From the NCBI GenBank assembly GCA_021772895.1, contig JAJFLC010000015.1:248001-312000 (forward strand): DNA of 64,000 bases. The letters run 5' to 3'. This document shows positions 1 to 64,000 of the stretch, in pieces. This DNA is from Mariprofundaceae bacterium. Lineage in GTDB: Bacteria; Pseudomonadota; Zetaproteobacteria; Mariprofundales; Mariprofundaceae. The notes beneath the pieces were generated by a model, which worked only from the letters and a program-made list of their open reading frames with translations, did not search any database and was not told the origin of the DNA. The position numbers and the translations under genes were made by a program. Position 1 is the first letter of the stretch; each line of letters begins with the position of its first letter.

Positions 1-143
1 ATCATAGCGCATTCGCCAAACAATAACTTATATATTTATCTTTAAATGTCTCTTTGCATTCATAATCAGTCGGATTTTTAACTTATTCTTGCAAAAACAA
101 CATCGAAGCCCATCGTTATAGTCATTTAGTAGAGGGAATTCAT

Positions 144-854
144 ATGACAACAGAAATTTATACTTCAGATTCCAGAGGCACGGCAGATCACGGCTGGCTG
201 AAAAGTCGCCATACGTTCAGCTTTGGCAGTTACCATGATACAGCACGTATGGGCTTTGGTCTGTTGCGGGTCATCAACGATGATATCGTCGAGCCAGCCA
301 TGGGTTTTGGTACCCATCCGCACGAAAACATGGAAATCATCTCCATTCCTTTAACCGGATCATTGCGACACGAAGATAGCATGGGCAATCAACACGTCAT
401 CCGTGCCGGAGAAGTACAAATTATGTCTGCGGGTACAGGCATCACCCACTCTGAATACAATCATTCAGACAGTGAGGCGGTTAATTTTTTACAAATATGG
501 GTATTGCCAAAGAAGATCAATATCACCCCACGCTATGATCAGAAATTATTTGAAAAAGAAGCCCGACATAATCAATTTCAATTGCTGGTTTCACCCACAG
601 GCAGTGATGCTTCAGTCGCCATCAATCAGGATGCCTGGTTTTCTTTGACAGATCTTGATGAAGGCAAGTCCCTGACATATGCGCAGAATAAAACAGGGAG
701 TGGCATCTATCTATTCATCCTTAAAGGCAAAACACAGATTGATTCGCACACACTTAACCCACGTGATGCCATCGCGGTCACAGAGATGCCATCCATAAAA
801 ATCGATGCACTGGAGCCTTCACAGATACTTTGCATGGAAGTCCCCATGTCATAA
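144..854 (+). CDS. Pirin family protein (YhaK/YhhW-like)
   Basis: A 236-residue cupin protein of the pirin family. The N-terminal cupin half carries the family's metal-site pattern GFGTHPHENMEI (about residues 54-65), followed by GxxxHxD-type residues and the typical GTGITHSEYN stretch near residue 97-106. Pirins of this length usually bind one Fe and some have quercetinase activity, but the substrate cannot be told from sequence. The ATG is preceded by AGAGGGAATTCAT, a usable ribosome binding site. No signal peptide, so cytoplasmic. It stands alone, convergent with the HxlR gene to its right. Family assignment is firm; function is only by family. Confidence 0.9.
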   Translation: MTTEIYTSDSRGTADHGWLKSRHTFSFGSYHDTARMGFGLLRVINDDIVEPAMGFGTHPHENMEIISIPLTGSLRHEDSMGNQHVIRAGEVQIMSAGTGITHSEYNHSDSEAVNFLQIWVLPKKINITPRYDQKLFEKEARHNQFQLLVSPTGSDASVAINQDAWFSLTDLDEGKSLTYAQNKTGSGIYLFILKGKTQIDSHTLNPRDAIAVTEMPSIKIDALEPSQILCMEVPMS

Positions 855-909
855 GGTTTTCTTATTTCTTAAATAATTGAAATGCTATTAGGCCACAAGT
901 TTTTTGGCA

Positions 910-1257
910 TTAACGTTTTCCTCTATGGTTTTTCGATGCAAGCTCCCCCATTGGCAGATTGTGCTTAATATCAGGCGAAAGTGTTTTGCCAAACTCCGTT
1001 AACGAGTATTCAACCCGTGGTGGAACCTCCGCATACACTTCGCGATGCACCAGACCATGATCTTCCAGCTCGCGTAACTGCTGAGTCAGCATTTTCTGGG
1101 TGATGTTGGGAATTTTCCTTTTCAACTCACCAAACCGGTACGTTTTGCCTACCAAATAATAAAGAATCGCAACCTTCCATTTGCCGCCAATCACCGCCAA
1201 GGTATGTTGAACAGGGCAATCCAGTATATTTGTATATTTTTCTTCTTTATTTATCAT
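910..1257 (-). CDS. HxlR family transcriptional regulator, C-terminus altered by a likely frameshift
   Basis: A 115-residue winged-helix regulator of the HxlR type. The signature region CPVQHTLAVIGGKWKVAILY (residues 14-33) and the recognition-helix region ITQKMLTQQLRELEDHGL are intact. After GKTLSP the protein ends in a charged tail unlike the family. Removing one base near 972 gives a second frame that reads SPILSTICQWGSLH and runs to a TAA at 888-890, which matches the expected ILxxxCxWGxxH end. The protein as encoded therefore probably has a wrong last 18 residues. HxlR proteins often sense redox-active electrophiles and control a divergent oxidoreductase gene, as found here (SDR at 1456). 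Confidence 0.85.
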   Translation of the reverse strand: MINKEEKYTNILDCPVQHTLAVIGGKWKVAILYYLVGKTYRFGELKRKIPNITQKMLTQQLRELEDHGLVHREVYAEVPPRVEYSLTEFGKTLSPDIKHNLPMGELASKNHRGKR

Positions 1258-1297
1258 TTTACACCTTTTTTCTCACTTTAATCCATTAGTATCAAAA

Positions 1298-1333
1298 AAG
1301 TAAGTATAATACAAAATAGTGCGTACTTGCCAA
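1298..1333 (-). promoter_or_regulatory. Promoter and possible HxlR operator
   Basis: Reading leftward, TTGGCA (1333-1328) and TATTAT (1311-1306) are separated by 16 bases, giving a reasonable sigma70-type promoter for the HxlR gene whose ATG is at 1257. An imperfect inverted repeat, AAGTA at 1298-1302 and TACTT at 1324-1328, straddles it. HxlR-type regulators bind such short inverted repeats between themselves and a divergent target, so autoregulation and control of the SDR gene is a fair inference. Not proven from sequence. Confidence 0.45.
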
Positions 1334-1455
1334 AAAATACGTTAATTTTAAGTTATGCCTGTTTTCAAAATGTGTCAATCACATCGTGAAACAAGAAGTG
1401 GCCCATTGAATGCGCTGCGCCTTGATTATGCCACTTATGAAAAAAGGAGAATATT

Positions 1456-2214
1456 ATGAGATTAAAAAACAAAGTTATCGTTGTGACCGGTGGCAATAGT
1501 GGCATCGGTCTGGCCATTGCTCAGGACTTCAAAAATGAGGGTGCCAAAGGCGTCATTGTGGGCCGCAACAGTGAACGATTAGAAGAAGCATCAAAAGCAT
1601 TGGGTGATGATTTTATCGCAATCAAGGCTGATGTTACCAACATGGATGACCTCAAAAACCTTTTTGAGAAAACCCATGAAAAATTTGGTAACATTGATGT
1701 TGTGGTTGCCAATGCAGGTGGCGGTATTGGTGAAGGAACATTCCTGCCCTTTGCTGATGTCGATGAGAAATCTTTTGATGCCATGGTTGATGTTAATTTT
1801 AAAAGTGCGTTTTTCACCGTGCAAAATGCCCTGCCATTCATGAATGATGGAAGTTCAGTTGTGCTTGTATCTTCCATTGTGACTCACAAAGGCTTCCCGG
1901 GCACATCGGTTTATACAGCAGCCAAGGGTGCTGTCAGAACACTGGCCAGAACACTGTCAGCAGAGTTATTGGATCGAAAGATCAGGGTGAATGTTTTAAG
2001 CCCCGGGCCTGTCGAAACACCCGTTTTTGAAAAATTCGGCTTGCCACCTGAAGCCGTACCTGAAACCAAAGCCTTTTTTACGAGTATTGTTCCCATGAAA
2101 AGGATCGGCCAACCTGAAGAGATGGCCAAGGTTGCAACTTTCCTCGCTTCATCGGATTCCTCATACATTTTAGGTGAAGAAATCAGAGCAGATGGTGGTG
2201 TTGTAAACTTGTAA
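1456..2214 (+). CDS. SDR family NAD(P)-dependent oxidoreductase
   Basis: A 252-residue classical short-chain dehydrogenase. The cofactor site is TGGNSGIG (residues 11-18), followed by the NAG motif (NAGGG, about 85-89), catalytic Ser in VSSIVTHKG (about 137), and the YTAAK catalytic Tyr-Lys pair (about 153-157). The C-terminal end EEIRADGGVVNL is usual for the family. GRNSER after beta2 carries basic residues, which suggests NADPH. Substrate unknown. A strong AAAGGAG lies 6 bases before the ATG. It is divergent from an HxlR regulator 198 bases away, a common pairing in which the regulator controls the dehydrogenase. Confidence 0.93.
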   Translation: MRLKNKVIVVTGGNSGIGLAIAQDFKNEGAKGVIVGRNSERLEEASKALGDDFIAIKADVTNMDDLKNLFEKTHEKFGNIDVVVANAGGGIGEGTFLPFADVDEKSFDAMVDVNFKSAFFTVQNALPFMNDGSSVVLVSSIVTHKGFPGTSVYTAAKGAVRTLARTLSAELLDRKIRVNVLSPGPVETPVFEKFGLPPEAVPETKAFFTSIVPMKRIGQPEEMAKVATFLASSDSSYILGEEIRADGGVVNL

Positions 2215-2261
2215 TCAAACTGTAATGAATCTGTAGTTCTTACAAAATTTTCAGCTTTTCG

Positions 2262-2292
2262 GCTCCAGAGTGAGTACATTTCACTCTGGAGC
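2262..2292. terminator. Long hairpin downstream of the SDR gene
   Basis: Perfect 12-base arms GCTCCAGAGTGA (2262-2273) and TCACTCTGGAGC (2281-2292) around a 7-base loop, 48 bases past the SDR stop. There is no T-run after it on the plus strand, so it is either a weak terminator, an mRNA 3'-end stabiliser or an operator. The rest of 2293-2518 is very AT-rich and holds nothing else I can name. Confidence 0.5.
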
Positions 2293-2518
2293 ATCAGCCT
2301 ACTCAAACCATACCTTGAACCCGTAATTTCAAAACACCATAAAAACAACATGAGAATATTTGATAGTTTTATGTTTTTTTACATTTAAATTATTTTTTTC
2401 ATTATTTTATAAAGTTTATATGAGTGAAATATGCCTTAAAACATCAAAAACAACCTTTTTAATGTGAAAAAAATTACAATTTTTACACCACAGAAAAATC
2501 CATGCTATAAATAAAGAG

Positions 2519-4218
2519 ATGGAATTTCCAATAGTGGGCAATTACAACCCAAATCTTGTCATACTATCCGTATTGGTTGCGATCATCTCGTCATATGCCA
2601 TGCTGAATTTTGTCAGCCATATCATCACACGACGAAATAAACATAAAAACATATGGATTGCTGGTGGAGCCATCGTAATGGGTGGTGGTATCTGGTCGAT
2701 GCATTTTATCGGCATGCTGGCCCTCTCCATGCCCACCCCAGTTGAATACTACCTCGACATCACAATCTACTCTCTGCTAATACCGATATTAATATCTGCG
2801 CTGGCTCTCAGATTCATTACAGATACAAAGCAACGCAATCACTCCCTGTTTTTAACCACTGGCATTCTTATCGGGTCAGGCATTGCATCCATGCACTACA
2901 CCGGCATGGCTGCAATGCACATGGCCGCTAGGGTTCATATGATTCACGGCTGGTGCTGCTATCGGTTCTGATTGCGATCGTAGCATCAACAGCCGCACTC
3001 TATATAGCCTTTTATCTACGCGGATCAAAACCAGCAGATCAACTAACGTTGAAACTTCCCGCAACGCTAATGATGGGTTTCGCCATTGCAGGCATGCACT
3101 ACACCGGTATGGCAGCCAGCAGCTTTATACCAACAGAATCTGGGTATACAGATATCATCCCGAATATGGACGCTATGTCGCTTGCCATCGCAATTGCAGC
3201 TGTCGTGATACTTACGCAGGGATTTTCACTCATTGCTTTGCTTCTGGACCATCAGATCATAGAAAAAGAGATCGCGCTGGAGCAGTTAACAGAGAGTGAA
3301 AAACGCCTACAAGCTGCCCAAAACATTGCCCAGATGGGTGACTGGGAATGGGATGTCCTAAACAACAAACTCTACTGGTCTGATGAAATGTTTCGCATAT
3401 TCGGACTGCAATCCAGTGAAGCCATTCCCTCTTTCGAACGCTTCAAAGACGCCATTCACCTTGAGGATCAGGAGAGTGTTTTTCGCGTGATCAACAAGCC
3501 TGAGTATCAAAAACAACCCTTTTCGATGGACTACCGCATCATCTCACCCAATGGCAATATCCGCTGGTTTCACGAAGAGAGGATCGACCATACAGACAAA
3601 CACGGACAGCTCACCCGGCGATGCGGCACAGTACATGATATTACCGGACGCAAACTGGCCGAAAAGCAGATGAATTACCTTGCCACCCATGACCCGCTCA
3701 CCAAACTACCGAACCGAACGTTGTTGATAGACCGAATTCAGCATGCCAAATCAGTAGCTGAACGTAATAAAAACAAATTTGCACTGCTATTTATTGATAT
3801 TGATGAATTTAAACAGATCAATGATGAATTTGGCCATAAGCATGGTGACACACTACTTTGCCTGATTGCACAGCGATGTATGAAGTTTGTCCGCGAAAGT
3901 GATACCGTGGCCAGGTTCGGCGGTGATGAGTTTATTATTGTACTGTCTGACATCTCCGATATAGACACCGTCGCAACCATTGCTAACAAGCTTGTTGAAT
4001 CCATGGCTGAAGCGTTCATCCTTGATGAAAAGGTAGTTATCGTTAGCTGTAGCATTGGAATCGCCATCTTCCCCGACGATCAACAAGATACAACGCAAAG
4101 TGCCGATACACTCATCCACTTGGCAGATGCAGCAATGTATCAGGCAAAGAAAAGTGGCAAAGGGCAATATCAATTTGCAGGTGTAACTTCAAAAGCAAAA
4201 AAACTGCCACATCAATAA
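2519..4218 (+). pseudogene. MHYT-PAS-GGDEF diguanylate cyclase, split by a frameshift
   Basis: One gene read in two frames. The first frame (2519-2971) gives the membrane-embedded MHYT sensor with MHFIGM and MHYTGM motifs; it then runs into a wrong-frame tail. The second frame opens before 2953 with YDSRLVLLSVLIAI, the expected continuation of an MHYT domain, carries a third MHYTGM, and continues through PAS and GGDEF domains. The switch from frame 2 to frame 1 needs one missing base around 2930-2945. MHYT domains are thought to sense diatomic gases through bound metal. Whether the break is real, a phase-variable state or a sequencing error cannot be told here. Confidence 0.8.
2953..4218 (+). 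CDS. PAS-GGDEF part of the MHYT diguanylate cyclase
   Basis: The longer open frame of the broken gene, 421 residues from a GTG. It contains the last MHYT repeats (MHYTGMAASS), further membrane helices, a PAS domain with PAC tail (about residues 115-235, ending VHDITGRKLAE), and a GGDEF domain (about 245-415) with LFIDIDEFKQIND and an intact RFGGDEF active-site loop. An intact loop predicts synthesis of cyclic di-GMP from two GTP. There is no EAL domain. Without the first MHYT helices the sensor would be incomplete. Two PilZ-type proteins elsewhere in the window are possible cyclic di-GMP readers. Confidence 0.8.
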   Translation: MLLSVLIAIVASTAALYIAFYLRGSKPADQLTLKLPATLMMGFAIAGMHYTGMAASSFIPTESGYTDIIPNMDAMSLAIAIAAVVILTQGFSLIALLLDHQIIEKEIALEQLTESEKRLQAAQNIAQMGDWEWDVLNNKLYWSDEMFRIFGLQSSEAIPSFERFKDAIHLEDQESVFRVINKPEYQKQPFSMDYRIISPNGNIRWFHEERIDHTDKHGQLTRRCGTVHDITGRKLAEKQMNYLATHDPLTKLPNRTLLIDRIQHAKSVAERNKNKFALLFIDIDEFKQINDEFGHKHGDTLLCLIAQRCMKFVRESDTVARFGGDEFIIVLSDISDIDTVATIANKLVESMAEAFILDEKVVIVSCSIGIAIFPDDQQDTTQSADTLIHLADAAMYQAKKSGKGQYQFAGVTSKAKKLPHQ

Positions 4219-4373
4219 AACAGATAGTCGCGCATTGGCAGGTATAGTCATTCAATTCAAATTTACTGAATGCATACACCTCTTTATGAAAACCGGATCA
4301 AGTCAAAGGTTTCATTATCTAACCAGCCGCACTGCCACAACGTGAATTAATTCTGCCTGTGGCGTATCGGCAT

Positions 4374-5951
4374 TCATTCTCCCATCAACTGCGCCATGCG
4401 TTCAAGCGGATGCGCAGTGACCTCTCTGCCATCATTATAAAAGGAGACCAAATTCAGCCCTCCTCCTTCTACCGCTTTTTTCGCCACATTGTCTGGACTG
4501 ATCGTATAACGGCCCAGTGCCTTCTCTGTTGGCCAGTTCATATCGGTATAGACCGTATAAACCAGTTCTGAACAGACAATTTTATCGGTGGTTTCCACAT
4601 CAAAATTGAAGTCGTAAGCTTTCCCTACCTGCTTCAAAGCCAATAAAATACGTTTGATCTTTGTTGCTTTGATTGAACCTGTACTACGCAAAACAGCCAG
4701 ATCATCCACATTGAGAAAGTGCTGCATCGAATTCATCTGCACACCGGAACGAAGCGCCTCGACAACAGAAGCACCTGCTTTGATCTTATCGTGATAAGGA
4801 ACAATCACCGGATCACGCCAGATTCCCAGAGCTTTTAATTCAGGTTCTGTTCCAATCCAGATTGCAGCATGTCCCCAGTGACCAGGAATCAGTTTATCAG
4901 TGAGCCTGAATGGTGTTTTCTCCAACAGGATATCACCGGCATGCAACTGGCTACTGACATGATTGAGCACTGCTGAATTATCATACAATTTGCCTTTGCG
5001 AAACTCAACCAGCCCCATGGCGTTACCAAACAATCCACTGAACAGGTTCATGCCCTGGTTTTCCAACCCGATAAGGTCATCCTGGGTGATGGAACTCATA
5101 AAGGCTAAATGTTGACCAATACGCCCCAGCGAAGAATCTTTTTTCATCATATTATATGACTGGCTCTGTTTGATAAGGGTGTTTAAATAAACAAAGTTTT
5201 CATCGTGAGCCCGTTCAGAAGAGACCTTCTTCAGCCGCTTTTCATAAAACTTGATGGCATGTTTGACCACCCTTCGTTTTGCACTTGAGCTATAAGAGCG
5301 TGCCAATCGTTTAAGTGCATTCTGACCTTTGTCATAAGCAACGTCTTGCTGATTTAAAAAGCGACGCAACTTGCTGTTTTCTTCATACAATGAACTCATC
5401 ATCAAATAATTATCGTAAAGAATCAGCGCTGAAGAGAGCGAAAGCATGGTCCCTTTAAGCTGATTTGCATCGCTAATAGGCTCCATTCCCAACTGCTCAT
5501 AGGTCTCTTCTGATGGTTGATGCCAACAGCTCTGTGCATAAGCCACCTGATACAGCTTACCGCGCAGGCTAAGATGATCCATCAAACCCTCATTAAGGCG
5601 ATCCAGATCATGCCCACTCAATGGCATACTGCCATCGACCTTGCCTTCTTCCCGCAACTGATTGATCACCTGAATTGCTGTCTCACGATGCACCAGGGAT
5701 TCTTCCACCAGTGTTTTATACACTTCAATTTCATGGTTCAATACAGGTGTCATTGAGGATTCAGTCATACCAAATTTTACCGGCGTTTGCCGCCAGCATG
5801 TTTCAACAGATGGCATATTTTCTGTCTGCAATACAGGCTGCACAAAAGAACAACCCGGCAAGAACAACACTGCCAGAAATAGATTTTTTCTAACCCTCTT
5901 CCACATCATCAATGACAGAGACTGCAAACAAAGTTCAGGCTTTTTGCACAT
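4374..5951 (-). CDS. YiiX/YebB-like NlpC/P60-type lipoprotein hydrolase
   Basis: About 525 residues. The start at 5951 is chosen because GGGGGAGGAAG lies just upstream; an alternative is the MM pair at 5909/5906. The h-region LFLAVLFLPGC is a lipobox, so the protein is probably a lipoprotein. The middle is helical. The C-terminal third is a permuted papain-fold hydrolase of the YiiX/YebB kind: LHAGDILLE, the catalytic His region PGHWGHAAIWIG, and the catalytic Cys in KIVCSELVYTVY. Family members may act on lipids or peptides; the substrate is unknown. The neighbours give no clue. The long helical insert between lipobox and hydrolase is unusual. Confidence 0.75.
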   Translation of the reverse strand: MCKKPELCLQSLSLMMWKRVRKNLFLAVLFLPGCSFVQPVLQTENMPSVETCWRQTPVKFGMTESSMTPVLNHEIEVYKTLVEESLVHRETAIQVINQLREEGKVDGSMPLSGHDLDRLNEGLMDHLSLRGKLYQVAYAQSCWHQPSEETYEQLGMEPISDANQLKGTMLSLSSALILYDNYLMMSSLYEENSKLRRFLNQQDVAYDKGQNALKRLARSYSSSAKRRVVKHAIKFYEKRLKKVSSERAHDENFVYLNTLIKQSQSYNMMKKDSSLGRIGQHLAFMSSITQDDLIGLENQGMNLFSGLFGNAMGLVEFRKGKLYDNSAVLNHVSSQLHAGDILLEKTPFRLTDKLIPGHWGHAAIWIGTEPELKALGIWRDPVIVPYHDKIKAGASVVEALRSGVQMNSMQHFLNVDDLAVLRSTGSIKATKIKRILLALKQVGKAYDFNFDVETTDKIVCSELVYTVYTDMNWPTEKALGRYTISPDNVAKKAVEGGGLNLVSFYNDGREVTAHPLERMAQLMGE

Positions 5952-6120
5952 TGTTATCTTCCTCCCCCTTCCCAAAAAGCCACATTAAGCTGTCAGGAAC
6001 ATGATGTCATGCTCATTTTCCCTGACTGCATGTCCAGCAATAAGCTCTACAACATCGAAAGAACAAAATCATGCAAAAATCTTTCTCCCACCCTTGGATG
6101 CTTTTTTCACTTTCTCAACA

Positions 6121-6180
6121 AATCAATCGAGTCTGATATCTTTGATTTGTGAGGAGCTTCACTCTGACCCCATTGATTCA
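6121..6180. repeat. Short copy of the CAATCGAGTCTGA...TCTGACCCCATTGATT repeat
   Basis: Begins AATCAATCGAGTCTGA and ends CTCTGACCCCATTGATT, the same two ends as the longer repeats near 7.6 and 50.3 kb, but with only about 30 bases between. The inner piece GAGGAGCTTCACTCTGACCC closely matches the junction of the deleted IS3 element with its repeat at 8024-8040. It lies just before the methyltransferase, inside the longest open frame upstream of that gene, which argues against the earlier start codon. Confidence 0.6.
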
Positions 6181-6229
6181 GTTGAACCAAGCCGACAGAC
6201 TACTGGACTGGTTAAAGTGGAGACCGTTT

Positions 6230-6859
6230 ATGCATAAAGAAGCCAAATTCTGGGACAAGATCGCAGAAAAGTATTCCAAACAGCCCATCGCTGATGAAGC
6301 CGCTTACCAGAAGAAGCTTAAAATCACGCAAGGCTACTTTACCCCGGAGACAGAACTGCTGGAGCTGGGTTGTGGCACAGGCTCCACCGCCATTATCCAT
6401 GCACCGTTTGTAAGGCACATCCATGCCGTTGATATTTCCCCGAACATGATCGAAATCGCTAAGGGAAAAGTTGATCATGAAGGTATCAAGAACATCACCT
6501 TTGAAGTGGCGGCCTGCGATGAGGTCAATATCCCCGATGCAAGTGTCGATGTGGTGATGGGAATGAGTATTCTGCATCTTCTGGAGGACAAAGAGACGGT
6601 GATTGCAAAAGTTTATCAAATGCTCAAACCGGGCGGTGTATTTATCAGCAGCACAGTATGCCTTACGGGAATGATGAAGCTTCTGAAACTGATCATTCCA
6701 ATCGGCGCATTCTTTGGGAAGACGCCCCAGACCGTGAGGTTCTTTAACTCAAAGGAGCTTGAAAATTCCCTGACCGATGCAGGCTTCGATATTGATTACC
6801 AATGGCAGCCGGGCAAGAAGGGCATGGCTGTGTTTATTGTAGCGAAGAAACCTGGATAG
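6230..6859 (+). CDS. Class I SAM-dependent methyltransferase
   Basis: A 209-residue methyltransferase. Motif I is LLELGCGTGSTAI, followed by the acidic motif AVDISPNMIEIAKGK and the post-motif VVMGMSILHLLEDKE, all typical of the Methyltransf_11/25 group that methylates small molecules. The acceptor is unknown. The start at 6230 (MHKEAKFWDKIAEKY) is preferred to the upstream ATG at 6149 because GTGGAGA precedes it and the upstream part lies in repeat DNA. No neighbours of related function. Confidence 0.88.
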   Translation: MHKEAKFWDKIAEKYSKQPIADEAAYQKKLKITQGYFTPETELLELGCGTGSTAIIHAPFVRHIHAVDISPNMIEIAKGKVDHEGIKNITFEVAACDEVNIPDASVDVVMGMSILHLLEDKETVIAKVYQMLKPGGVFISSTVCLTGMMKLLKLIIPIGAFFGKTPQTVRFFNSKELENSLTDAGFDIDYQWQPGKKGMAVFIVAKKPG

Positions 6860-6962
6860 CTTTTTCCACCCTCTCAAATCAATCGCCCTTATTGATTCCT
6901 GATCCGGCCCTGATCTCACGAATCGAATATCAAGTCATGAAAGCCTGGCCCCGTTTTCCAGC

Positions 6963-7469
6963 TTAAGGGGTAGCGTCCTCTTTTTCCTGCGGGTCAGGCT
7001 GGACTGCCGTGGTGATTCCCTCAGTTTCAATAGGTTTGTCGCTTGTTAGGGAGCCGTGTAATTTGGTTTCGTAGGTTCCGCCAATTCCTTCACAAGTAAC
7101 CGTGCTTGGTAAGCTCCATGTTACAGCAGTTCCCCGGACAACAGGCCTGACCATTCGCCATGGCCAAAAACCAAACCTTTGTGAACCTACATATCCAATG
7201 ACTGCATCCGCCCCTAGCGCTCTCGCTTGCTTAACCAATCGAGGGACCATCTCATTTACATCGCCATAAGTTTGTTTTCCAGCCTTTATTCTTCGAATAA
7301 CAGTATACTTAACATCCGATGGAGGCATGCCGCTTAACAGGCATACTGGTTTCTCGGTTGAAGATATTGTTGGCTTCTCTTCTTGCCCGGATGCTGAATC
7401 AACCGGCTCAGAAAATGCAGTGTGTGACGAAAATAACATAATTCCGCAAAGAATTAGAATTGATCTCAT
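6963..7469 (-). CDS. Exported conserved protein of unknown function
   Basis: 168 residues. A signal peptide is clear (MRSILILCGIMLFSSHTAFS, cleavage after AFS). The core has KYTVIRRIKAGKQTYGDVNE and then ARALGADAVIGY, the kind of 'AxxxGADAVI' segment seen in YbjQ/RcsF-like small beta proteins, followed by RFGFWPWRMVRPVVRGTAV, which looks conserved. I do not recognise a named function. The last residues (KEDATP, stop) are encoded inside the AGGGGTAGCGTCC repeat, so the C-terminus may have been fixed by repeat insertion. Confidence 0.6.
   Translation of the reverse strand: MRSILILCGIMLFSSHTAFSEPVDSASGQEEKPTISSTEKPVCLLSGMPPSDVKYTVIRRIKAGKQTYGDVNEMVPRLVKQARALGADAVIGYVGSQRFGFWPWRMVRPVVRGTAVTWSLPSTVTCEGIGGTYETKLHGSLTSDKPIETEGITTAVQPDPQEKEDATP
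6965..6988. repeat. GGGTAGCGTCCCC repeat, copy 1
   Basis: AGGGGTAGCGTCCTCTTTTTCC. The same motif appears at 50061-50083 (reverse) and 50536-50557. It is often seen flanking REP-associated or Y1-transposase sequences in proteobacteria. Here it overlaps the stop codon of the exported protein. Confidence 0.55.
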
Positions 7470-7598
7470 AATTTATTCCCCTAAATGAAGGTCATGAGGA
7501 TAAAGCTCTGCTTCAAGCACCCTCTCCCTTTCTCCGATTTTTTCTCAGTGTAGCAGATAATCTGAGTTCTTCTATAGTTTTCTTAAGACTTAATAAAT

Positions 7599-7820
7599 CT
7601 ATCGAGTCTGACCCACTGCTGTCTCACATAAGCTTTCTCGCCATGTTTGGCTTGGTCACGTATCCAGTAGAACGTTGTGAAGACTTAGGCCTGTGCCTTC
7701 GCGGGAATGCCGAGGAGGAATAGACAGAATTCATGTCCAATAAAACCGAATATGAAGTAACTTGTTGTTTCGTAACGTTCTCAAGCATCTATCAATCATT
7801 CTATGGGACAGCAGTGAGTC
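7599..7820. repeat. MITE-like repeat, copy A (left part)
   Basis: A roughly 220-base non-coding block beginning ATCGAGTCTGACCC and ending CAGCAGTGAGTC. A near-identical block lies at 50249-50468 (for example AGAACGTTGTGAAGACTTAGG, GCCGAGGAGGAATAGACAGA and TTGTTTCGTAACG are shared). Its ends match in inverted orientation (AATCAAT...ATTGATT). This copy is interrupted by the deleted IS3 element at 7821-8032 and resumes at about 8033 as ATCTGACCTCATTGATT. The preceding stretch 7470-7598 shows nothing else. Confidence 0.7.
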
Positions 7821-8032
7821 TGAGCTTCCCCCGATTTAACGGATACAACAAATAGGCGAAAGTATCGCCTGAGGAGTATCCGATGACGAAGAAAAGAGCA
7901 GCATTTTTGAATATATTGAGGTTTTTTATAATCGAGTGAGGAGACATCCTTACCTCAATTATCAATCACCTTTAAATTTCGAGCGTGAATATTATAATAC
8001 AACTTAGTGTCCAGTATTTGGGGGGAGCTTCA
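7821..8032 (+). mobile_element. Internally deleted IS3-family element
   Basis: 212 bases with both ends of an IS3-type element and little between. Left end TGAGCTTCCCCCGATTTAAC, right end GGGGGGAGCTTCA; the reverse complement of the right end lines up with the left. After the left end come GAGGAGTATCCG and ATG (7883) of an orfA starting MTKKRA. This is fused to the last 33 codons of an orfB (FEYIEVFYNRVRRHPYLNYQ..., stop at 8006-8008). More than 1 kb is missing. It sits inside the MITE-like repeat, so it inserted later than the repeat. Confidence 0.75.
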
Positions 8033-11000
8033 ATCTGACCTCATTGATTCAATGATTTCAAAGCCTGTGCTAGCTTGAGCTGCGTTCTGAATTCTTCTTG
8101 TTTCCCCAAGAAATTCATCACTACTAACGTTTCTTAAACTTGATGAAGCTTTTGCAAAGTACGCCTTTTTAGCCCAAACCTCTTTATTACCAATAATGTA
8201 AAACTGTTGCTTTGCCCGTGTCGCAGCGACATTTAATAAATTAGGCTTACTTGATGCCCAAGCTGCACCACCAGAATTATTTTCATCACAACCCAAAACA
8301 AAGATAACTTTGACGCACTCCTTCCCCTGAAAGGTATGTACTGTTCCAAAACAATCTTTCCGCCATTTCTTAAAACTATCTTTATCAGGAACACTCTGAT
8401 TGCCTGAGATTAACAACTTCTCTGGCTTTGAAAGCTCACTAAGAACTTTTTCTTTCACAGCCTTAAATGGTGAAATAACGTACACTATAGGTAACTCACC
8501 TTCATGAAGATAAAGATATTTCAAGATATTAACGAGCACATCTGCGTGCGAGGGAACAAACTGTTTAATACTACAATTGCCTGTTACGTGAATCCATGCA
8601 CTGTCACCTAATAAATTATTAGGCTCTGGTTGAATTTCAGATTTCTCCAATCCATGTACCATTCGGTTGTCGTAAGCAATTGCATTCGCAATATCAAACA
8701 TTGGATTAATGCATCGCCTGTGCACAAGCAAAGGACTCCCCAGCCATGTGCTTCCACCATTACTTTCAATATAACTTCCATATAAATTAACACGGTCTGC
8801 CAATTGCTGAACAGACACAATATTTGGCGACCAATCTAAGGCACGATCGCCCAATTTAAATTTCATCAAGCGCTCAACGAGTTTTGTGGGGGCAGTAAAT
8901 ACAGGTTCAATTTGCAACGGATCACCCACTACAACTGCTCGTTTCGCTCTCATAAGCGCGCCGACAGCTGCTTGCGGAATAGCCTGACCCGCTTCATCAA
9001 TAAACAACCATCCCAAATCTCCTTCTTTTAACAGCTCAAACTGACGTGCAAATGAAGCAAAGGTTGTCGATATAACTGGCACAGTAAGAAAGAGTCCCTG
9101 CCAAATAAGTCGGCCCATCTTATTGTCCGTTAACTTCTTTCCTTGTAAAAGATTAGAAATTGCAATGAGATTACCACCAAAACCACCATCTTTTTCAATC
9201 ACCTCCAAAAGCCAGGCCTCGTGTAGTTCAATTGCCCTCTGAAACAAAACACTTCGCAGATTATTTATTTCTCCATTTTGCCAATAAGCACTGCGCTGCA
9301 ATTCATCATCAGAAATAGGAATCGCAATATTCGGCAGCTTAATTTTGGGGAAAATAGATTTAAATTTACGATATCGATCAATATCTTGATGGTAACTCAA
9401 TATTATTTTTTCAAGCTCAGCTTCATCACTAACTTTCTGACCTTTTGATTTTTCAATTTCTCTTTGTTGTGCTCTAATATTCTGATTCAGATCAATCAGC
9501 TTCTCATTTAAACCAACCCATACATTTTCTGCCTGTTCAAGTTCTACGATATGAATTAGATAAGTTTTTGTATTAAACCACCGATGCCAAAATCGAGGAC
9601 AATTACGCTCTTTCTGTTCCCACAGAATCTTTGCAGAACTCTTCCTTTCTTTTGTTTCATCAACGCCTTCTCTACAAATTGCCAGAGACTCATTTATTTT
9701 TTCAATTAGTGACTCAAGTTCAACAATCCTTTGATGCACCGGTGCACATAGTGAATCTTCATCATTTTGCTGAAGATACTTATGCAAGTCCGCAAAAGTA
9801 TTTAATTGAGTAAAACATTTATTATATTTATTTTCGGCCGATTTGAATTCTTCCTTTGCATCGCTAAAAGACCGTTTTTTTGGTTCACTCCTCACCTGCC
9901 AAAGATTCAAGAAATCAATTTCTTCGGTGCGCTCATCTCGTGCTTTTATATTATCTTTAAAATGATTATAGATAAATGCTCGGTCAACAAACTTTGAACG
10001 ATTAGACTGCTTCCCCAATGCTGCAGAGAACAATCCCCAGCATTGACTCTTCCTTTCCATAGACTGAAGTCTTCCACCCTTTTTGTTAGCATGCACCTGA
10101 TTGCCTGTAGGTCGCAAATAACGCATTCCAGTAAAATCTTTTCCTAATTCCTTAAGTAAAGGAAGTTCTTTTGAAATATTTTCAACCGCTGCGTTATTAC
10201 TTGATGCAACTACCATTTCAAAGCCCGTTATATTTTCTTTTAACTCAGAAAAGGTGCATTTTTCATCCCCAAACGAAACTGTATGCTTGCCCTGAAAGGC
10301 GTCATTACTTCTCCTTAACTTTGCCAACTCCTTTGCCCGTCTTACAATATTCTCCGCCATCGCATCACGCAAAAGTGTTGTCTTGCCCGTCCCTGGCGGG
10401 CCATTTACTGAATAGAGGCCCCCAATTTTTAGTTTTTCAAACATATGATTAAGCGCATATTGCTGCATCAACGACATATTATGCTCAGGAGATGATGGCC
10501 AGCGACCAGAGTTCATCAATCCAGGTGCTAATTGACGTTCGATTTCATTGAGGCTTTGTTGACTATCCAAATCGTATAAATCAACTCGCTTCTCTTCATC
10601 TTCTTGTGATAAATAGTCATCTAATGGCGAATGTTTATGCTGAGTGGAAACAAATTGAATCGAACGTTCAATATCTTCAATATAGAAGCTATTAAGAATA
10701 GGCATTGAAAGAACGGATGTCGCTGTACACTCACCTTCATCTAATGCTTCATCATCTTTGGAATCAGATAATGAATCATTTCTTTCACTCTTAAGTTCTA
10801 CAAATTCAATATAGCAAGATGGGGATACGTTTTTTTTCGGTATGTAATCAGCCCATGAGAATAATATTTTAATTATATTTAGAATTCTTTTAGCATTGAG
10901 AACCTTACCCTGCTTACCTTCGGATAATTCATTCTCAACTTTTTCCAAAGCCTCTTTAAGACGGTCACACCTTTGGTTAAATTTATCAAAAGATAAATTA

Positions 11001-11452
11001 TCAAGCCGATTGTGTATCAGCATTCCCATCGCCCAAGGTAGTGTTGATACAGAGAATCCTTCAAAATCAGGACAGCCTAATTCATCAATCCAAAGCTTGG
11101 CAAAACACGTTAATCCTTGTAACTGAATCCGTTCTTCTTCCTCCAACGAATCAATTTCGGGCAACTCTGCTTGAAGCTCCTCTCTTTTAACTTCTTGAGC
11201 CAGTTCACATTGATCAAAGGCAATCAAGTAAAGATTAAACCCATAACGTTTAGATGGATCGGCTCCTGAATCAAAGAAACTTTTTTTATTACACCAAGGC
11301 AAAAGACTATCTTGCTGATTCCGCAAATCAGAACTGTTCAATTCACAATGAATTTTATCATCTATGGTCTTCTGTAAATTATACGGCTGAAAAAATTCGA
11401 TTTGATGCCAGCTTTGCAATATTTTTTTTGCATCATCCCTATTACACTGCAT
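8030..11452 (-). CDS. Large superfamily I (UPF1/DNA2-like) helicase, possible defence gene
   Basis: 1140 residues. Walker A GPPGTGKTTL is at 351-360; Walker B FIDEAGQA is near 815 with VVVGDPLQIEP after it; HTFQGKE (about 1040) and NVAATRAK (about 1078) are later helicase motifs. The N-terminal 300 residues, with YLIAFD near 75-80, are an unassigned domain, and 500-700 look coiled-coil. This is the domain plan of stand-alone UPF1-like helicases, many of which occur in phage-defence islands; the substrate (DNA or RNA) is unknown. It is flanked by a deleted IS3 and a full IS3 element and looks more AT-rich than its neighbours, suggesting transfer. The stop codon TGA lies at the IS/repeat edge, so the natural C-terminus may be changed. 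Confidence 0.85.
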   Translation of the reverse strand: MQCNRDDAKKILQSWHQIEFFQPYNLQKTIDDKIHCELNSSDLRNQQDSLLPWCNKKSFFDSGADPSKRYGFNLYLIAFDQCELAQEVKREELQAELPEIDSLEEEERIQLQGLTCFAKLWIDELGCPDFEGFSVSTLPWAMGMLIHNRLDNLSFDKFNQRCDRLKEALEKVENELSEGKQGKVLNAKRILNIIKILFSWADYIPKKNVSPSCYIEFVELKSERNDSLSDSKDDEALDEGECTATSVLSMPILNSFYIEDIERSIQFVSTQHKHSPLDDYLSQEDEEKRVDLYDLDSQQSLNEIERQLAPGLMNSGRWPSSPEHNMSLMQQYALNHMFEKLKIGGLYSVNGPPGTGKTTLLRDAMAENIVRRAKELAKLRRSNDAFQGKHTVSFGDEKCTFSELKENITGFEMVVASSNNAAVENISKELPLLKELGKDFTGMRYLRPTGNQVHANKKGGRLQSMERKSQCWGLFSAALGKQSNRSKFVDRAFIYNHFKDNIKARDERTEEIDFLNLWQVRSEPKKRSFSDAKEEFKSAENKYNKCFTQLNTFADLHKYLQQNDEDSLCAPVHQRIVELESLIEKINESLAICREGVDETKERKSSAKILWEQKERNCPRFWHRWFNTKTYLIHIVELEQAENVWVGLNEKLIDLNQNIRAQQREIEKSKGQKVSDEAELEKIILSYHQDIDRYRKFKSIFPKIKLPNIAIPISDDELQRSAYWQNGEINNLRSVLFQRAIELHEAWLLEVIEKDGGFGGNLIAISNLLQGKKLTDNKMGRLIWQGLFLTVPVISTTFASFARQFELLKEGDLGWLFIDEAGQAIPQAAVGALMRAKRAVVVGDPLQIEPVFTAPTKLVERLMKFKLGDRALDWSPNIVSVQQLADRVNLYGSYIESNGGSTWLGSPLLVHRRCINPMFDIANAIAYDNRMVHGLEKSEIQPEPNNLLGDSAWIHVTGNCSIKQFVPSHADVLVNILKYLYLHEGELPIVYVISPFKAVKEKVLSELSKPEKLLISGNQSVPDKDSFKKWRKDCFGTVHTFQGKECVKVIFVLGCDENNSGGAAWASSKPNLLNVAATRAKQQFYIIGNKEVWAKKAYFAKASSSLRNVSSDEFLGETRRIQNAAQASTGFEIIESMRSD

Positions 11453-11493
11453 TGATTCCCATCCCTTTCAACTTCCCACTAAAACTTGGCCCT

Positions 11494-11537
11494 AAATTCC
11501 GAAATTCCGGGAAATTCCGAAATTCCGAAATTCCGGG
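11494..11537. repeat. Tandem AAATTCCG repeats
   Basis: Five units of AAATTCCG, separated by zero to two bases and ending in GGGG. It lies between the helicase start and the IS3 element and runs into GGACATAATGAAC. Similar ATTCCGGGGACATAAT strings flank REP-type transposable sequences in other proteobacteria. It is in the position of the helicase promoter. Confidence 0.6.
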
Positions 11538-11601
11538 GACATAATGAACTAGCCCTATTTTCACGGACAGTTAAATTAGGGGGCAGCTAAGGAGCTGTCA
11601 A

Positions 11602-11901
11602 ATGAGCAATCGCAAGATTTATACGAAAGAATTCAAAGAGAATGCCGTTCGCCTGCTAGAGAAGGGTGATGTGCAAGTTACCGAACTTGCCAGACATTTA
11701 GGGGTTCGGCGCAATCAGTTATATAAATGGAAGGAACAGATTTCTAAGAAAGGCTCGGCTGCTTTTCCTGGTCACGGGGGACGCCCTAAAGCTGATGAAT
11801 GTAACGAGATTCAGCGCCTAAAGCGTGAGCTAAAACGGGTAACAGAAGAGCGCGATATACTAAAAAAGGCCGAAACATACTTTGCCAACCAGCCCAAGTA
11901 A
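11602..11901 (+). CDS. IS3-family transposase OrfA
   Basis: 99 residues. Helix-turn-helix of the HTH_Tnp_1 type (KIYTKEFKENAVRLLEKG, then VTELARHLGVRRNQLYKWKE) followed by a leucine-zipper-like helix (LKRELKRVTEERDILKKA). It binds the element's ends. AGGAGCTGTCAA precedes the ATG. The slip heptamer AAAAAAG at 11862-11868 lies in the LKK codons, and a -1 shift there leads into the orfB frame, giving an OrfAB fusion, the active transposase of this family. Confidence 0.92.
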   Translation: MSNRKIYTKEFKENAVRLLEKGDVQVTELARHLGVRRNQLYKWKEQISKKGSAAFPGHGGRPKADECNEIQRLKRELKRVTEERDILKKAETYFANQPK

Positions 11902-11939
11902 GGTATGAGTTTATAAAGGGCAATGATGGAAAGCATAGC

Positions 11940-12749
11940 GTGAGAAATCTTTGTCATTTCATGGGTGTAAGCAGCAGTGGTTATTATGCATGGTCATCAC
12001 GACCAGAAAGTAAGCGCACATCTGAAAACAGAATGTTGCTGGCACATATTCGCCGCATTCATGCCGAATCGCATGAGGCTTATGGCTATCTCAAAACGTG
12101 GCATGCATTAAAGCAGGAAGGTATTTCCTGTGGCCGACATCGTGTGGCTCGTTTACGTAAAGAGAATGGGATTGAAGCCAAAAGGAAGCGCCGCTTTCGC
12201 GCCTCATACAGAACCAGACATAATTACCCTGCTGCTCCGGATATGCTTAAACAGGATGTTCATTTTACAGCTAAAGACAAAGCCTGGGTCGGAGATACAA
12301 CTCTTATACCAACCCGTTCCGGACGATTATATCTAGCTGTTATGCTTGATCTTTACTCACGTCGTATCGTTGGATGGGCTATGGGACCGAGAAACGACCA
12401 AGGATTGGTGAGCAAAGCCTTAACGATGGCTGTTCAACACAGAAAGCCCAAGTCAGGGCTTATTCATCATTCTGATCAAGGAGCAACTTATACATCCGCT
12501 TCGTATCGTGAAATAATAACAAATCATGGTCTTGTTAGCAGTATGAGTCGTAAAGGAAAGTGTCATGATAATGCTGTTGTCGAAAGCTTCTTCTCTAATT
12601 TAAAAAATGAGCTTATTTATAACCAAAGTTTCAAAAACAGAGATGAAGCAACGCTAGAGGTTTTTAAGTACATCGAAATATTTTATAATCGGAAAAGAAT
12701 TCACGCTTACCTAGGATACCAATCGCCTGTAAGCTTTGAATCACATTAA
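11940..12749 (+). CDS. IS3-family transposase OrfB (integrase core)
   Basis: 269 residues from a GTG, but normally made as an OrfAB fusion: the frame is open upstream to the A6G slip site, reading VRYEFIKGNDGKHSVRNLCH before MGVSSSGYYAW. It has HTH_21 then an rve integrase core. The DDE residues are visible in KAWVGDTTLI (D), HHSDQGATYTS (D) and NAVVESFFSNLKNE (E). The end is YLGYQSPVSFE. Intact length for the family. Confidence 0.93.
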   Translation: MRNLCHFMGVSSSGYYAWSSRPESKRTSENRMLLAHIRRIHAESHEAYGYLKTWHALKQEGISCGRHRVARLRKENGIEAKRKRRFRASYRTRHNYPAAPDMLKQDVHFTAKDKAWVGDTTLIPTRSGRLYLAVMLDLYSRRIVGWAMGPRNDQGLVSKALTMAVQHRKPKSGLIHHSDQGATYTSASYREIITNHGLVSSMSRKGKCHDNAVVESFFSNLKNELIYNQSFKNRDEATLEVFKYIEIFYNRKRIHAYLGYQSPVSFESH

Positions 12750-12797
12750 CATGTCCCTTAATTTAATGTCCTTAAAAACGGGGCTAACTCATAATAC

Positions 12798-14237
12798 TTA
12801 ATTCTTATCCGATGAATCAGACATTGAAGCAGATTCAGTCAGATGCTTTGGTAACTCTTTCTTGGTCTTGCCTGCAAGGTTGCCGAGCGTGGCAATCTGG
12901 CTGATCACGTTACCTGGGCCAGTCTTGATTCGGTTCAGCGATGTGTCATAAGCCTTCTGTGCCTGCTCAATCCTGCTACCGACCTCTTCAAACGATTCAA
13001 CAAATGTCGCCATCTTATCATGCAGTTTACCTGCACGATCAATCAGCTTCACCACGTTTTCACTTTGGCGTTCATAACGCCAGAGCTGTTCGATCAGTTT
13101 CAGCGTGGCATAAAGGGTTGAAGGTGTGACCACCGCGACACGTTGTTCAAATGCAGATTCAAAGATAGTCGGGTCTTCTTCAATCGCCATCAGGTATGCG
13201 CCCTCAATGGGCACAAACATCAACACATAATCCGGCGAGTTCACATTGGGCAGATGATCGTATTGTTTGCCGGACAGCCCCTGAATATGGCTTTTCAGGC
13301 TCCTCAGATGGGCTGTAAGCGCTGTTTTTCGCTCCAGATCGTCCGCAGTCGATACAACACGTTCATAATCGGTCAGTGAGACCTTGGAATCGATAATCAC
13401 CTGTTTATCGCCCGGCATGTAGATCACCACGTCAGGACGCAATCTTTTACCCTCTTCATTGGTGAACGACTGCTCACGGGCAAACTCATGGCCCTCACGA
13501 AGACCAGAGGTCTCAAGGATTCGCTCAAGAATCATTTCACCCCAATTACCCTGTGCCTTACTCTCGCCTTTCAATGCCTGAGTCAGACCCAAAGCATCCT
13601 CGGACATCTGACGATTCAGCTTCTCGAGATGTGCCAGGTGTTCTTTTAACGATGCACGATCCTTGGAGTCGTTTAGGTGGACCTCATCAACACGTTTACG
13701 AAAATCACCTAGTTGTTCACGCATAGGTTTAAGGATTTCATCAATATTGTTGCGATTCTGCTCTGAAAAGGTTTTACCCCGCTCCTCAAAAATCTGATTG
13801 GCAAGCAGCTTAAACTCATTACCCAGTTTCGCTTTTGCCTCTTCCAGCAATAGCAGCTTTTCAGCCGCTGACTCACGATCTTTTTTCACAATAATATTTA
13901 ACTCAGCGATGTTTGCTTCATGCTGTGAGTTGATGGTCACAAGCCTTTGGAGTGCTGTTTCTTTTTCAGAGAGTTTAGCCTCCAGTTCGGAGCTTATCTT
14001 TTCAGAGTTTTGAATCCGCTCGGTCAGTGATGCGTTGGACACCAGTTGATTAGTGATATCCTGCATATGGATTTTAATCAGCTCCTGTTGCGCCTCGATA
14101 TGCTCTTCCAGCTCTGTAACTGAGGCATTGAGGGCCTCAATCTCCCGCTTCTGGCTACTGTGCCTGACAAACCACAGCAGCAAGACAAGTAGCAGCATAC
14201 CTAGAACAATCATCGAATTTTGAGTCATTTCAATCAT
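12798..14237 (-). CDS. rmuC: DNA recombination protein RmuC
   Basis: About 479 residues. An N-terminal membrane helix (MIVLGMLLLVLLLWFV) is followed by a long coiled coil (residues 30-200) and then the RmuC domain with GNWGEMILERILETSGL, RPDVVIYMPGDKQVIIDSKV (PD-(D/E)xK-type nuclease core) and YVLMFVPIEGAYLMA. RmuC limits inversions at short inverted repeats in E. coli and has been linked to phage defence. The first codon could be ATG at 14237 or 14228; no clear ribosome site decides. Its 3' end abuts the IS3 element, whose right end lies 12 bases after the stop, but the protein looks complete. Confidence 0.93.
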   Translation of the reverse strand: MIEMTQNSMIVLGMLLLVLLLWFVRHSSQKREIEALNASVTELEEHIEAQQELIKIHMQDITNQLVSNASLTERIQNSEKISSELEAKLSEKETALQRLVTINSQHEANIAELNIIVKKDRESAAEKLLLLEEAKAKLGNEFKLLANQIFEERGKTFSEQNRNNIDEILKPMREQLGDFRKRVDEVHLNDSKDRASLKEHLAHLEKLNRQMSEDALGLTQALKGESKAQGNWGEMILERILETSGLREGHEFAREQSFTNEEGKRLRPDVVIYMPGDKQVIIDSKVSLTDYERVVSTADDLERKTALTAHLRSLKSHIQGLSGKQYDHLPNVNSPDYVLMFVPIEGAYLMAIEEDPTIFESAFEQRVAVVTPSTLYATLKLIEQLWRYERQSENVVKLIDRAGKLHDKMATFVESFEEVGSRIEQAQKAYDTSLNRIKTGPGNVISQIATLGNLAGKTKKELPKHLTESASMSDSSDKN

Positions 14238-14283
14238 TAGTAGCAAACATGTAGGGAACAGCTTATCGCCATGAAAAAAATAA

Positions 14284-14556
14284 TCATCGCTTTAAATCCC
14301 GGTAAAAATTCTCGTGCGAACCAACACCAAGCAATTTGATAATCACCCTTCCTTCATCATAGCTATACGCAAGCAGTGCTTGTTGTTTGAGCATATTAAA
14401 CTTATAAACACGCAAATAGTTTAGGTTCCCACGCTTTTGAGCACCGATCAAAGGATTATCTATAACTTCCTGTACAGCCTTGTCCAAGGCTTCTTTTTGG
14501 ATTGGTTTGAGTTTTTTAAGTTGTTTGGAGAATCGCGGTGTTTGTAATACCTGCAT
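14284..14556 (-). CDS. RelE/ParE-type toxin
   Basis: 90 residues. The start (TPRFSKQLKKLKPIQKEALDKA), the middle LIGAQKRGNLNYLRVYKF and the end (VIIKLLGVGSHENFYRDLKR) are the RelE/ParE superfamily pattern, with a final His/Tyr-containing helix as in mRNA-cleaving RelE/YoeB-like members. It follows the antitoxin gene by 2 bases, so the two are co-translated. Target (ribosome-bound mRNA or gyrase) not decided by sequence. Confidence 0.88.
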   Translation of the reverse strand: MQVLQTPRFSKQLKKLKPIQKEALDKAVQEVIDNPLIGAQKRGNLNYLRVYKFNMLKQQALLAYSYDEGRVIIKLLGVGSHENFYRDLKR

Positions 14557-14558
14557 TA

Positions 14559-14777
14559 TCAGCCAAACTTATAAGGTTCGAGTTTTCCGTGCTCTGCCTC
14601 TTCATGAGATAACATAATTTCACGGATAAAATTAAATGGTAAATCAGGATTTTCTTCTGCAATTTTTCCAAGTCTGGCCCAATGCTCAATCTGTTTTGGA
14701 GGCGTACGGTGTTCAGATTTTGCATAAAGCTTTGCATCATCTACTAATTCATCAGAAAGTTTAATTGCAACTGCCAT
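14559..14777 (-). CDS. ParD-like antitoxin
   Basis: 72-73 residues. The N-terminus MAVAIKLSDELVDDAKLYAK is a ribbon-helix-helix start, and RTPPKQIEHWARLGKIAEEN is the pattern of the ParD-like (TA_RHH) antitoxin family. The acidic C-terminal part would wrap the toxin. AAAGGAG lies before tandem ATGs at 14780 and 14777; the second has better spacing. RHH antitoxins usually repress their own promoter. Confidence 0.85.
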   Translation of the reverse strand: MAVAIKLSDELVDDAKLYAKSEHRTPPKQIEHWARLGKIAEENPDLPFNFIREIMLSHEEAEHGKLEPYKFG

Positions 14778-14863
14778 CATAGACTCCTTTTGCTACCACA
14801 GGGATGATCATGGCCCTAAAGGTGTCGTTATGCAACCTCTTGTAATGGCGAAAAAAGCACACC

Positions 14864-17479
14864 TTAATCTTTAAGCAACCCAACAACAGACGCCAGCGCC
14901 TCTTTCAGTTTATCAGGCTCGGTACCGCCTGCCATCGCCATATCAGGTTTACCACCACCTTTACCACCACAAATCATCGCCACTTCACGCACAATATTGC
15001 CTGCGTGGTATTGATCAGTAAGATCTTTGGTGACACCGGCAATCAACTGAACCTTTGGCCCGTTTTTCATGCCAAATACAATCACACCCGATTTGAGTTT
15101 ACCTTTGGCTTTATCCATGAAGTCGCGGAAATCCGAAATACCGGAAACTTCAGCAGTGAGTAACTTGATACCGTTCACATCAATAGCGGTGTCGATCAGA
15201 TCATCAAGCATGCTTGTCGCACTTTTTGCAGTAAGAGAAGCAACAATTCTGGATTCCGCTTTTAGCTTTGTCTGTAAACCGGCTGTCGCATCGGATGCTT
15301 CAAATGGACGAACTTTGAGCAGCCCCGCCACTTCATTCAATGTGTTCACATCATTTACAAAGCTCTGATAAGCCACTTCTCCGGTGACCGCTTCAATACG
15401 GCGCACACCGGCTGCAATGCCGGCCTCGCTTACAATTCGGAACGGGCCAATGTCACCTGTTCTTGATACATGCGTACCACCACACAGTTCAGTGGAAAAA
15501 CCTGCGGAGACCACACGCACTTCATCACCATATTTCTCGCCAAACAGTGCCATCGCACCCGAAGCAATCGCTTCATCCTGCGTCATCAGATTGGTTTCAA
15601 CCGCATCATTGGCCCAAATTGCCGCATTCACATCGGCTTCAATCTGTGCCTTTTCTTCCAGTGAGACAGGCTGATGATGAGAAAAATCAAAACGCAGCCG
15701 TTCGGAATTTACCAATGAACCAGCCTGTTTTACATGATCACCCAACACATCACGCAATACAGCATGCATGAGATGTGTGGCGGTATGATTACGACGAATG
15801 GAATCACGGCGAATACCCTCCACCTCAAAATGGGCAGTGCCACCACTTGCCACCGAACCTTTGTCCACCTTCCCTATATGCACAAACAGATCAGAGAGTA
15901 ATTTTTTGGTATCAGTGACAGTAAACAGAGCACCGTCGACTGTGATCATGCCTGTATCACCCGCCTGACCACCGGACTCGCCATAAAACGGCGTCTGATT
16001 AGCAATCAGCCAGCCCTCTTCACCTTCAGAAAGGGTGGCAACAGCTTCGTTGTCTTTAATCAGGCCGGTAATCACACCTTCAGCAGAGAGCGTGGAATAA
16101 CCCAAAAATTCGGTTGGCCCATGTTTTTCACGCAATTCATACAATGCTTTTGGAATTGCAGACTCACCGGAGCCGCCCCATGCTGCACGTGCACGTTTGC
16201 GCTGCGCTTCCATACAGACTTCAAAACCATCCATATCCAGACCGACGTTTCTATTTCTAAGAATATCCGCAGTCAAATCGGTTGGAAACCCAAAAGTGTC
16301 GTAGAGGGTAAACAATGTTTTGCCCGGAATCGTGCCGCCAGCACCTGCATCATCAACAGCCTGTTCAACCAGTTTCAAGCCTTTATCCAACGTTTTGATA
16401 AAACGCTCTTCCTCAATGCGTACAACCTGCTCGATATTGGCCTGAGCTTCAGCCAGCTCGATGAAATGACTGCCCATCTCACGCACCAGCGCATCCACCA
16501 GCTTATAAATGAATGCTTCATTCATACCCAGCAAACGGCCATGACGACATGCACGACGAAGAATACGGCGCAGCACAAAACCACGCCCTTCATTCGATGG
16601 CAATACACCATCAGCCATCAGGAAAGAAACCGAACGCAGATGATCAGCCAGCACCCTCAAAGATACATCCTGCTCATCACTTTCACCAAACTTCACACCG
16701 GTAACATCACACGCTGCGGCAATCAGATTTTTGAACAGATCAATGCTGTAATTATCGTGCGTACCTTGCATAACGGCTGCCATGCGTTCAAGACCCATAC
16801 CTGTATCAACAGAAGGTTTTGGCAGTGGATTTAGTGTTCCCTCTTCATCCCTGTCGTATTGCATGAACACCAGATTCCAGATCTCAACATAACGATCACC
16901 ATCTTCTTCCGGCGTGCCCGGAGGGCCACCTGGGATATTCTCACCGTGATCGAAAAAAATCTCAGAACATGGGCCGCACGGGCCAGTATCACCCATCGAC
17001 CAGAAATTATCTTTGGCTCCGATGCGAGCAATACGATCAGCAGGAATACCAATCTCTTTTGCCCAGATATCATAAGCCTCATCATCCTCTTCATAAACGG
17101 TGACAAAGAGACGTGTTGTATCAAGTTTCATCTCAAGCGTGAGAAACTCCCACGCATAAGCAATCGCCTGTTGTTTGAAATAATCACCAAACGAAAAATT
17201 GCCAAGCATTTCAAAAAAAGTGTGATGGCGGGAAGTATGACCAACATTTTCAAGATCATTGTGTTTGCCACCGGCACGCACACATTTCTGGCTACTGGCC
17301 GCAGTCACATAAGAACGGGTTTCATTGCCAAGAAACACATGTTTGAAAGGTACCATACCCGCATTGGTGAACATCAGGGTTGGATCACCATGCGGTACCA
17401 ATGAACTTGAAGCGACAACCTCATGTCCTTTGCCTGCATAATAATCGAGAAACTTTTTACGAATTTCCGATGTCTTCAT
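14864..17479 (-). CDS. alaS: Alanyl-tRNA synthetase
   Basis: 871 residues, the usual length. Catalytic class II core near the start (TMFTNAGMVPFKHVFLG, RHHTFFEMLGNFSFGDYF), editing domain with NHTATHLMHAVLR (HxxxH) and zinc-binding CGGTH, and the C-terminal DHHA1-type domain (CGGKGGGKPDMAMAGG). Charges tRNA-Ala and clears Ser/Gly mischarging. Its ATG overlaps the recX stop by four bases (ATGA), the last step of the recA-recX-alaS run. Confidence 0.98.
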   Translation of the reverse strand: MKTSEIRKKFLDYYAGKGHEVVASSSLVPHGDPTLMFTNAGMVPFKHVFLGNETRSYVTAASSQKCVRAGGKHNDLENVGHTSRHHTFFEMLGNFSFGDYFKQQAIAYAWEFLTLEMKLDTTRLFVTVYEEDDEAYDIWAKEIGIPADRIARIGAKDNFWSMGDTGPCGPCSEIFFDHGENIPGGPPGTPEEDGDRYVEIWNLVFMQYDRDEEGTLNPLPKPSVDTGMGLERMAAVMQGTHDNYSIDLFKNLIAAACDVTGVKFGESDEQDVSLRVLADHLRSVSFLMADGVLPSNEGRGFVLRRILRRACRHGRLLGMNEAFIYKLVDALVREMGSHFIELAEAQANIEQVVRIEEERFIKTLDKGLKLVEQAVDDAGAGGTIPGKTLFTLYDTFGFPTDLTADILRNRNVGLDMDGFEVCMEAQRKRARAAWGGSGESAIPKALYELREKHGPTEFLGYSTLSAEGVITGLIKDNEAVATLSEGEEGWLIANQTPFYGESGGQAGDTGMITVDGALFTVTDTKKLLSDLFVHIGKVDKGSVASGGTAHFEVEGIRRDSIRRNHTATHLMHAVLRDVLGDHVKQAGSLVNSERLRFDFSHHQPVSLEEKAQIEADVNAAIWANDAVETNLMTQDEAIASGAMALFGEKYGDEVRVVSAGFSTELCGGTHVSRTGDIGPFRIVSEAGIAAGVRRIEAVTGEVAYQSFVNDVNTLNEVAGLLKVRPFEASDATAGLQTKLKAESRIVASLTAKSATSMLDDLIDTAIDVNGIKLLTAEVSGISDFRDFMDKAKGKLKSGVIVFGMKNGPKVQLIAGVTKDLTDQYHAGNIVREVAMICGGKGGGKPDMAMAGGTEPDKLKEALASVVGLLKD

Positions 17480-17958
17480 TCTTCTTCCTCATGCAACTTT
17501 AAATCAGTCTCGTTTAAGATGCGTAGAATCGTAGCAGCATCGTGACCCTTATTCCGCAAAAAACGGGCATGACGTTGCCATACCCGCTCATCATCGTGCC
17601 GTAATCGCTGTGGATCACGCTGACTTAACAGCTCTCTACACACCTGAAACCCATCATATGAAGCTTCAGCGTCATCAAGTGCAACCTGCAAAGCAAGCGC
17701 TTCAACACCCTTCTGCCGTGCCTTTGCCGCTGCCATCCAGGGTGCTTCACCACGCTGCATTCGATAGCGTAAAAATGCCTCGGCATAACGTGAATCATTC
17801 AAATAACCATAATTTTTCAGCTCTTCAATCGCCGAATCAATCGCAATGTCATCAAAATTACGGCTTTCCAGCTTTTGCCTGACTTCTGCTTCACAATGCT
17901 CACGCCTTGTCAGCATACGCAGTGCCACAGAATAAGCTGCTTTGATATCAGGATTCAT
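17476..17958 (-). CDS. recX: Regulatory protein RecX
   Basis: 160 residues, three-helix repeat protein (AYSVALRMLTRREHCEAEVR, LKNYGYLNDSRYAEAFLRYR). RecX inhibits and tunes RecA filaments. It lies 46 bases downstream of recA on the same strand and overlaps alaS by ATGA, so RecA, its modulator and alanyl-tRNA synthetase are likely co-transcribed. Confidence 0.95.
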   Translation of the reverse strand: MNPDIKAAYSVALRMLTRREHCEAEVRQKLESRNFDDIAIDSAIEELKNYGYLNDSRYAEAFLRYRMQRGEAPWMAAAKARQKGVEALALQVALDDAEASYDGFQVCRELLSQRDPQRLRHDDERVWQRHARFLRNKGHDAATILRILNETDLKLHEEEE

Positions 17959-18004
17959 CAGAATTCACGGCCTCTCAGCCATTAATACAAAACCTTAACC
18001 GAAG

Positions 18005-19012
18005 TTACTCGGTTACAACTTCTTTATCACCAATACCAAGATTGTTACGCACCTTGCCTTCAATATCTGCCAAAATATCCGGGTTTTCTTTTAGAAAGTT
18101 GATCGCGTTATCACGGCCTTGCCCGATACGTTCCGTACCAATCGCATACCATGCACCGCTCTTTTTTACATGATCAAAATTCACACCCATATCAAGCACT
18201 TCACCGGCATGAGAAACACCTTCACCGTACATGATCGAAAACAGTGCCAGTTTGAATGGTGGTGCCATCTTGTTTTTCACCACCTTCACCTTGGTTTCGT
18301 TGCCAAGAATTTCATCACCCTTTTTGATTGCCCCGGTACGTCGAATATCAAGGCGAACAGAAGCGTAAAACTTCAGTGCGTTACCACCGGTTGTCGTCTC
18401 AGGGTTGCCAAACATCACACCGATCTTCATACGAATCTGATTGATAAAGATCACCATGGTCTTGGAGCGGGAAATCGATGATGTCAGTTTGCGCAATGCC
18501 TGACTCATTAATCGCGCCTGTAGCCCCATATGAGAATCACCCATATCACCTTCAAGCTCTGCACGCGGTGTTAAAGCAGCTACTGAATCCACCACGATAA
18601 TATCCAGTGCACCTGAACGGGTCAGCATATCAACAATTTCCAGTGCCTGCTCACCTGAATCAGGCTGGGAGACCAGCAGGTCATCAATATTCACACCCAG
18701 TTTCTCAGCATAGGCCGGATCCAAGGCATGTTCAGCATCCACAAAGGCAGCCGTACCACCCATCTTCTGTGCCTCTGCAACGGCGTGCAGTGCCAATGTC
18801 GTTTTACCGGAGGATTCCGGGCCATAAATTTCAATCACACGGCCGCGTGGATAGCCACCAATACCGAGCGCAGCATCCAGTGCAAGTGAGCCGGATGAGA
18901 TAACGTCCACATCCACTTTAGCCTGCTCGCCTAATCTCATCACCGTGCCTTTACCAAACTGTCGTTCGATCTGGCTTAGTGCGGTATCCAGTGCTTTTGT
19001 TTTATCGGACAT
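18005..19012 (-). CDS. recA: Recombinase RecA
   Basis: 335 residues. Walker [11 protein letters not shown], the [20 protein letters not shown] region, the L1/L2 loops ([35 protein letters not shown]) and the MAW-type C-terminal part are all present. It forms filaments on ssDNA for strand exchange and drives LexA cleavage. No CTGT-N8-ACAG SOS box is visible in the 81 bases upstream; the gene could be read from the rlmE-thpR side. RBS AGAGGATAAAAG precedes the ATG. Confidence 0.98.
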
Positions 19013-19093
19013 TCTTTTATCCTCTCAATTCAAATCTAGCTCAATTTAATATCGTTCAACTTATCCAACCTGATCCAGGTCAGCCCCAACCCA

Positions 19094-19675
19094 TCAAAGA
19101 TCAAAGACTTCCAGCTTGCGATACCTGGCACCATCCGGGTGCAATGTAGACTGGTAGAGAACAAGGCTCTCTGCCACCCACTGCAATTGGGGAAGCTGTG
19201 ACATGTTTGCAAGTATCCCGGCATCTATCGGTGCCGGAAATTCACACCCTCTGGCTAAAGTAATATGCCCCTTAAACGGGCTCTCTTTGGCTGAACGTTT
19301 GCCCTTGCTGTTGCGAACCGTAGCACGACCTGCCTGTCTGCAACAACGGGCTAATTGTTTTAACGTCCCAGGCCCCTCCAGTGCATCAACACCCGCCCAA
19401 AGAACACGGGGTTTCAGAAGCCTTGGAAAAGCACCAAACGTTGTTGTTCCAAGCTGAATTGGATCAGTTTCTTTTGCACACGCCATCAGAGACTCAGCCA
19501 GATCATCAACCGCATCACCTTCAACATCACCATAAAAAGCGAGTGTCAGATGCCAGTTTTTGGTCGGTACATCCCGCCAATCGCCGGGCGCAAGATGAGT
19601 CGCTGCCTCTTGCCACCAGACATTGAGTTCCTCAGTAACAGCATAGGGAGTATCCAGTGCTGCAAAAAGTCTCAC
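19094..19675 (-). CDS. thpR: RNA 2',3'-cyclic phosphodiesterase
   Basis: 193 residues with the two HxTx motifs of the 2H phosphoesterase family, HLTLAFYGD (about residue 43) and HITLARGCE (about 135). These enzymes open 2',3'-cyclic phosphates and can ligate RNA through 2'-5' bonds in vitro. Starts at a GTG overlapping the rlmE stop (GTGA). Found next to recA in many genomes. Confidence 0.92.
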   Translation of the reverse strand: MRLFAALDTPYAVTEELNVWWQEAATHLAPGDWRDVPTKNWHLTLAFYGDVEGDAVDDLAESLMACAKETDPIQLGTTTFGAFPRLLKPRVLWAGVDALEGPGTLKQLARCCRQAGRATVRNSKGKRSAKESPFKGHITLARGCEFPAPIDAGILANMSQLPQLQWVAESLVLYQSTLHPDGARYRKLEVFDL

Positions 19676-20316
19676 TGGCCCCTAAACCCACGGGCTAAAA
19701 GAAAAAATTCACTGGAAGTTTTCCGGCTTGCGGCAGGTTTGATATTTTTCACCTTTTCAAAAGCCATGCCAAGCTCACGGCGAAACTGATCATAACCCTC
19801 ACCCATAAAGGTTTTCATCAACAGCTCTCCACCGGGTTTCAGGTGTTCTTTGGCAAAATGCAGTGTCATCTCATTGAGGCCAATCATACGCATTTGATCA
19901 ACCAACTTGTTACCACTCAGTTCCGGTGCCATATCTGAAACCACCAGATCAACTGCCCGACCAGCAAGTGCCTGATTCAAAGCCTGCTGACCTTTCGGCG
20001 AATCAAAATCACCTTCAATCAACGTAACACCTTCAATCGCATTTAAAGGAAGCAGATCAATGCCAATCACCAGACCATCTGGCCCAAGTCGATTTGCAAT
20101 CTCCTCACTCCATGAGCCGGGCGCACAACCTAAATCAAGCACAACACTGTTTTTCCTGATTTCCAGACCATGTTCATCAAGGATTTCAGTTAATTTAAAC
20201 ACGGCACGTGATCGTTTTCCCTCACGCTGTGCCTGTTTTACATGAGCATCATTGGCATGGCGTTGAAACCATGCTGATGTTTTACGGTCTTTTTTACTCT
20301 TGGACTGCTTTCCCAA
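19672..20316 (-). CDS. rlmE: 23S rRNA 2'-O-ribose methyltransferase RlmE (FtsJ)
   Basis: 214 residues. FtsJ fold with SAM motif VVLDLGCAPGSWSEE, and the catalytic K-D-K-E set visible in AVFKL, VVSDMAPELSGN, LLMKTFMGEGYD and SSEFFLLARGF. Methylates U2552 of 23S rRNA in the large subunit. First gene of the leftward rlmE-thpR-recA-recX-alaS run; a TATAAT lies just upstream on the minus strand (20338-20333) but no good -35 is seen. Confidence 0.96.
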   Translation of the reverse strand: MGKQSKSKKDRKTSAWFQRHANDAHVKQAQREGKRSRAVFKLTEILDEHGLEIRKNSVVLDLGCAPGSWSEEIANRLGPDGLVIGIDLLPLNAIEGVTLIEGDFDSPKGQQALNQALAGRAVDLVVSDMAPELSGNKLVDQMRMIGLNEMTLHFAKEHLKPGGELLMKTFMGEGYDQFRRELGMAFEKVKNIKPAASRKTSSEFFLLARGFRGQ

Positions 20317-20505
20317 TGAGATTTCCTCTAATATTATATCTTTTCACGATGCCGTGTTGTTTCCATTTAATTCGCCTTCTCTAAACAGCCTCAAAAATCG
20401 CATCAAAAAACAGTAATCGTATGGCCACTGAACATCAGAGAAAATCAAAATATCGATGCGTCTTTTGAACATGATCAAACAACATCTATAGTCTATAGAA
20501 ACTGT

Positions 20506-21267
20506 CTACTCCTTAAGCTTCCAACCGACAGACCACAAACGCCAACAAGTTAAAACCGTTGCCAGAGCGAAACCTGCAACAATACCGATGGACAGAACCG
20601 GATCACTGTCTCCGACTCCCAGAAAACCATACCGAAAACCGTCAATCAAATAGAAAAACGGGTTATACAAACTCACCTGCTGCCAAAATGGAGGCAGCTG
20701 TCCAATCGAATAAAATACGCCGGATAGAAATGTAAGCGGCATAATAATGAAATTTGTTATCATCGCCATATTATCAAAATTATTTGACCACATGCCCGCA
20801 ATCAAGCCAAGCCCTCCCATAATCACACTTCCACAAATACCATAAACCAGAATGAACCCGAAATGATGCAATGAAATATCAACAAACGGAAACAGCACAA
20901 GTAAAAATACCGTCACCACAATAACGGCACGCAATACTGCCGCGGTTAAAAAGGCGAAAACCATTTCAAGAGCAGAAAGCGGTGCCATCAACAGATAGAC
21001 ATGCACGTTCATCACTTTTCCGATAATGATAGAGCTGGAGGTATTCGCGAAGGCATTTTGCAACATACTCATCATCGCCAGTCCCGGTATCAGAAAGGTA
21101 AAATAATCGACATCCATACCCGGCACCTGTCGGTCACCCATGGCATAACGAAACACAATCAAATAAAGAATCGCAGTCAACGCAGGGGCCGCGACAGTCT
21201 GCATATTCACTTTTAAAAAACGATGTGCTTCCCGTTCAAACAAGGTCCATGTGCCTCTTGGATTCAT
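20506..21267 (-). CDS. ABC-2 type transporter permease
   Basis: 253 residues, six membrane helices, ABC-2 permease of the NodJ/YadH kind (VAAPALTAILYLIVFRYAMG, PLTFLSGVFYSIGQLPPFWQ, NPFFYLIDGFRYGFLG). Overlaps the ATPase stop by ATGA. Together they form an exporter of unknown substrate, resembling YadG/YadH of E. coli. The 190 bases between this gene and rlmE hold nothing clear. Confidence 0.93.
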   Translation of the reverse strand: MNPRGTWTLFEREAHRFLKVNMQTVAAPALTAILYLIVFRYAMGDRQVPGMDVDYFTFLIPGLAMMSMLQNAFANTSSSIIIGKVMNVHVYLLMAPLSALEMVFAFLTAAVLRAVIVVTVFLLVLFPFVDISLHHFGFILVYGICGSVIMGGLGLIAGMWSNNFDNMAMITNFIIMPLTFLSGVFYSIGQLPPFWQQVSLYNPFFYLIDGFRYGFLGVGDSDPVLSIGIVAGFALATVLTCWRLWSVGWKLKE

Positions 21268-22205
21268 GAAAAAACCTCTTTCTGTGTCAAACGTAAAAAC
21301 ACATCTTCTAAATCTTCCTGACAGACCCCCGCATCCAGCGGCGCTCCGAAACGCTTCTGCGCCGCATCATAAGCCTCATGAAATGTTGATTCTTTAAGAT
21401 CCTTTCGATTCAGTGTGAGGCACAGTCTTCCATCATCAATTCTGGGGAAAAAGGTTGCTAAAACCTCTTCATCTTCAGGCAACAGACACCAATCATCTTC
21501 ATAACGAAGCCACAAATAAGAGCCTGCCACGTTATGCAGCAATTCATCCATGGAACTTGATGCAATTGTCTTTCCCTGATCAATGATTGCCACATGATCA
21601 CAAAGCTCTTCAGCCTCTTCCAGATAATGCGTGGTCAAAAGAATGGTTGTGCCCTTTTGATTTAACTCACGCATATAATCCCACAGACGTTTACGCAACT
21701 CGACATCAACACCCGCCGTTGGCTCATCAAGAACAACCAGCGGTGGCCTATGCACCAAAGCCTGAGCTATCAGCAAACGCCTGCGCATACCGCCAGAGAG
21801 CTGGCGTGTATTTTTATTGGCATGTTCAGCCAGTTCCAAACGCTCCAACAACTCTTCAATCCACTTCATATCCGGCTTTTGACCATAAAGCCCACAAATC
21901 ATACGCAACACTTCTTTGGGTGTAAAAAACGGATCAAAAGCCACTTCCTGCGGCACCACACCCATATTACGTTTACACCAGAGACGTTCAGTGAACATAT
22001 CATGTCCCAACAGTTCAATACTTCCTGATGTTGGCACAACCGTATCTGCCATGATATTGATCAATGTGCTCTTACCTGCCCCATTTGGGCCAAGTAGTGC
22101 AAAAAAGCTCCCCCTCGGAACTGACAAAGAGACATTTGTGAGTGCTTCTTTGCCATTGTGATAAGCTTTACAAAGGTTGTTAACGTTTAATGCATAGTCT
22201 GTCAT
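21264..22205 (-). CDS. ABC transporter ATP-binding protein
   Basis: 313 residues from the ATG at 22205 (MTDYALNVNNLCKAYH). The open frame runs up to 22244, but that start would lie inside the erpA terminator hairpin. Walker A GPNGAGKSTL, signature LSGGMRRRLLIAQAL, Walker B VVLDEPTAGVD and H-loop TTHYLEEAEEL are intact. Drives the ABC-2 permease that follows. Similar to YadG-type ATPases. Confidence 0.95.
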   Translation of the reverse strand: MTDYALNVNNLCKAYHNGKEALTNVSLSVPRGSFFALLGPNGAGKSTLINIMADTVVPTSGSIELLGHDMFTERLWCKRNMGVVPQEVAFDPFFTPKEVLRMICGLYGQKPDMKWIEELLERLELAEHANKNTRQLSGGMRRRLLIAQALVHRPPLVVLDEPTAGVDVELRKRLWDYMRELNQKGTTILLTTHYLEEAEELCDHVAIIDQGKTIASSSMDELLHNVAGSYLWLRYEDDWCLLPEDEEVLATFFPRIDDGRLCLTLNRKDLKESTFHEAYDAAQKRFGAPLDAGVCQEDLEDVFLRLTQKEVFS

Positions 22206-22224
22206 GCCGCTACCATACAGGAGA

Positions 22225-22264
22225 TCAACCAAAAACGGAGCCATAAGGCTCCGTTTTTGGTTGA
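22225..22264 (-). terminator. Rho-independent terminator after erpA
   Basis: Perfect 18-base arms TCAACCAAAAACGGAGCC and GGCTCCGTTTTTGGTTGA around ATAA. The stem itself carries the A and T runs, so it can end transcription in both directions; it lies 16 bases after the erpA stop. Confidence 0.9.
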
Positions 22265-22280
22265 GATATTAAATTTGCAA

Positions 22281-22646
22281 TCAATAGCCAGCATTATTGG
22301 CGCAGCCAGCGCCTGTTTCCGCAGGCGTAAATGATTTTCCACAGCCACAAGTAGAGCCTGCATTTGGATTGCGAATCACAAAAGATTCGCCATTAATCGA
22401 AGTCTGGTAATCCACTTCGGCTCCATCAATCAGATCCAGACTCATTTGATCTACCAATAGCTTAACGCCATGATTTTCTACCACGTGATCGTTATCTTTT
22501 ATCTCTTCATCAAAAGTAAAACCATACTGAAAACCCGAACAGCCACCACCGGAAACAAATATCCTCAAACACATGGATGCGTTGTCCTCATCGGCAAGCA
22601 AGCCGTCGATTTTTTTTGCTGCAGCTTCGGTCAATGTTAATGACAT
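22281..22646 (-). CDS. erpA: Iron-sulfur cluster insertion protein, ErpA/IscA type
   Basis: 121 residues from the ATG with GAGGAG upstream (22646). A-type carrier with the three conserved cysteines in GGCSGFQYGFTFDE and GSTCGCGKSF. YGFTFDE and the NPNAGSTCGCGKSF end favour ErpA over IscA, but the split is not sharp. Delivers Fe-S clusters to target enzymes. Stands alone with its own terminator, convergent with nothing and divergent from apbE. Confidence 0.9.
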   Translation of the reverse strand: MSLTLTEAAAKKIDGLLADEDNASMCLRIFVSGGGCSGFQYGFTFDEEIKDNDHVVENHGVKLLVDQMSLDLIDGAEVDYQTSINGESFVIRNPNAGSTCGCGKSFTPAETGAGCANNAGY

Positions 22647-22796
22647 CTTTTGCTCCTCACGTTCAATTTCACACTCATTCATCCATTACAATTGCATGCA
22701 CTCTCATACAAATAAAATGAACCCATGATTAATATAGCCTGAATCATCACGTTTCACATTCGATTTTTCCGTGCAAAGACAAGCCAAACTTGCTTC

Positions 22797-23861
22797 ATGC
22801 ACAGCAAACATGACAATCACGGGATGCAGAATATAATTTTCAGTTTCATCGCCATGATGTTTATCCATGCATGCACGCCTACGTCTGGAACTGTACATGA
22901 AACCCGCTTTATGATGGGCACACTAGTTGATTTTACACTATATAGTGACAACAAAAAAAATGCGCCTATTGCGATCAAAGCCGCCAGCGATGAAATGCAG
23001 CGAATCGAACAGCTTTTCAGCATCTATGGTGATCAACCCAATGCTATCAAAACATTTAATACATCCGTACCAAACACACCCATTAAATTACCAGACGAAG
23101 TGGATACACTTCTGGCTCAAGCTGAACAGTTGAGGCGCAAAAGTTTAGGTGCATTTAATCCAGCATTGGGTTCGCTTAACAAGCTTTGGGGGTTTTCACG
23201 CTCAACGGATGCTTCGCTTCCTGCGCCTTCATCACCACCCGCAACCGATCAAATCAGTGCTTTACAAGCCGCCAGTATGCATTGCATCCAAAAGCATCAT
23301 CAAAACAGATGGAGTCGAAAAAACCGTGATTGTAAGCTCGACTTTGGTGCCATCGCCAAAGGGTATGCACTCGAACAGGGTATGCAGGTATTAAAATCTC
23401 ATGGTATTCAAAATGCGATCATTAATGCAGGCGGTGACATTAGAGTAAGCGGTAAACATGGTGGCCGCGCCTGGAAGATAGGTATCCGTCACCCCCGCCA
23501 CGCGGAAAAAGTCATCGCAACCATAAACATAGAAGGTGATTTGAGCATTGTCACATCCGGGGATTATGAACGTTTTTATATTTATAAAGGAAAACGTTAC
23601 CACCATATTTTAGATCCCAAAACCGGCATGCCAGCCACAAAGACACAAAGTGCCACCGTTGTTACAACGAATGCAACATCTGCGGATGCCTGGAGCACTG
23701 CATTGTTTGTCACAGGCCTTAAGGGTATTGAAAGCATCGAAAAGTTGGGTATGAGTGCAATCCTTATTGATGCAGATGGAAAGATTCATACAACAGAAAA
23801 TATCGAATCCCGCTTGCAGCTATCCTTCAGCCCTCCTATGCTCCGTACATCAGAGCATTGA
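22797..23861 (+). CDS. apbE: FAD:protein FMN transferase
   Basis: 354 residues. A lipoprotein-type signal (FIAMMFIHAC) precedes the ApbE domain, with FMMGTLVDFTLYS, LDFGAIAKGYALEQG, NAGGDIRVSG and HHILDPKTGMPA; the metal-binding AD near TSADAWSTALFV is present. It attaches FMN to Thr in proteins such as NqrB/C or RnfD/G, in the periplasm. The start may be the ATG at 22824; neither has a good ribosome site. Confidence 0.94.
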   Translation: MHSKHDNHGMQNIIFSFIAMMFIHACTPTSGTVHETRFMMGTLVDFTLYSDNKKNAPIAIKAASDEMQRIEQLFSIYGDQPNAIKTFNTSVPNTPIKLPDEVDTLLAQAEQLRRKSLGAFNPALGSLNKLWGFSRSTDASLPAPSSPPATDQISALQAASMHCIQKHHQNRWSRKNRDCKLDFGAIAKGYALEQGMQVLKSHGIQNAIINAGGDIRVSGKHGGRAWKIGIRHPRHAEKVIATINIEGDLSIVTSGDYERFYIYKGKRYHHILDPKTGMPATKTQSATVVTTNATSADAWSTALFVTGLKGIESIEKLGMSAILIDADGKIHTTENIESRLQLSFSPPMLRTSEH

Positions 23862-23882
23862 ACTAATTTCCAGGGAGGAATC

Positions 23883-24935
23883 ATGGACGTCTCCGAATTG
23901 CTTGCTTTTACAGTAAAAAATGGTGCTTCCGATCTGCACGTCTCATCCGGTGAGCCACCTATGATCCGAATCCATGGTGATATGACCCGCATCAAAATGC
24001 CCGAACTGGCAGAACGTGACGTGCAGGCTATGGTTTATGACATCATGAATGATACGCAACGCAAACTGTTTGAAGAGCATCTGGAACTGGATTTCTCTTT
24101 TTCACTTGGTGATATTGCCCGCTTTCGTGTCAATGTATTCAAACAAAACCGCGGCATGAGTGCTGCCTTTCGTGTGATCCCCAACGAAGTCTTCACACTG
24201 GAACAACTCAAGTGTCCTGAAATATTTGCAGACATTGCCATGTCAGCACGTGGCTTATGTTTGGTGACAGGCCCGACTGGTTCAGGTAAATCGACCACCC
24301 TTGCCGCCATGGTAGATCACCGCAATCAGGGTGAAAAAGGCCATATTCTGACCATTGAAGACCCCATCGAATTTGTTCATCGCTCAAAAGCTGCACTGGT
24401 CTCTCAACGTGAACTTGGACCCCATACGCACTCTTTTGCCAATGCACTGAGAAGCTCTTTACGTGAAGACCCCGATGTTGTGCTTGTCGGTGAGTTGCGA
24501 GACCTTGAAACCATCCGTCTTGCCCTGACCGCTGCAGAGACGGGTCACATGGTGTTTGCCACGCTGCATACCTCATCCGCCCCCAAAACCATTGACCGTG
24601 TTATCGATGTGTTTCCGGCTGCAGAAAAAGACATGGTACGTGCTATGCTTTCCGAATCCTTACGTGCAGTTATATCACAAAGCCTGATGAAAACAGCCGA
24701 TGGTAATGGGCGAGTCGCGGCGCATGAAATTATGTTGGGAACCCCTGCAATTCGAAACCTGATCCGTGAAAACAAAGTTCCTCAAATGGTGTCCGTGATG
24801 CAAACATCTTTACGCGAAGGCATGCAAACGCTGGACTCTGACCTGCAAAAACTGGTCAAATCACGAAAAATCACGCAACAAACAGCACTTGAAAAGGCTC
24901 AAAACAAACAGCTGTTTGGCGGCGGAAACGTTTAA
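23883..24935 (+). CDS. pilT: Type IV pilus retraction ATPase PilT
   Basis: 350 residues. Walker A GPTGSGKSTTLAAMVDH, Asp box TIEDPIEFVH, Walker B LVGELRDLET, His box AETGHMVFATLHT, and the AIRNLIRE motif near the C-terminus that is needed for retraction. This motif makes it the best candidate for the main PilT. RBS CAGGGAGGAATC precedes the ATG. First of three tandem paralogues, 55 bases before the next. Confidence 0.95.
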   Translation: MDVSELLAFTVKNGASDLHVSSGEPPMIRIHGDMTRIKMPELAERDVQAMVYDIMNDTQRKLFEEHLELDFSFSLGDIARFRVNVFKQNRGMSAAFRVIPNEVFTLEQLKCPEIFADIAMSARGLCLVTGPTGSGKSTTLAAMVDHRNQGEKGHILTIEDPIEFVHRSKAALVSQRELGPHTHSFANALRSSLREDPDVVLVGELRDLETIRLALTAAETGHMVFATLHTSSAPKTIDRVIDVFPAAEKDMVRAMLSESLRAVISQSLMKTADGNGRVAAHEIMLGTPAIRNLIRENKVPQMVSVMQTSLREGMQTLDSDLQKLVKSRKITQQTALEKAQNKQLFGGGNV

Positions 24936-24989
24936 CGCTTCCGCATGCACAATTCAAATCAATGATGATTAAAAACACTGGAGTAACGC

Positions 24990-26141
24990 ATGAGTGCCAA
25001 TGAACCTCAAAAGCTGACAATCAAGCAATTGTTGATGGTCATGGTGAAAAAAGACGCATCCGATGTCTATATCACCCAAGGTATGCCACCAGCGTATCGA
25101 ATCAATGGTGTTGTTATGCCACTGAAACAGGAGCCTCTGAACTCCGTACAGTGCGAACAGTTGGCCAACTCATGTATGAGTGAAAAACAACGGGCAGCCT
25201 TTGCTGCCGACTATGAGATGAATCTTGCACTTGCATATCCGGACTTAGGCCGCTTCCGTGTTAATATTTTTCGTCAGATGGGCAATGTCGGACTGGTCAT
25301 CAGACAAATCAAAACCGAAGTACCCACCCTTGAAGGTCTTGGTTTGCCTGAGATATTCAAAGATTTGGCTATGGCAAAACGAGGTCTGGTCATTATGGTA
25401 GGTGCAACGGGTTGTGGTAAATCCACCTCTCTGGCTGCACTTGTCGATCACAGGAATCGTACACAGGCAGGTCATATCATTACCATTGAAGACCCGGTTG
25501 AGTTTGTACACGAACATAAAAAATGTGTCGTTACCCAACGAGAAATCGGCACAGATACCCACGAATATGAAGCTGCTCTGAAAAACACACTGCGGCAGGC
25601 GCCCGATGTGATTTTGGTGGGTGAGATTAGAGACAGAAAAACTATGGAACATGCACTTGAATTTGCCGAGACCGGGCATTTATGTATGGCAACACTGCAT
25701 GCCAACAATGCCAATCAGGCGCTTGAGCGTGTATTGAATTTTTTCCCCGAAGAAGTACACCCTCAGGTACGTTTAAACTTGGCACTCAACCTCAAAGGTA
25801 TTCTTTCCCAACGCTTGGTCAAAACAGCAGATGGTGGCCGCATACCTGCCATTGAGATCATGATTAATACACCAAGAATCTCTGACTTGATCGATAAATG
25901 GGAAATTGGTGAGATTAAAGAGTCCATGGCAGATGGTGAAAACTACGGCATGCAAACCTTTGATCAGCACCTTCTTAAACTCTGGAGGCAAGGCCTTGTT
26001 GGCGAAGATGAGGCACTTAGACATGCAGATTCGGTGAATGATCTGCGCTTGAGAATGAAGATGGCCAAGTTGGAAGGCAATGAAAGTGGCGGCGGCATTG
26101 ATGAATTGACTGCTGGCTCATCATCGGACCTTAAAATCTGA
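24990..26141 (+). CDS. pilU: PilT/PilU-family pilus ATPase
   Basis: 383 residues. Walker A GATGCGKSTSLAALVDH (Cys for Ser), Walker B ILVGEIRDRKTMEHALEF, His box AETGHLCMATLHANNANQAL. In place of AIRNLIRE it reads RISDLIDKWEIGEIKESM, as in PilU, and has a longer C-terminal tail (GGGIDELTAGSS). PilU boosts PilT-driven retraction. RBS GGAGTAACGC. Stop overlaps the next ATG by one base (TGATG). Confidence 0.9.
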   Translation: MSANEPQKLTIKQLLMVMVKKDASDVYITQGMPPAYRINGVVMPLKQEPLNSVQCEQLANSCMSEKQRAAFAADYEMNLALAYPDLGRFRVNIFRQMGNVGLVIRQIKTEVPTLEGLGLPEIFKDLAMAKRGLVIMVGATGCGKSTSLAALVDHRNRTQAGHIITIEDPVEFVHEHKKCVVTQREIGTDTHEYEAALKNTLRQAPDVILVGEIRDRKTMEHALEFAETGHLCMATLHANNANQALERVLNFFPEEVHPQVRLNLALNLKGILSQRLVKTADGGRIPAIEIMINTPRISDLIDKWEIGEIKESMADGENYGMQTFDQHLLKLWRQGLVGEDEALRHADSVNDLRLRMKMAKLEGNESGGGIDELTAGSSSDLKI

Positions 26142-27232
26142 TGGCTGACTGGCATTTGATTGATGACCTCCTGCTGGCCGCCCATAAACATAGAGCTTCA
26201 GATTTGGTTGTGCGAACCGGAGATCGAGTACGTATGCGAATCAATGGTTCAATTGTTACAATCTCCCCGGATAAAATCCCACAACCAAGCCGAGAGCAGA
26301 CCATTGATATGGTTAAACATCTGATCAGAAATGTTCCAAATGATGGGGATATTGAAACAATAAAAAGTAGAGACTTCCATTATTCACTCGAAAATGTCGC
26401 TCACTTTCGTGTACATGTCATGCGCACCAATAATAATCTCGGTATTGTTGCACGTATTATTCCACAAAAAATTCCAGGGTTTGACGAACTTCGCCTGCCA
26501 CCGGTCATTCGGGAGGTATCTAATCACCGCAATGGCTTGATTCTAATGTCAGGCGCAACCGGTTCAGGTAAAAGTACCACGCTGGCAGCGATTTTGGATT
26601 ATATTATTGAACATCGTCCGGTGCACGTGGTTACGCTTGAAGACCCCATTGAATACCGCTACAGCGTCACTCGAAAAGGTACTGTTTGTCAGCGCGAACT
26701 GGGCCTTGATGTCATGACTTATGCACAAGGTCTTAATGATGCGATGCGTGAAGCACCCGACATCATTGTTGCCGGTGAGGTGCGGGATCGTGAAACCATT
26801 CAGCTGGCCCTTCAATCTTCGGAGACAGGTCACCTGGTCATGGCAACCGTACACGCCACAACCGCTATCGGCACCATGCAACGTGTCATGTCCGCATTTA
26901 ACCTGAACGAACAGGATGCAATCCGCGAACGTCTGTCAGAAAACCTACGTGCTATTGTGGTTCAAAAACTATTGCCAAAAAAAGATGGCAAAGGTCGCAT
27001 TGTCGTGCTCGAGGTGATGATCCGAAACTCAGTGATTAAACATTTTATACTTGATCCAGATCGCTGGCGTGAAATTCCTAAAGCCATGGAAGAAGGTTCA
27101 GTACTTTATGGTAGCCAGTCATTTGACCAACACCTGCAACAACTGGTGGAGTCAGATCAGGTCGAATATGAAGAAGCACTTGCCAGCGCATCATATCCGG
27201 AAGACTTTGCCATGCGGATGGGTCGTGAATAA
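26141..27232 (+). CDS. Third PilT-family ATPase
   Basis: 363 residues. Walker A GATGSGKSTTLAAILDY, Asp box TLEDPIEYRYS, Walker B VAGEVRDRETIQLAL, His box SSETGHLVMATVHATT. The AIRNLIRE site reads SVIKHFILDPDRWREIPKAM, so it is neither a clear PilT nor PilU; it may be a PilT2-like accessory motor. Coupled to pilU by TGATG. Three such genes together are unusual. Confidence 0.88.
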   Translation: MADWHLIDDLLLAAHKHRASDLVVRTGDRVRMRINGSIVTISPDKIPQPSREQTIDMVKHLIRNVPNDGDIETIKSRDFHYSLENVAHFRVHVMRTNNNLGIVARIIPQKIPGFDELRLPPVIREVSNHRNGLILMSGATGSGKSTTLAAILDYIIEHRPVHVVTLEDPIEYRYSVTRKGTVCQRELGLDVMTYAQGLNDAMREAPDIIVAGEVRDRETIQLALQSSETGHLVMATVHATTAIGTMQRVMSAFNLNEQDAIRERLSENLRAIVVQKLLPKKDGKGRIVVLEVMIRNSVIKHFILDPDRWREIPKAMEEGSVLYGSQSFDQHLQQLVESDQVEYEEALASASYPEDFAMRMGRE

Positions 27233-27264
27233 GCGATTTAAGCCATTGCTTCACGACCCTTTTT
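27220..27264 (+). terminator. Terminator of the pilT cluster
   Basis: 10-base arms GGGTCGTGAA (27220-27229) and TTCACGACCC (27250-27259) followed by TTTTTCC. The left arm contains the last codons of the third ATPase and abuts its TAA. Confidence 0.85.
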
Positions 27265-27265
27265 C

Positions 27266-27883
27266 CTAACGCAGTGCATGAAGCGCTTTTTTAATCTGTT
27301 TCATGCCTGCCCGAACATCTGACTTTCTGGTTTCAGAAGATGTTTTCAGCAAAAAAGGCTGACCAAAACACAATGTTGCCCTGCTCCGTTTTAATAAACC
27401 TTTCCAAATATTAATATGGTCGAACGGCCAAACACCTGTGACACGAAACGGAATAAGCGGTGAACCTGTTTCCAAAGCCAGCATTGCTGCACCCGGTAAA
27501 ATTCGTTTGAGTGGAACGTCAGGATTTGCAGCACCTTCTGGAAAGATGCATAACACACCACCCTTTTCAAGCACTTCAACGGCTTCGCGTAAAGCGTGAC
27601 GGTTTGCACCACCAGGATTGACAGGGATAGCTCCCACGGCCTTAAAAAACCACTTCATCCCAAGCACACCATGGTAATACTCACGAGCCATCAGAAAACA
27701 TAAAGGACGATTCACCGATGCCTGAACCAGCAACGGATCCAATCCGCATCGATGATTACCAATCAAAATAAGCGAGCCATCTGGTAAAGCTTCCTCATGG
27801 GATTCCAGCCGGTGCCAATAACGACAAAAAAATCTGTTCAACCCACGTAAAAACCTGTTTGGCCCCTGTTGATGCTGCATCAA
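27266..27883 (-). CDS. plsC: 1-acyl-sn-glycerol-3-phosphate acyltransferase
   Basis: 205 residues. Acyltransferase motif I is GNHRCGLDPLL (HX4D) and motif III FPEGAANPD. It acylates lysophosphatidate in phospholipid synthesis, which fits its place at the end of the fab operon. No long N-terminal membrane helix, so a short peripheral form. Overlaps pabB by ATGA. Confidence 0.88.
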   Translation of the reverse strand: MMQHQQGPNRFLRGLNRFFCRYWHRLESHEEALPDGSLILIGNHRCGLDPLLVQASVNRPLCFLMAREYYHGVLGMKWFFKAVGAIPVNPGGANRHALREAVEVLEKGGVLCIFPEGAANPDVPLKRILPGAAMLALETGSPLIPFRVTGVWPFDHINIWKGLLKRSRATLCFGQPFLLKTSSETRKSDVRAGMKQIKKALHALR

Positions 27884-29244
27884 ACCCTTATTGCCCTGAG
27901 CAAACCTTCAGCTTTATGTCCGGTCTCATCAAGTTCTGAAACCGGGTCGGAGTCCGCCACTATGCCTGCACCTGCTGCCCAATTCAGCCCACCACGATAG
28001 TGCCAAAAGCTTCGGATAAGAATATTCATGTCAGCAGACCCATCCCAGCCGATATAACCGACACCACCCGTATAGGGCCCTCGAGCCTGCTCTTCCATCT
28101 CATGAATGATCTCCATGCAGTGAACCTTGGGGCATCCGGTAATCGTGCCACCTGGAAACATCGCCCTGAAAACATCCACGACATCCATGCCATCTGCAAG
28201 CTCTCCACGCACATTAGAGACAATATGCTGAACCGTACTGTAGCGCTCAACTGTCATGCGCTCGTTTACTTCAACACTTCCCGACCTACAGACACGCCCC
28301 AGATCATTGCGTTCAAGATCAACCAGCATGATATGCTCAGCCTGCTCCTTGTCCGACAGTAACAGTTCTGATTTAAGGCTATCATCGTCATCGCCCTCGC
28401 CGCGCCTGCGCGTACCGGCTATGGGACGGGTTTCAACCACACCATCTGATGAGATGGAAAACAGGCGTTCTGGAGAAGCAGAAATGATATAGAGAGGGTC
28501 ATCACAACCTCCAACCCTCACAAAGCAGGAGAACGGTGCCGGGTTAACGTGACGAAGTGAACTGTAGAGAGCATAAACATCTGTCTCAGGAAGCGGTGTG
28601 TGCCAGAAGCGAGCGATATTGGCCTGAAAAACATCGCCGGCAGTGATATATGCCTTCACCTGTTCAACAGCTTGCCTGTAACTCGCAGGATCTCCCGAAG
28701 TCACTTCAGCAACCTTAACAGGTTCCACTTTGGCGTGGTTGACAGTGGATTGTGAAATGATTGAATCAAACACTTCATCCAGCTGCTGCTGACTTACTCG
28801 TGACGAGAAGTATAACTTATGTTCAACATAATCAATGCAGATACTCCACTCCGGTTCGAGTAGCCACAGTGCAGGCCCAGGTGTTCCGGTTTTTGGCTCA
28901 GGCAGCGACTCAATGAACCTCCCCGCTTCGTATGCAGCGTAAAACAGCTGTCTGATTCCAGGAAACGAAAATCGCTGTTCAAGCTGCTCGGATTTCCAGC
29001 GACCCATAAACCCGGTCACATCCTCAGTGTTATCCAGAACATTGCTAACACCTTGTTTTGACACAAGAAAATCGCGAGAACCACCTGCGGGGTCTTCAAG
29101 AATGGCTGAAAAAAGGTCAGGAAAAGAGCAAAACAGATCATGCGCAGAAAGCGCATCATCAGGCCAGTCTAACAGTTTAGTAAAGAGTCTGTTTTTTGAA
29201 TTATTTGAATTTACGGACAATGACAGATGCGTTGGTGCCGCCAA
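27880..29244 (-). CDS. pabB: Aminodeoxychorismate synthase component I (chorismate-binding)
   Basis: 454 residues. C-terminal chorismate-binding domain with ETRPIAGTRRRGEGDDDD, DLERNDLGRVCRSGSV, MFPGGTITGCPKV and GPYTGGVGYIGWDG. Length and the short N-terminal half fit PabB better than TrpE. The PIAGT motif has Ala where E. coli PabB has its active-site Lys (PIKGT); Ala is usual in TrpE and also occurs in some PabB. The start overlaps fabF by 44 bases; a TTG at about 29220 is another choice. Confidence 0.8.
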   Translation of the reverse strand: MAAPTHLSLSVNSNNSKNRLFTKLLDWPDDALSAHDLFCSFPDLFSAILEDPAGGSRDFLVSKQGVSNVLDNTEDVTGFMGRWKSEQLEQRFSFPGIRQLFYAAYEAGRFIESLPEPKTGTPGPALWLLEPEWSICIDYVEHKLYFSSRVSQQQLDEVFDSIISQSTVNHAKVEPVKVAEVTSGDPASYRQAVEQVKAYITAGDVFQANIARFWHTPLPETDVYALYSSLRHVNPAPFSCFVRVGGCDDPLYIISASPERLFSISSDGVVETRPIAGTRRRGEGDDDDSLKSELLLSDKEQAEHIMLVDLERNDLGRVCRSGSVEVNERMTVERYSTVQHIVSNVRGELADGMDVVDVFRAMFPGGTITGCPKVHCMEIIHEMEEQARGPYTGGVGYIGWDGSADMNILIRSFWHYRGGLNWAAGAGIVADSDPVSELDETGHKAEGLLRAIRV

Positions 29245-30445
29245 ACCCGAAAGAGTTAGAAATCGCTACGTTAATACCGGTTTCACGCGCGGTATGGGGT
29301 ACATAATCAAGATCGCATACCGGATCAGGATCATCCAGATTAATCGTAGGGGGAACCACACCATGGTGAACTGCCAGGACTGAGAATGCCGCTTCAATGC
29401 CGCCGGCAGCGCCCAGCAAATGTCCTGTCATCGATTTGGATGAAGAAACCATCAACTTTTTTGCATGACTACCAAACACATTCTTAATTCCCTGTGTTTC
29501 ACACAGATCACCTGTCGGTGTTGATGTGCCATGTGCATTGATATAATCAACATCTTCAGGATTCAGCTTCGCTGAATCAAGGGCAGCTTGCATGCATCTG
29601 CCTCCGCCTTCCCCTTCCGGTGCAGGTGATGTCATATGATAAGCATCGCCTGACATACCATACCCAACCACTTCAGCTAAGATATTAGCATCACGTGCCT
29701 GCGCAGATTGCAACGACTCAAGCACCAGAACACCCGCGCCTTCACCCATCACAAATCCATCACGGCCACTATCCCACGGACGAGAAGCCTTTTCAGGTTC
29801 ATCATTGCGTGTTGAAAGTGCACGAGCAGCAGAAAAACCACCGACAGCCAGTTCACAAATACAGGCTTCAGAACCGCCGGCGATCATCGCATCAGCATCG
29901 CCTCTGGCAATGATCTCAAATGCATCACCAATCGCATGGGTACCAGTTGCACAGGCTGTTACGGTTGCCGTATTTGGCCCCTTTGCACCTGTAAGCATTG
30001 ATACCCAACCCGATACCATGTTAATAATCGTCATTGGAATGAAAAATGGAGAAATTTTACGCGCTCCACCGGCTTCATACGCCCGCATTGTTTTTTCAAT
30101 CGCTGGCATACCACCGATGCCCGATCCAATCACCACACCAACACGTTCCGCATTGGCTTCAGTGATCTCCAGGCCCGAATGTTCCACTGCCATATGAGCA
30201 GCTGCCACGCCATAGTGAATAAAAGTATCCATCTTACGGGCATCTTTTTTATTAATAAACGCGCTGACATCAAAATCAGAGACTTCACCGGCAATCGTAC
30301 AGGCCATACCCGCAGCTTCCGCATCAAATTTAGTGATGCGTCCAATGCCTGATTTTCCTGTAATCAGATTGTTCCAGCTTAGTTCTGTTCCAGTGCCGAG
30401 CGGAGTAACCAGCCCGACACCGGTAACAACAACGCGTTGTGTCAC
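29201..30445 (-). CDS. fabF: Beta-ketoacyl-ACP synthase II
   Basis: 414 residues. Thiolase fold; catalytic Cys in TVTACATGTHAIGDA, the two His in NAHGTSTPTGD and KSMTGHLLGAAGG. Elongates acyl-ACP with malonyl-ACP. Starts 3 bases after the acpP stop; typical acpP-fabF order. Confidence 0.97.
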   Translation of the reverse strand: MTQRVVVTGVGLVTPLGTGTELSWNNLITGKSGIGRITKFDAEAAGMACTIAGEVSDFDVSAFINKKDARKMDTFIHYGVAAAHMAVEHSGLEITEANAERVGVVIGSGIGGMPAIEKTMRAYEAGGARKISPFFIPMTIINMVSGWVSMLTGAKGPNTATVTACATGTHAIGDAFEIIARGDADAMIAGGSEACICELAVGGFSAARALSTRNDEPEKASRPWDSGRDGFVMGEGAGVLVLESLQSAQARDANILAEVVGYGMSGDAYHMTSPAPEGEGGGRCMQAALDSAKLNPEDVDYINAHGTSTPTGDLCETQGIKNVFGSHAKKLMVSSSKSMTGHLLGAAGGIEAAFSVLAVHHGVVPPTINLDDPDPVCDLDYVPHTARETGINVAISNSFGFGGTNASVIVRKFK

Positions 30446-30448
30446 GAC

Positions 30449-30688
30449 TTATTCAGCTTTTGCAGCAATATAGTCGATAGCGTTTTGAACACTCTGAATT
30501 TTTTCAGCATCATCATCTGGAATTTCGATACCAAACTCTTCTTCGAAAGCCATGACAAGCTCTACGGTGTCCAATGAATCAGCACCCAGATCATCTACGA
30601 AAGAAGAATCTGAATTGATTTCGCTCTCATCAACGTTGAGCTGATCAGCAACGATTTTAATAACTTTAGCTTCAATTTCTGCAGACAT
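30449..30688 (-). CDS. acpP: Acyl carrier protein
   Basis: 79 residues from the ATG at 30688, which has GGGAGGACTAT before it; the longer frame to 30727 is not needed. The phosphopantetheine Ser is in [16 protein letters not shown]. Carries acyl chains through fatty acid synthesis. The 181 bases between it and fabG show only a weak ACCAC...GTGGT hairpin. Confidence 0.97.
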
Positions 30689-30869
30689 ATAGTCCTCCCG
30701 TTTGAAATTAGGTGCGGCTTCTATCACAGCCCGAAGCGCTGTTCAAGCGCCGCACCCTTAATCCACCACCAATAGTGGTAATTTTTTTGCAAGATACACA
30801 GAATTCAAACAAATGCAGCACCGGTGTACCCACGTGTTTAAGCTCTATATAAATCCTGTTACAATCCTG

Positions 30870-31607
30870 TTACATATACATGCCACCATTCACATGCAGT
30901 ACCTGACCGGTAATATAACCACCGCTTTCACCCGATAAAAACAGAACCGTTGCAGCGATATCTTCCGGACTACCCAAGCGGCCCAGAGGAACCTGAGCAA
31001 TCAATGCATCTTTTGCATCATCACCAAGCTCATCGGTCATATCTGTTCCAATAAAACCCGGTGCAATGGCATTCACGGTAATATTTCGTGATCCGACTTC
31101 CCGTGCCAGTGAACGGGTCATCGCATCAATACCACCCTTGCTTGCACAATAATTTATCTGCCCGGGATTGCCCATAGAAGCAACCACCGACGAAATATTG
31201 ATAATCCGACCGGCCTTGGCACGCATCATAGGTTTTAAAACCGCCTGCGAAGCATAAAATACCGAAGAGAGATTGGTATCAATCACCGCCTGCCAATCCT
31301 CCCCCTTCATTCGCATCGAAAGCCCGTCTCTGGTAATACCGGCATTGTTTACCAATACATCCAGCCGTCCAAAATGTTTTGCGACTTCCTGTACAAATGC
31401 CTGAACAGCTTCGCCATCAGCCACATTCACAACCCGTGGTAATACTTCTACCTTGTGGATCGACAGTTTTTCCGCCGCAGCATTCACAGTCTCTTCACGC
31501 GTGCCACAAATAGCCAAATGATAACCCGCTTTAGCAAGTGCTTCCGCAACCGAAAAACCGATTCCCCGGCTTGCACCTGTAACAATCGCTACTTTTGAGT
31601 CACTCAT
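30870..31607 (-). CDS. fabG: 3-oxoacyl-ACP reductase
   Basis: 245 residues. SDR with TGASRGIGF cofactor site, NNAGITRDGLSMRM (a FabG mark), catalytic SSVVASMGNPGQINYCASK and the end GGYITGQVLHVNGGMYM. Reduces 3-ketoacyl-ACP with NADPH. Coupled to fabD by ATGA. Confidence 0.97.
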   Translation of the reverse strand: MSDSKVAIVTGASRGIGFSVAEALAKAGYHLAICGTREETVNAAAEKLSIHKVEVLPRVVNVADGEAVQAFVQEVAKHFGRLDVLVNNAGITRDGLSMRMKGEDWQAVIDTNLSSVFYASQAVLKPMMRAKAGRIINISSVVASMGNPGQINYCASKGGIDAMTRSLAREVGSRNITVNAIAPGFIGTDMTDELGDDAKDALIAQVPLGRLGSPEDIAATVLFLSGESGGYITGQVLHVNGGMYM

Positions 31608-32578
31608 ACATGTTCTCCTGCCTCTGCAAGCGTAATATTGTTTGTATCAACAATAGCCTGATCCATCAATTCCGATGTAAAGACGGATGAAACACTCACA
31701 GCTCTCTCAATGCGACGTGTAAGGCCTGCAAGCACCTTGCCCGGTCCCATCTCTACAGCCAATGTCATGCCTTCAGCCGCCATCTTCTGAACCGTTTCAG
31801 TCCATCGAACCGGAGAAACCAACTGCTCCACCAATGTGCTACGAATATCATCAGGGTTGATCAGTGAAACCGCACGTGCATTACTCCAAACCGGACACGC
31901 AGGCGCAAACACTGAAACACCGGCCAGCTTTTCTCTCATAGCATCCGCTGCAGACTGCATCAATGGTGTGTGCGATGGTGCACTCACTGCCAATGGTAAC
32001 GCCCGCTTAGCGCCTGCCTCTTTGGCAACTTCCATTGCCTTTTCTACCGCTGCCGCATGACCTGCAATCACCAACTGACCGGGGCAATTAAAATTTGCTG
32101 CCCATACATTTTCATGACCTGTCGATGTGTTTTTACAAATTTCAGACACCACATCATCATCCAAACCAATAATAGCAGCCATCTTGCCCACGCCTTCGGC
32201 AACAGCCTCAGTCATGACACGGCCACGGAAAGTGACCAAAGACACAGCATCTTCAAAAGTAATCGCGCCCGCAGCAACCCATGCCGAATACTCGCCCAGA
32301 CTATGGCCAGCCATCTGTGAAGCAGCCATGCCACCACGTGCACACCACAGGCGATAAAGCGAGATCGATGCAGTCAATAGTGCAGGTTGCGTAAACTCGG
32401 TTTGATCCAGTTTTCCATCGGCATCATCAACAACAAGTGCTTTCATATCATATCCAAGCACATCAGATGCCTCATCAAAGGTTTTAGAAACCACCTTCTC
32501 ATCCGAGATCAATTCAGCAAGCATGCCCTGAAACTGAGAACCCTGACCCGGAAACAAAAAAGCCAAACCTGCACTCAT
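31604..32578 (-). CDS. fabD: Malonyl-CoA:ACP transacylase
   Basis: 324 residues from the ATG with GAGAGGGA before it (MSAGLAFLFPGQGSQFQGM). Catalytic Ser in AGHSLGEYSAW, Arg in TFRGRVMTEA, His in APSHTPLM. Loads malonyl groups onto ACP. Confidence 0.97.
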   Translation of the reverse strand: MSAGLAFLFPGQGSQFQGMLAELISDEKVVSKTFDEASDVLGYDMKALVVDDADGKLDQTEFTQPALLTASISLYRLWCARGGMAASQMAGHSLGEYSAWVAAGAITFEDAVSLVTFRGRVMTEAVAEGVGKMAAIIGLDDDVVSEICKNTSTGHENVWAANFNCPGQLVIAGHAAAVEKAMEVAKEAGAKRALPLAVSAPSHTPLMQSAADAMREKLAGVSVFAPACPVWSNARAVSLINPDDIRSTLVEQLVSPVRWTETVQKMAAEGMTLAVEMGPGKVLAGLTRRIERAVSVSSVFTSELMDQAIVDTNNITLAEAGEHV

Positions 32579-32633
32579 AAACAAATCCCTCTCATCCATA
32601 TTTTCACGCGGCTATGATCGTTCATCAATCGAG

Positions 32634-33665
32634 TCAATCTTTCGACCAGCGAACCAGGTTTGCGCCCCATGCAAAACCACCACCAAACGCTTCAAACAAT
32701 AACAACTGTCCCAATTTAAGTTTTCCTTCACGGTATATGTGATTCAATGCCAAAGGAACACTGGCAGAAGATGTATTGGCATGACGATCAACTGTTACAG
32801 CCATACGATCCTGATTCATTTTCAATTTTTTTGCCGTAGCCTGTAGAATTCTTATGTTTGCCTGATGTGGAACCAGCCAATCAATTTCAGACTGCTTAAT
32901 GCCATATTTATCGAGCACCTCACCCACAACTTCGCCCAATTTGGTCACAGCAACCCGAAACACTTCATTGCCTTTCATCTCAACAGCCGCCACACCCGCA
33001 GAATCAATGTATAAATTCGCCGCATCTTCACCTGGAACCGCGCCCGGGTGTGAATGTTTGGCCATCAATAAATTCCGATAAGAACCATCACAGTGAAGCA
33101 CTGAACCGATCATGCCACCCTCATGATTGGGATCACTTTCGCGAGCCTCCAGCACAACCGCACCCGCACCATCACCAAACAGCACACATGTTGAACGATC
33201 CTGCCAGTCCAGTATTCGACTCATCGATTCAGCACCAATCAACAATACACGGTTAAACATCCCACCGCGCATCATGCCATCAACCTGTGCCAATCCGTAA
33301 ACAAAACCTGAACATACCGCCTGAATATCCCATGCAGGGAAATCCTTACCACCCAGTTTGTGCTGAACAATACTTGCAGTTGAAGGAAAAATCAGATCAG
33401 GCGTCGTGGTTGCAACCACAATCGCATCAATATCATCAATCGTGAGTCCAGCATCTTGCAATGCCTGTTTGGCAGCTTCAGCACCCAAATCAGATGTATA
33501 CTGATCTTTGGCAATGATATGACGCTGACAAATACCTGTTCGTTCACGAATCCATTCATCCGAAGTCGCTACCATGGTCGACAACTCATCATTACTCAGT
33601 ACACGCTCTGGCAGATAGCCGCCCACACCAATCATGTGTGTCGTCATTTCTTTATATAATGCCAT
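32634..33665 (-). CDS. fabH: Beta-ketoacyl-ACP synthase III
   Basis: 343 residues. Catalytic triad in WDIQAVCSGFVYGLAQ (Cys), WLVPHQANIRI (His) and HANTSSASVPLAL (Asn). Starts fatty acid chains from acetyl-CoA. The ATG overlaps the plsX stop (TGATG); a second ATG lies at codon 7. Confidence 0.97.
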   Translation of the reverse strand: MALYKEMTTHMIGVGGYLPERVLSNDELSTMVATSDEWIRERTGICQRHIIAKDQYTSDLGAEAAKQALQDAGLTIDDIDAIVVATTTPDLIFPSTASIVQHKLGGKDFPAWDIQAVCSGFVYGLAQVDGMMRGGMFNRVLLIGAESMSRILDWQDRSTCVLFGDGAGAVVLEARESDPNHEGGMIGSVLHCDGSYRNLLMAKHSHPGAVPGEDAANLYIDSAGVAAVEMKGNEVFRVAVTKLGEVVGEVLDKYGIKQSEIDWLVPHQANIRILQATAKKLKMNQDRMAVTVDRHANTSSASVPLALNHIYREGKLKLGQLLLFEAFGGGFAWGANLVRWSKD

Positions 33666-34699
33666 CAGATTTCAACCATTTCATTCATCGTTTCAACGAT
33701 GTTATCGATCAAATTAGCGCGGACTTCACGCGCAGCCACATCAATGGCGCATGCATAAGCATGAGCATCCGCTGAGCCATGGCTCTTCACCACGATACCG
33801 TTCAAACCAAGAAGCGGTGCACCATTATGTTCACTTGGATGTAATGCATTTTTAACACGACGAAGTGCTTTTGATGCCAGTAAGGCACCCGTCTTTGCCA
33901 CAATCGATGATGTCAGCTCGCTTTTAAGCTGCTGGAGAATTAATTTCGCAATACCTTCAATGCTTTTCAGAGCGATATTCCCAATAAACCCGTCACAGAC
34001 AACCACATCAACCGAATCACCAAACAGATCTGTTCCTTCAACGTTTCCGATAAAGTTCAAACCTGAACCCTGCAACTTGGTTGCAGCAACCTTTACCACA
34101 TCCGTGCCTTTGATATCTTCACTGCCAATATTGAGCAAACCAACACGTGGCGATTCAACGCCTTCCGCTGCCTGCATATAACAGGAACCCATCACTGCAA
34201 ATTGTAAAAGATGCTCAGAAGTGCAATCAACATTCGCACCGATATCAAGAAAGAACGTTGATCCTCCGTTTGCAGCAGGGATCATGGATGAAATTGCAGG
34301 GCGATCAATGCCCGGAATCATTTTCAGAATTAATTTAGAAATGGCCATCAATGCACCGGTATTTCCAGCGCTCACAAGCGCATCCCACTGGCCATCACGC
34401 ACTGCACGTGCGCCAACATGAATGGATGAGTTCTTTTTACGCCGAAGTGCAACCACAGGGGCTTCGCACATATCGATAACGTCAGTTGCTTCAATCAGTT
34501 CAACCCGACCAGCGATGCCCGCAGCTTCAAGCGCAGGTGAAAGTACTTCAATCTGACCAACAATGCCTAAAACTATTTGAGAATCAGGCTTTTTTAAGAT
34601 TTGAACCAGCGCATCGACAACGATTTCAGGCGAACCATCACCTCCGTGACCATCTACCAGAATGCGAACGGCTTGACTCTCCTGCAAGTTAGCAGACAT
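33665..34699 (-). CDS. plsX: Phosphate acyltransferase
   Basis: 344 residues from the ATG at 34699, which overlaps the rpmF stop (TGATG). ILVDGHGGDGSPEIVVDAL start (usually DAMGGD in this family), then SAGNTGALMA, LLNIGSEDIKGTDVVK and CDGFIGNIALKS. Makes acyl-phosphate from acyl-ACP for phospholipid synthesis. Gly replaces Met of the common DAMGGD motif. Confidence 0.96.
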   Translation of the reverse strand: MSANLQESQAVRILVDGHGGDGSPEIVVDALVQILKKPDSQIVLGIVGQIEVLSPALEAAGIAGRVELIEATDVIDMCEAPVVALRRKKNSSIHVGARAVRDGQWDALVSAGNTGALMAISKLILKMIPGIDRPAISSMIPAANGGSTFFLDIGANVDCTSEHLLQFAVMGSCYMQAAEGVESPRVGLLNIGSEDIKGTDVVKVAATKLQGSGLNFIGNVEGTDLFGDSVDVVVCDGFIGNIALKSIEGIAKLILQQLKSELTSSIVAKTGALLASKALRRVKNALHPSEHNGAPLLGLNGIVVKSHGSADAHAYACAIDVAAREVRANLIDNIVETMNEMVEI

Positions 34700-34881
34700 C
34701 AGGCCTCGTCTTTCGCTATAACCTCGCGGCCTTTGTAATGACCGCAACTTTGACATGCATAATGTGGGCGTGCCATTTCACCGCACTCAGAACATTCGCT
34801 CATGCCAGACACAGTAACACGATCATGGGATCTGCGCATATTACGTTTGGACTGACTGGTTTTTCTCTTTGGAACTGCCAT
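34699..34881 (-). CDS. rpmF: Ribosomal protein L32
   Basis: 60 residues. [20 protein letters not shown] and a four-Cys zinc ribbon ([19 protein letters not shown]). A zinc-binding L32. Sits in the conserved yceD-rpmF-plsX order. Confidence 0.97.
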
Positions 34882-34918
34882 TTTTCAATACTCCTATCAT
34901 CAAAACGATGAATAACTT

Positions 34919-35452
34919 TCAGGTGTCAAACCTGAGATGACGCAATGCTGCAAAAGGATGATCATCACCATCTTGCGAACATTTACATTCATGCTTATTT
35001 AAATTTTCACCACACTGCTGACATAGCCCTTTGCACGATTCGCTACAAACAACCATTGGCTTCCATGCCAGCCAAACCTCTTCACGCAACACATCCACCA
35101 AACTAATCAATCCAGGTGCGGTCAGGCATTCACATGTGTCAGAATCATCTGACTCACTCATAGAATGACCAAGCTGGAAATAACGCTTACATTCACCTTC
35201 CATCAACAAAGGAAATTCTACATTACACCGTACACACTGCCGAACCAATTCGACACCCCATGTTCCCTGTAAAGTGAACATCCTCCCTTCAGAAATAACG
35301 TTCCCTTTCCAGAAGACATCTTTACAAAGACGAGAAGGGGCCGCAACATCACCAAGTTGGCCATCTTCAAAAACAGCTGATGGTATCTCCAAACACCATT
35401 GCCTTCCAGTAGATGGCAACGTCTGCAATTTAAAGCTCAATTGCTGTCGCAC
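34919..35452 (-). CDS. yceD: YceD/DUF177 family protein
   Basis: 177 residues. DUF177 pattern: CVRCNVEFPLLMEGE, then LISLVDVLREEVWLAWKPMV and CSESCKGLCQQCGENLN with paired Cys. In plants and bacteria the family is linked to 23S rRNA accumulation; it always sits beside rpmF. First gene of the lipid operon, 46 bases after the likely start of transcription. Confidence 0.92.
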   Translation of the reverse strand: MRQQLSFKLQTLPSTGRQWCLEIPSAVFEDGQLGDVAAPSRLCKDVFWKGNVISEGRMFTLQGTWGVELVRQCVRCNVEFPLLMEGECKRYFQLGHSMSESDDSDTCECLTAPGLISLVDVLREEVWLAWKPMVVCSESCKGLCQQCGENLNKHECKCSQDGDDHPFAALRHLRFDT

Positions 35453-35504
35453 AGTCTATGCCTCCGCAAGCAAACATGTCACCATGCCAGCCAATGCAGG
35501 CGGC

Positions 35505-35532
35505 ATTATGAGTATTGCTTCATAAGGGTCAA
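35505..35532 (-). promoter_or_regulatory. Promoter of the yceD-rpmF-plsX-fab operon
   Basis: Reading leftward: TTGACC (35532-35527), 16 bases, CATAAT (35510-35505). All ten following genes run in this direction with small gaps or overlaps, so this may drive the whole lipid operon. No FapR- or FabR-type palindrome seen. Confidence 0.55.
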
Positions 35533-35571
35533 CGAAAACCTTGATAAGCTCTACATTTTAGCATTCATATT

Positions 35572-35600
35572 TTGACAAATGCAGTCATAATAGCTATTTA
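35572..35600 (+). promoter_or_regulatory. Promoter of the PilZ-like protein gene
   Basis: TTGACA (35572-35577), 17 bases, TATTTA (35595-35600), 36 bases before the ATG at 35637. A good -35 and spacing; divergent from the yceD promoter. Confidence 0.55.
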
Positions 35601-35636
35601 TCTATTATTATTGAACTTCAAATAAATCGAGGTCAC

Positions 35637-37259
35637 ATGACACAGGGAACATCCAAACAGGACGCAAAAAAACTAATGGAAACCGTCTCGTTTGAGCTGG
35701 ATACAGACCTTCGTCTACACCCTCAAAAGCTGGAACTTGGTAAAGCCGAACTACTTACCGATGCGCTCACCTTACCCTTCATGGATATTGAGAAACGTCT
35801 CAATCAGTTTATTGCCGGTACATCAGGCATTGAAAAGCAGTTTTTACAGAAAAGCATGAAAGGCTATCTTGCCAAGCTCAATGCAAATCCGATGATCCCC
35901 CTTCAATTTCGCCTAAAAGTACTTAGCCATTTTGAACGGGAACTTGAGCTTTTTGACTCAGAGATGACTGCCGCCGTACTCAACGCACACAAAATCGGCG
36001 TTAACCTTGTACAAAAAGCCGCACGCAGTGAGCCTGGCTACTATCGTGTATTGGTAGAAATGGTATCGAATGCATTGGAACTGTCCGTAAAAATGCTGCG
36101 CATGGGGTTTGAACAATATCAAGCACCTGCAGTCCTTACGAATCGCCAATCTTTTGACCTGATGCGATTGGGCTTGAGCGTTGTCCCTGCCCTGACCGAA
36201 GATGCAAATCAGGAAAAAGAGCGCCTGCAAAAAATTGTAAGTAGCCACGAATTTTTGCGCATGCTTGATTTTTATGGAAAATCAAAAGATGAACAGCATA
36301 TGGCCTGGGATGAATTAACGCATCACGTTGGCATACTTGAACCCAGGCTTATGCGCAAAGGTGACCACGCTCACGATCTCGAAAATGAAACATTTATGAC
36401 AACCAATTTTTCACGTCCAAATGAAGCCGCAAAAATCATTTCTGAATTGCCTGAAAAATTCATGATGGATATGGTTCTCATTCCATTAGACAAGTTTGTT
36501 GACCGCATGATCACTGCAATCAATCGGGTTGAAACCGTTTTAAAAAGTACTGAATTACAACAAAACGATCTGCATACCGAAGAGGCATTAAACAGAACCG
36601 TCATTGGTGGCAACGCCATTCTCGATACATTGCGAACAAAAGAACGCTCTGCTGTCCGTGAAGATTATGCGGGCACCCGTCTCATTATGGAGTGGGATGC
36701 CGGCAAGGCATTCACGGAAGCACATACTGCAATCATCATGGATGAATATGAGTATGCACCCTCTGAACGCAGCAATCAGGCTGCATGGTCGGTGACCAAT
36801 CTCAGCAAAAAGGGTGCTGGACTCGAAAGAATCAGTGATGACAAAGATTTCAAATTGGGCGTGGGTGCTATGGTTGGGTTAAGCTGGATCCCTCATCGGG
36901 GAGAGCCTATGCTAGGCACAGTATGCTGGATCAAAGAACCCAAAATAAATGAGCAGCGATTGGGGATTCGGTTCTTCCAACAGTCATTCAAGCTATATAA
37001 AGGCGTGATGCTCGGAGGTAATGATGCTGAAAACCTGTCCCGAACCTGGCCTGTTATGGTAAAACCTAACAAACCACACCATACCGTAATATTTCCTGAT
37101 TCTAAAATTTTCAAAAACATGACTTTCATGCTGACACATGCAGGTAAAGGCGCACACTTTAAAATTCTTCAGGTGATAAAAACAGGGCCAAATTACAGCA
37201 TCTGCAAAGCCGGTTTAGCCGATGAACTGACAACAACGCACAGCTTTGACTTTAGCTAA
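35637..37259 (+). CDS. Unknown 540-residue protein with a PilZ-like C-terminal domain
   Basis: Residues 1-360 are mostly helical with no domain I recognise. From about residue 375 a beta-rich part reads AWSVTNLSKKGAGLERI, GAMVGLSWIPHRGEPMLGTV and NEQRLGIRFF, the layout of PilZ domains (N-x-S-x-x-G, then VGL...GTVCW...LGIRF). The RxxxR half of the cyclic di-GMP site is not obvious, so binding is uncertain. No signal peptide. GAGGTCAC before ATG. A single gene between the lipid operon and orn. Confidence 0.6.
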   Translation: MTQGTSKQDAKKLMETVSFELDTDLRLHPQKLELGKAELLTDALTLPFMDIEKRLNQFIAGTSGIEKQFLQKSMKGYLAKLNANPMIPLQFRLKVLSHFERELELFDSEMTAAVLNAHKIGVNLVQKAARSEPGYYRVLVEMVSNALELSVKMLRMGFEQYQAPAVLTNRQSFDLMRLGLSVVPALTEDANQEKERLQKIVSSHEFLRMLDFYGKSKDEQHMAWDELTHHVGILEPRLMRKGDHAHDLENETFMTTNFSRPNEAAKIISELPEKFMMDMVLIPLDKFVDRMITAINRVETVLKSTELQQNDLHTEEALNRTVIGGNAILDTLRTKERSAVREDYAGTRLIMEWDAGKAFTEAHTAIIMDEYEYAPSERSNQAAWSVTNLSKKGAGLERISDDKDFKLGVGAMVGLSWIPHRGEPMLGTVCWIKEPKINEQRLGIRFFQQSFKLYKGVMLGGNDAENLSRTWPVMVKPNKPHHTVIFPDSKIFKNMTFMLTHAGKGAHFKILQVIKTGPNYSICKAGLADELTTTHSFDFS

Positions 37260-37304
37260 TCAGAATTAGCCATACTCAGCAGATAACAGCCACATTGCCA
37301 CGCC

Positions 37305-37868
37305 CTAGCGGGCCACAAATACTTTTTCACGATAAAATTTCAATTCTTTAATCGATTCATAAATATCTGCAAGGGCTAAATGCTCACCTTGTTTGGCAGG
37401 TATTGCTAATCCCGGGTACCACCGGTTTACCAGCTCTTTGATGCTGCTAACATCAACATTTCGATAATGTAAATATCCTTCAATTTCAGGCATATAACAA
37501 ACAAGGAAACGTCGATCCTGATGAATCGAATTGCCACATAAGGGGGATGTTCGTTCCGGCACATGTTGTTTTATAAAATCAAGTGTCAGTCTTTCAGCCT
37601 CTTGAAGTGAAATTGCAGATTTTTGAACCCGCTCGGTCAAACCCGAATCACCATGATGTTGTTTACACCAGTCATTCATAGCCTCCAAAACACTGTCCGG
37701 CTGGTGCACAGCCAGATTCGGACCTTCAGCAACGATATTTAACTGCTCATCAGTAATCAGAGTTGCAATTTCAAGAATCGTATCCACTTCAGGGTCAAGC
37801 CCTGTCATCTCCAAATCCATCCAGACCATCTGTTTTTTGTTTGTTGGTTTTGTTATTGATACTGTCAT
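37305..37868 (-). CDS. orn: Oligoribonuclease
   Basis: 187 residues. DEDDh exonuclease: VWMDLEMTGLD (D, E), SIHQDRRFLV (D), HLALADIYESI (H, D). Degrades 2-5 nt RNAs and pGpG, the breakdown product of cyclic di-GMP, which is of note with the c-di-GMP genes in the window. Overlaps pdxB by ATGA. Confidence 0.96.
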   Translation of the reverse strand: MTVSITKPTNKKQMVWMDLEMTGLDPEVDTILEIATLITDEQLNIVAEGPNLAVHQPDSVLEAMNDWCKQHHGDSGLTERVQKSAISLQEAERLTLDFIKQHVPERTSPLCGNSIHQDRRFLVCYMPEIEGYLHYRNVDVSSIKELVNRWYPGLAIPAKQGEHLALADIYESIKELKFYREKVFVAR

Positions 37869-39088
37869 AAACCCGAACCTAACACATGAATCCCCATCCT
37901 GTGAGCCATTGCCTGAATCATTCGATAAACAGTGGGTGAAAGCGTCTCATGCTTTGATACTTTCATACCAGCCAGCTGCCAACTCCTGCGCACAGGATAA
38001 TGACGACGAAAATCAGCAAACGCCTTTGCCATTTCGGGCTCTGAAAACGCACCCCAGCTACGCATCGCAGCATCATCTCTCATGATCGGATACAATTTCA
38101 TCACCATCGCATATAGATCATGCCATATTTCACTACTACAGGTGACTTGATGCACATCATCAACCTTAGGCAAGGCTTGCTGCTTATTCCATACAGGTTT
38201 AACACCTAGATACTCACAAAGCGCATGATAAATATATTGCGTGTTTGCCGCCTTTCCATCCAGTGAATGCCCTGCAATATGAGGCGTTGCAATCACAACG
38301 TTTGCATGAGTCAAAAGCCGTGTAGAAACAGCAGGTTCCCCTTCCCAACAATCAAGCACAGCAAAATGCTGTTGATCCGCATCCGGTTCATTATCATCAC
38401 CCAGCCAATCCGCCAGAGCATGATTATCAACACAGGCTCCGCGCGCAACATTGATCACGCCTTTTCCCTGAAATCGGGAAAGCAAAGCTGCATTAATCAA
38501 ATGAAATGTCTTGTCCTCACCATCGTGGGTTAACGGCGTATGCAATGTGATCACATCTGCTGCTTCCAAGACGCTATCGATAGAAGAAAAGATATCATCG
38601 CCCTCTACCCGTTCTCTGGGTGGATCGTTTAATAAAACGTTCATACCCATCCCGGTACAAACCTTGGCAAGCGCGCTACCAATACGCCCAGCGCCGATAA
38701 TTCCAAGTGTCATATGAGGAATTGAAACCAGCTTACGCATATGAAGCTCAAGCAGTGCTGAAATCATATACTCGATCACTGAACCTGTTGAGCTTCCCGC
38801 AGCATTGGCCCATGCAATGTTATTTGCCTCAAGCCATGCTTTATCATAATGATCATCGCCAATCGTTGCAGTCCCTGCAAAACGCACAGGCGTGCCTTCC
38901 AACAAAGCTGCATTCACTTTTGTGGATGACCGGGTCAAAAGAATATCCGTATCTTTTAATTGTTCTCGGGTTATTTCCCTGCTTTCAAGTACAGACAGCT
39001 CAACATCAAAATTCGGAATCGAAAAAAAAGCTGACTCAACGCCCCAAATATGGGCATCAGCAACGATTTTCAACTTTTCTTTTTTCAA
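37865..39088 (-). CDS. pdxB: Erythronate-4-phosphate dehydrogenase
   Basis: 407 residues, starting at a TTG overlapping the hldC stop (TTGA). D-2-hydroxyacid dehydrogenase fold: GIIGAGRIGSALAKV (NAD site), NVARGACVDNHAL, DCWEGEP and the catalytic TPHIAGHSLDGKA; the C-terminal dimer domain is present. Second step of the pyridoxal phosphate pathway from erythrose-4-phosphate. Confidence 0.93.
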   Translation of the reverse strand: MKKEKLKIVADAHIWGVESAFFSIPNFDVELSVLESREITREQLKDTDILLTRSSTKVNAALLEGTPVRFAGTATIGDDHYDKAWLEANNIAWANAAGSSTGSVIEYMISALLELHMRKLVSIPHMTLGIIGAGRIGSALAKVCTGMGMNVLLNDPPRERVEGDDIFSSIDSVLEAADVITLHTPLTHDGEDKTFHLINAALLSRFQGKGVINVARGACVDNHALADWLGDDNEPDADQQHFAVLDCWEGEPAVSTRLLTHANVVIATPHIAGHSLDGKAANTQYIYHALCEYLGVKPVWNKQQALPKVDDVHQVTCSSEIWHDLYAMVMKLYPIMRDDAAMRSWGAFSEPEMAKAFADFRRHYPVRRSWQLAGMKVSKHETLSPTVYRMIQAMAHRMGIHVLGSGL

Positions 39089-39564
39089 TCTTCGGAGTTT
39101 TGGATTTTCTTAATAAGATTCGTCGATGAATGACCATCCAAAAAGGGCACAACAATTACTTTACCGCCTGCCTCACGCACCTCTTTGGCCCCTACGATAT
39201 GATCCGGTTGATAATCACCACCTTTTACCAACACATCGGGTAGAAGTGTTTTAATAAGATCAATCGGAGTCTCTTCAGCAAATGGCACAACCAGATCCAC
39301 TGATCGGAGCCCTGCAAGCATATGCGCACGATCAGCCAGCGCATTGATCGGCCTTGATGGACCTTTCAACTGTTGAATGGAATCATCACTGTTCAAGCCA
39401 ATAATCAAAACATCGCCCAATGCTCTGGCATTTTCCAAATAAGTTACATGCCCCGGATGCAAAAGATCAAAACAACCATTGGTAAATACCACACGTTTAT
39501 TTTCTGCACGCCACTGTTTCCGTAAACTGACTGCTTCAGGCAACGCACTAAAATAACTTTTCAC
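39085..39564 (-). CDS. hldC: D-glycero-beta-D-manno-heptose 1-phosphate adenylyltransferase (RfaE2)
   Basis: 159 residues. Cytidylyltransferase-like fold: VVFTNGCFDLLHPGHVTYLE, GLNSDDSIQQLKGPSRPI, VLVKGGDYQPDHIVGA and HSSTNLIKKI. It is the separate nucleotidyltransferase half of HldE; the kinase half is not in this window. Makes ADP-heptose for LPS core. Confidence 0.94.
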   Translation of the reverse strand: MKSYFSALPEAVSLRKQWRAENKRVVFTNGCFDLLHPGHVTYLENARALGDVLIIGLNSDDSIQQLKGPSRPINALADRAHMLAGLRSVDLVVPFAEETPIDLIKTLLPDVLVKGGDYQPDHIVGAKEVREAGGKVIVVPFLDGHSSTNLIKKIQNSED

Positions 39565-39583
39565 TTTAGAACGACCTTCATCG

Positions 39584-40165
39584 TCACCTTAAAGAACGCA
39601 CTTGCAACAGATCAACAACTGCCGTGACACCTTTGACCTTTCGCGCAATATCTTTAGCTCGATGACGTTCTACACTTTGATTCACAATACCTTGCAGATA
39701 AACTTTCCCATTCACTGTCTCCACATGAATAGAAAAACCGGAAACTATTTTATCATCAAGAAAAGCCGTTTTAATTTTTGTTGTGATCCAGCTGTCACTA
39801 AAAAGGCTTCCCGTTGACGGGCTGCCAATATTCAGTTCACTTTTAACTTCACGAACACCTTTTACACTCCGACAAATGTAAATGGCCCGATTAATATGAT
39901 TTTGGCTTGGCAAATAGCCTGTCAGCCACACAACATTTTCAATCACTTCCACGCTAACCCAACGTGAGGGCATATTTTTTTCAGCAATCAGCAATGCATC
40001 AATTTTTGATGCAATCGTTACATCATCAATGTGTTGTCCTACTGAACGATCATCATGGATCGCACTGCCAACAGCAGCCCCGCCACCCACAATAGCCGTT
40101 GCCACACATGCAGAGAGGGAAAAACACAGGCCTATCAACATCAAAAGCCGAAAAAACATACTCAT
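39584..40165 (-). CDS. dolP: BON-domain lipoprotein, DolP (YraP)-like
   Basis: 193 residues from the ATG with TTAGGAGTT before it. Lipobox FSLSACVA, a glycine-rich stretch (IVGGGAAVGSAIHDDRS) and two BON domains (WVSVEVIENVVWLTGYLPSQ; SIHVETVNGKVYLQGIVNQS). The layout and the rsmI-yraN-SIS-dolP neighbourhood match E. coli yraP, an outer-membrane lipoprotein that supports barrier function. Confidence 0.88.
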   Translation of the reverse strand: MSMFFRLLMLIGLCFSLSACVATAIVGGGAAVGSAIHDDRSVGQHIDDVTIASKIDALLIAEKNMPSRWVSVEVIENVVWLTGYLPSQNHINRAIYICRSVKGVREVKSELNIGSPSTGSLFSDSWITTKIKTAFLDDKIVSGFSIHVETVNGKVYLQGIVNQSVERHRAKDIARKVKGVTAVVDLLQVRSLR

Positions 40166-40178
40166 AACTCCTAAAAAA

Positions 40179-40325
40179 TTAATGCGCGGTACCACTCAGC
40201 ACATAAGCAAGTGTCAGACAAAACAGTGCAAGCAGAATATAAAGTATAAGCGGGCGCTTCTCCTCCCTTTTATTCCAGGTATTTTTATTTTCTGATGATA
40301 TATTTTTCGGATCCTCTTCCATCAT
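40179..40325 (-). CDS. Small single-helix membrane protein (48 residues)
   Basis: Too short for usual gene calling. From tandem ATGs (40325, 40322), GGGGTGA just before. Charged N-terminus (EEDPKNISSENKN...KREEKR) then one helix PLILYILLALFCLTLAYVLS and a short GTAH end. It fills the space between the heptose-linked unknown gene (34 bases away) and dolP (13 bases away), so it is probably co-transcribed. Predicted topology N-in. I do not recognise a family. Confidence 0.6.
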   Translation of the reverse strand: MMEEDPKNISSENKNTWNKREEKRPLILYILLALFCLTLAYVLSGTAH

Positions 40326-40359
40326 TCACCCCATACAAAAAAAACCGTTGCAGGCATTG

Positions 40360-41313
40360 TTAATCAATATCGTCGCCTAAAACATCCAGCACCGCAGCAA
40401 AAAGCAATGGCAACAAGACCTCATCTGGCCCGGATAGCCAGTAGCCTGCTCCGCCAGGCTGAGAGAGACGCCCAACCACATCCGCAACTGAAGAAGAGGA
40501 TGCCGCAGGGTCAATCACAGCCGTTGTCAGGTTTTCCACCGTTTTCCCAAGGTTTCTGGCTGCATCCACAGCCTGAAGAAACAGGCGCGGTATCAATACA
40601 CTTGAAGCAATATTTATGATCACACCGCCACTGGCTTCCGCCATCATGCCCGCAAGCAACCTGAAATCATACATCGCCGCTGCACCCAATGATTCTCCAT
40701 GCGCTTGTGGATGCAGCGTAAACGTATCCGCACCAATGACCGGGTGAACAGTGACCGGGATACCATACCGACATGCCGTTGCAACCACAGAGTGTTCAAC
40801 ATGCTCCAACTCAGCATCCAACAGTTTTTTTCCAATGCTTTTTCCAAAACCCCAGTTTTCGACAGAGCCAAGATTCACAGCATCGTTAATCAAACGACCC
40901 GTCTCTTCAGTCATAGAAAAACGCCCGTCTCTTAAATCCTGATCACGATACCGCAATGTCTGGCCGACCATGGCAATTTCAACGTCCTGCAACATGGCTT
41001 CCCCGGTTAGCACTACACCGGAAATAACACGTTGTTCAATGAGCTTTGCCAACAAAGGACTTAGGCCTGAATCCATCACATGTCCGCCACAGCCAACAAT
41101 CACTTTTCGGCCATGCCGATGCGCTGCAACGATGGCATCTCTTAATAAAAAAAGATCTGCACCTGCGCCAAGATTAGGTAAGCTGCAAAGAAAATCTGAT
41201 AATGCACCACCGGCTTTATATGAGGCCCCAAAATCATGTTCATCTGAATCTACTTTACGTTCAGAAACAGGCACTGTTCTTAAAGAAGCGAAAGATAAAG
41301 GGCGCACGCTCAT
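40360..41313 (-). CDS. Conserved protein linked to heptose genes (GSU2085-like)
   Basis: 317 residues. Segments KVIVGCGGHVMDSGLSPLL, RYGIPVTVHPVIGADTFTLH and ASGGVIINIASSVLIPRLFL, with HVMDSG and HPVIGADT as likely site residues. It recalls a family found with heptose genes in Geobacter (GSU2085) and has a deoxyhypusine synthase-like feel; I recall this rather than prove it. Overlaps the SIS/gmhA gene by ATGA, two genes from hldC, so a role in sugar-phosphate or envelope chemistry is inferred. Confidence 0.55.
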   Translation of the reverse strand: MSVRPLSFASLRTVPVSERKVDSDEHDFGASYKAGGALSDFLCSLPNLGAGADLFLLRDAIVAAHRHGRKVIVGCGGHVMDSGLSPLLAKLIEQRVISGVVLTGEAMLQDVEIAMVGQTLRYRDQDLRDGRFSMTEETGRLINDAVNLGSVENWGFGKSIGKKLLDAELEHVEHSVVATACRYGIPVTVHPVIGADTFTLHPQAHGESLGAAAMYDFRLLAGMMAEASGGVIINIASSVLIPRLFLQAVDAARNLGKTVENLTTAVIDPAASSSSVADVVGRLSQPGGAGYWLSGPDEVLLPLLFAAVLDVLGDDID

Positions 41314-41894
41314 ACCTCTTCTCCAAACATACTTTCATCAATCAAAGAGCAAAGAATATGCAAACAGGTGATGTGCATCTCCTGTACCCTTGGCGTCGAT
41401 GGATGTGCAATATTCAAATGCACAGAGACACTGCGACTCCCTCCCAGCATACCGCCATCACCACCCGTCAATGCAACCGTCTCCATGCCTGCTTTCTGTG
41501 CCGCATCAGCTGCCGCAAGCACATTCGTAGAATTACCGCTGGTCGAAATAGCTAACAGAATATCTCCCGGTCGACCCAGAGCTTCAACCTGACGGGAAAA
41601 GATATCATGAAAGGAAAAATCATTGGCAATACTGGTAATAACCGAAGCATCATGCGTCATTGCAATCGCTGCCAGACCCGGCCTGTTCATCTCAAAACGA
41701 TTGACCAGTTCTCCTGCAAAATGCTGTGCATCAGCGGCCGACCCACCATTTCCACAAACCAGAATTTTCCCGCCATTTTTCAAACTGCGCACCATTTTTT
41801 CAGCGCCGTTTAACAAAGGCTCATCCAAAGCGTTCACACATGACTGGCGAAGCGCAATGCCTGCTTCCATTGCCTGTCTAATCATTTCTTTCAT
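41310..41894 (-). CDS. gmhA: Phosphoheptose isomerase / DiaA-like SIS protein
   Basis: 194 residues from the ATG at 41894 (41900 also possible). SIS domain: GKILVCGNGGSAADAQHFAGELVNRFE, LLAISTSGNSTNVL, and the QEMHITCLHILCSLID end. The Glu of GELVNRFE and His of QEMHI match GmhA catalytic positions. Neighbourhood rsmI-yraN-SIS-dolP is that of E. coli diaA, while hldC nearby favours GmhA (sedoheptulose 7-phosphate isomerase). GmhA is preferred, not certain. Confidence 0.85.
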   Translation of the reverse strand: MKEMIRQAMEAGIALRQSCVNALDEPLLNGAEKMVRSLKNGGKILVCGNGGSAADAQHFAGELVNRFEMNRPGLAAIAMTHDASVITSIANDFSFHDIFSRQVEALGRPGDILLAISTSGNSTNVLAAADAAQKAGMETVALTGGDGGMLGGSRSVSVHLNIAHPSTPRVQEMHITCLHILCSLIDESMFGEEV

Positions 41895-41904
41895 GTACAT
41901 GCCC

Positions 41905-42261
41905 TTATCTGAAAACATCCAGCAAATGTTCAGTTTTTAAAAATGGATTGATGCCATCTCTCGGCGTTAGGATGATTAAATCGAAGCGGCATTGCAATCC
42001 TGAAAATTCATGATGCATGCCAAGGTACGCATTTGCCGCTGATCTTAAACGTTCACATTTGTTTTCATGCACAGCCAAAAGTCCCTGTTCACGTTTCTGA
42101 TATGCCTTGACCTCAACGAATGCCAGGACGTCATCCTTCTGTGCCACAATATCCAGCTCACCCCTGCCCGCACGCACATTGCGATCAATAATTTGATAAC
42201 CTTTTCGCTTCAAATAACGGGCTGCCCGACTCTCCCCGGCCCTGCCTTTTTCCGTGCTCAT
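41905..42261 (-). CDS. yraN: YraN family protein (UPF0102)
   Basis: 118 residues. Endonuclease-like fold: GRAGESRAARYLKRKGYQII, RAGRGELDIVAQKDDVLAFVEVK (GELD...EVK). Function unknown though the fold is that of Holliday-junction resolvases. Overlaps rsmI by ATGA, its usual partner. Confidence 0.94.
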   Translation of the reverse strand: MSTEKGRAGESRAARYLKRKGYQIIDRNVRAGRGELDIVAQKDDVLAFVEVKAYQKREQGLLAVHENKCERLRSAANAYLGMHHEFSGLQCRFDLIILTPRDGINPFLKTEHLLDVFR

Positions 42262-43130
42262 TGCTTTTTGGCACGCTCACTTTCACTCAATAAAAGTGCA
42301 TAAACACGTGCTTTTGTCACGCCAAACTGCTTTGCAACAGCTCCGGCACGTTTGGAAGGCGATAAAGAACGCATCTCTTTTGTATCCAACGCGCTCATCA
42401 AATCATCATCCGTTATTTCAACGTTTTCAGACCTTGGACCGATCAACAACACAATTTCGCCTCTCGGGTCATGCTGTTTAAAATGAGCAAGCACCTCATC
42501 CGCTGAGCCACAAACAAATGCCTCATGCAATTTGGTCAGTTCTCTGGCAACACAGATCTCACGCCCGGCCATATTTGCTTCATCCAATGTTTCAAGTGTT
42601 TTCACAAGACGGCGTGGAGACTCAAGCAAGACATACGTATGCCTTGCTTTCTCAAGCGTTGAAATAAGTTCCGTTCTACTTTTCCCGCTGCGTGGAAAAA
42701 AACCGGCATAAGTAAACTGATCCGTTGGTAAACCCGACGCGCAAAGTGCGGCAATGGGGCTCGATGCACCAGGTATCGGCAAAACTTTCAACCCTGCATG
42801 CCTGACGGTTTTAACCAATCGGTATCCCGGATCATTAATCAACGGCGTCCCTGCATCACTGATCAGGGCGACATCCTCCCCGGACCTCAGGCGATGAATG
42901 ATTTTTGCAGCCGCTTTTTCTTCATTGTGTTCATGACAAACCATCATGGATGTTGAAATACCCAAATGAGAAAGCAAACGGCCACTTACACGTGTATCTT
43001 CAACTGCAATCACCGCAGCTTTTCGGAGAATCTCGGCAGCACGATAGGTAATATCGCCAAGATTTCCGATCGGGGTTGCAACAATGAATAGTTGGCCTTC
43101 TGTGTTGAGATGTTTATCTTCCGATTTCAT
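42258..43130 (-). CDS. rsmI: 16S rRNA 2'-O-ribose C1402 methyltransferase
   Basis: 290 residues. Tetrapyrrole methylase fold: LFIVATPIGNLGDITYRA, VAVEDTRVSGRLLSHLG, ALISDAGTPLINDPGYRLV, PGASSPIAALCASGLPTD, FAGFF-like YAGFFPRSGKSR. Methylates C1402 of 16S rRNA. First gene of the leftward run; its ATG overlaps the divergent lpoA open frame. Confidence 0.96.
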   Translation of the reverse strand: MKSEDKHLNTEGQLFIVATPIGNLGDITYRAAEILRKAAVIAVEDTRVSGRLLSHLGISTSMMVCHEHNEEKAAAKIIHRLRSGEDVALISDAGTPLINDPGYRLVKTVRHAGLKVLPIPGASSPIAALCASGLPTDQFTYAGFFPRSGKSRTELISTLEKARHTYVLLESPRRLVKTLETLDEANMAGREICVARELTKLHEAFVCGSADEVLAHFKQHDPRGEIVLLIGPRSENVEITDDDLMSALDTKEMRSLSPSKRAGAVAKQFGVTKARVYALLLSESERAKKQ

Positions 43131-45108
43131 GTGCTCTCCACTTTATCCACGGAATCATTTTGCTGCAACGTCTTGCAATAGCAGGACTAAGAAACTGCGT
43201 TGTTTTAGAACAATCCTTCTTCCTTTATTGCTGATCAGCGTGTTGACGGGTGCATGCACGCCCAAAAAAGATGTTTCGGCTGTTTCAGAAAAAGTTCCTC
43301 AGACACACCCTTTTACCCGACTGATGCCAGCGCCACAAAGCGCCAAAGAGATTCAGGAACTTTTGGAGCTTGCAAGAGTTTATAACGAAATAGATATGGC
43401 CCTGACAGGTCTTGAAGAGCTTAGTCGTCTGGCCCCGGCTCCACTCAATGAAGAAGCAGCATTTAGACGGGTCGAGTTGATGCTTGAATTTCAATATCCT
43501 CAGGCTGTTATTGAAACGCAGCAACTTCTTGAAACATACCCTCTGCATGCGCTGACCCCTTATGCACATGCCTGGCTTGCCAGGTGGTGGATGGCTCAAA
43601 ACAACGATGCACAAGCACTCGATGCCTTTATCCACGTACTCAAACATCCCCGACTCACACGTGAACTGGCTGAAGAAGCACTGAACAGTGCCACACCCAT
43701 TGCGCAACGCGCTCCCGAAAAAGAAGCCGTTTACTGGCTGCTCAGCGCAGCAGAAGTTGACCTTAATCGTCAGGAGCACTGGTTACGCGCGGCTGCAAAC
43801 AGAGCATCACTTGACACTATTTTCCAGCTACAACAGGAAAAACGTTTGGAGGGAGAGGCACTCAAAACATTTTACCTTCATGCTGCCAGAGTACGACTCA
43901 TGTCCGGGCAAATGGATGAGGTCCGTGCAATCGCAGATATCCTAACTGCAAACATGCCCTATGATGCCATCACGCAAAAAGTCGAGGCATGGGCTTCAGG
44001 CATCACTCAGCACGTAACCATCGGCGCACTGCTTCCTTTATCAGGAAAGTATGCCCGGTTTGGAGAAGAAGCCCTGCGTGGCATTCGGCTGGCCATTGCC
44101 AGCGAAACTTATGCCGATAAAGTTGATCTCCGCATCGCAGACAGTGAAAGTAAAACCGCTGGTGCAGTTCGCGGCTACCAATATCTTGTTTCAAACGGTT
44201 CGGACTGGGTTATCGGCCCCTTACTGTCAGAACACACAGAAGCGCTGCTTCCACATCTTGTGCCGAATATTCCAGTCATCAGCCTGGCAAACCAGACAAG
44301 CGTTGCTGAAGCATCCTCAAAACTTTTCATTCATACGCTGGCTAAAAGCGTGCAAGCTGCCTACATGGCAAATTTCTCCTGGCAACAGGGAGCCAGAAAA
44401 GCCGTTATCTTAAGTGAAAAATCGTCAGCTGCTGCTGATGAAGCCGAAGCCTTTATCAGCACGTTTGAAAAACTGGGTGGCGAAATCGTTGAACACCTTA
44501 CATTAGAGGATACCATTGATAATCGATCAGAGCTTCAGGCGCTTCGTGAACGAAGCGATGATGAAGAGCTGCTTGCAGAACTAGATGACGACATTGCACT
44601 GCTATCCGCAGAAACTGAGCTTGAAATCCGTATACCAGTAAATTTTGACGCAATATACATTGCACTTTCAGGGAAGCGGGTTGCAGCTCTGGCTGGCCAG
44701 CTCGCCTATGTGGGTGTCCATGATATACCACTCTACGGCAGTAGCCGCTGGCAGGATAAACATCTGTTAGATGACCGTGGCCGTTATCTTTCAACATCAC
44801 GTTTTGTGAATATCAATTTCCCGGCAAATGATAGCAATACACTCCGTCGCATGATGAACGCATATCGCGAAACATGGGGCGTTGGAAAACCCGGCAAACT
44901 CTTTGGTATCGCCTATGATTCTGTCCTGATTGCCGCTGTTCTTGGCAGCCGGCTGGGATTACAGGGTCGCGACACCATCAATGGGCTCTATGATAGCGAA
45001 GGATTTCCAGGGTTAACTGGTCATGTCAGATTTGATAAGAATGGTGTCGGCCAAAAAGAGTTCGAAGTTTTCACAATCAAACGTGGGAAACTAACTCCGG
45101 CTGGGTAA
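43129..45108 (+). CDS. lpoA: Penicillin-binding protein activator LpoA-like lipoprotein
   Basis: About 659 residues. Lipobox VLTGAC (ILLPLLLISVLTGAC), TPR-like N-terminal part (residues 60-290), and a C-terminal periplasmic-binding fold: IGALLPLSGKYARFGEEALRG, DWVIGPLLSEHTEALLP, FGIAYDSVLIAAVLG. Activates PBP1a-type synthases at the outer membrane. Beside rsmI as in E. coli yraM. The start is unclear: ATG 43129 gives a long n-region, and a CTG near 43194 is an option. Confidence 0.88.
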   Translation: MCSPLYPRNHFAATSCNSRTKKLRCFRTILLPLLLISVLTGACTPKKDVSAVSEKVPQTHPFTRLMPAPQSAKEIQELLELARVYNEIDMALTGLEELSRLAPAPLNEEAAFRRVELMLEFQYPQAVIETQQLLETYPLHALTPYAHAWLARWWMAQNNDAQALDAFIHVLKHPRLTRELAEEALNSATPIAQRAPEKEAVYWLLSAAEVDLNRQEHWLRAAANRASLDTIFQLQQEKRLEGEALKTFYLHAARVRLMSGQMDEVRAIADILTANMPYDAITQKVEAWASGITQHVTIGALLPLSGKYARFGEEALRGIRLAIASETYADKVDLRIADSESKTAGAVRGYQYLVSNGSDWVIGPLLSEHTEALLPHLVPNIPVISLANQTSVAEASSKLFIHTLAKSVQAAYMANFSWQQGARKAVILSEKSSAAADEAEAFISTFEKLGGEIVEHLTLEDTIDNRSELQALRERSDDEELLAELDDDIALLSAETELEIRIPVNFDAIYIALSGKRVAALAGQLAYVGVHDIPLYGSSRWQDKHLLDDRGRYLSTSRFVNINFPANDSNTLRRMMNAYRETWGVGKPGKLFGIAYDSVLIAAVLGSRLGLQGRDTINGLYDSEGFPGLTGHVRFDKNGVGQKEFEVFTIKRGKLTPAG

Positions 45109-45173
45109 CGTCTTTCTACGTTAAATTCATTTTCGTCTCAAAGCGAATTCATTATGCGTTTACACAACGCTGC

Positions 45174-45201
45174 TTTTGCAAACTAGGAACTGTGCTATAA
45201 T
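45174..45201 (+). promoter_or_regulatory. Extended -10 promoter of the PilZ gene
   Basis: TGCTATAAT (TG at 45193-45194, TATAAT 45196-45201) is a perfect extended -10. Upstream TTTTGC/TTGCAA is a weak -35. The ATG is 36 bases after it. Confidence 0.6.
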
Positions 45202-45237
45202 CAGCATGAATATCTTAATCAACGCTTGGAGTTCTTG

Positions 45238-45615
45238 ATGCAAAAACCAGATGAGACACGTGAATTCACCCGACTTTCAATCCCTGTAAAAGTCGAAGTA
45301 AAAACTCAGGATAATAAATCATTCTCTGCTACGGCCGATAACGTCTCGATGAATGGGATTTTATTACATTCGGATCAGAAGCTGGCCGCGGATACTTTAT
45401 GCGAAATTCGTATTATTCTGGGGGAGCAGGACCCTTTGATTATTGTCTCACATGGAAAAGTCGTCCGCACGGACAAAAAAGGCATTGCCATCACCTTTAC
45501 AGAAATGGATCTGGAAGGATTCCCTCACATGAAAAATCTACTGCTACTCAATGCGTCAAATACAGGCGACATAGAAAATGAATTTTCTCAACACGCAGGA
45601 CTGCACCGAAAATAA
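45238..45615 (+). CDS. PilZ domain protein
   Basis: 125 residues from ATG 45238 with TTGGAG before it. Single PilZ domain: RxxxR site in TREFTRLSIPV and DNVSMNGILLHSD (DxSxxG-type), so cyclic di-GMP binding is likely. May act on pili or motility; not linked to other genes. Confidence 0.85.
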   Translation: MQKPDETREFTRLSIPVKVEVKTQDNKSFSATADNVSMNGILLHSDQKLAADTLCEIRIILGEQDPLIIVSHGKVVRTDKKGIAITFTEMDLEGFPHMKNLLLLNASNTGDIENEFSQHAGLHRK

Positions 45616-45697
45616 TATGCACTCAATTTAGTCACTTGATCTTTCAACCAAAACCCCGATCCAAAGTGGTAATGATTTTCGGGATTCAACAAAAACA

Positions 45698-45720
45698 AAA
45701 GGCCTCACATAGAGGCCTTT
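45698..45720 (-). terminator. Terminator of acnA
   Basis: Stem AAAGGCCTC / GAGGCCTTT with a 5-base loop; on the minus strand it is followed by TGTTTTTG. 20 bases after the acnA stop. Confidence 0.8.
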
Positions 45721-45739
45721 CATCTACAAGACCATGAAA

Positions 45740-48403
45740 CTACGAGGCGAGTTGCCTCAACACATAATGCAGGATTCCCCCGTGTTGATAATATTCAACC
45801 TCTTTCGGTGTATCGATACGTACATCCACAGTGAATGATTTTATCAAACCATTTTCATCCGTTGCGGTCACTGTAAGCTGCGTACCTGAACCATCACCAA
45901 TGCCATCAAAATCATACGTCTCCTGACCTGTCAAACCGAGTGTTTCAGCAGACTCACTCGCTTTAAACTGCAACGGAAGAATTCCCATGCCCACAAGGTT
46001 GGAGCGATGAATACGTTCATAGGTTTCTGCAATCACTGCCTGTACACCCTGCAAACGAGGACCTTTGGCCGCCCAATCACGAGAGGAACCTGAGCCATAT
46101 TCTTTACCGGCGATCACAATACTTGCCACAGACGTTTCTTTATATTTCATAGCAGCATCATAAATGCTCATCTGTTCACCGGATGGCTGATGGTTCGTCA
46201 CGCCACCCTCCGTGCCTGGAGCCAGACGGTTACGTAAGCGAATATTGGCAAATGTGCCTCGCATCATGATTTCATGATTGCCACGACGTGAGCCGTAAGA
46301 GTTAAAATCTTTCGGCTCTACACCACGCTCACGCAAGTAGATACCCGCAGGAGAATCAGTCTTGATGGCACCAGCAGGCGAGATATGATCGGTGGTGACA
46401 GAATCTCCCAAAAGTGCCAGCACACGTGCGCCTTTAATATCTGAAACCTTAGCCGTTTTTTGGCTCATACCGTCAAAATATGGTGGATGCTGGATATAAG
46501 TCGATTCAGCATCCCACTCGAAACGATCCCCGATTGGCGCCTTCAAGGCCTGCCAGTTGATATCACCTGCATAAACATTGCCATAAGAAGCTTCGAACTG
46601 CTCAGCGGTCACGCATTGCGCAACTGTGTTAACAATCTCTTTCTGACTTGGCCAGATATCTTTCAAAAACACATCGTTGCCCTTTCCATCCTGACCCAAC
46701 GGTTCATTGTAGAGATCAATATTCATCGTGCCCGCGATTGCATAGGCCACAACCAGTGGCGGACTTGCCAGATAATTCATACGCACCTCGGCATGAACAC
46801 GACCTTCGAAATTACGGTTACCAGAAAGAACAGAGGTTACCGCAAGATCACCTTCAGCAATCGCAGCAGAGACTTCCGCAGGAAGCGGGCCTGAATTGCC
46901 AATACAAGTGGTACAACCATAACCAACCGTATTAAATCCAAGCTGATTCAACGGTTCAGTAAGGCCTGCCTTATCAAGATACTCCGTCACCACCAGTGAA
47001 CCAGGGCCCAGTGATGTTTTCACCCAGGGTGCTGATTTCAAACCAAGGGCCACTGCTTTTTTCGCCACAAGGCCTGCACCCAACATGACGGATGGATTGG
47101 AGGTATTGGTGCAGGAGGTGATGGCAGCAATCACAACAGCGCCATCTTCTATGGTTACCTCCTGACCTTTTATAGTTGTTTGAACCGGTTTGGTCGTAAT
47201 ACCGGCTTCCTGCTTCACTTGCTCAACCGCTTCAAGAAACTTCGCCTTGGATTCAGTCAGGATCACACGATCCTGCGGACGTTTGTGACCGGCCAAACTT
47301 GGCACAACAATCGACATATCCAACTCAAGATATTCGCTGTAGATCGCTTGAGACGGGTTTGCATTATCGCCGCTCTCACGAAAGAAACCCTGTGCTCTGG
47401 CATAGGCTTCAACCAGCGCGATATTTTCAGCGCTGCGATTAGAGAGACGTAGATAGTTTAAAGTCTCATCATCAATCGGGAAAATACCGCATGTTGCGCC
47501 ATATTCAGGTGCCATATTGGCAATGGTTGCACGATCAGCCAGTGGCAAATGATCCAGACCTTCACCATAAAACTCTACAAACTTACCCACCACACCATGT
47601 TGGCGCAGCATCTCTACGATGGTCAAAACAAGGTCAGTGGCAGTGGCCCCTTCAGGTAATTCACCCGTCAATTTAAAACCAACCACCTTGGGCACCAGCA
47701 TCGATATCGCTTGCCCCAGCATTGCAGCTTCTGCTTCAATACCGCCAACGCCCCAACCAAGAACACCCAGACCATTGATCATAGTGGTGTGAGAATCCGT
47801 GCCAACAAGTGTGTCCGGATAAGCAACATTTTCATCATTCACAAACACTGTGCGTGCAAGAAACTCAAGGTTCACCTGATGTACAATGCCAGCCCCTGGC
47901 GGTACAGCCTTGAAGGTTTCAAATGCATTTTGGCCCCATTTCAAAAAGTTATAGCGTTCACGATTTCGTTGAAACTCAATTTCAGTGTTTTTTGTGGCCG
48001 CATCAGCAGATCCAAATATATCCACCTGTACCGAATGATCGATCACCAGCTCAGCAGGTGCCAAAGGTTCGATTTTCCGGGTATCACCACCCAACGCTGC
48101 CATCGCATCACGCATAGCAGCCAGATCCACGACCGCAGGAACACCTGTGAAATCCTGCATCAATACACGAGCAGGCATATAAGCTATTTCATGATTCGGC
48201 TCAGCCTTCTCATCCCAGTTCACTAACCTTTTGATATCATGATCTGTAATATTCACGCCATCTTCACGGCGCAATAAATTTTCCAGAAGTATTTTTAATG
48301 AATACGGAAGGTGAGAAACATCACCGGCAGCATCCAGTTTATAATACGTATATTTTTTTCCCTGAACATCAAGCTCTGCACGAGCATTAAAACTATTGTT
48401 CAC
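45740..48403 (-). CDS. acnA: Aconitate hydratase A
   Basis: 887 residues from the GTG at 48403 ([16 protein letters not shown]), with CAGGAG before it; the longer frame is not needed. Cluster cysteines are in [14 protein letters not shown] and [14 protein letters not shown]; also [20 protein letters not shown] and [16 protein letters not shown]. Citrate-isocitrate isomerase of the TCA cycle, monomeric IRP-like form. Confidence 0.97.
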
Positions 48404-48491
48404 AAAAAATCTCCTGACGATCAATAAATTCGAAGCGCCGAACACTAACCCCGGGCAGCAGGTTTCTAAAGTGCATAATGACTCAATGTGT

Positions 48492-49178
48492 TTATTCTAA
48501 TTCCAGATAGAAAATATTCATCGGCTCGCCCTTGCCTTTAAAATGCACTGCGTTTAAAAACCGACAATGCTTTTTAGCTAATTTTTCCGGCATGGTTTTT
48601 CTGCTTTCTTCCGTAACCAAACCCTGAAAGGGTTGCGCAATTCCGCATAGTCGAGCCGCCGTATTTACCACATCACCAATCACTGTAAGTTCCCTGCGGG
48701 ACTTATCTCCCACCAGTCCCAAAAGCACCTTTCCATCATGCAAACTAAACCCCACCTTGCATGGCAACAAACCACTCTCTTTTTCCTTTTCAGAAAGGGT
48801 CTTTAACACCTCTAAAAGGCATTTCATGGCATTTTCTCCTCGCTTCGCACCAGAGAAACATGCCAGCAGACCATCACCAAGAAACTTATTAATACTGCCA
48901 TGATGTTTAAGAATAATACCTGTCTGGATTGATAAGCTTGCATTGATTGATGCATAGACATCACGTGGGTCAAACTTTTCAGCCAACTCGGTAAACCCGC
49001 GCATATCACTGAATAAAATGGTCATATGCTCTTCAAAAGCCAGATCATTGGGTATATCAGGTTCATATTTTTCCAGCATTCTCAATGTTTCAGCAGGGAG
49101 AAATGCATTCAGCGAAGTCACTTTGTGCAATTCGGTCGATTTATTTAATTCATCCATAATTTTCCCAGTCTCCATCAC
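48492..49178 (-). CDS. Class III adenylate/guanylate cyclase
   Basis: 228 residues, catalytic domain only. Metal Asp in [19 protein letters not shown], second Asp in [15 protein letters not shown], and the [17 protein letters not shown] segment that carries substrate-site residues. No membrane or sensor domain. Likely makes cAMP, though GTP use is not excluded. Divergent from the thioesterase. Confidence 0.85.
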
Positions 49179-49263
49179 TTCACATCATTATCGGCACAAC
49201 TTGTTAAACATTAAATTTACCAAATCACTTACGCAAAAGAGCTGCCAAAGTTAGTATGGCTTC

Positions 49264-49719
49264 ATGGTCCAAAAAAATATTAGCAATTCGTTTACAGCCT
49301 ATGATGGTCGTGTTCAAAAAAGTGACCTGAATGGTTACGGTCTCATGCATGGCGGAAGACTGTTAACACTTTGTGATGAAATTGGTTATCTCGCCGCAAA
49401 AAAGCATGCCGAATGTGATTGCCTGACACGCGCAGCGCATAACATCGAATTCTTTTCTACGATGAAAGAAAAGGAACTGTTTTCAGTACAAGCTCAAGTC
49501 GTATTAACCGGAAAGACAACGATGTGGGTTGACTGTATCATTCAACATGAACAACAAACCGTCATGAGTGGCGTGTTTGTCTATATCGCCATCGATAAAA
49601 ACTTCAAATCAATCCCTGTGCCTGCAATCCAGATTCAAAACCAACAGGAAAAGAAGGCACAGTTTTCAATGCAGCAGCTCTATGATCAAGTCACAATGAA
49701 GACAGAAAAAAAGCCCTGA
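49264..49719 (+). CDS. Hot-dog acyl-CoA thioesterase (YciA-like)
   Basis: 151 residues. DLNGYGLMHGGRLLTLCDEIG carries the hot-dog Asn/His-Gly-Gly and Asp; AAHNIEFFSTMKEKELFSVQ follows. Hydrolyses acyl-CoA; substrate length unknown. Its stop codon lies in the terminator stem. Confidence 0.85.
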   Translation: MVQKNISNSFTAYDGRVQKSDLNGYGLMHGGRLLTLCDEIGYLAAKKHAECDCLTRAAHNIEFFSTMKEKELFSVQAQVVLTGKTTMWVDCIIQHEQQTVMSGVFVYIAIDKNFKSIPVPAIQIQNQQEKKAQFSMQQLYDQVTMKTEKKP

Positions 49720-49738
49720 CCGGCAGATCAGGGCTTTA
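49710..49738 (+). terminator. Terminator of the thioesterase gene
   Basis: Arms AAAGCCCTGA and TCAGGGCTTT with a 9-base loop. The left arm includes the stop codon TGA. Confidence 0.85.
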
Positions 49739-49898
49739 ATATCCGGCGCAAAACACTAGGGAGGGGAGGAAGAATCTGCGCCGAACACGATGAACGATAA
49801 GCGCTGATAATGACTGCAAAGTTAATGCGTCATGAAATTCCATTAATATGAGATATTTGCATCAGAAATATTACGAACCATGACTTTTACAGAAAAAT

Positions 49899-49922
49899 AA
49901 AGGGCCTCATAAGGCCCTTTTG
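49899..49922 (-). terminator. Terminator of tRNA-Gln
   Basis: AAAGGGCCT / AGGCCCTTT stem, on the minus strand followed by ATTTTTCTG, 5 bases after the tRNA CCA end. Confidence 0.8.
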
Positions 49923-49927
49923 CTTAT

Positions 49928-50001
49928 TGGCTGGGGGACGTGGATTCGAACCACGATTGACGGTGTCAGAGACCGCTGTCCTACCATTAGTCGATCCCCC
50001 T
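49928..50001 (-). tRNA. tRNA-Gln (anticodon CUG)
   Basis: 74 bases with encoded CCA. T-arm CGTGGTTCGAATCCACG, anticodon arm GCGGT CTCTGAC ACCGT (loop CT-CTG-AC), acceptor GGGGGA pairing with TCCCCC. Reads CAG. The first base is A opposite A72, where E. coli tRNA-Gln has a weak U-A pair. Confidence 0.9.
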
Positions 50002-50013
50002 AAAGGAGGCCGC

Positions 50014-50042
50014 ACATTAATTGCAGCCGTTAAGTTCGTCAA
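50014..50042 (-). promoter_or_regulatory. Promoter of tRNA-Gln
   Basis: TTGACG (50042-50037), 17 bases, TAATGT (50019-50014), placing the transcript start just before the tRNA 5' end. Confidence 0.65.
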
Positions 50043-50060
50043 TTGCCAATCAATGACAAT

Positions 50061-50083
50061 CAAAAAGGGGACGCTACCCTTTT
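50061..50083. repeat. GGGTAGCGTCCCC repeat, copy 2 (reverse)
   Basis: AAAAAGGGGACGCTACCCTT, reverse complement of the motif at 6965 and 50536. The rest of 50084-50248 is AT-rich and shows nothing else. Confidence 0.55.
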
Positions 50084-50248
50084 ACCTTGATCCTCACCCC
50101 TCCCCCAAATAGTTGAAATGTAATCGCAAAAAAATGTCCAGTATAAGAAAAACAAGGTGTTTACTTAAATTTCACAATTATACATACCAAAATAGCTATA
50201 AAAGCCAATATTTTAACAGGTTAATTAGTAAAAAATGACATCCCCATA

Positions 50249-50468
50249 AATCAATCGAGTCTGACCCCATCGATCCTATTTGGCTTGGTCAGGTATGCAG
50301 TAGAACGTTGTGAAGACTTAGGTTCTTGCCTTCCCGGGAACGCCGAGGAGGAATAGACAGAATTCATGTCCAATGAAACGGGATATGAAGTAGCTTGTTG
50401 TTTCGTAACGCTCTCAAGCATCTATCAATCAACTCTATGGGACAGCAGTGAGTCTGACCCCATTGATT
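50249..50468. repeat. MITE-like repeat, copy B
   Basis: About 220 bases from AATCAATCGAGTCTGACCCC to AGTCTGACCCCATTGATT, the uninterrupted form of the repeat at 7599. Ends are short inverted repeats (AATCAAT/ATTGATT). It contains GAGGAGGAATAGACAGAATT and an ATG with a short open frame (MSNETGYEVACCFVTLSSIY...), but this frame is not conserved as a known protein. Moved perhaps by a transposase in trans. Confidence 0.7.
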
Positions 50469-50470
50469 GG

Positions 50471-50530
50471 TTAAACACGTGCGCCGAACGACCCGGTGGG
50501 GTGATGGATACCAGATTACCAAGATTGTCA
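50471..50530 (-). pseudogene. 60-base stray fragment of an RHS gene
   Basis: Matches 52638-52697 inside the RHS gene at 57 of 60 positions, same orientation; it would encode a YD-repeat piece ([10 protein letters not shown] type). It begins 2 bases after the end of the MITE-like repeat. A relic of another RHS copy or of a rearrangement. Confidence 0.75.
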
Positions 50531-50535
50531 CTCAT

Positions 50536-50557
50536 AAAGGGTAGCGTCCCCTTTTCC
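50536..50557. repeat. GGGTAGCGTCCCC repeat, copy 3
   Basis: AAAGGGTAGCGTCCCCTTTT, directly after the RHS fragment and next to the stop of the small membrane protein. Confidence 0.55.
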
Positions 50558-50787
50558 TAGAATACGTCTTTTATCAAAGACATAGATATATACAAAAATT
50601 GAAGAGCGATTAGCAGAATCAATAGTGGTCCAGCATACTTTAGAAAAGTAGGTGCCCATGTGCCGATTTTCAAAACACCTAAATAATATGGGCCAGATCT
50701 ATTTAATATTTGTCTGTATAATTTAATAACCCATAAAAAAAGTGCCCCATGAAAAACAAGTGCAATTATTTGAATTAATAAAGTCAT
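50557..50787 (-). CDS. Small membrane protein, candidate RHS immunity protein
   Basis: 76 residues with two hydrophobic helices (LLIQIIALVFHGALFLWVI; YAGPLLILLIALQFLYISM) around a basic loop (KLYRQILNRSGPYYLG). The ATG is one base after the RHS stop, with AGAGGAA inside the RHS end, so it is translated with the RHS gene. Position right after a polymorphic toxin is that of an immunity gene. Its function is inferred only from this. Confidence 0.6.
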   Translation of the reverse strand: MTLLIQIIALVFHGALFLWVIKLYRQILNRSGPYYLGVLKIGTWAPTFLKYAGPLLILLIALQFLYISMSLIKDVF

Positions 50788-50788
50788 G

Positions 50789-53173
50789 TTATTTCCTCTC
50801 AGGGCATGTTTTTGGCTGATCGCCTAATGATCGCATAGCTTCAATGTACCCAGTAATCCCGTCTATACCAAAACTTCGAAATGATTTTAGCAACCCATGA
50901 AAACTAGCAAATTGATCAACAGAATTCCCAATGCCTTCGCCTTGTTCACCTCCTAGTGCTTCCCCTAATTGACCAGCAACTCCGGCGTGATTCTTTCCGT
51001 TCAACGCATTCATGATTCCAATTCCGGCATTTGCCATGTTATAAAGTCCGTGAGCGGCCACAGCCGTACCAATTGGAAATGCAATTGGGGCTGCAGCTCC
51101 ACCTGTTGCAACAGAAGCCACAAGCATGGCACCAATTCCACCTACTGCTTCGGCAGTACCTGCGACAAATGCTACAGAACTAGTGCCTAGACCAACAAAA
51201 TCAACAAGGCCTGTCGAATCGAACCCATTAATTGGATCACTTAATATATAGCCGTATAGATTCATATCCATCCCTGCAAAGCGGATTGGATCTTTCGCAG
51301 TCCACCGCCCAGTCTCAGGGTCATAATCCCTTGCTCCGAAACGGATGAGCTTCGTGTCTATATCATAGATGCCACCAGCAAAACCAAATGGCTGCATGCC
51401 CGGATTGGTGTCATTCGTGACGTTACCCCAATCATCATAGTCCATTCGCTGGACGATGGTGTTATCGGTTGTATTAACCACAAGGCGAGGTGAGCCAAGA
51501 TGATCGCTAATGATTCTGTAAGTGATGCCACCCTTAATCATATAGTCAGGTACATTAGGCTTGCTTCCGTAAACAAATCTTGAAGTCACATTACCTGCGC
51601 CATCAAGCTCAGCCACAGGGTTGAGCTGATCCTTGTACAAGAAGCCTTGAACCAGCGTGCCGTTGACCTTTTTACCAATCCTACGATTGCGCCCATCCAC
51701 CACATAATCAACCGTGGTCGCATTCGGCAAAGTTGCAGACATTAGATTACCCAGCACGTCATACGTATACGATGTTGTTCCAGTCGCTGCTACTTTAGAA
51801 GCTAACTCACCGTTCGCGGTATAGGTGTAGTTAATACCGTTCCAGCTTGTGAGACGATCCTGACCATCATAGAAGGAAAGAATGCCGCCAGCCTTATTGT
51901 AGCCACCAATGCGATTGCCATTGCTGTCATACTGATAAACAGCCGTGGCAACCCCATTCTCAGCGACACCCGTTAAACGCCCAGCAGTGTCATACACATA
52001 ATCCGTAGTGGTTGTCACACCTTGGATTATTTCACTTTTATGCGTAATTCGACCTAGTTTATCTCTTTGATACGAAATATTATAATTATCTACACCAAAA
52101 GAGGCATTGTAGGCACTTGTTTCACCAAATACATTGTAAGTATTTGTGGTATTTACACCTGCAATAGTCGTACCAGTTAACAGTCCGTTCTGAACATCAC
52201 GGCTCAAGGTCAGCGCACCCGAACCCGTCAGCAGACCATCAACATCATAGGTATAGGCAATCGGGGTTGCACCCACTGTTCTGGAGGTAACACGGAAGTT
52301 GTTATCGTAAGCCACAGATACCGAACCACTCACAGCACCCGCCCATGTTTCACTCAATGGAAGTGCGCCATCATAGGTATAACTCAACGTGCCCAGATCA
52401 GGCGCGGTGATAGTTGATAGATGCCCTGTCGTCGCACTATACGTGTAGCCCACACTACCTCGCGGCAGTGTCTGTGTGCTTAATCTACCAGCAGTGTCAT
52501 ACGCCAGCGCCAAGGTCTGCAAATCCGGTCTTGTCACCTGCGTGAGCTGCTTGGCAAGGTTGTATTGATAACTGGTTGCACCCGTACCAACCACAGCAGG
52601 CGGCGTGTATCCCGCCTCAAGACTGACTGCCGTGTAGTTAAACACGTGAGCCGAACGACCCGGTGGTGTGATGGATAACAGATTACCAAGATTGTCATAG
52701 CTGTAAGCAATCACCCGGCTATCCGGCAAGGTCTGACTTGTGACTCGGCCCATCAGATCATAAGCAAATGAAGTGTTTCGATTCAGCGCATCGGTCACAC
52801 TCGCCACATTACCCGCTGCATCATAGGCAATCGAGCTGCTGCGTGCCGCTGCACCCGTGCCGACCGTAGAAGCTGTCAGCCTGCCGCGCAGATCGTACGT
52901 GTAAGCAGTCGAGGCCAGACCCGGTGTGGTCTCAGATGTCGTCAGCAGATCGGTCACACTGTAGCTGACCGTGGCCGTGCGTCCGCCCGGTGTGGTGATG
53001 GTGCGTGTGCCTGCGACCACATCATCCACGATGCTGGTGACAAGCGCATTGTCTGTGATCGTGCGGGTGATCACGTCCGGTTTGCCATCGGCATTGTTAT
53101 CTGCATAAATCATTCCCAACCCTTCACACTGCATACACAAAATCATACGCCGTTTAGCCTTGCCAAACAACAT
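50789..53173 (-). CDS. RHS/YD-repeat protein, 5'-truncated, with variable C-terminal tip
   Basis: 794 residues as open frame; the true RHS sequence begins near [16 protein letters not shown] (about residue 23). Many YD repeats ([35 protein letters not shown]). The RHS core [18 protein letters not shown]...DSTGL ends near residue 656. The last 138 residues are a different domain: a glycine-rich hydrophobic stretch then a small charged end (PKTCPERK), as expected for a toxin tip. No toxin family recognised. The N-terminus with its export signal is missing, cut by the transposase, so it may no longer be delivered. Confidence 0.8.
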
Positions 53174-53187
53174 GTAAAGGAGAGGGA

Positions 53188-54075
53188 ATGGTGTTGTTTT
53201 TATCTACCCTAAGTGTCTGGTGGTTTTATCAATGGCTTTGCGCGCTTCGCTTTCACAAAACATTTAATCACGGTCATCTTAAACAGGCCCGACAGGGTGG
53301 ACACCGCTATTACCAGCCAAAACCTGCGTGGGTAAAAAAGCGGGTGATTCGTCTCAAGGCACTGATGCCTCTGGCTGGATGTCGAACCATTGCGCACACT
53401 TTTAACCAGATGCATCAGCACAAAGGCATGACGGTTGGTAAAAGTTATGTGCATAACATTATCAAGCAGCATCACTATGAGATTCAGGTATTAAGAAGAC
53501 GCATCAAACACAAACGCCCTAACCCCCTGCCCCACAATCTGATTTGGGGTGTTGATCTGACGGGTAAAACAGATTCAACAGGCAAATTGCACAATATCCT
53601 TGGTATCGTTGAACATCAGAGCCGCGCATGCCTGACACTTGCTGCGCTTACGGACAAGACATCTATAACTCTGCTGGAATACCTCATTGCCGCCATCAAA
53701 CGATACGGAAAACCACAATCTGTCCGCACCGATAATGAAGCCATATTTACCTCCAGACTCTTTCGCTTCGGGTTATGGTTTCTCGGTATCCGCCATCAAC
53801 ACACAGAGGTCGCATGCCCTTGGCAGAATGGAAAGGTTGAGCGATTTTTCGGTACGCTGAAAGAGAAACTCAATCAATGGGAAGTCAGTTCATTCGGAGA
53901 GCTGAACCACTCGCTGCATCTGTTCCGGTTCTGGTATAACGAGGTCAGGCCGCATGACTATTTGAACGGCTGCACGCCTGCCGAAGTGTGGCGTGGTTCA
54001 AAGGGAAGCCCAAACCGGGCAAAGTGGTTTGAAGCGTGGGATGGATTACTTGTCGGTTACTGGTTGCCTCCATGA
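53188..54075 (+). CDS. DDE integrase-core transposase
   Basis: 295 residues. Integrase core with D123 (WGVDLTG), D182 (RTDNEAIF) and E218 ([11 protein letters not shown]), 35 residues between the last two. The end [16 protein letters not shown] is typical. AAAGGAGAGGGA precedes the ATG. It looks intact. It lies between the RHS body and an apparent RHS N-terminus, so it probably inserted there. I see no clear terminal inverted repeats, so the element's limits are unknown. Confidence 0.85.
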
Positions 54076-54218
54076 CTGGAAATCAGGCAGTGATTTTTCA
54101 GGACTATGCGGACAAAAAACCACTGTCCGCAGGTTTACCGTGTTTTGGCTGGGAACATGGAGGGAAAATTGAGTGGTATGACACCAAAACAGTCAAAGAT
54201 GGAGAAAAAATGATATAA
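54072..54218 (+). CDS. Small ORF coupled to the transposase
   Basis: 48 residues ([20 protein letters not shown]...), starting at an ATG overlapping the transposase stop (ATGA). Hydrophilic, no known domain. The overlap suggests real translation, but the ORF is short and may be the end of the element. Confidence 0.35.
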   Translation: MTGNQAVIFQDYADKKPLSAGLPCFGWEHGGKIEWYDTKTVKDGEKMI

Positions 54219-54250
54219 AAGGGCTGAAAAACCATCACCTCAATGCCAAT

Positions 54251-54454
54251 TTAGTGCAAAAACATGCCTGAATCAGCCAGTATTTTACCGCCGGACACTT
54301 GGACGGGACAATCTACTGGAGATAATACAGCCGCATTGGAAGCCAATGGAAATAGGCCCAAGAAGCAAATGCTTAAAACTCTATAGACCCATTGATCTGC
54401 AAAAAAACTATTTAGATTATTTAAATATGAATTAGCTTGATACAAAAATACCAT
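54251..54454 (-). pseudogene. Probable signal-peptide end of the split RHS gene
   Basis: 67 residues. GGAGAGGGGA before ATG. A membrane-export segment VLSICFLGLFPLASNAA is followed by VLSPVDCPVQVSGG, which looks like the mature start of a secreted protein, and then a short tail into the mobile sequence. Same strand as the RHS body and just beyond the transposase. Reading it as the lost RHS N-terminus is inference; the middle of the gene would have been deleted. Confidence 0.5.
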
Positions 54455-54511
54455 TCCCCTCTCCCAAGACGCTTACTTTTAGGTACCTGAGTAAAAAACA
54501 ACAGGAGAGGA

Positions 54512-57290
<2,779 letters not shown>

Positions 57291-57297
<7 letters not shown>

Positions 57298-57566
57298 TTT
57301 ACGCTCTCCTTTGGTAACATCGTCAAGGCCTCTTCAAGCTCGGCCTGATTGATAACATGTTTCATTTTCACCACACCATCGATCAGTAAAACCGGCACAT
57401 CGGCTCCATACTTAACAGCCAATTCGAGTGTCTGGTCCACATCAATCACTTCAATCATATCCAATGAGCAAAGACCTTTTTTTACAGCGCGAAGCACTGC
57501 TGCCTCTGCATCCTCACAAAGGCAGCATGCTTTCCGACTCATCAATTGAATCTGTAAAAGACTCAA
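57291..57566 (-). CDS. Glutaredoxin-like protein (DUF836 type)
   Basis: 91 residues. MSRKACCLCEDAEAAVL gives a CxxC site, with VDQTLELAVKYGADVPVLLI and the cis-Pro VPVLL of the thioredoxin fold. Redox partner unknown; overlap with the TlpA-type gene suggests joint work. Confidence 0.85.
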
Positions 57567-57573
57567 ATCTCTG

Positions 57574-58953
57574 TTATTTCCTGGGCGGATAAATCACAGT
57601 GAAAACCTGATCACCATGGCGATCAATCAATACACGAAGCGCAACACCATCTTCCAGCACTTTTGCATATTTTTCAAAAGCTTTTGGATTTGCAACAACC
57701 CGGCCATTAACCTTCACAATCACATCGCCATTCTCAATAGCCGCTCGAGCCGCAGGAGAGCCTCGACGTATCTGCCTGACAACAACGCCTCGTTTAGTTC
57801 GAACACGCAGTGCTTCAGCCGTCTCCGGTGTCAGCGATTCGAGTACCAGCCCATGTGATGCATCTTTTTTATTTCGTTTTTTTGAAGCACTTAACATTTC
57901 ATCATCCGGCATGGCCTCAACCACAACAGGGATGGTGATTCGTTTACCATCACGAATAATTCCAACATTCACTTTATCACCAGGCTTATGGCCTGCAACA
58001 CGAATAGGAAGATCATGCGCCTGTTTAATCTCATCCTTGTCAATTCGGACAATCACATCACCCGCCTGAATACCCGCTTTATCTGCCGCCGAGCCAGCTT
58101 CAACTTGTGGAATCAATGCGCCATGACGATTTTTCAAGCCAAGTGCCTTCATCGTTTCTTTATCAATATCACGGATGTGTACACCAAGTCGTGCACGACG
58201 AACCTTCCCACTTTCACGCAATTCAGAGAATACAGACTTCGCAAGATTAATCGGAATGGCAAACCCAATGCCATTATTGCCCCCGCTACGAGAATAGATT
58301 GCGGTATTGATACCAATCACTTCACCTTTAGCGTTAAAAAGCGGACCGCCCGAGTTTCCCGGATTAATCGCAGCATCCGTCTGAATAAAATTATCATAAG
58401 GGCCAGCACCAATCACACGTCCCTTAGCGGAAACAATGCCCGCAGTAACCGTTTGCTCCAGACCAAATGGATTACCAATCGCAACCACCCAGTCGCCTAC
58501 GCGCAACTTCTTTGAATCTCCCAACGTGACCGCATGCAGTCCTTTTGCATCAATTTTCAACAATGCAAGATCAAGTTTGGCATCTGAACCGATGATCTCG
58601 GCTGTAAATTCTTCGCCATCACTGTTTCGCACAACCACTTCATCAGCACCTTCAACCACATGATTATTGGTGATCACATAACCATCTTTTGAAAGAATGA
58701 AACCGGAACCAAGTGAGTGGCGCTCCTGAGGTTGTTGATTACGAAACATATCTCTAAACAGATCATCAAAAGGAGAACCAAAAGGCATCTGAGGAACCAT
58801 CTGCTGTGTTCGCACTTTTTGTGTCGTGCTGATATTCACCACTGAGTATTTCTGTTCCGTTGCCAGATCTGCAAAACTTTCGGGCATTGCCTGTGTCAAG
58901 CCGGGCACACATAAGAGCATAAAAATGCCAATAAACAATCTGTATGTTTTCAA
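57574..58953 (-). CDS. degQ: Do-type periplasmic serine protease
   Basis: 459 residues from a TTG at 58953 with AAGGAG before it ([18 protein letters not shown] is then a normal signal peptide). Trypsin-like triad: TNNHVVEG (His), KLDLALLKI (Asp), GNSGGPLFN (Ser). Two PDZ domains follow. Degrades misfolded envelope proteins. The DegP/DegQ choice is open; Q-linker is short, favouring DegQ. Confidence 0.93.
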
Positions 58954-59081
58954 TTCATTCTCCTTCAATAAATTAGCAGAACGGATCATTCAGGTTTTAG
59001 ATGAATAAATCATGAAAAAAGTCAGCTTTTCAAAATTAAATTCATTTTAGCTGATCGTTTTATCGAATCCTTTCGTTTAAA

Positions 59082-59396
59082 TTATTCAGTCTTTGTTTCT
59101 AATGTTCGCTCTTTTTTTGCCCTGATACGGGCTTTTTTATCATCAACCGCATGTGCGTCTCTTGGCTTTTTAGGCAAGCTGCGATAAATCTCGATACGAT
59201 CGTCTTCACGCAAAATCTGATCAAGCTTCACCAGCTTGGCAAAAATCCCGACTTTATTTACCGACAAATCAATATCCGGATATTTATCCAGTAAATGCCC
59301 CATATGAATGGCTTGTTCAACCGTGGTTTCATCCGGAACATTCAACGCTTCCAGAATCTGTTCATGAGGAAGGGCATAAACAATGCTGATCTGCAT
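59082..59396 (-). CDS. rnfH: RnfH family protein
   Basis: 104 residues, ubiquitin-like fold: ISIVYALPHEQILEALNVPD, VGIFAKLVKLDQILREDDRI, EIYRSLPKKPRDA. Found beside ratA in many proteobacteria. Function unsettled. Start overlaps the ratA stop. Confidence 0.92.
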   Translation of the reverse strand: MQISIVYALPHEQILEALNVPDETTVEQAIHMGHLLDKYPDIDLSVNKVGIFAKLVKLDQILREDDRIEIYRSLPKKPRDAHAVDDKKARIRAKKERTLETKTE

Positions 59397-59848
59397 CAGG
59401 TCGCTCCCGTGCTTATGGGATTACTGACCGTTAATGCACGTTTTTCAAAAGCATGCACCATTGATTTGCACGCTGAAGAAAAAATAGGGCTGGCAACCAT
59501 ATCCAGCATCATATTTTTAAATTCAAACTCAATCGAGAAATGAACTTTACAGGAAGATTCACCCAATGCCTCAAAACTCCACAAACTCTCAAGGCACTTA
59601 AAAGGCCCATCCAGCAGACGAATTTCAATCAACTTTCCAGACATAAAGCGATCCAAGGTCTGAAAACCATGCCGCATCCCTGCAAATTCCGCGACCAACT
59701 CAGCCGTTAATGTGTCATCATCACGGGTCAATACCCGCGCTTCACTCACCCACGGCAGAAACGCCGGGTACGCTTCAATATCCATCACAGCATCGTACAT
59801 ATCCTGCGCACTGCATGGCAGCACGCGTGTCTCTTCAAAGCTATGCAT
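59396..59848 (-). CDS. ratA: RatA/Coq10-like START-domain protein
   Basis: 150 residues. SAQDMYDAVMDIEAYPAFLPW, FAGMRHGFQTLDRF and SIEFEFKNMMLDMV are the polyketide cyclase/START (Coq10-like) pattern. Named RatA from a reported effect on ribosome assembly, but ubiquinone binding is likewise proposed. Overlaps der (TGATG). Confidence 0.92.
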   Translation of the reverse strand: MHSFEETRVLPCSAQDMYDAVMDIEAYPAFLPWVSEARVLTRDDDTLTAELVAEFAGMRHGFQTLDRFMSGKLIEIRLLDGPFKCLESLWSFEALGESSCKVHFSIEFEFKNMMLDMVASPIFSSACKSMVHAFEKRALTVSNPISTGAT

Positions 59849-61242
59849 CAGCTTTTCCGCTTGCGCGAGTATTCCGCTTTGTCATTTCGATTGCGGCCAC
59901 TCTCCGGCTCATAAGGGTTCTTACTGCTGGAAAAAACGATTCTGATTGGCACGCCGGGAAGCGAAAAGAATTTTTTGAAATCTTCTGTAAGGTAACGAAT
60001 ATAAGAATTTTTAAGCCCTTTGGGACGGTTACAGAAAATTTTAAGCGTCGGTGGTGATGTCGAAATCTGGGAAACATACTTAAGTTTCACCACTGCACCT
60101 TCCGCACTTGGGGCGTATTGTTTTTTCTGAGCTTTTTCCAACCAGCGATTCAGTTCACCTGTGCCTGTCTCAAAAGCATTATAACCCGAAGCCTTAATCG
60201 CTTCATTCAGAAGCGGCGAAACACCTTTGCCACTTTTCGCTGAAATTCTGAAAACAGGAACATCCGTCAAACCGCGCATCCGATAATGCAGCCGTTCAAC
60301 ATAATACTTCCATTCGTCACTGCTCAGCAGATCCATTTTATTCACAGCCACAATCAGGGCACACCCTTCATCATGGGCCAGTTTCATCAGGCGCATGTCC
60401 TGTTCCACAATGCCTTCCGCCCCATCCAACACCATCACTGCAACACCGGCTCGACGAAATGCCTGCACCGCTTTTACTCTGGCAACAAACTCGATCACAT
60501 CAGAAATACGGCCATGTTTTCGTTGGCCTGCTGTATCTACAAGACGAATCACGCCATCTTTATACGGAAGGTCAGTATCGATGGCATCACGGGTTGTACC
60601 GGCAATCGGACTGACCACCATGCGTTCCTGTCTAAGCCATGCATTAATCAACGTTGATTTGCCCACATTGGGCCGACCAATCACTGTAATGCTGGCCAAA
60701 AGGTCTGCCGGATCTTCTTCAAGCCTGGATGATTTCGCTTCGGCAATCGGTGATATCGCATCGCTTAAGCAGGTGATCAGCTCTTTCACACCTTGCCCGT
60801 GTGCAGCAGAAACAGGAAGTGGGTCACCCAGTCCAAGGGCATAAAAATCCATGGCCACGTCCGGGTTTTCAGCTTTATTCACAACCAGAGTCACAGGCAG
60901 CTTCTCACGCCTGAGTTTATCGACAATATTTAAATCAACAGGGGTGACGCCGGCCCTTCCATCAACGGCAAACATGACCATATCTGCCACATGCAGGGCT
61001 GCCTCAACCTGTGCATCAATCGCATCCTGCATTTCGCCATGCTGGTTTTCACCAATACCGCCAGTATCCACCAGTATCACCTGCTGTGTTTCAAGCAGAC
61101 ATTCTGTTTCAAGGCGATCAACTGTTACGCCGGGTCGATCCCCAACAATGGCCTTACGTTTGCCTACCAAACGGTTAAATAATGTGGACTTCCCCACATT
61201 TGGACGCCCTACAATGGCAATAACCGGAAGATGAGAACTCAT
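59848..61242 (-). CDS. der: GTPase Der (EngA)
   Basis: 464 residues. Two GTPase domains, each with GRPNVGKST (AIVGRPNVGKSTLFNRL; TVIGRPNVGKSTLINAW), DTGG and DTAG, NKAE and NKMD, then a KH-like end. Needed for 50S assembly. The last residues are basic (SGRNRNDKAEYSRKRKS). Confidence 0.97.
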   Translation of the reverse strand: MSSHLPVIAIVGRPNVGKSTLFNRLVGKRKAIVGDRPGVTVDRLETECLLETQQVILVDTGGIGENQHGEMQDAIDAQVEAALHVADMVMFAVDGRAGVTPVDLNIVDKLRREKLPVTLVVNKAENPDVAMDFYALGLGDPLPVSAAHGQGVKELITCLSDAISPIAEAKSSRLEEDPADLLASITVIGRPNVGKSTLINAWLRQERMVVSPIAGTTRDAIDTDLPYKDGVIRLVDTAGQRKHGRISDVIEFVARVKAVQAFRRAGVAVMVLDGAEGIVEQDMRLMKLAHDEGCALIVAVNKMDLLSSDEWKYYVERLHYRMRGLTDVPVFRISAKSGKGVSPLLNEAIKASGYNAFETGTGELNRWLEKAQKKQYAPSAEGAVVKLKYVSQISTSPPTLKIFCNRPKGLKNSYIRYLTEDFKKFFSLPGVPIRIVFSSSKNPYEPESGRNRNDKAEYSRKRKS

Positions 61243-61252
61243 AAACTCTGTC

Positions 61253-62425
61253 TCAACGTAATAGTGTTAATACACCCAAACCGCTTCGAGCCAGCACGCC
61301 TGCTGATGTTACGATAGGTGCACGTTCAATACGGCCATTGAGGGCAATTGATGCCTGTTTACGGCCATCTTTACCCAATCGCATCACAATACCGCGATCA
61401 TCTGCAAGCCAGAGTGTGTCTTTCCAGAGCACAGGGCCTAAAAGCTCACCATTTGACAGCTTCTGTTTCCAAACTGTCGCACCGCTTGCAAGGTCAATGG
61501 CTTCAACTTCACCCGATGCATTTGCGATATAAAGTATCCCCTCATGCAGCAAAGGTGTCGATTTGATCGAACTGTCTTTTTCAAAGAGCTGGGCTCCATC
61601 ATTGCGTGATAACAGTAAAATTTTTCCCTGATAGAAAGAAATGAGTAATGCATCACCCGTTTTTTCAATACCTATCGCGGCCTGATTAAGATGCATCGGC
61701 GTGGAAATGGGAGCACGCAACTCACTTAAAACTGCAGCATCTGCATTTAAAAGAAGCTGTCTACGCCAAAGAAGGTCACCACTTTCAGCCTTTAATGCAA
61801 CCGCATCACCATTTGTAAACACAGCATAAACAGTCTGATCGAAAAGCAGCGGTGAAGCCGTCATATACATGCTTAAACCACCGCCGTGGCCAGCATAACT
61901 CCAGCGTTTCTTTCCATCCGAAGAGAAGTGATAAATGCGATTGTCCAGGGTCTGAATCAAAAAACCATCACCTAACAATACCGGTTGTGCCAAAAAGGGT
62001 GCAGACAGTTGATTTTGCCACACAATTTGTCCCTGAAGCGGATCAATACCATAAAGTACGCCCCCGACATCTCCAACGACAACCAAGCCATTTTCCAACG
62101 CCAGTGCAGAAGAATCGGAAGGTTCGTGCATGGTGATACGGTGCAGTTCCTTGCCATTCAAATTGTAAACCCGAACACGGCCATCTCTACCGCCGATAAC
62201 AATCAATTCCGGTGAAGAAGCCTGGACAGGAACCACTGCAGGCTGACTAAAGCCTGCGGGCTGACCTGGCTCTCTCTGATCTACATCTACAGACCAGACG
62301 TTCTGAATGGTTCCAGTCGAAACTGAAAAAGCATCATCTTCTCCGCCTGCATGCCAACTGCTACAGGAGGAGAGTGCAAACACAGAAGCAATAAAAATAA
62401 GGTGTGATGTCAAACGACGACTCAT
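61253..62425 (-). CDS. bamB: Outer membrane assembly lipoprotein BamB
   Basis: 390 residues. Lipobox FALSSCSS, then PQQ-type beta-propeller repeats (DGRVRVYNLNGKELHRI, YGIDPLQGQIVWQNQL, VALKAESGDLLWRRQ, EAIDLASGATVWKQKL). Part of the BAM complex. Overlaps yfgM by ATGA; classic yfgM-bamB-der order. Confidence 0.95.
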   Translation of the reverse strand: MSRRLTSHLIFIASVFALSSCSSWHAGGEDDAFSVSTGTIQNVWSVDVDQREPGQPAGFSQPAVVPVQASSPELIVIGGRDGRVRVYNLNGKELHRITMHEPSDSSALALENGLVVVGDVGGVLYGIDPLQGQIVWQNQLSAPFLAQPVLLGDGFLIQTLDNRIYHFSSDGKKRWSYAGHGGGLSMYMTASPLLFDQTVYAVFTNGDAVALKAESGDLLWRRQLLLNADAAVLSELRAPISTPMHLNQAAIGIEKTGDALLISFYQGKILLLSRNDGAQLFEKDSSIKSTPLLHEGILYIANASGEVEAIDLASGATVWKQKLSNGELLGPVLWKDTLWLADDRGIVMRLGKDGRKQASIALNGRIERAPIVTSAGVLARSGLGVLTLLR

Positions 62426-63120
62426 GAGTCTGACGCATCTCCTGATGTTGAAGCTGCGCCAAGTTCTGAAAGCATGCTCTCAACTCTGTCTTTAAGCACC
62501 GAATCATTTGAAACCGAATCCAGAGACATCTGAAGGTGTTTCTGTTTTTCAACATCATTGCCAGATATTTCAGCCAGTAAATAATGGCGAAGCTGCTCAT
62601 ACTGTTTACCAACAGCTTCCGTTAACAGAGCTTTTGCTTCATCAGTCTTACCATTGGTAATATGCCACTCAGCCAAATCAAGGCGAGCTTGCCATACCAG
62701 TTCCGGTGTGGACGCAGTGCTGTGAATAAGTGCGTTAAGATAGACTTCCGGTTCATCGGATAGCTTTGCCATATATAGATTGGCCAACAAAGCATAACCG
62801 GAATCTGCATAATCTTTAATGACCATTTCAAGCATGGTTTTTTTCTGCTCTGCATCTGATGTGGACAACGCCTGATGATAAAGTACCGCGGCTGAATCCT
62901 TCTGAGATTTATTATGTTCAAGCCATAAACTGCCACCGGCAAATATCAGCAAAAGTACCACCGCACCTGCAATCAGCTGCTGCTGGTTTTTTTGTACCCA
63001 ATCAATGATTTTAGCCGAGCGTATGTCACGCTTCAGTTCTTCCATCTCAGCAGCAAATGCCGAATCGGTCTCCCCCTCAGGGGCAGGCTCATTATTCGGT
63101 CTTTTGGTTGTATCATTCAC
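62422..63120 (-). CDS. yfgM: SecYEG accessory protein YfgM
   Basis: 232 residues. Acidic N-terminus, one membrane helix (LIAGAVVLLLIFAGGSLWLE) and periplasmic TPR-like repeats. Membrane chaperone at the translocon, working with PpiD. The C-terminal end reads LGAASTSGDASDS. Confidence 0.9.
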   Translation of the reverse strand: MNDTTKRPNNEPAPEGETDSAFAAEMEELKRDIRSAKIIDWVQKNQQQLIAGAVVLLLIFAGGSLWLEHNKSQKDSAAVLYHQALSTSDAEQKKTMLEMVIKDYADSGYALLANLYMAKLSDEPEVYLNALIHSTASTPELVWQARLDLAEWHITNGKTDEAKALLTEAVGKQYEQLRHYLLAEISGNDVEKQKHLQMSLDSVSNDSVLKDRVESMLSELGAASTSGDASDS

Positions 63121-63204
63121 AGCATTTTCCTCGGTAAATTCAATTCAGTTTTTAATACGTGACATCAGGATTGCGGTTGCAAGCTAGGGTTGCGACCCGC
63201 TGTG

Positions 63205-64000
63205 TCAATCCGGCAATACTTCCGGGACTTCCTTTCTTTCAAATATAATGGTTAAAACACTCTGCACCAGCGCCGCCATCGGAATCGCAATAAAAACACC
63301 CAGCACACCCCACAAACTTCCAAAAACAAGCACTGCAACAATAATCGCAACAGGATGAAGATTAACCATCTCCGAAAACATCCAGGGCACAAGGACATTG
63401 GCATCAATGAGCTGGATGACGGTATAAGCCAAAAGACCATACAACATCATATCCGACCAGCCCCATTGAAAAAATGATAATAATATCACCGGAATCGTCA
63501 CCACTGCCGCACCTACAAACGGAATCCATACAGAGATGCCTGTCAGTGTCCCCAAAAGCAAAGCATACTCATGATTCATAAATGCATATGCCAGCCACAT
63601 CGCAAAACCAACAATCACAGACTCCCAGAATTTACCGCGAATATAGTTGCCAATCTGAACGTCCACCTCTCCCCACACACGTTGCAGAAGTGATCGCTCT
63701 TTCGGTAAAAACCGCTGGGCCCATGCAACAATCAATGTCTTATCCTTAAGCAGGAAAAAAACCAGCACCGGAACAAGTACCACATAAACCAGCAACGTAA
63801 TCATGCCCGGAATCGATGCAATCGAAACAGAAAGCAAAGCACCACCCCATTCCTGAGCTTTACCCACACCATTCGATATGAATTGATGCAGATGATCCGG
63901 GTTAAGCCAGCTTACATGGCTTGTTTGAAATTGCTGGATGGATTCACGCAAAGCAGCCACCAGCTTTGGTGCCTGCGTCACCAGTTTCCCAATCTGTTCT
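63205..64000 (-). CDS. AI-2E family transporter (PerM-like), 5' end outside the window
   Basis: At least 264 residues seen; the frame is open to the window edge (EQIGKLVTQAPKLV...), so the start is missing. Membrane segments and the family region LGTLTGISVWIPFVGAAVVT and GSLWGVLGVFIAIPMAALVQ are visible. Substrate unknown; the family includes TqsA and sodium/proton antiporters. Confidence 0.88.
   Translation of the reverse strand, partial: EQIGKLVTQAPKLVAALRESIQQFQTSHVSWLNPDHLHQFISNGVGKAQEWGGALLSVSIASIPGMITLLVYVVLVPVLVFFLLKDKTLIVAWAQRFLPKERSLLQRVWGEVDVQIGNYIRGKFWESVIVGFAMWLAYAFMNHEYALLLGTLTGISVWIPFVGAAVVTIPVILLSFFQWGWSDMMLYGLLAYTVIQLIDANVLVPWMFSEMVNLHPVAIIVAVLVFGSLWGVLGVFIAIPMAALVQSVLTIIFERKEVPEVLPD

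Follow-up and report, generated by a model that had tools for sequence, protein, structure and literature searches.

We consider it fairly likely that the C-terminal tip of an RHS gene in the window, i.e., the whole stretch of 64,000 nucleotides of Mariprofundaceae DNA analysed here, is a short and divergent antibacterial toxin of the DUF4225 superfamily on a teneurin-like carrier, with a 76-aa membrane protein as its immunity protein. The features of the gene pair are as follows.

50789..53173, minus strand: 5'-truncated RHS/teneurin-like protein gene, ORF of 794 aa (Pfam and PDB matches)
51290..52969, minus strand: YD-shell (TEN_YD-shell match, residues 69-628; Pfam)
51218..51331, minus strand: RHS aspartyl-protease motif R615, D628, and D652 (alignment to 9pt5; spacing)
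50792..51202, minus strand: C-terminal tip of 138 aa, proposed membrane-acting toxin of the DUF4225 superfamily (profile, hhalign, and Pfam)
50996..51196, minus strand: putative helical hairpin at residues 3-69 of the tip, hydrophobic and Gly/Ala-rich, with an AHG motif (AlphaFold2, low confidence; conserved columns)
50795..50800, minus strand: Shine-Dalgarno-like GAGAGG within the end of the RHS gene (sequence)
50557..50787, minus strand: 76-aa two-helix membrane protein, proposed immunity protein (ORF, hydropathy, and family association)

Judging from its Pfam and PDB matches, the carrier is an RHS/YD-repeat protein and, more exactly, one of the teneurin kind. The ORF matches TEN_YD-shell with 102 bits, the cut-off being 50, as well as RHS_repeat, and its closest PDB structures are the bacterial teneurin-like proteins 9pt5 (E of 5e-88) and 9ifo (2e-86), a kind of protein described previously (PMC13018210). 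R615, D628, and D652 align with R2103, D2116, and D2140, the protease residues of BiTLP (PMC13018210), with an equal spacing of 13 and 24 residues. As the R/D/D residues and their spacing are kept, the window protein is expected to cut itself after L656, between DSTGL and VDF. DSTGL corresponds to residues 652-656, and the tip follows as residues 657-794 (51202..50792).

The stop codon of the RHS gene (50791..50789) is separated by a single base, 50788, from the ATG of the 76-aa ORF at 50787. The mRNA at this junction reads ..GAGAGGAAATAACATG.., with GAGAGG (50800..50795) inside the last RHS codons, seven bases before the ATG of the small ORF. According to Kyte-Doolittle hydropathy, the 76-aa protein exhibits two strong membrane segments (3-21 and 54-72), and the tip exhibits a clear one at 11-29 and a weaker one at 32-50. 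The first-pass annotation had described a 138-residue domain after DSTGL, followed one base downstream by a two-helix membrane protein with its ribosome site inside the RHS end, and the coordinates given here bear out this layout. The GC content is 0.50 in the core, 0.47 in the tip, and 0.31 in the small ORF.

With regard to the family of the tip, the same annotation had placed it in none that it recognised, which holds at standard cut-offs only. No match was found in NCBIfam, PADLOC, or PHROGs. Among 24,736 Pfam models, DUF4225 (PF13988) is one of two matches with E<1, covering residues 5-107 with an E of 0.45 and 10.4 bits, below the curated cut-off of 25.9 bits. Taken singly, neither the pairwise nor the Pfam matches of the tip are significant, and the link to DUF4225 needs a purpose-built profile. 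A DUF4225-only profile gave the tip 12.9 bits, the best of 500 full shuffles reaching 4.8 bits and all 1,000 local shuffles scoring lower than the tip, and hhalign of the tip against a wider ten-sequence set (A2) gave a probability of 82%. With a profile of 53 DUF4225-like members, built without the window tip, the tip scored 19.2 bits (E of 3.4e-8 for one sequence). All 11,343 decoys, comprising 10,000 shuffled sequences (local or full) and about 1,340 real ORFs, stayed below this score. The bridging members were, however, not selected entirely independently of the tip, as the member search used A2, whose predecessor A1 contained it. The best decoy shown reached 13.9 bits with this profile, and the E of the tip, penalised for the 24,736 Pfam models, is still near 1e-3. 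Only the 53-member profile was clean: with smaller profiles alone, four to six decoys scored above the tip, including L069 and L078, both picked in a previous search that used a profile of this kind.

The residues G23, G46, G53, G85, D97, and S101 are invariant in A1, which comprises DUF4225 proteins and the tip, and most are also kept in A4; the glycine, HG, and D...S columns are likewise conserved in A2. The hairpin glycines, the HG motif, and the D...S pair are common to the tip and the DUF4225 proteins and are colinear in them. In contrast, the KPDAWRLFRY block, which is conserved in DUF4225 after the hydrophobic core, is absent from the tip in the alignment, and the tip is also shorter. 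As it scores below the Pfam cut-off and lacks this block, the tip falls outside strict Pfam DUF4225; on the basis of the profiles, we place it, as a short and distant member, in a wider DUF4225-like superfamily.

It had also been proposed to search for the tip on other RHS or T6SS proteins. Direct homologues were not found in 399 genomes of the phylum (chance matches only), GTDB contigs, plasmids, or viral contigs, whereas a search with the combined alignment found remote bridging tips. Among their carriers are a Gilvimarinus RHS protein (L068/L089) and a CdiA-like protein (L088), and the tips of both have an adjacent membrane ORF. DUF4225 is the sole Pfam match with E<1 in four of five bridging tips, L089 having none, and these matches are not independent evidence, since the bridging tips were found with DUF4225 in the query.

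Structure prediction yielded low-confidence helical models of the tip, with a pLDDT of 55 without and 43 with three remote relatives; AlphaFold2 places helices at residues 3-34 and 39-69, with low confidence. The alpha-pore toxins AhlB and SmhB were rejected as a fold for the tip, the Foldseek match against the PDB (E about 0.8) not being significant.

The absence of the conserved C-terminal block and the shortness of the tip relative to its relatives would also be consistent with the hydrophobic region being a membrane-entry (pre-toxin) domain, the real toxin being the last ~60 residues or having been lost by truncation, and CDI toxins do have separate entry domains (PMC11630599). We regard this as unlikely. 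Beyond the hairpin, no further domain was recognised in Pfam, NCBIfam, PADLOC, or PHROGs, DUF4225 itself is a shown toxin domain (PMC9765294), and a membrane immunity protein suits a toxin that acts on a membrane better than it suits a cytoplasmic enzyme.

A small membrane protein behind a DUF4225-like tip, as proposed here for the window pair, is a recurrent feature of the superfamily, because an adjacent ORF of 55-170 aa with at least two membrane segments is present in 22 of the 52 members with downstream sequence and in 1 of 54 control ORFs from the same loci, a contrast that is indicative rather than exact, as the controls are stop-to-stop frames and not curated genes. When at least one membrane segment is counted, the numbers are 31/52 and 6/54, respectively. 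Searches for relatives of the 76-aa protein gave two weak matches, neither of them credible. The 76-aa ORF also matches septation protein A in NCBIfam (E of 0.007; 16 bits, the cut-off being 327), which we regard as a chance match due to hydrophobicity.

The surroundings of the pair exhibit insertion elements, repeats, and displaced RHS sequence, listed below.

53174..54470, plus strand: IS481-like insertion element abutting the truncated RHS start (ends approximate, by eye)
53188-54075, plus strand: IS481-like transposase (Pfam rve_3, 1.6e-16; rve, 1.5e-7)
50470..50530, minus strand: displaced rhs-core remnant of 61 bp downstream of the pair (95% identical to 52637-52697)
50063..50082, no strand given: left copy of the repeat AAAAGGGGACGCTACCCTTT (sequence)
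50536..50555, no strand given: right, inverted copy of AAAAGGGGACGCTACCCTTT, directly after the immunity ORF (sequence)

Related genomes combine the same core, mostly at 75-84% identity, with at least six other tips, each often followed by a small ORF and a displaced core piece. Such a shared core with exchanged tips, small ORFs, and pieces of displaced core is typical of classical RHS cassettes. This arrangement in the relatives, together with the 61-bp core remnant behind the window pair, supports the reading of the tip and the 76-aa ORF as an exchangeable toxin-immunity cassette. The earlier suggestion of a membrane-acting toxin with a membrane immunity protein is upheld in part: with regard to the cassette, it is the best-supported reading; a membrane or envelope target fits and is likely.

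The truncation of the RHS gene beside the IS481-like element had been overlooked. The ATG of the RHS ORF abuts the element, and no further RHS sequence is present beyond it, where ligA follows. A relative from a genome of the same family (G005) comprises 1497 aa, with TEN_NHL at 48.9 bits and a weak FN-plug at 19.2 bits (cut-off of 27.8), and its match to the window ORF begins only at window residue 45. As this relative is longer and exhibits NHL, the window gene lacks roughly its first half. On this comparison, the gene is broken, with about half missing, including the NHL and FN-plug domains, neither of which was found in the ORF by the Pfam scan. No signal sequence or export domain was seen when the sequence of the ORF was read, and Pfam revealed no PAAR or PAAR-like N-terminus. 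The genome of the window encodes the T6SS sheath protein VipB (G000:C19:216794-217693, L101; E of 2.4e-128), and no PAAR-motif protein was found in it. Export of this copy is probably impossible and the tip is probably no longer deliverable from this gene; the truncated gene may lack expression or export.

Contig C18 of the window's genome (L096 1-870) also has a closely similar IS481-like transposase beside this rhs fragment, the two fragments being 74% identical over 46 residues. A related transposase is also present near the rhs silo of G005 (L097 8825-9712). The inverted pair of AAAAGGGGACGCTACCCTTT flanks a stretch downstream of the cassette, and five copies of this repeat occur in the shattered rhs silo of G263 (L099 at 366, 1025, 1176, 2660, and 3084). 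A second repeat, GAGTCTGACCCCAT, is found at 50257 and 50450, and also in L093 and L098. Both repeats look like REP-type elements that break up rhs genes. L028 also encodes an apparent REP-associated (Y1) transposase. A tRNA gene at 49931-50001 (minus strand), about 560 bp past the end of the immunity ORF, is a possible integration landmark. The locus illustrates how insertion elements and repeats swap, displace, and break up teneurin-like cassettes.

The 5' truncation at the IS481-like element, the downstream core remnant, the interspersed repeats, and the visibly shattered state of related silos such as L099 could also mean that the pair is a dead remnant of a decayed teneurin-like cassette, without a working toxin or immunity protein and with a merely incidental membrane ORF. 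This is quite improbable in our opinion, as the tip and the small ORF are uninterrupted, the protease residues are kept, and the small ORF is preceded by a ribosome site of its own and encodes two membrane helices; in base shuffles of this ORF, a 76-codon frame was open in 0.4% of cases, and open with at least two membrane segments in 0.05%. Nevertheless, because the N-terminal half is lost beside the IS481-like element, this copy of the proposed toxin-immunity pair is probably a displaced or decaying cassette more than a working weapon, perhaps kept for immunity or recombination.

Pairs of such a tip and a small membrane protein have precedents in DUF4225 (PMC9765294) and in the CDI ionophores (PMC11630599). 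The DUF4225 toxin of Vibrio parahaemolyticus is a T6SS toxin that is active only in the periplasm, lyses cells, and is countered by a membrane protein of 89 aa with three helices; whether the toxin attacks the membrane or peptidoglycan was left open (PMC9765294). This system, DUF4225-18764/Imm4225, exhibits a colinear Gly-rich hydrophobic region, HG, and D...S, as does the window tip, and DUF4225 toxins, like the window tip, are polymorphic-toxin tips, RHS included, and are directly followed by a small transmembrane protein that confers immunity, as is proposed for the window. The proteins that neutralise CDI ionophores have two helices and 72-100 residues (PMC11630599). These systems resemble the window pair by layout, in combining a helical membrane toxin with a two-helix hydrophobic CdiI (PMC11630599), and they differ in their carrier, which is CdiA instead of an RHS protein.

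Membrane-acting RHS-type tips are also already known, namely those of Tse5 (PMC10684867) and of the teneurin-like protein of Bacillus inaquosorum (PMC13018210). The latter, BiTLP (9pt5, 9ifo), shares with the window a teneurin YD-shell, an R/D/D autoprotease, a polymorphic tip of ~15 kDa, and a downstream gene; its tip is hydrophobic, and propidium iodide enters only when the tip is exported (PMC13018210). In contrast, the window gene is without the NHL and FN-plug halves and without any signal sequence, and the alignment to 9pt5 revealed no convincing similarity of the tips beyond DSTGL. The Tse5/Tsi5 pair of Pseudomonas aeruginosa (PMC10684867, PMC9637101) shares the RHS shell, the release of the tip by an aspartyl protease, and a cognate immunity protein. 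Tse5 is an RHS-delivered pore-former (PMC10684867) whose membrane-inserting, pore-forming tip of 149 residues is likened to that of the window by layout, the solved Tse5 chains that were found ending at the shell. The PAAR-like N-terminus and T6SS delivery of Tse5 are absent from the window gene.

Taken together, the DUF4225, BiTLP, Tse5, and CDI-ionophore precedents favour insertion of the hairpin into the membrane and its blocking by the two-helix protein, to which the structure models of the tip are too weak to add. In the intact protein, the shell would hold the tip, and its own aspartyl protease would cut it off after DSTGL. The tip would then be released on the periplasmic side of the target cell, where its Gly/Ala-rich helical hairpin could enter the inner membrane and cause a leak. 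In the producer, the immunity protein would bind the hairpin in the inner membrane and block it. By analogy with these precedents, we infer the toxicity, immunity, and membrane target of the window pair, and the tip might act as a pore; membrane action is likely. That the tip is instead an unrelated Gly/Ala-rich membrane-acting one of the Tse5, BiTLP, or CDI-ionophore kind, which also combine a hydrophobic tip with an adjacent immunity gene, and resembles DUF4225 by composition only, is highly improbable, since composition-preserving local shuffles never equalled its score with the 53-member profile and the conserved columns (glycine, HG, and D...S) follow one another in the same order, even though Foldseek and profile searches weakly reach the alpha-pore toxins AhlB, SmhB, and MakA (E of 0.3-0.8).

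The proposed membership connects the teneurin-like proteins of bacteria with the DUF4225 toxin superfamily. A more tentative reading, which we consider possible but doubtful, is that the tip is the minimal membrane-toxin core of a large superfamily that unites DUF4225, RHS, CdiA, and teneurin-like tips, each of them paired with a small membrane immunity protein. As the tip is without KPDAWRLFRY, the hairpin alone would then be the toxic part, and this would settle whether DUF4225 acts on the membrane or on peptidoglycan. Such a short natural variant could separate the membrane-active part from the rest, and the 138-residue member with its 76-residue two-helix partner is a convenient test case for the DUF4225 target.

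Other carriers and tips were observed besides the window pair. A second teneurin-like tip with the same layout (L028/L098; genome G013, contig C9, about 175594-177000) is Gly-rich, comprises 137 aa, has no Pfam match, and is followed at once by an ORF of 116-117 aa with two membrane segments; this pair is unrelated in sequence to that of the window. A near-complete teneurin-like gene in G005 (L097 1587-8475, contig C2) ends in a tip with the motif SKHYSNEAVDIRG...HIHIEYD and no Pfam match, a motif that presumably recalls M15-type peptidases. Behind the tip come a lipoprotein-like ORF of 178-183 aa and then a displaced piece of the core, which is joined by a further tip and ORF. For Ghiorsea bivora, a teneurin-like protein whose tip is peptidase-like has been named previously (PMC13018210). 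The genome of the window also encodes three more huge YD-repeat proteins of 1941-2105 aa (L092 336-6236, L093 1095-7409, and L094 1239-7061), which are not closely related to the window RHS protein and exhibit apparent N-terminal signal sequences and differing C-termini.
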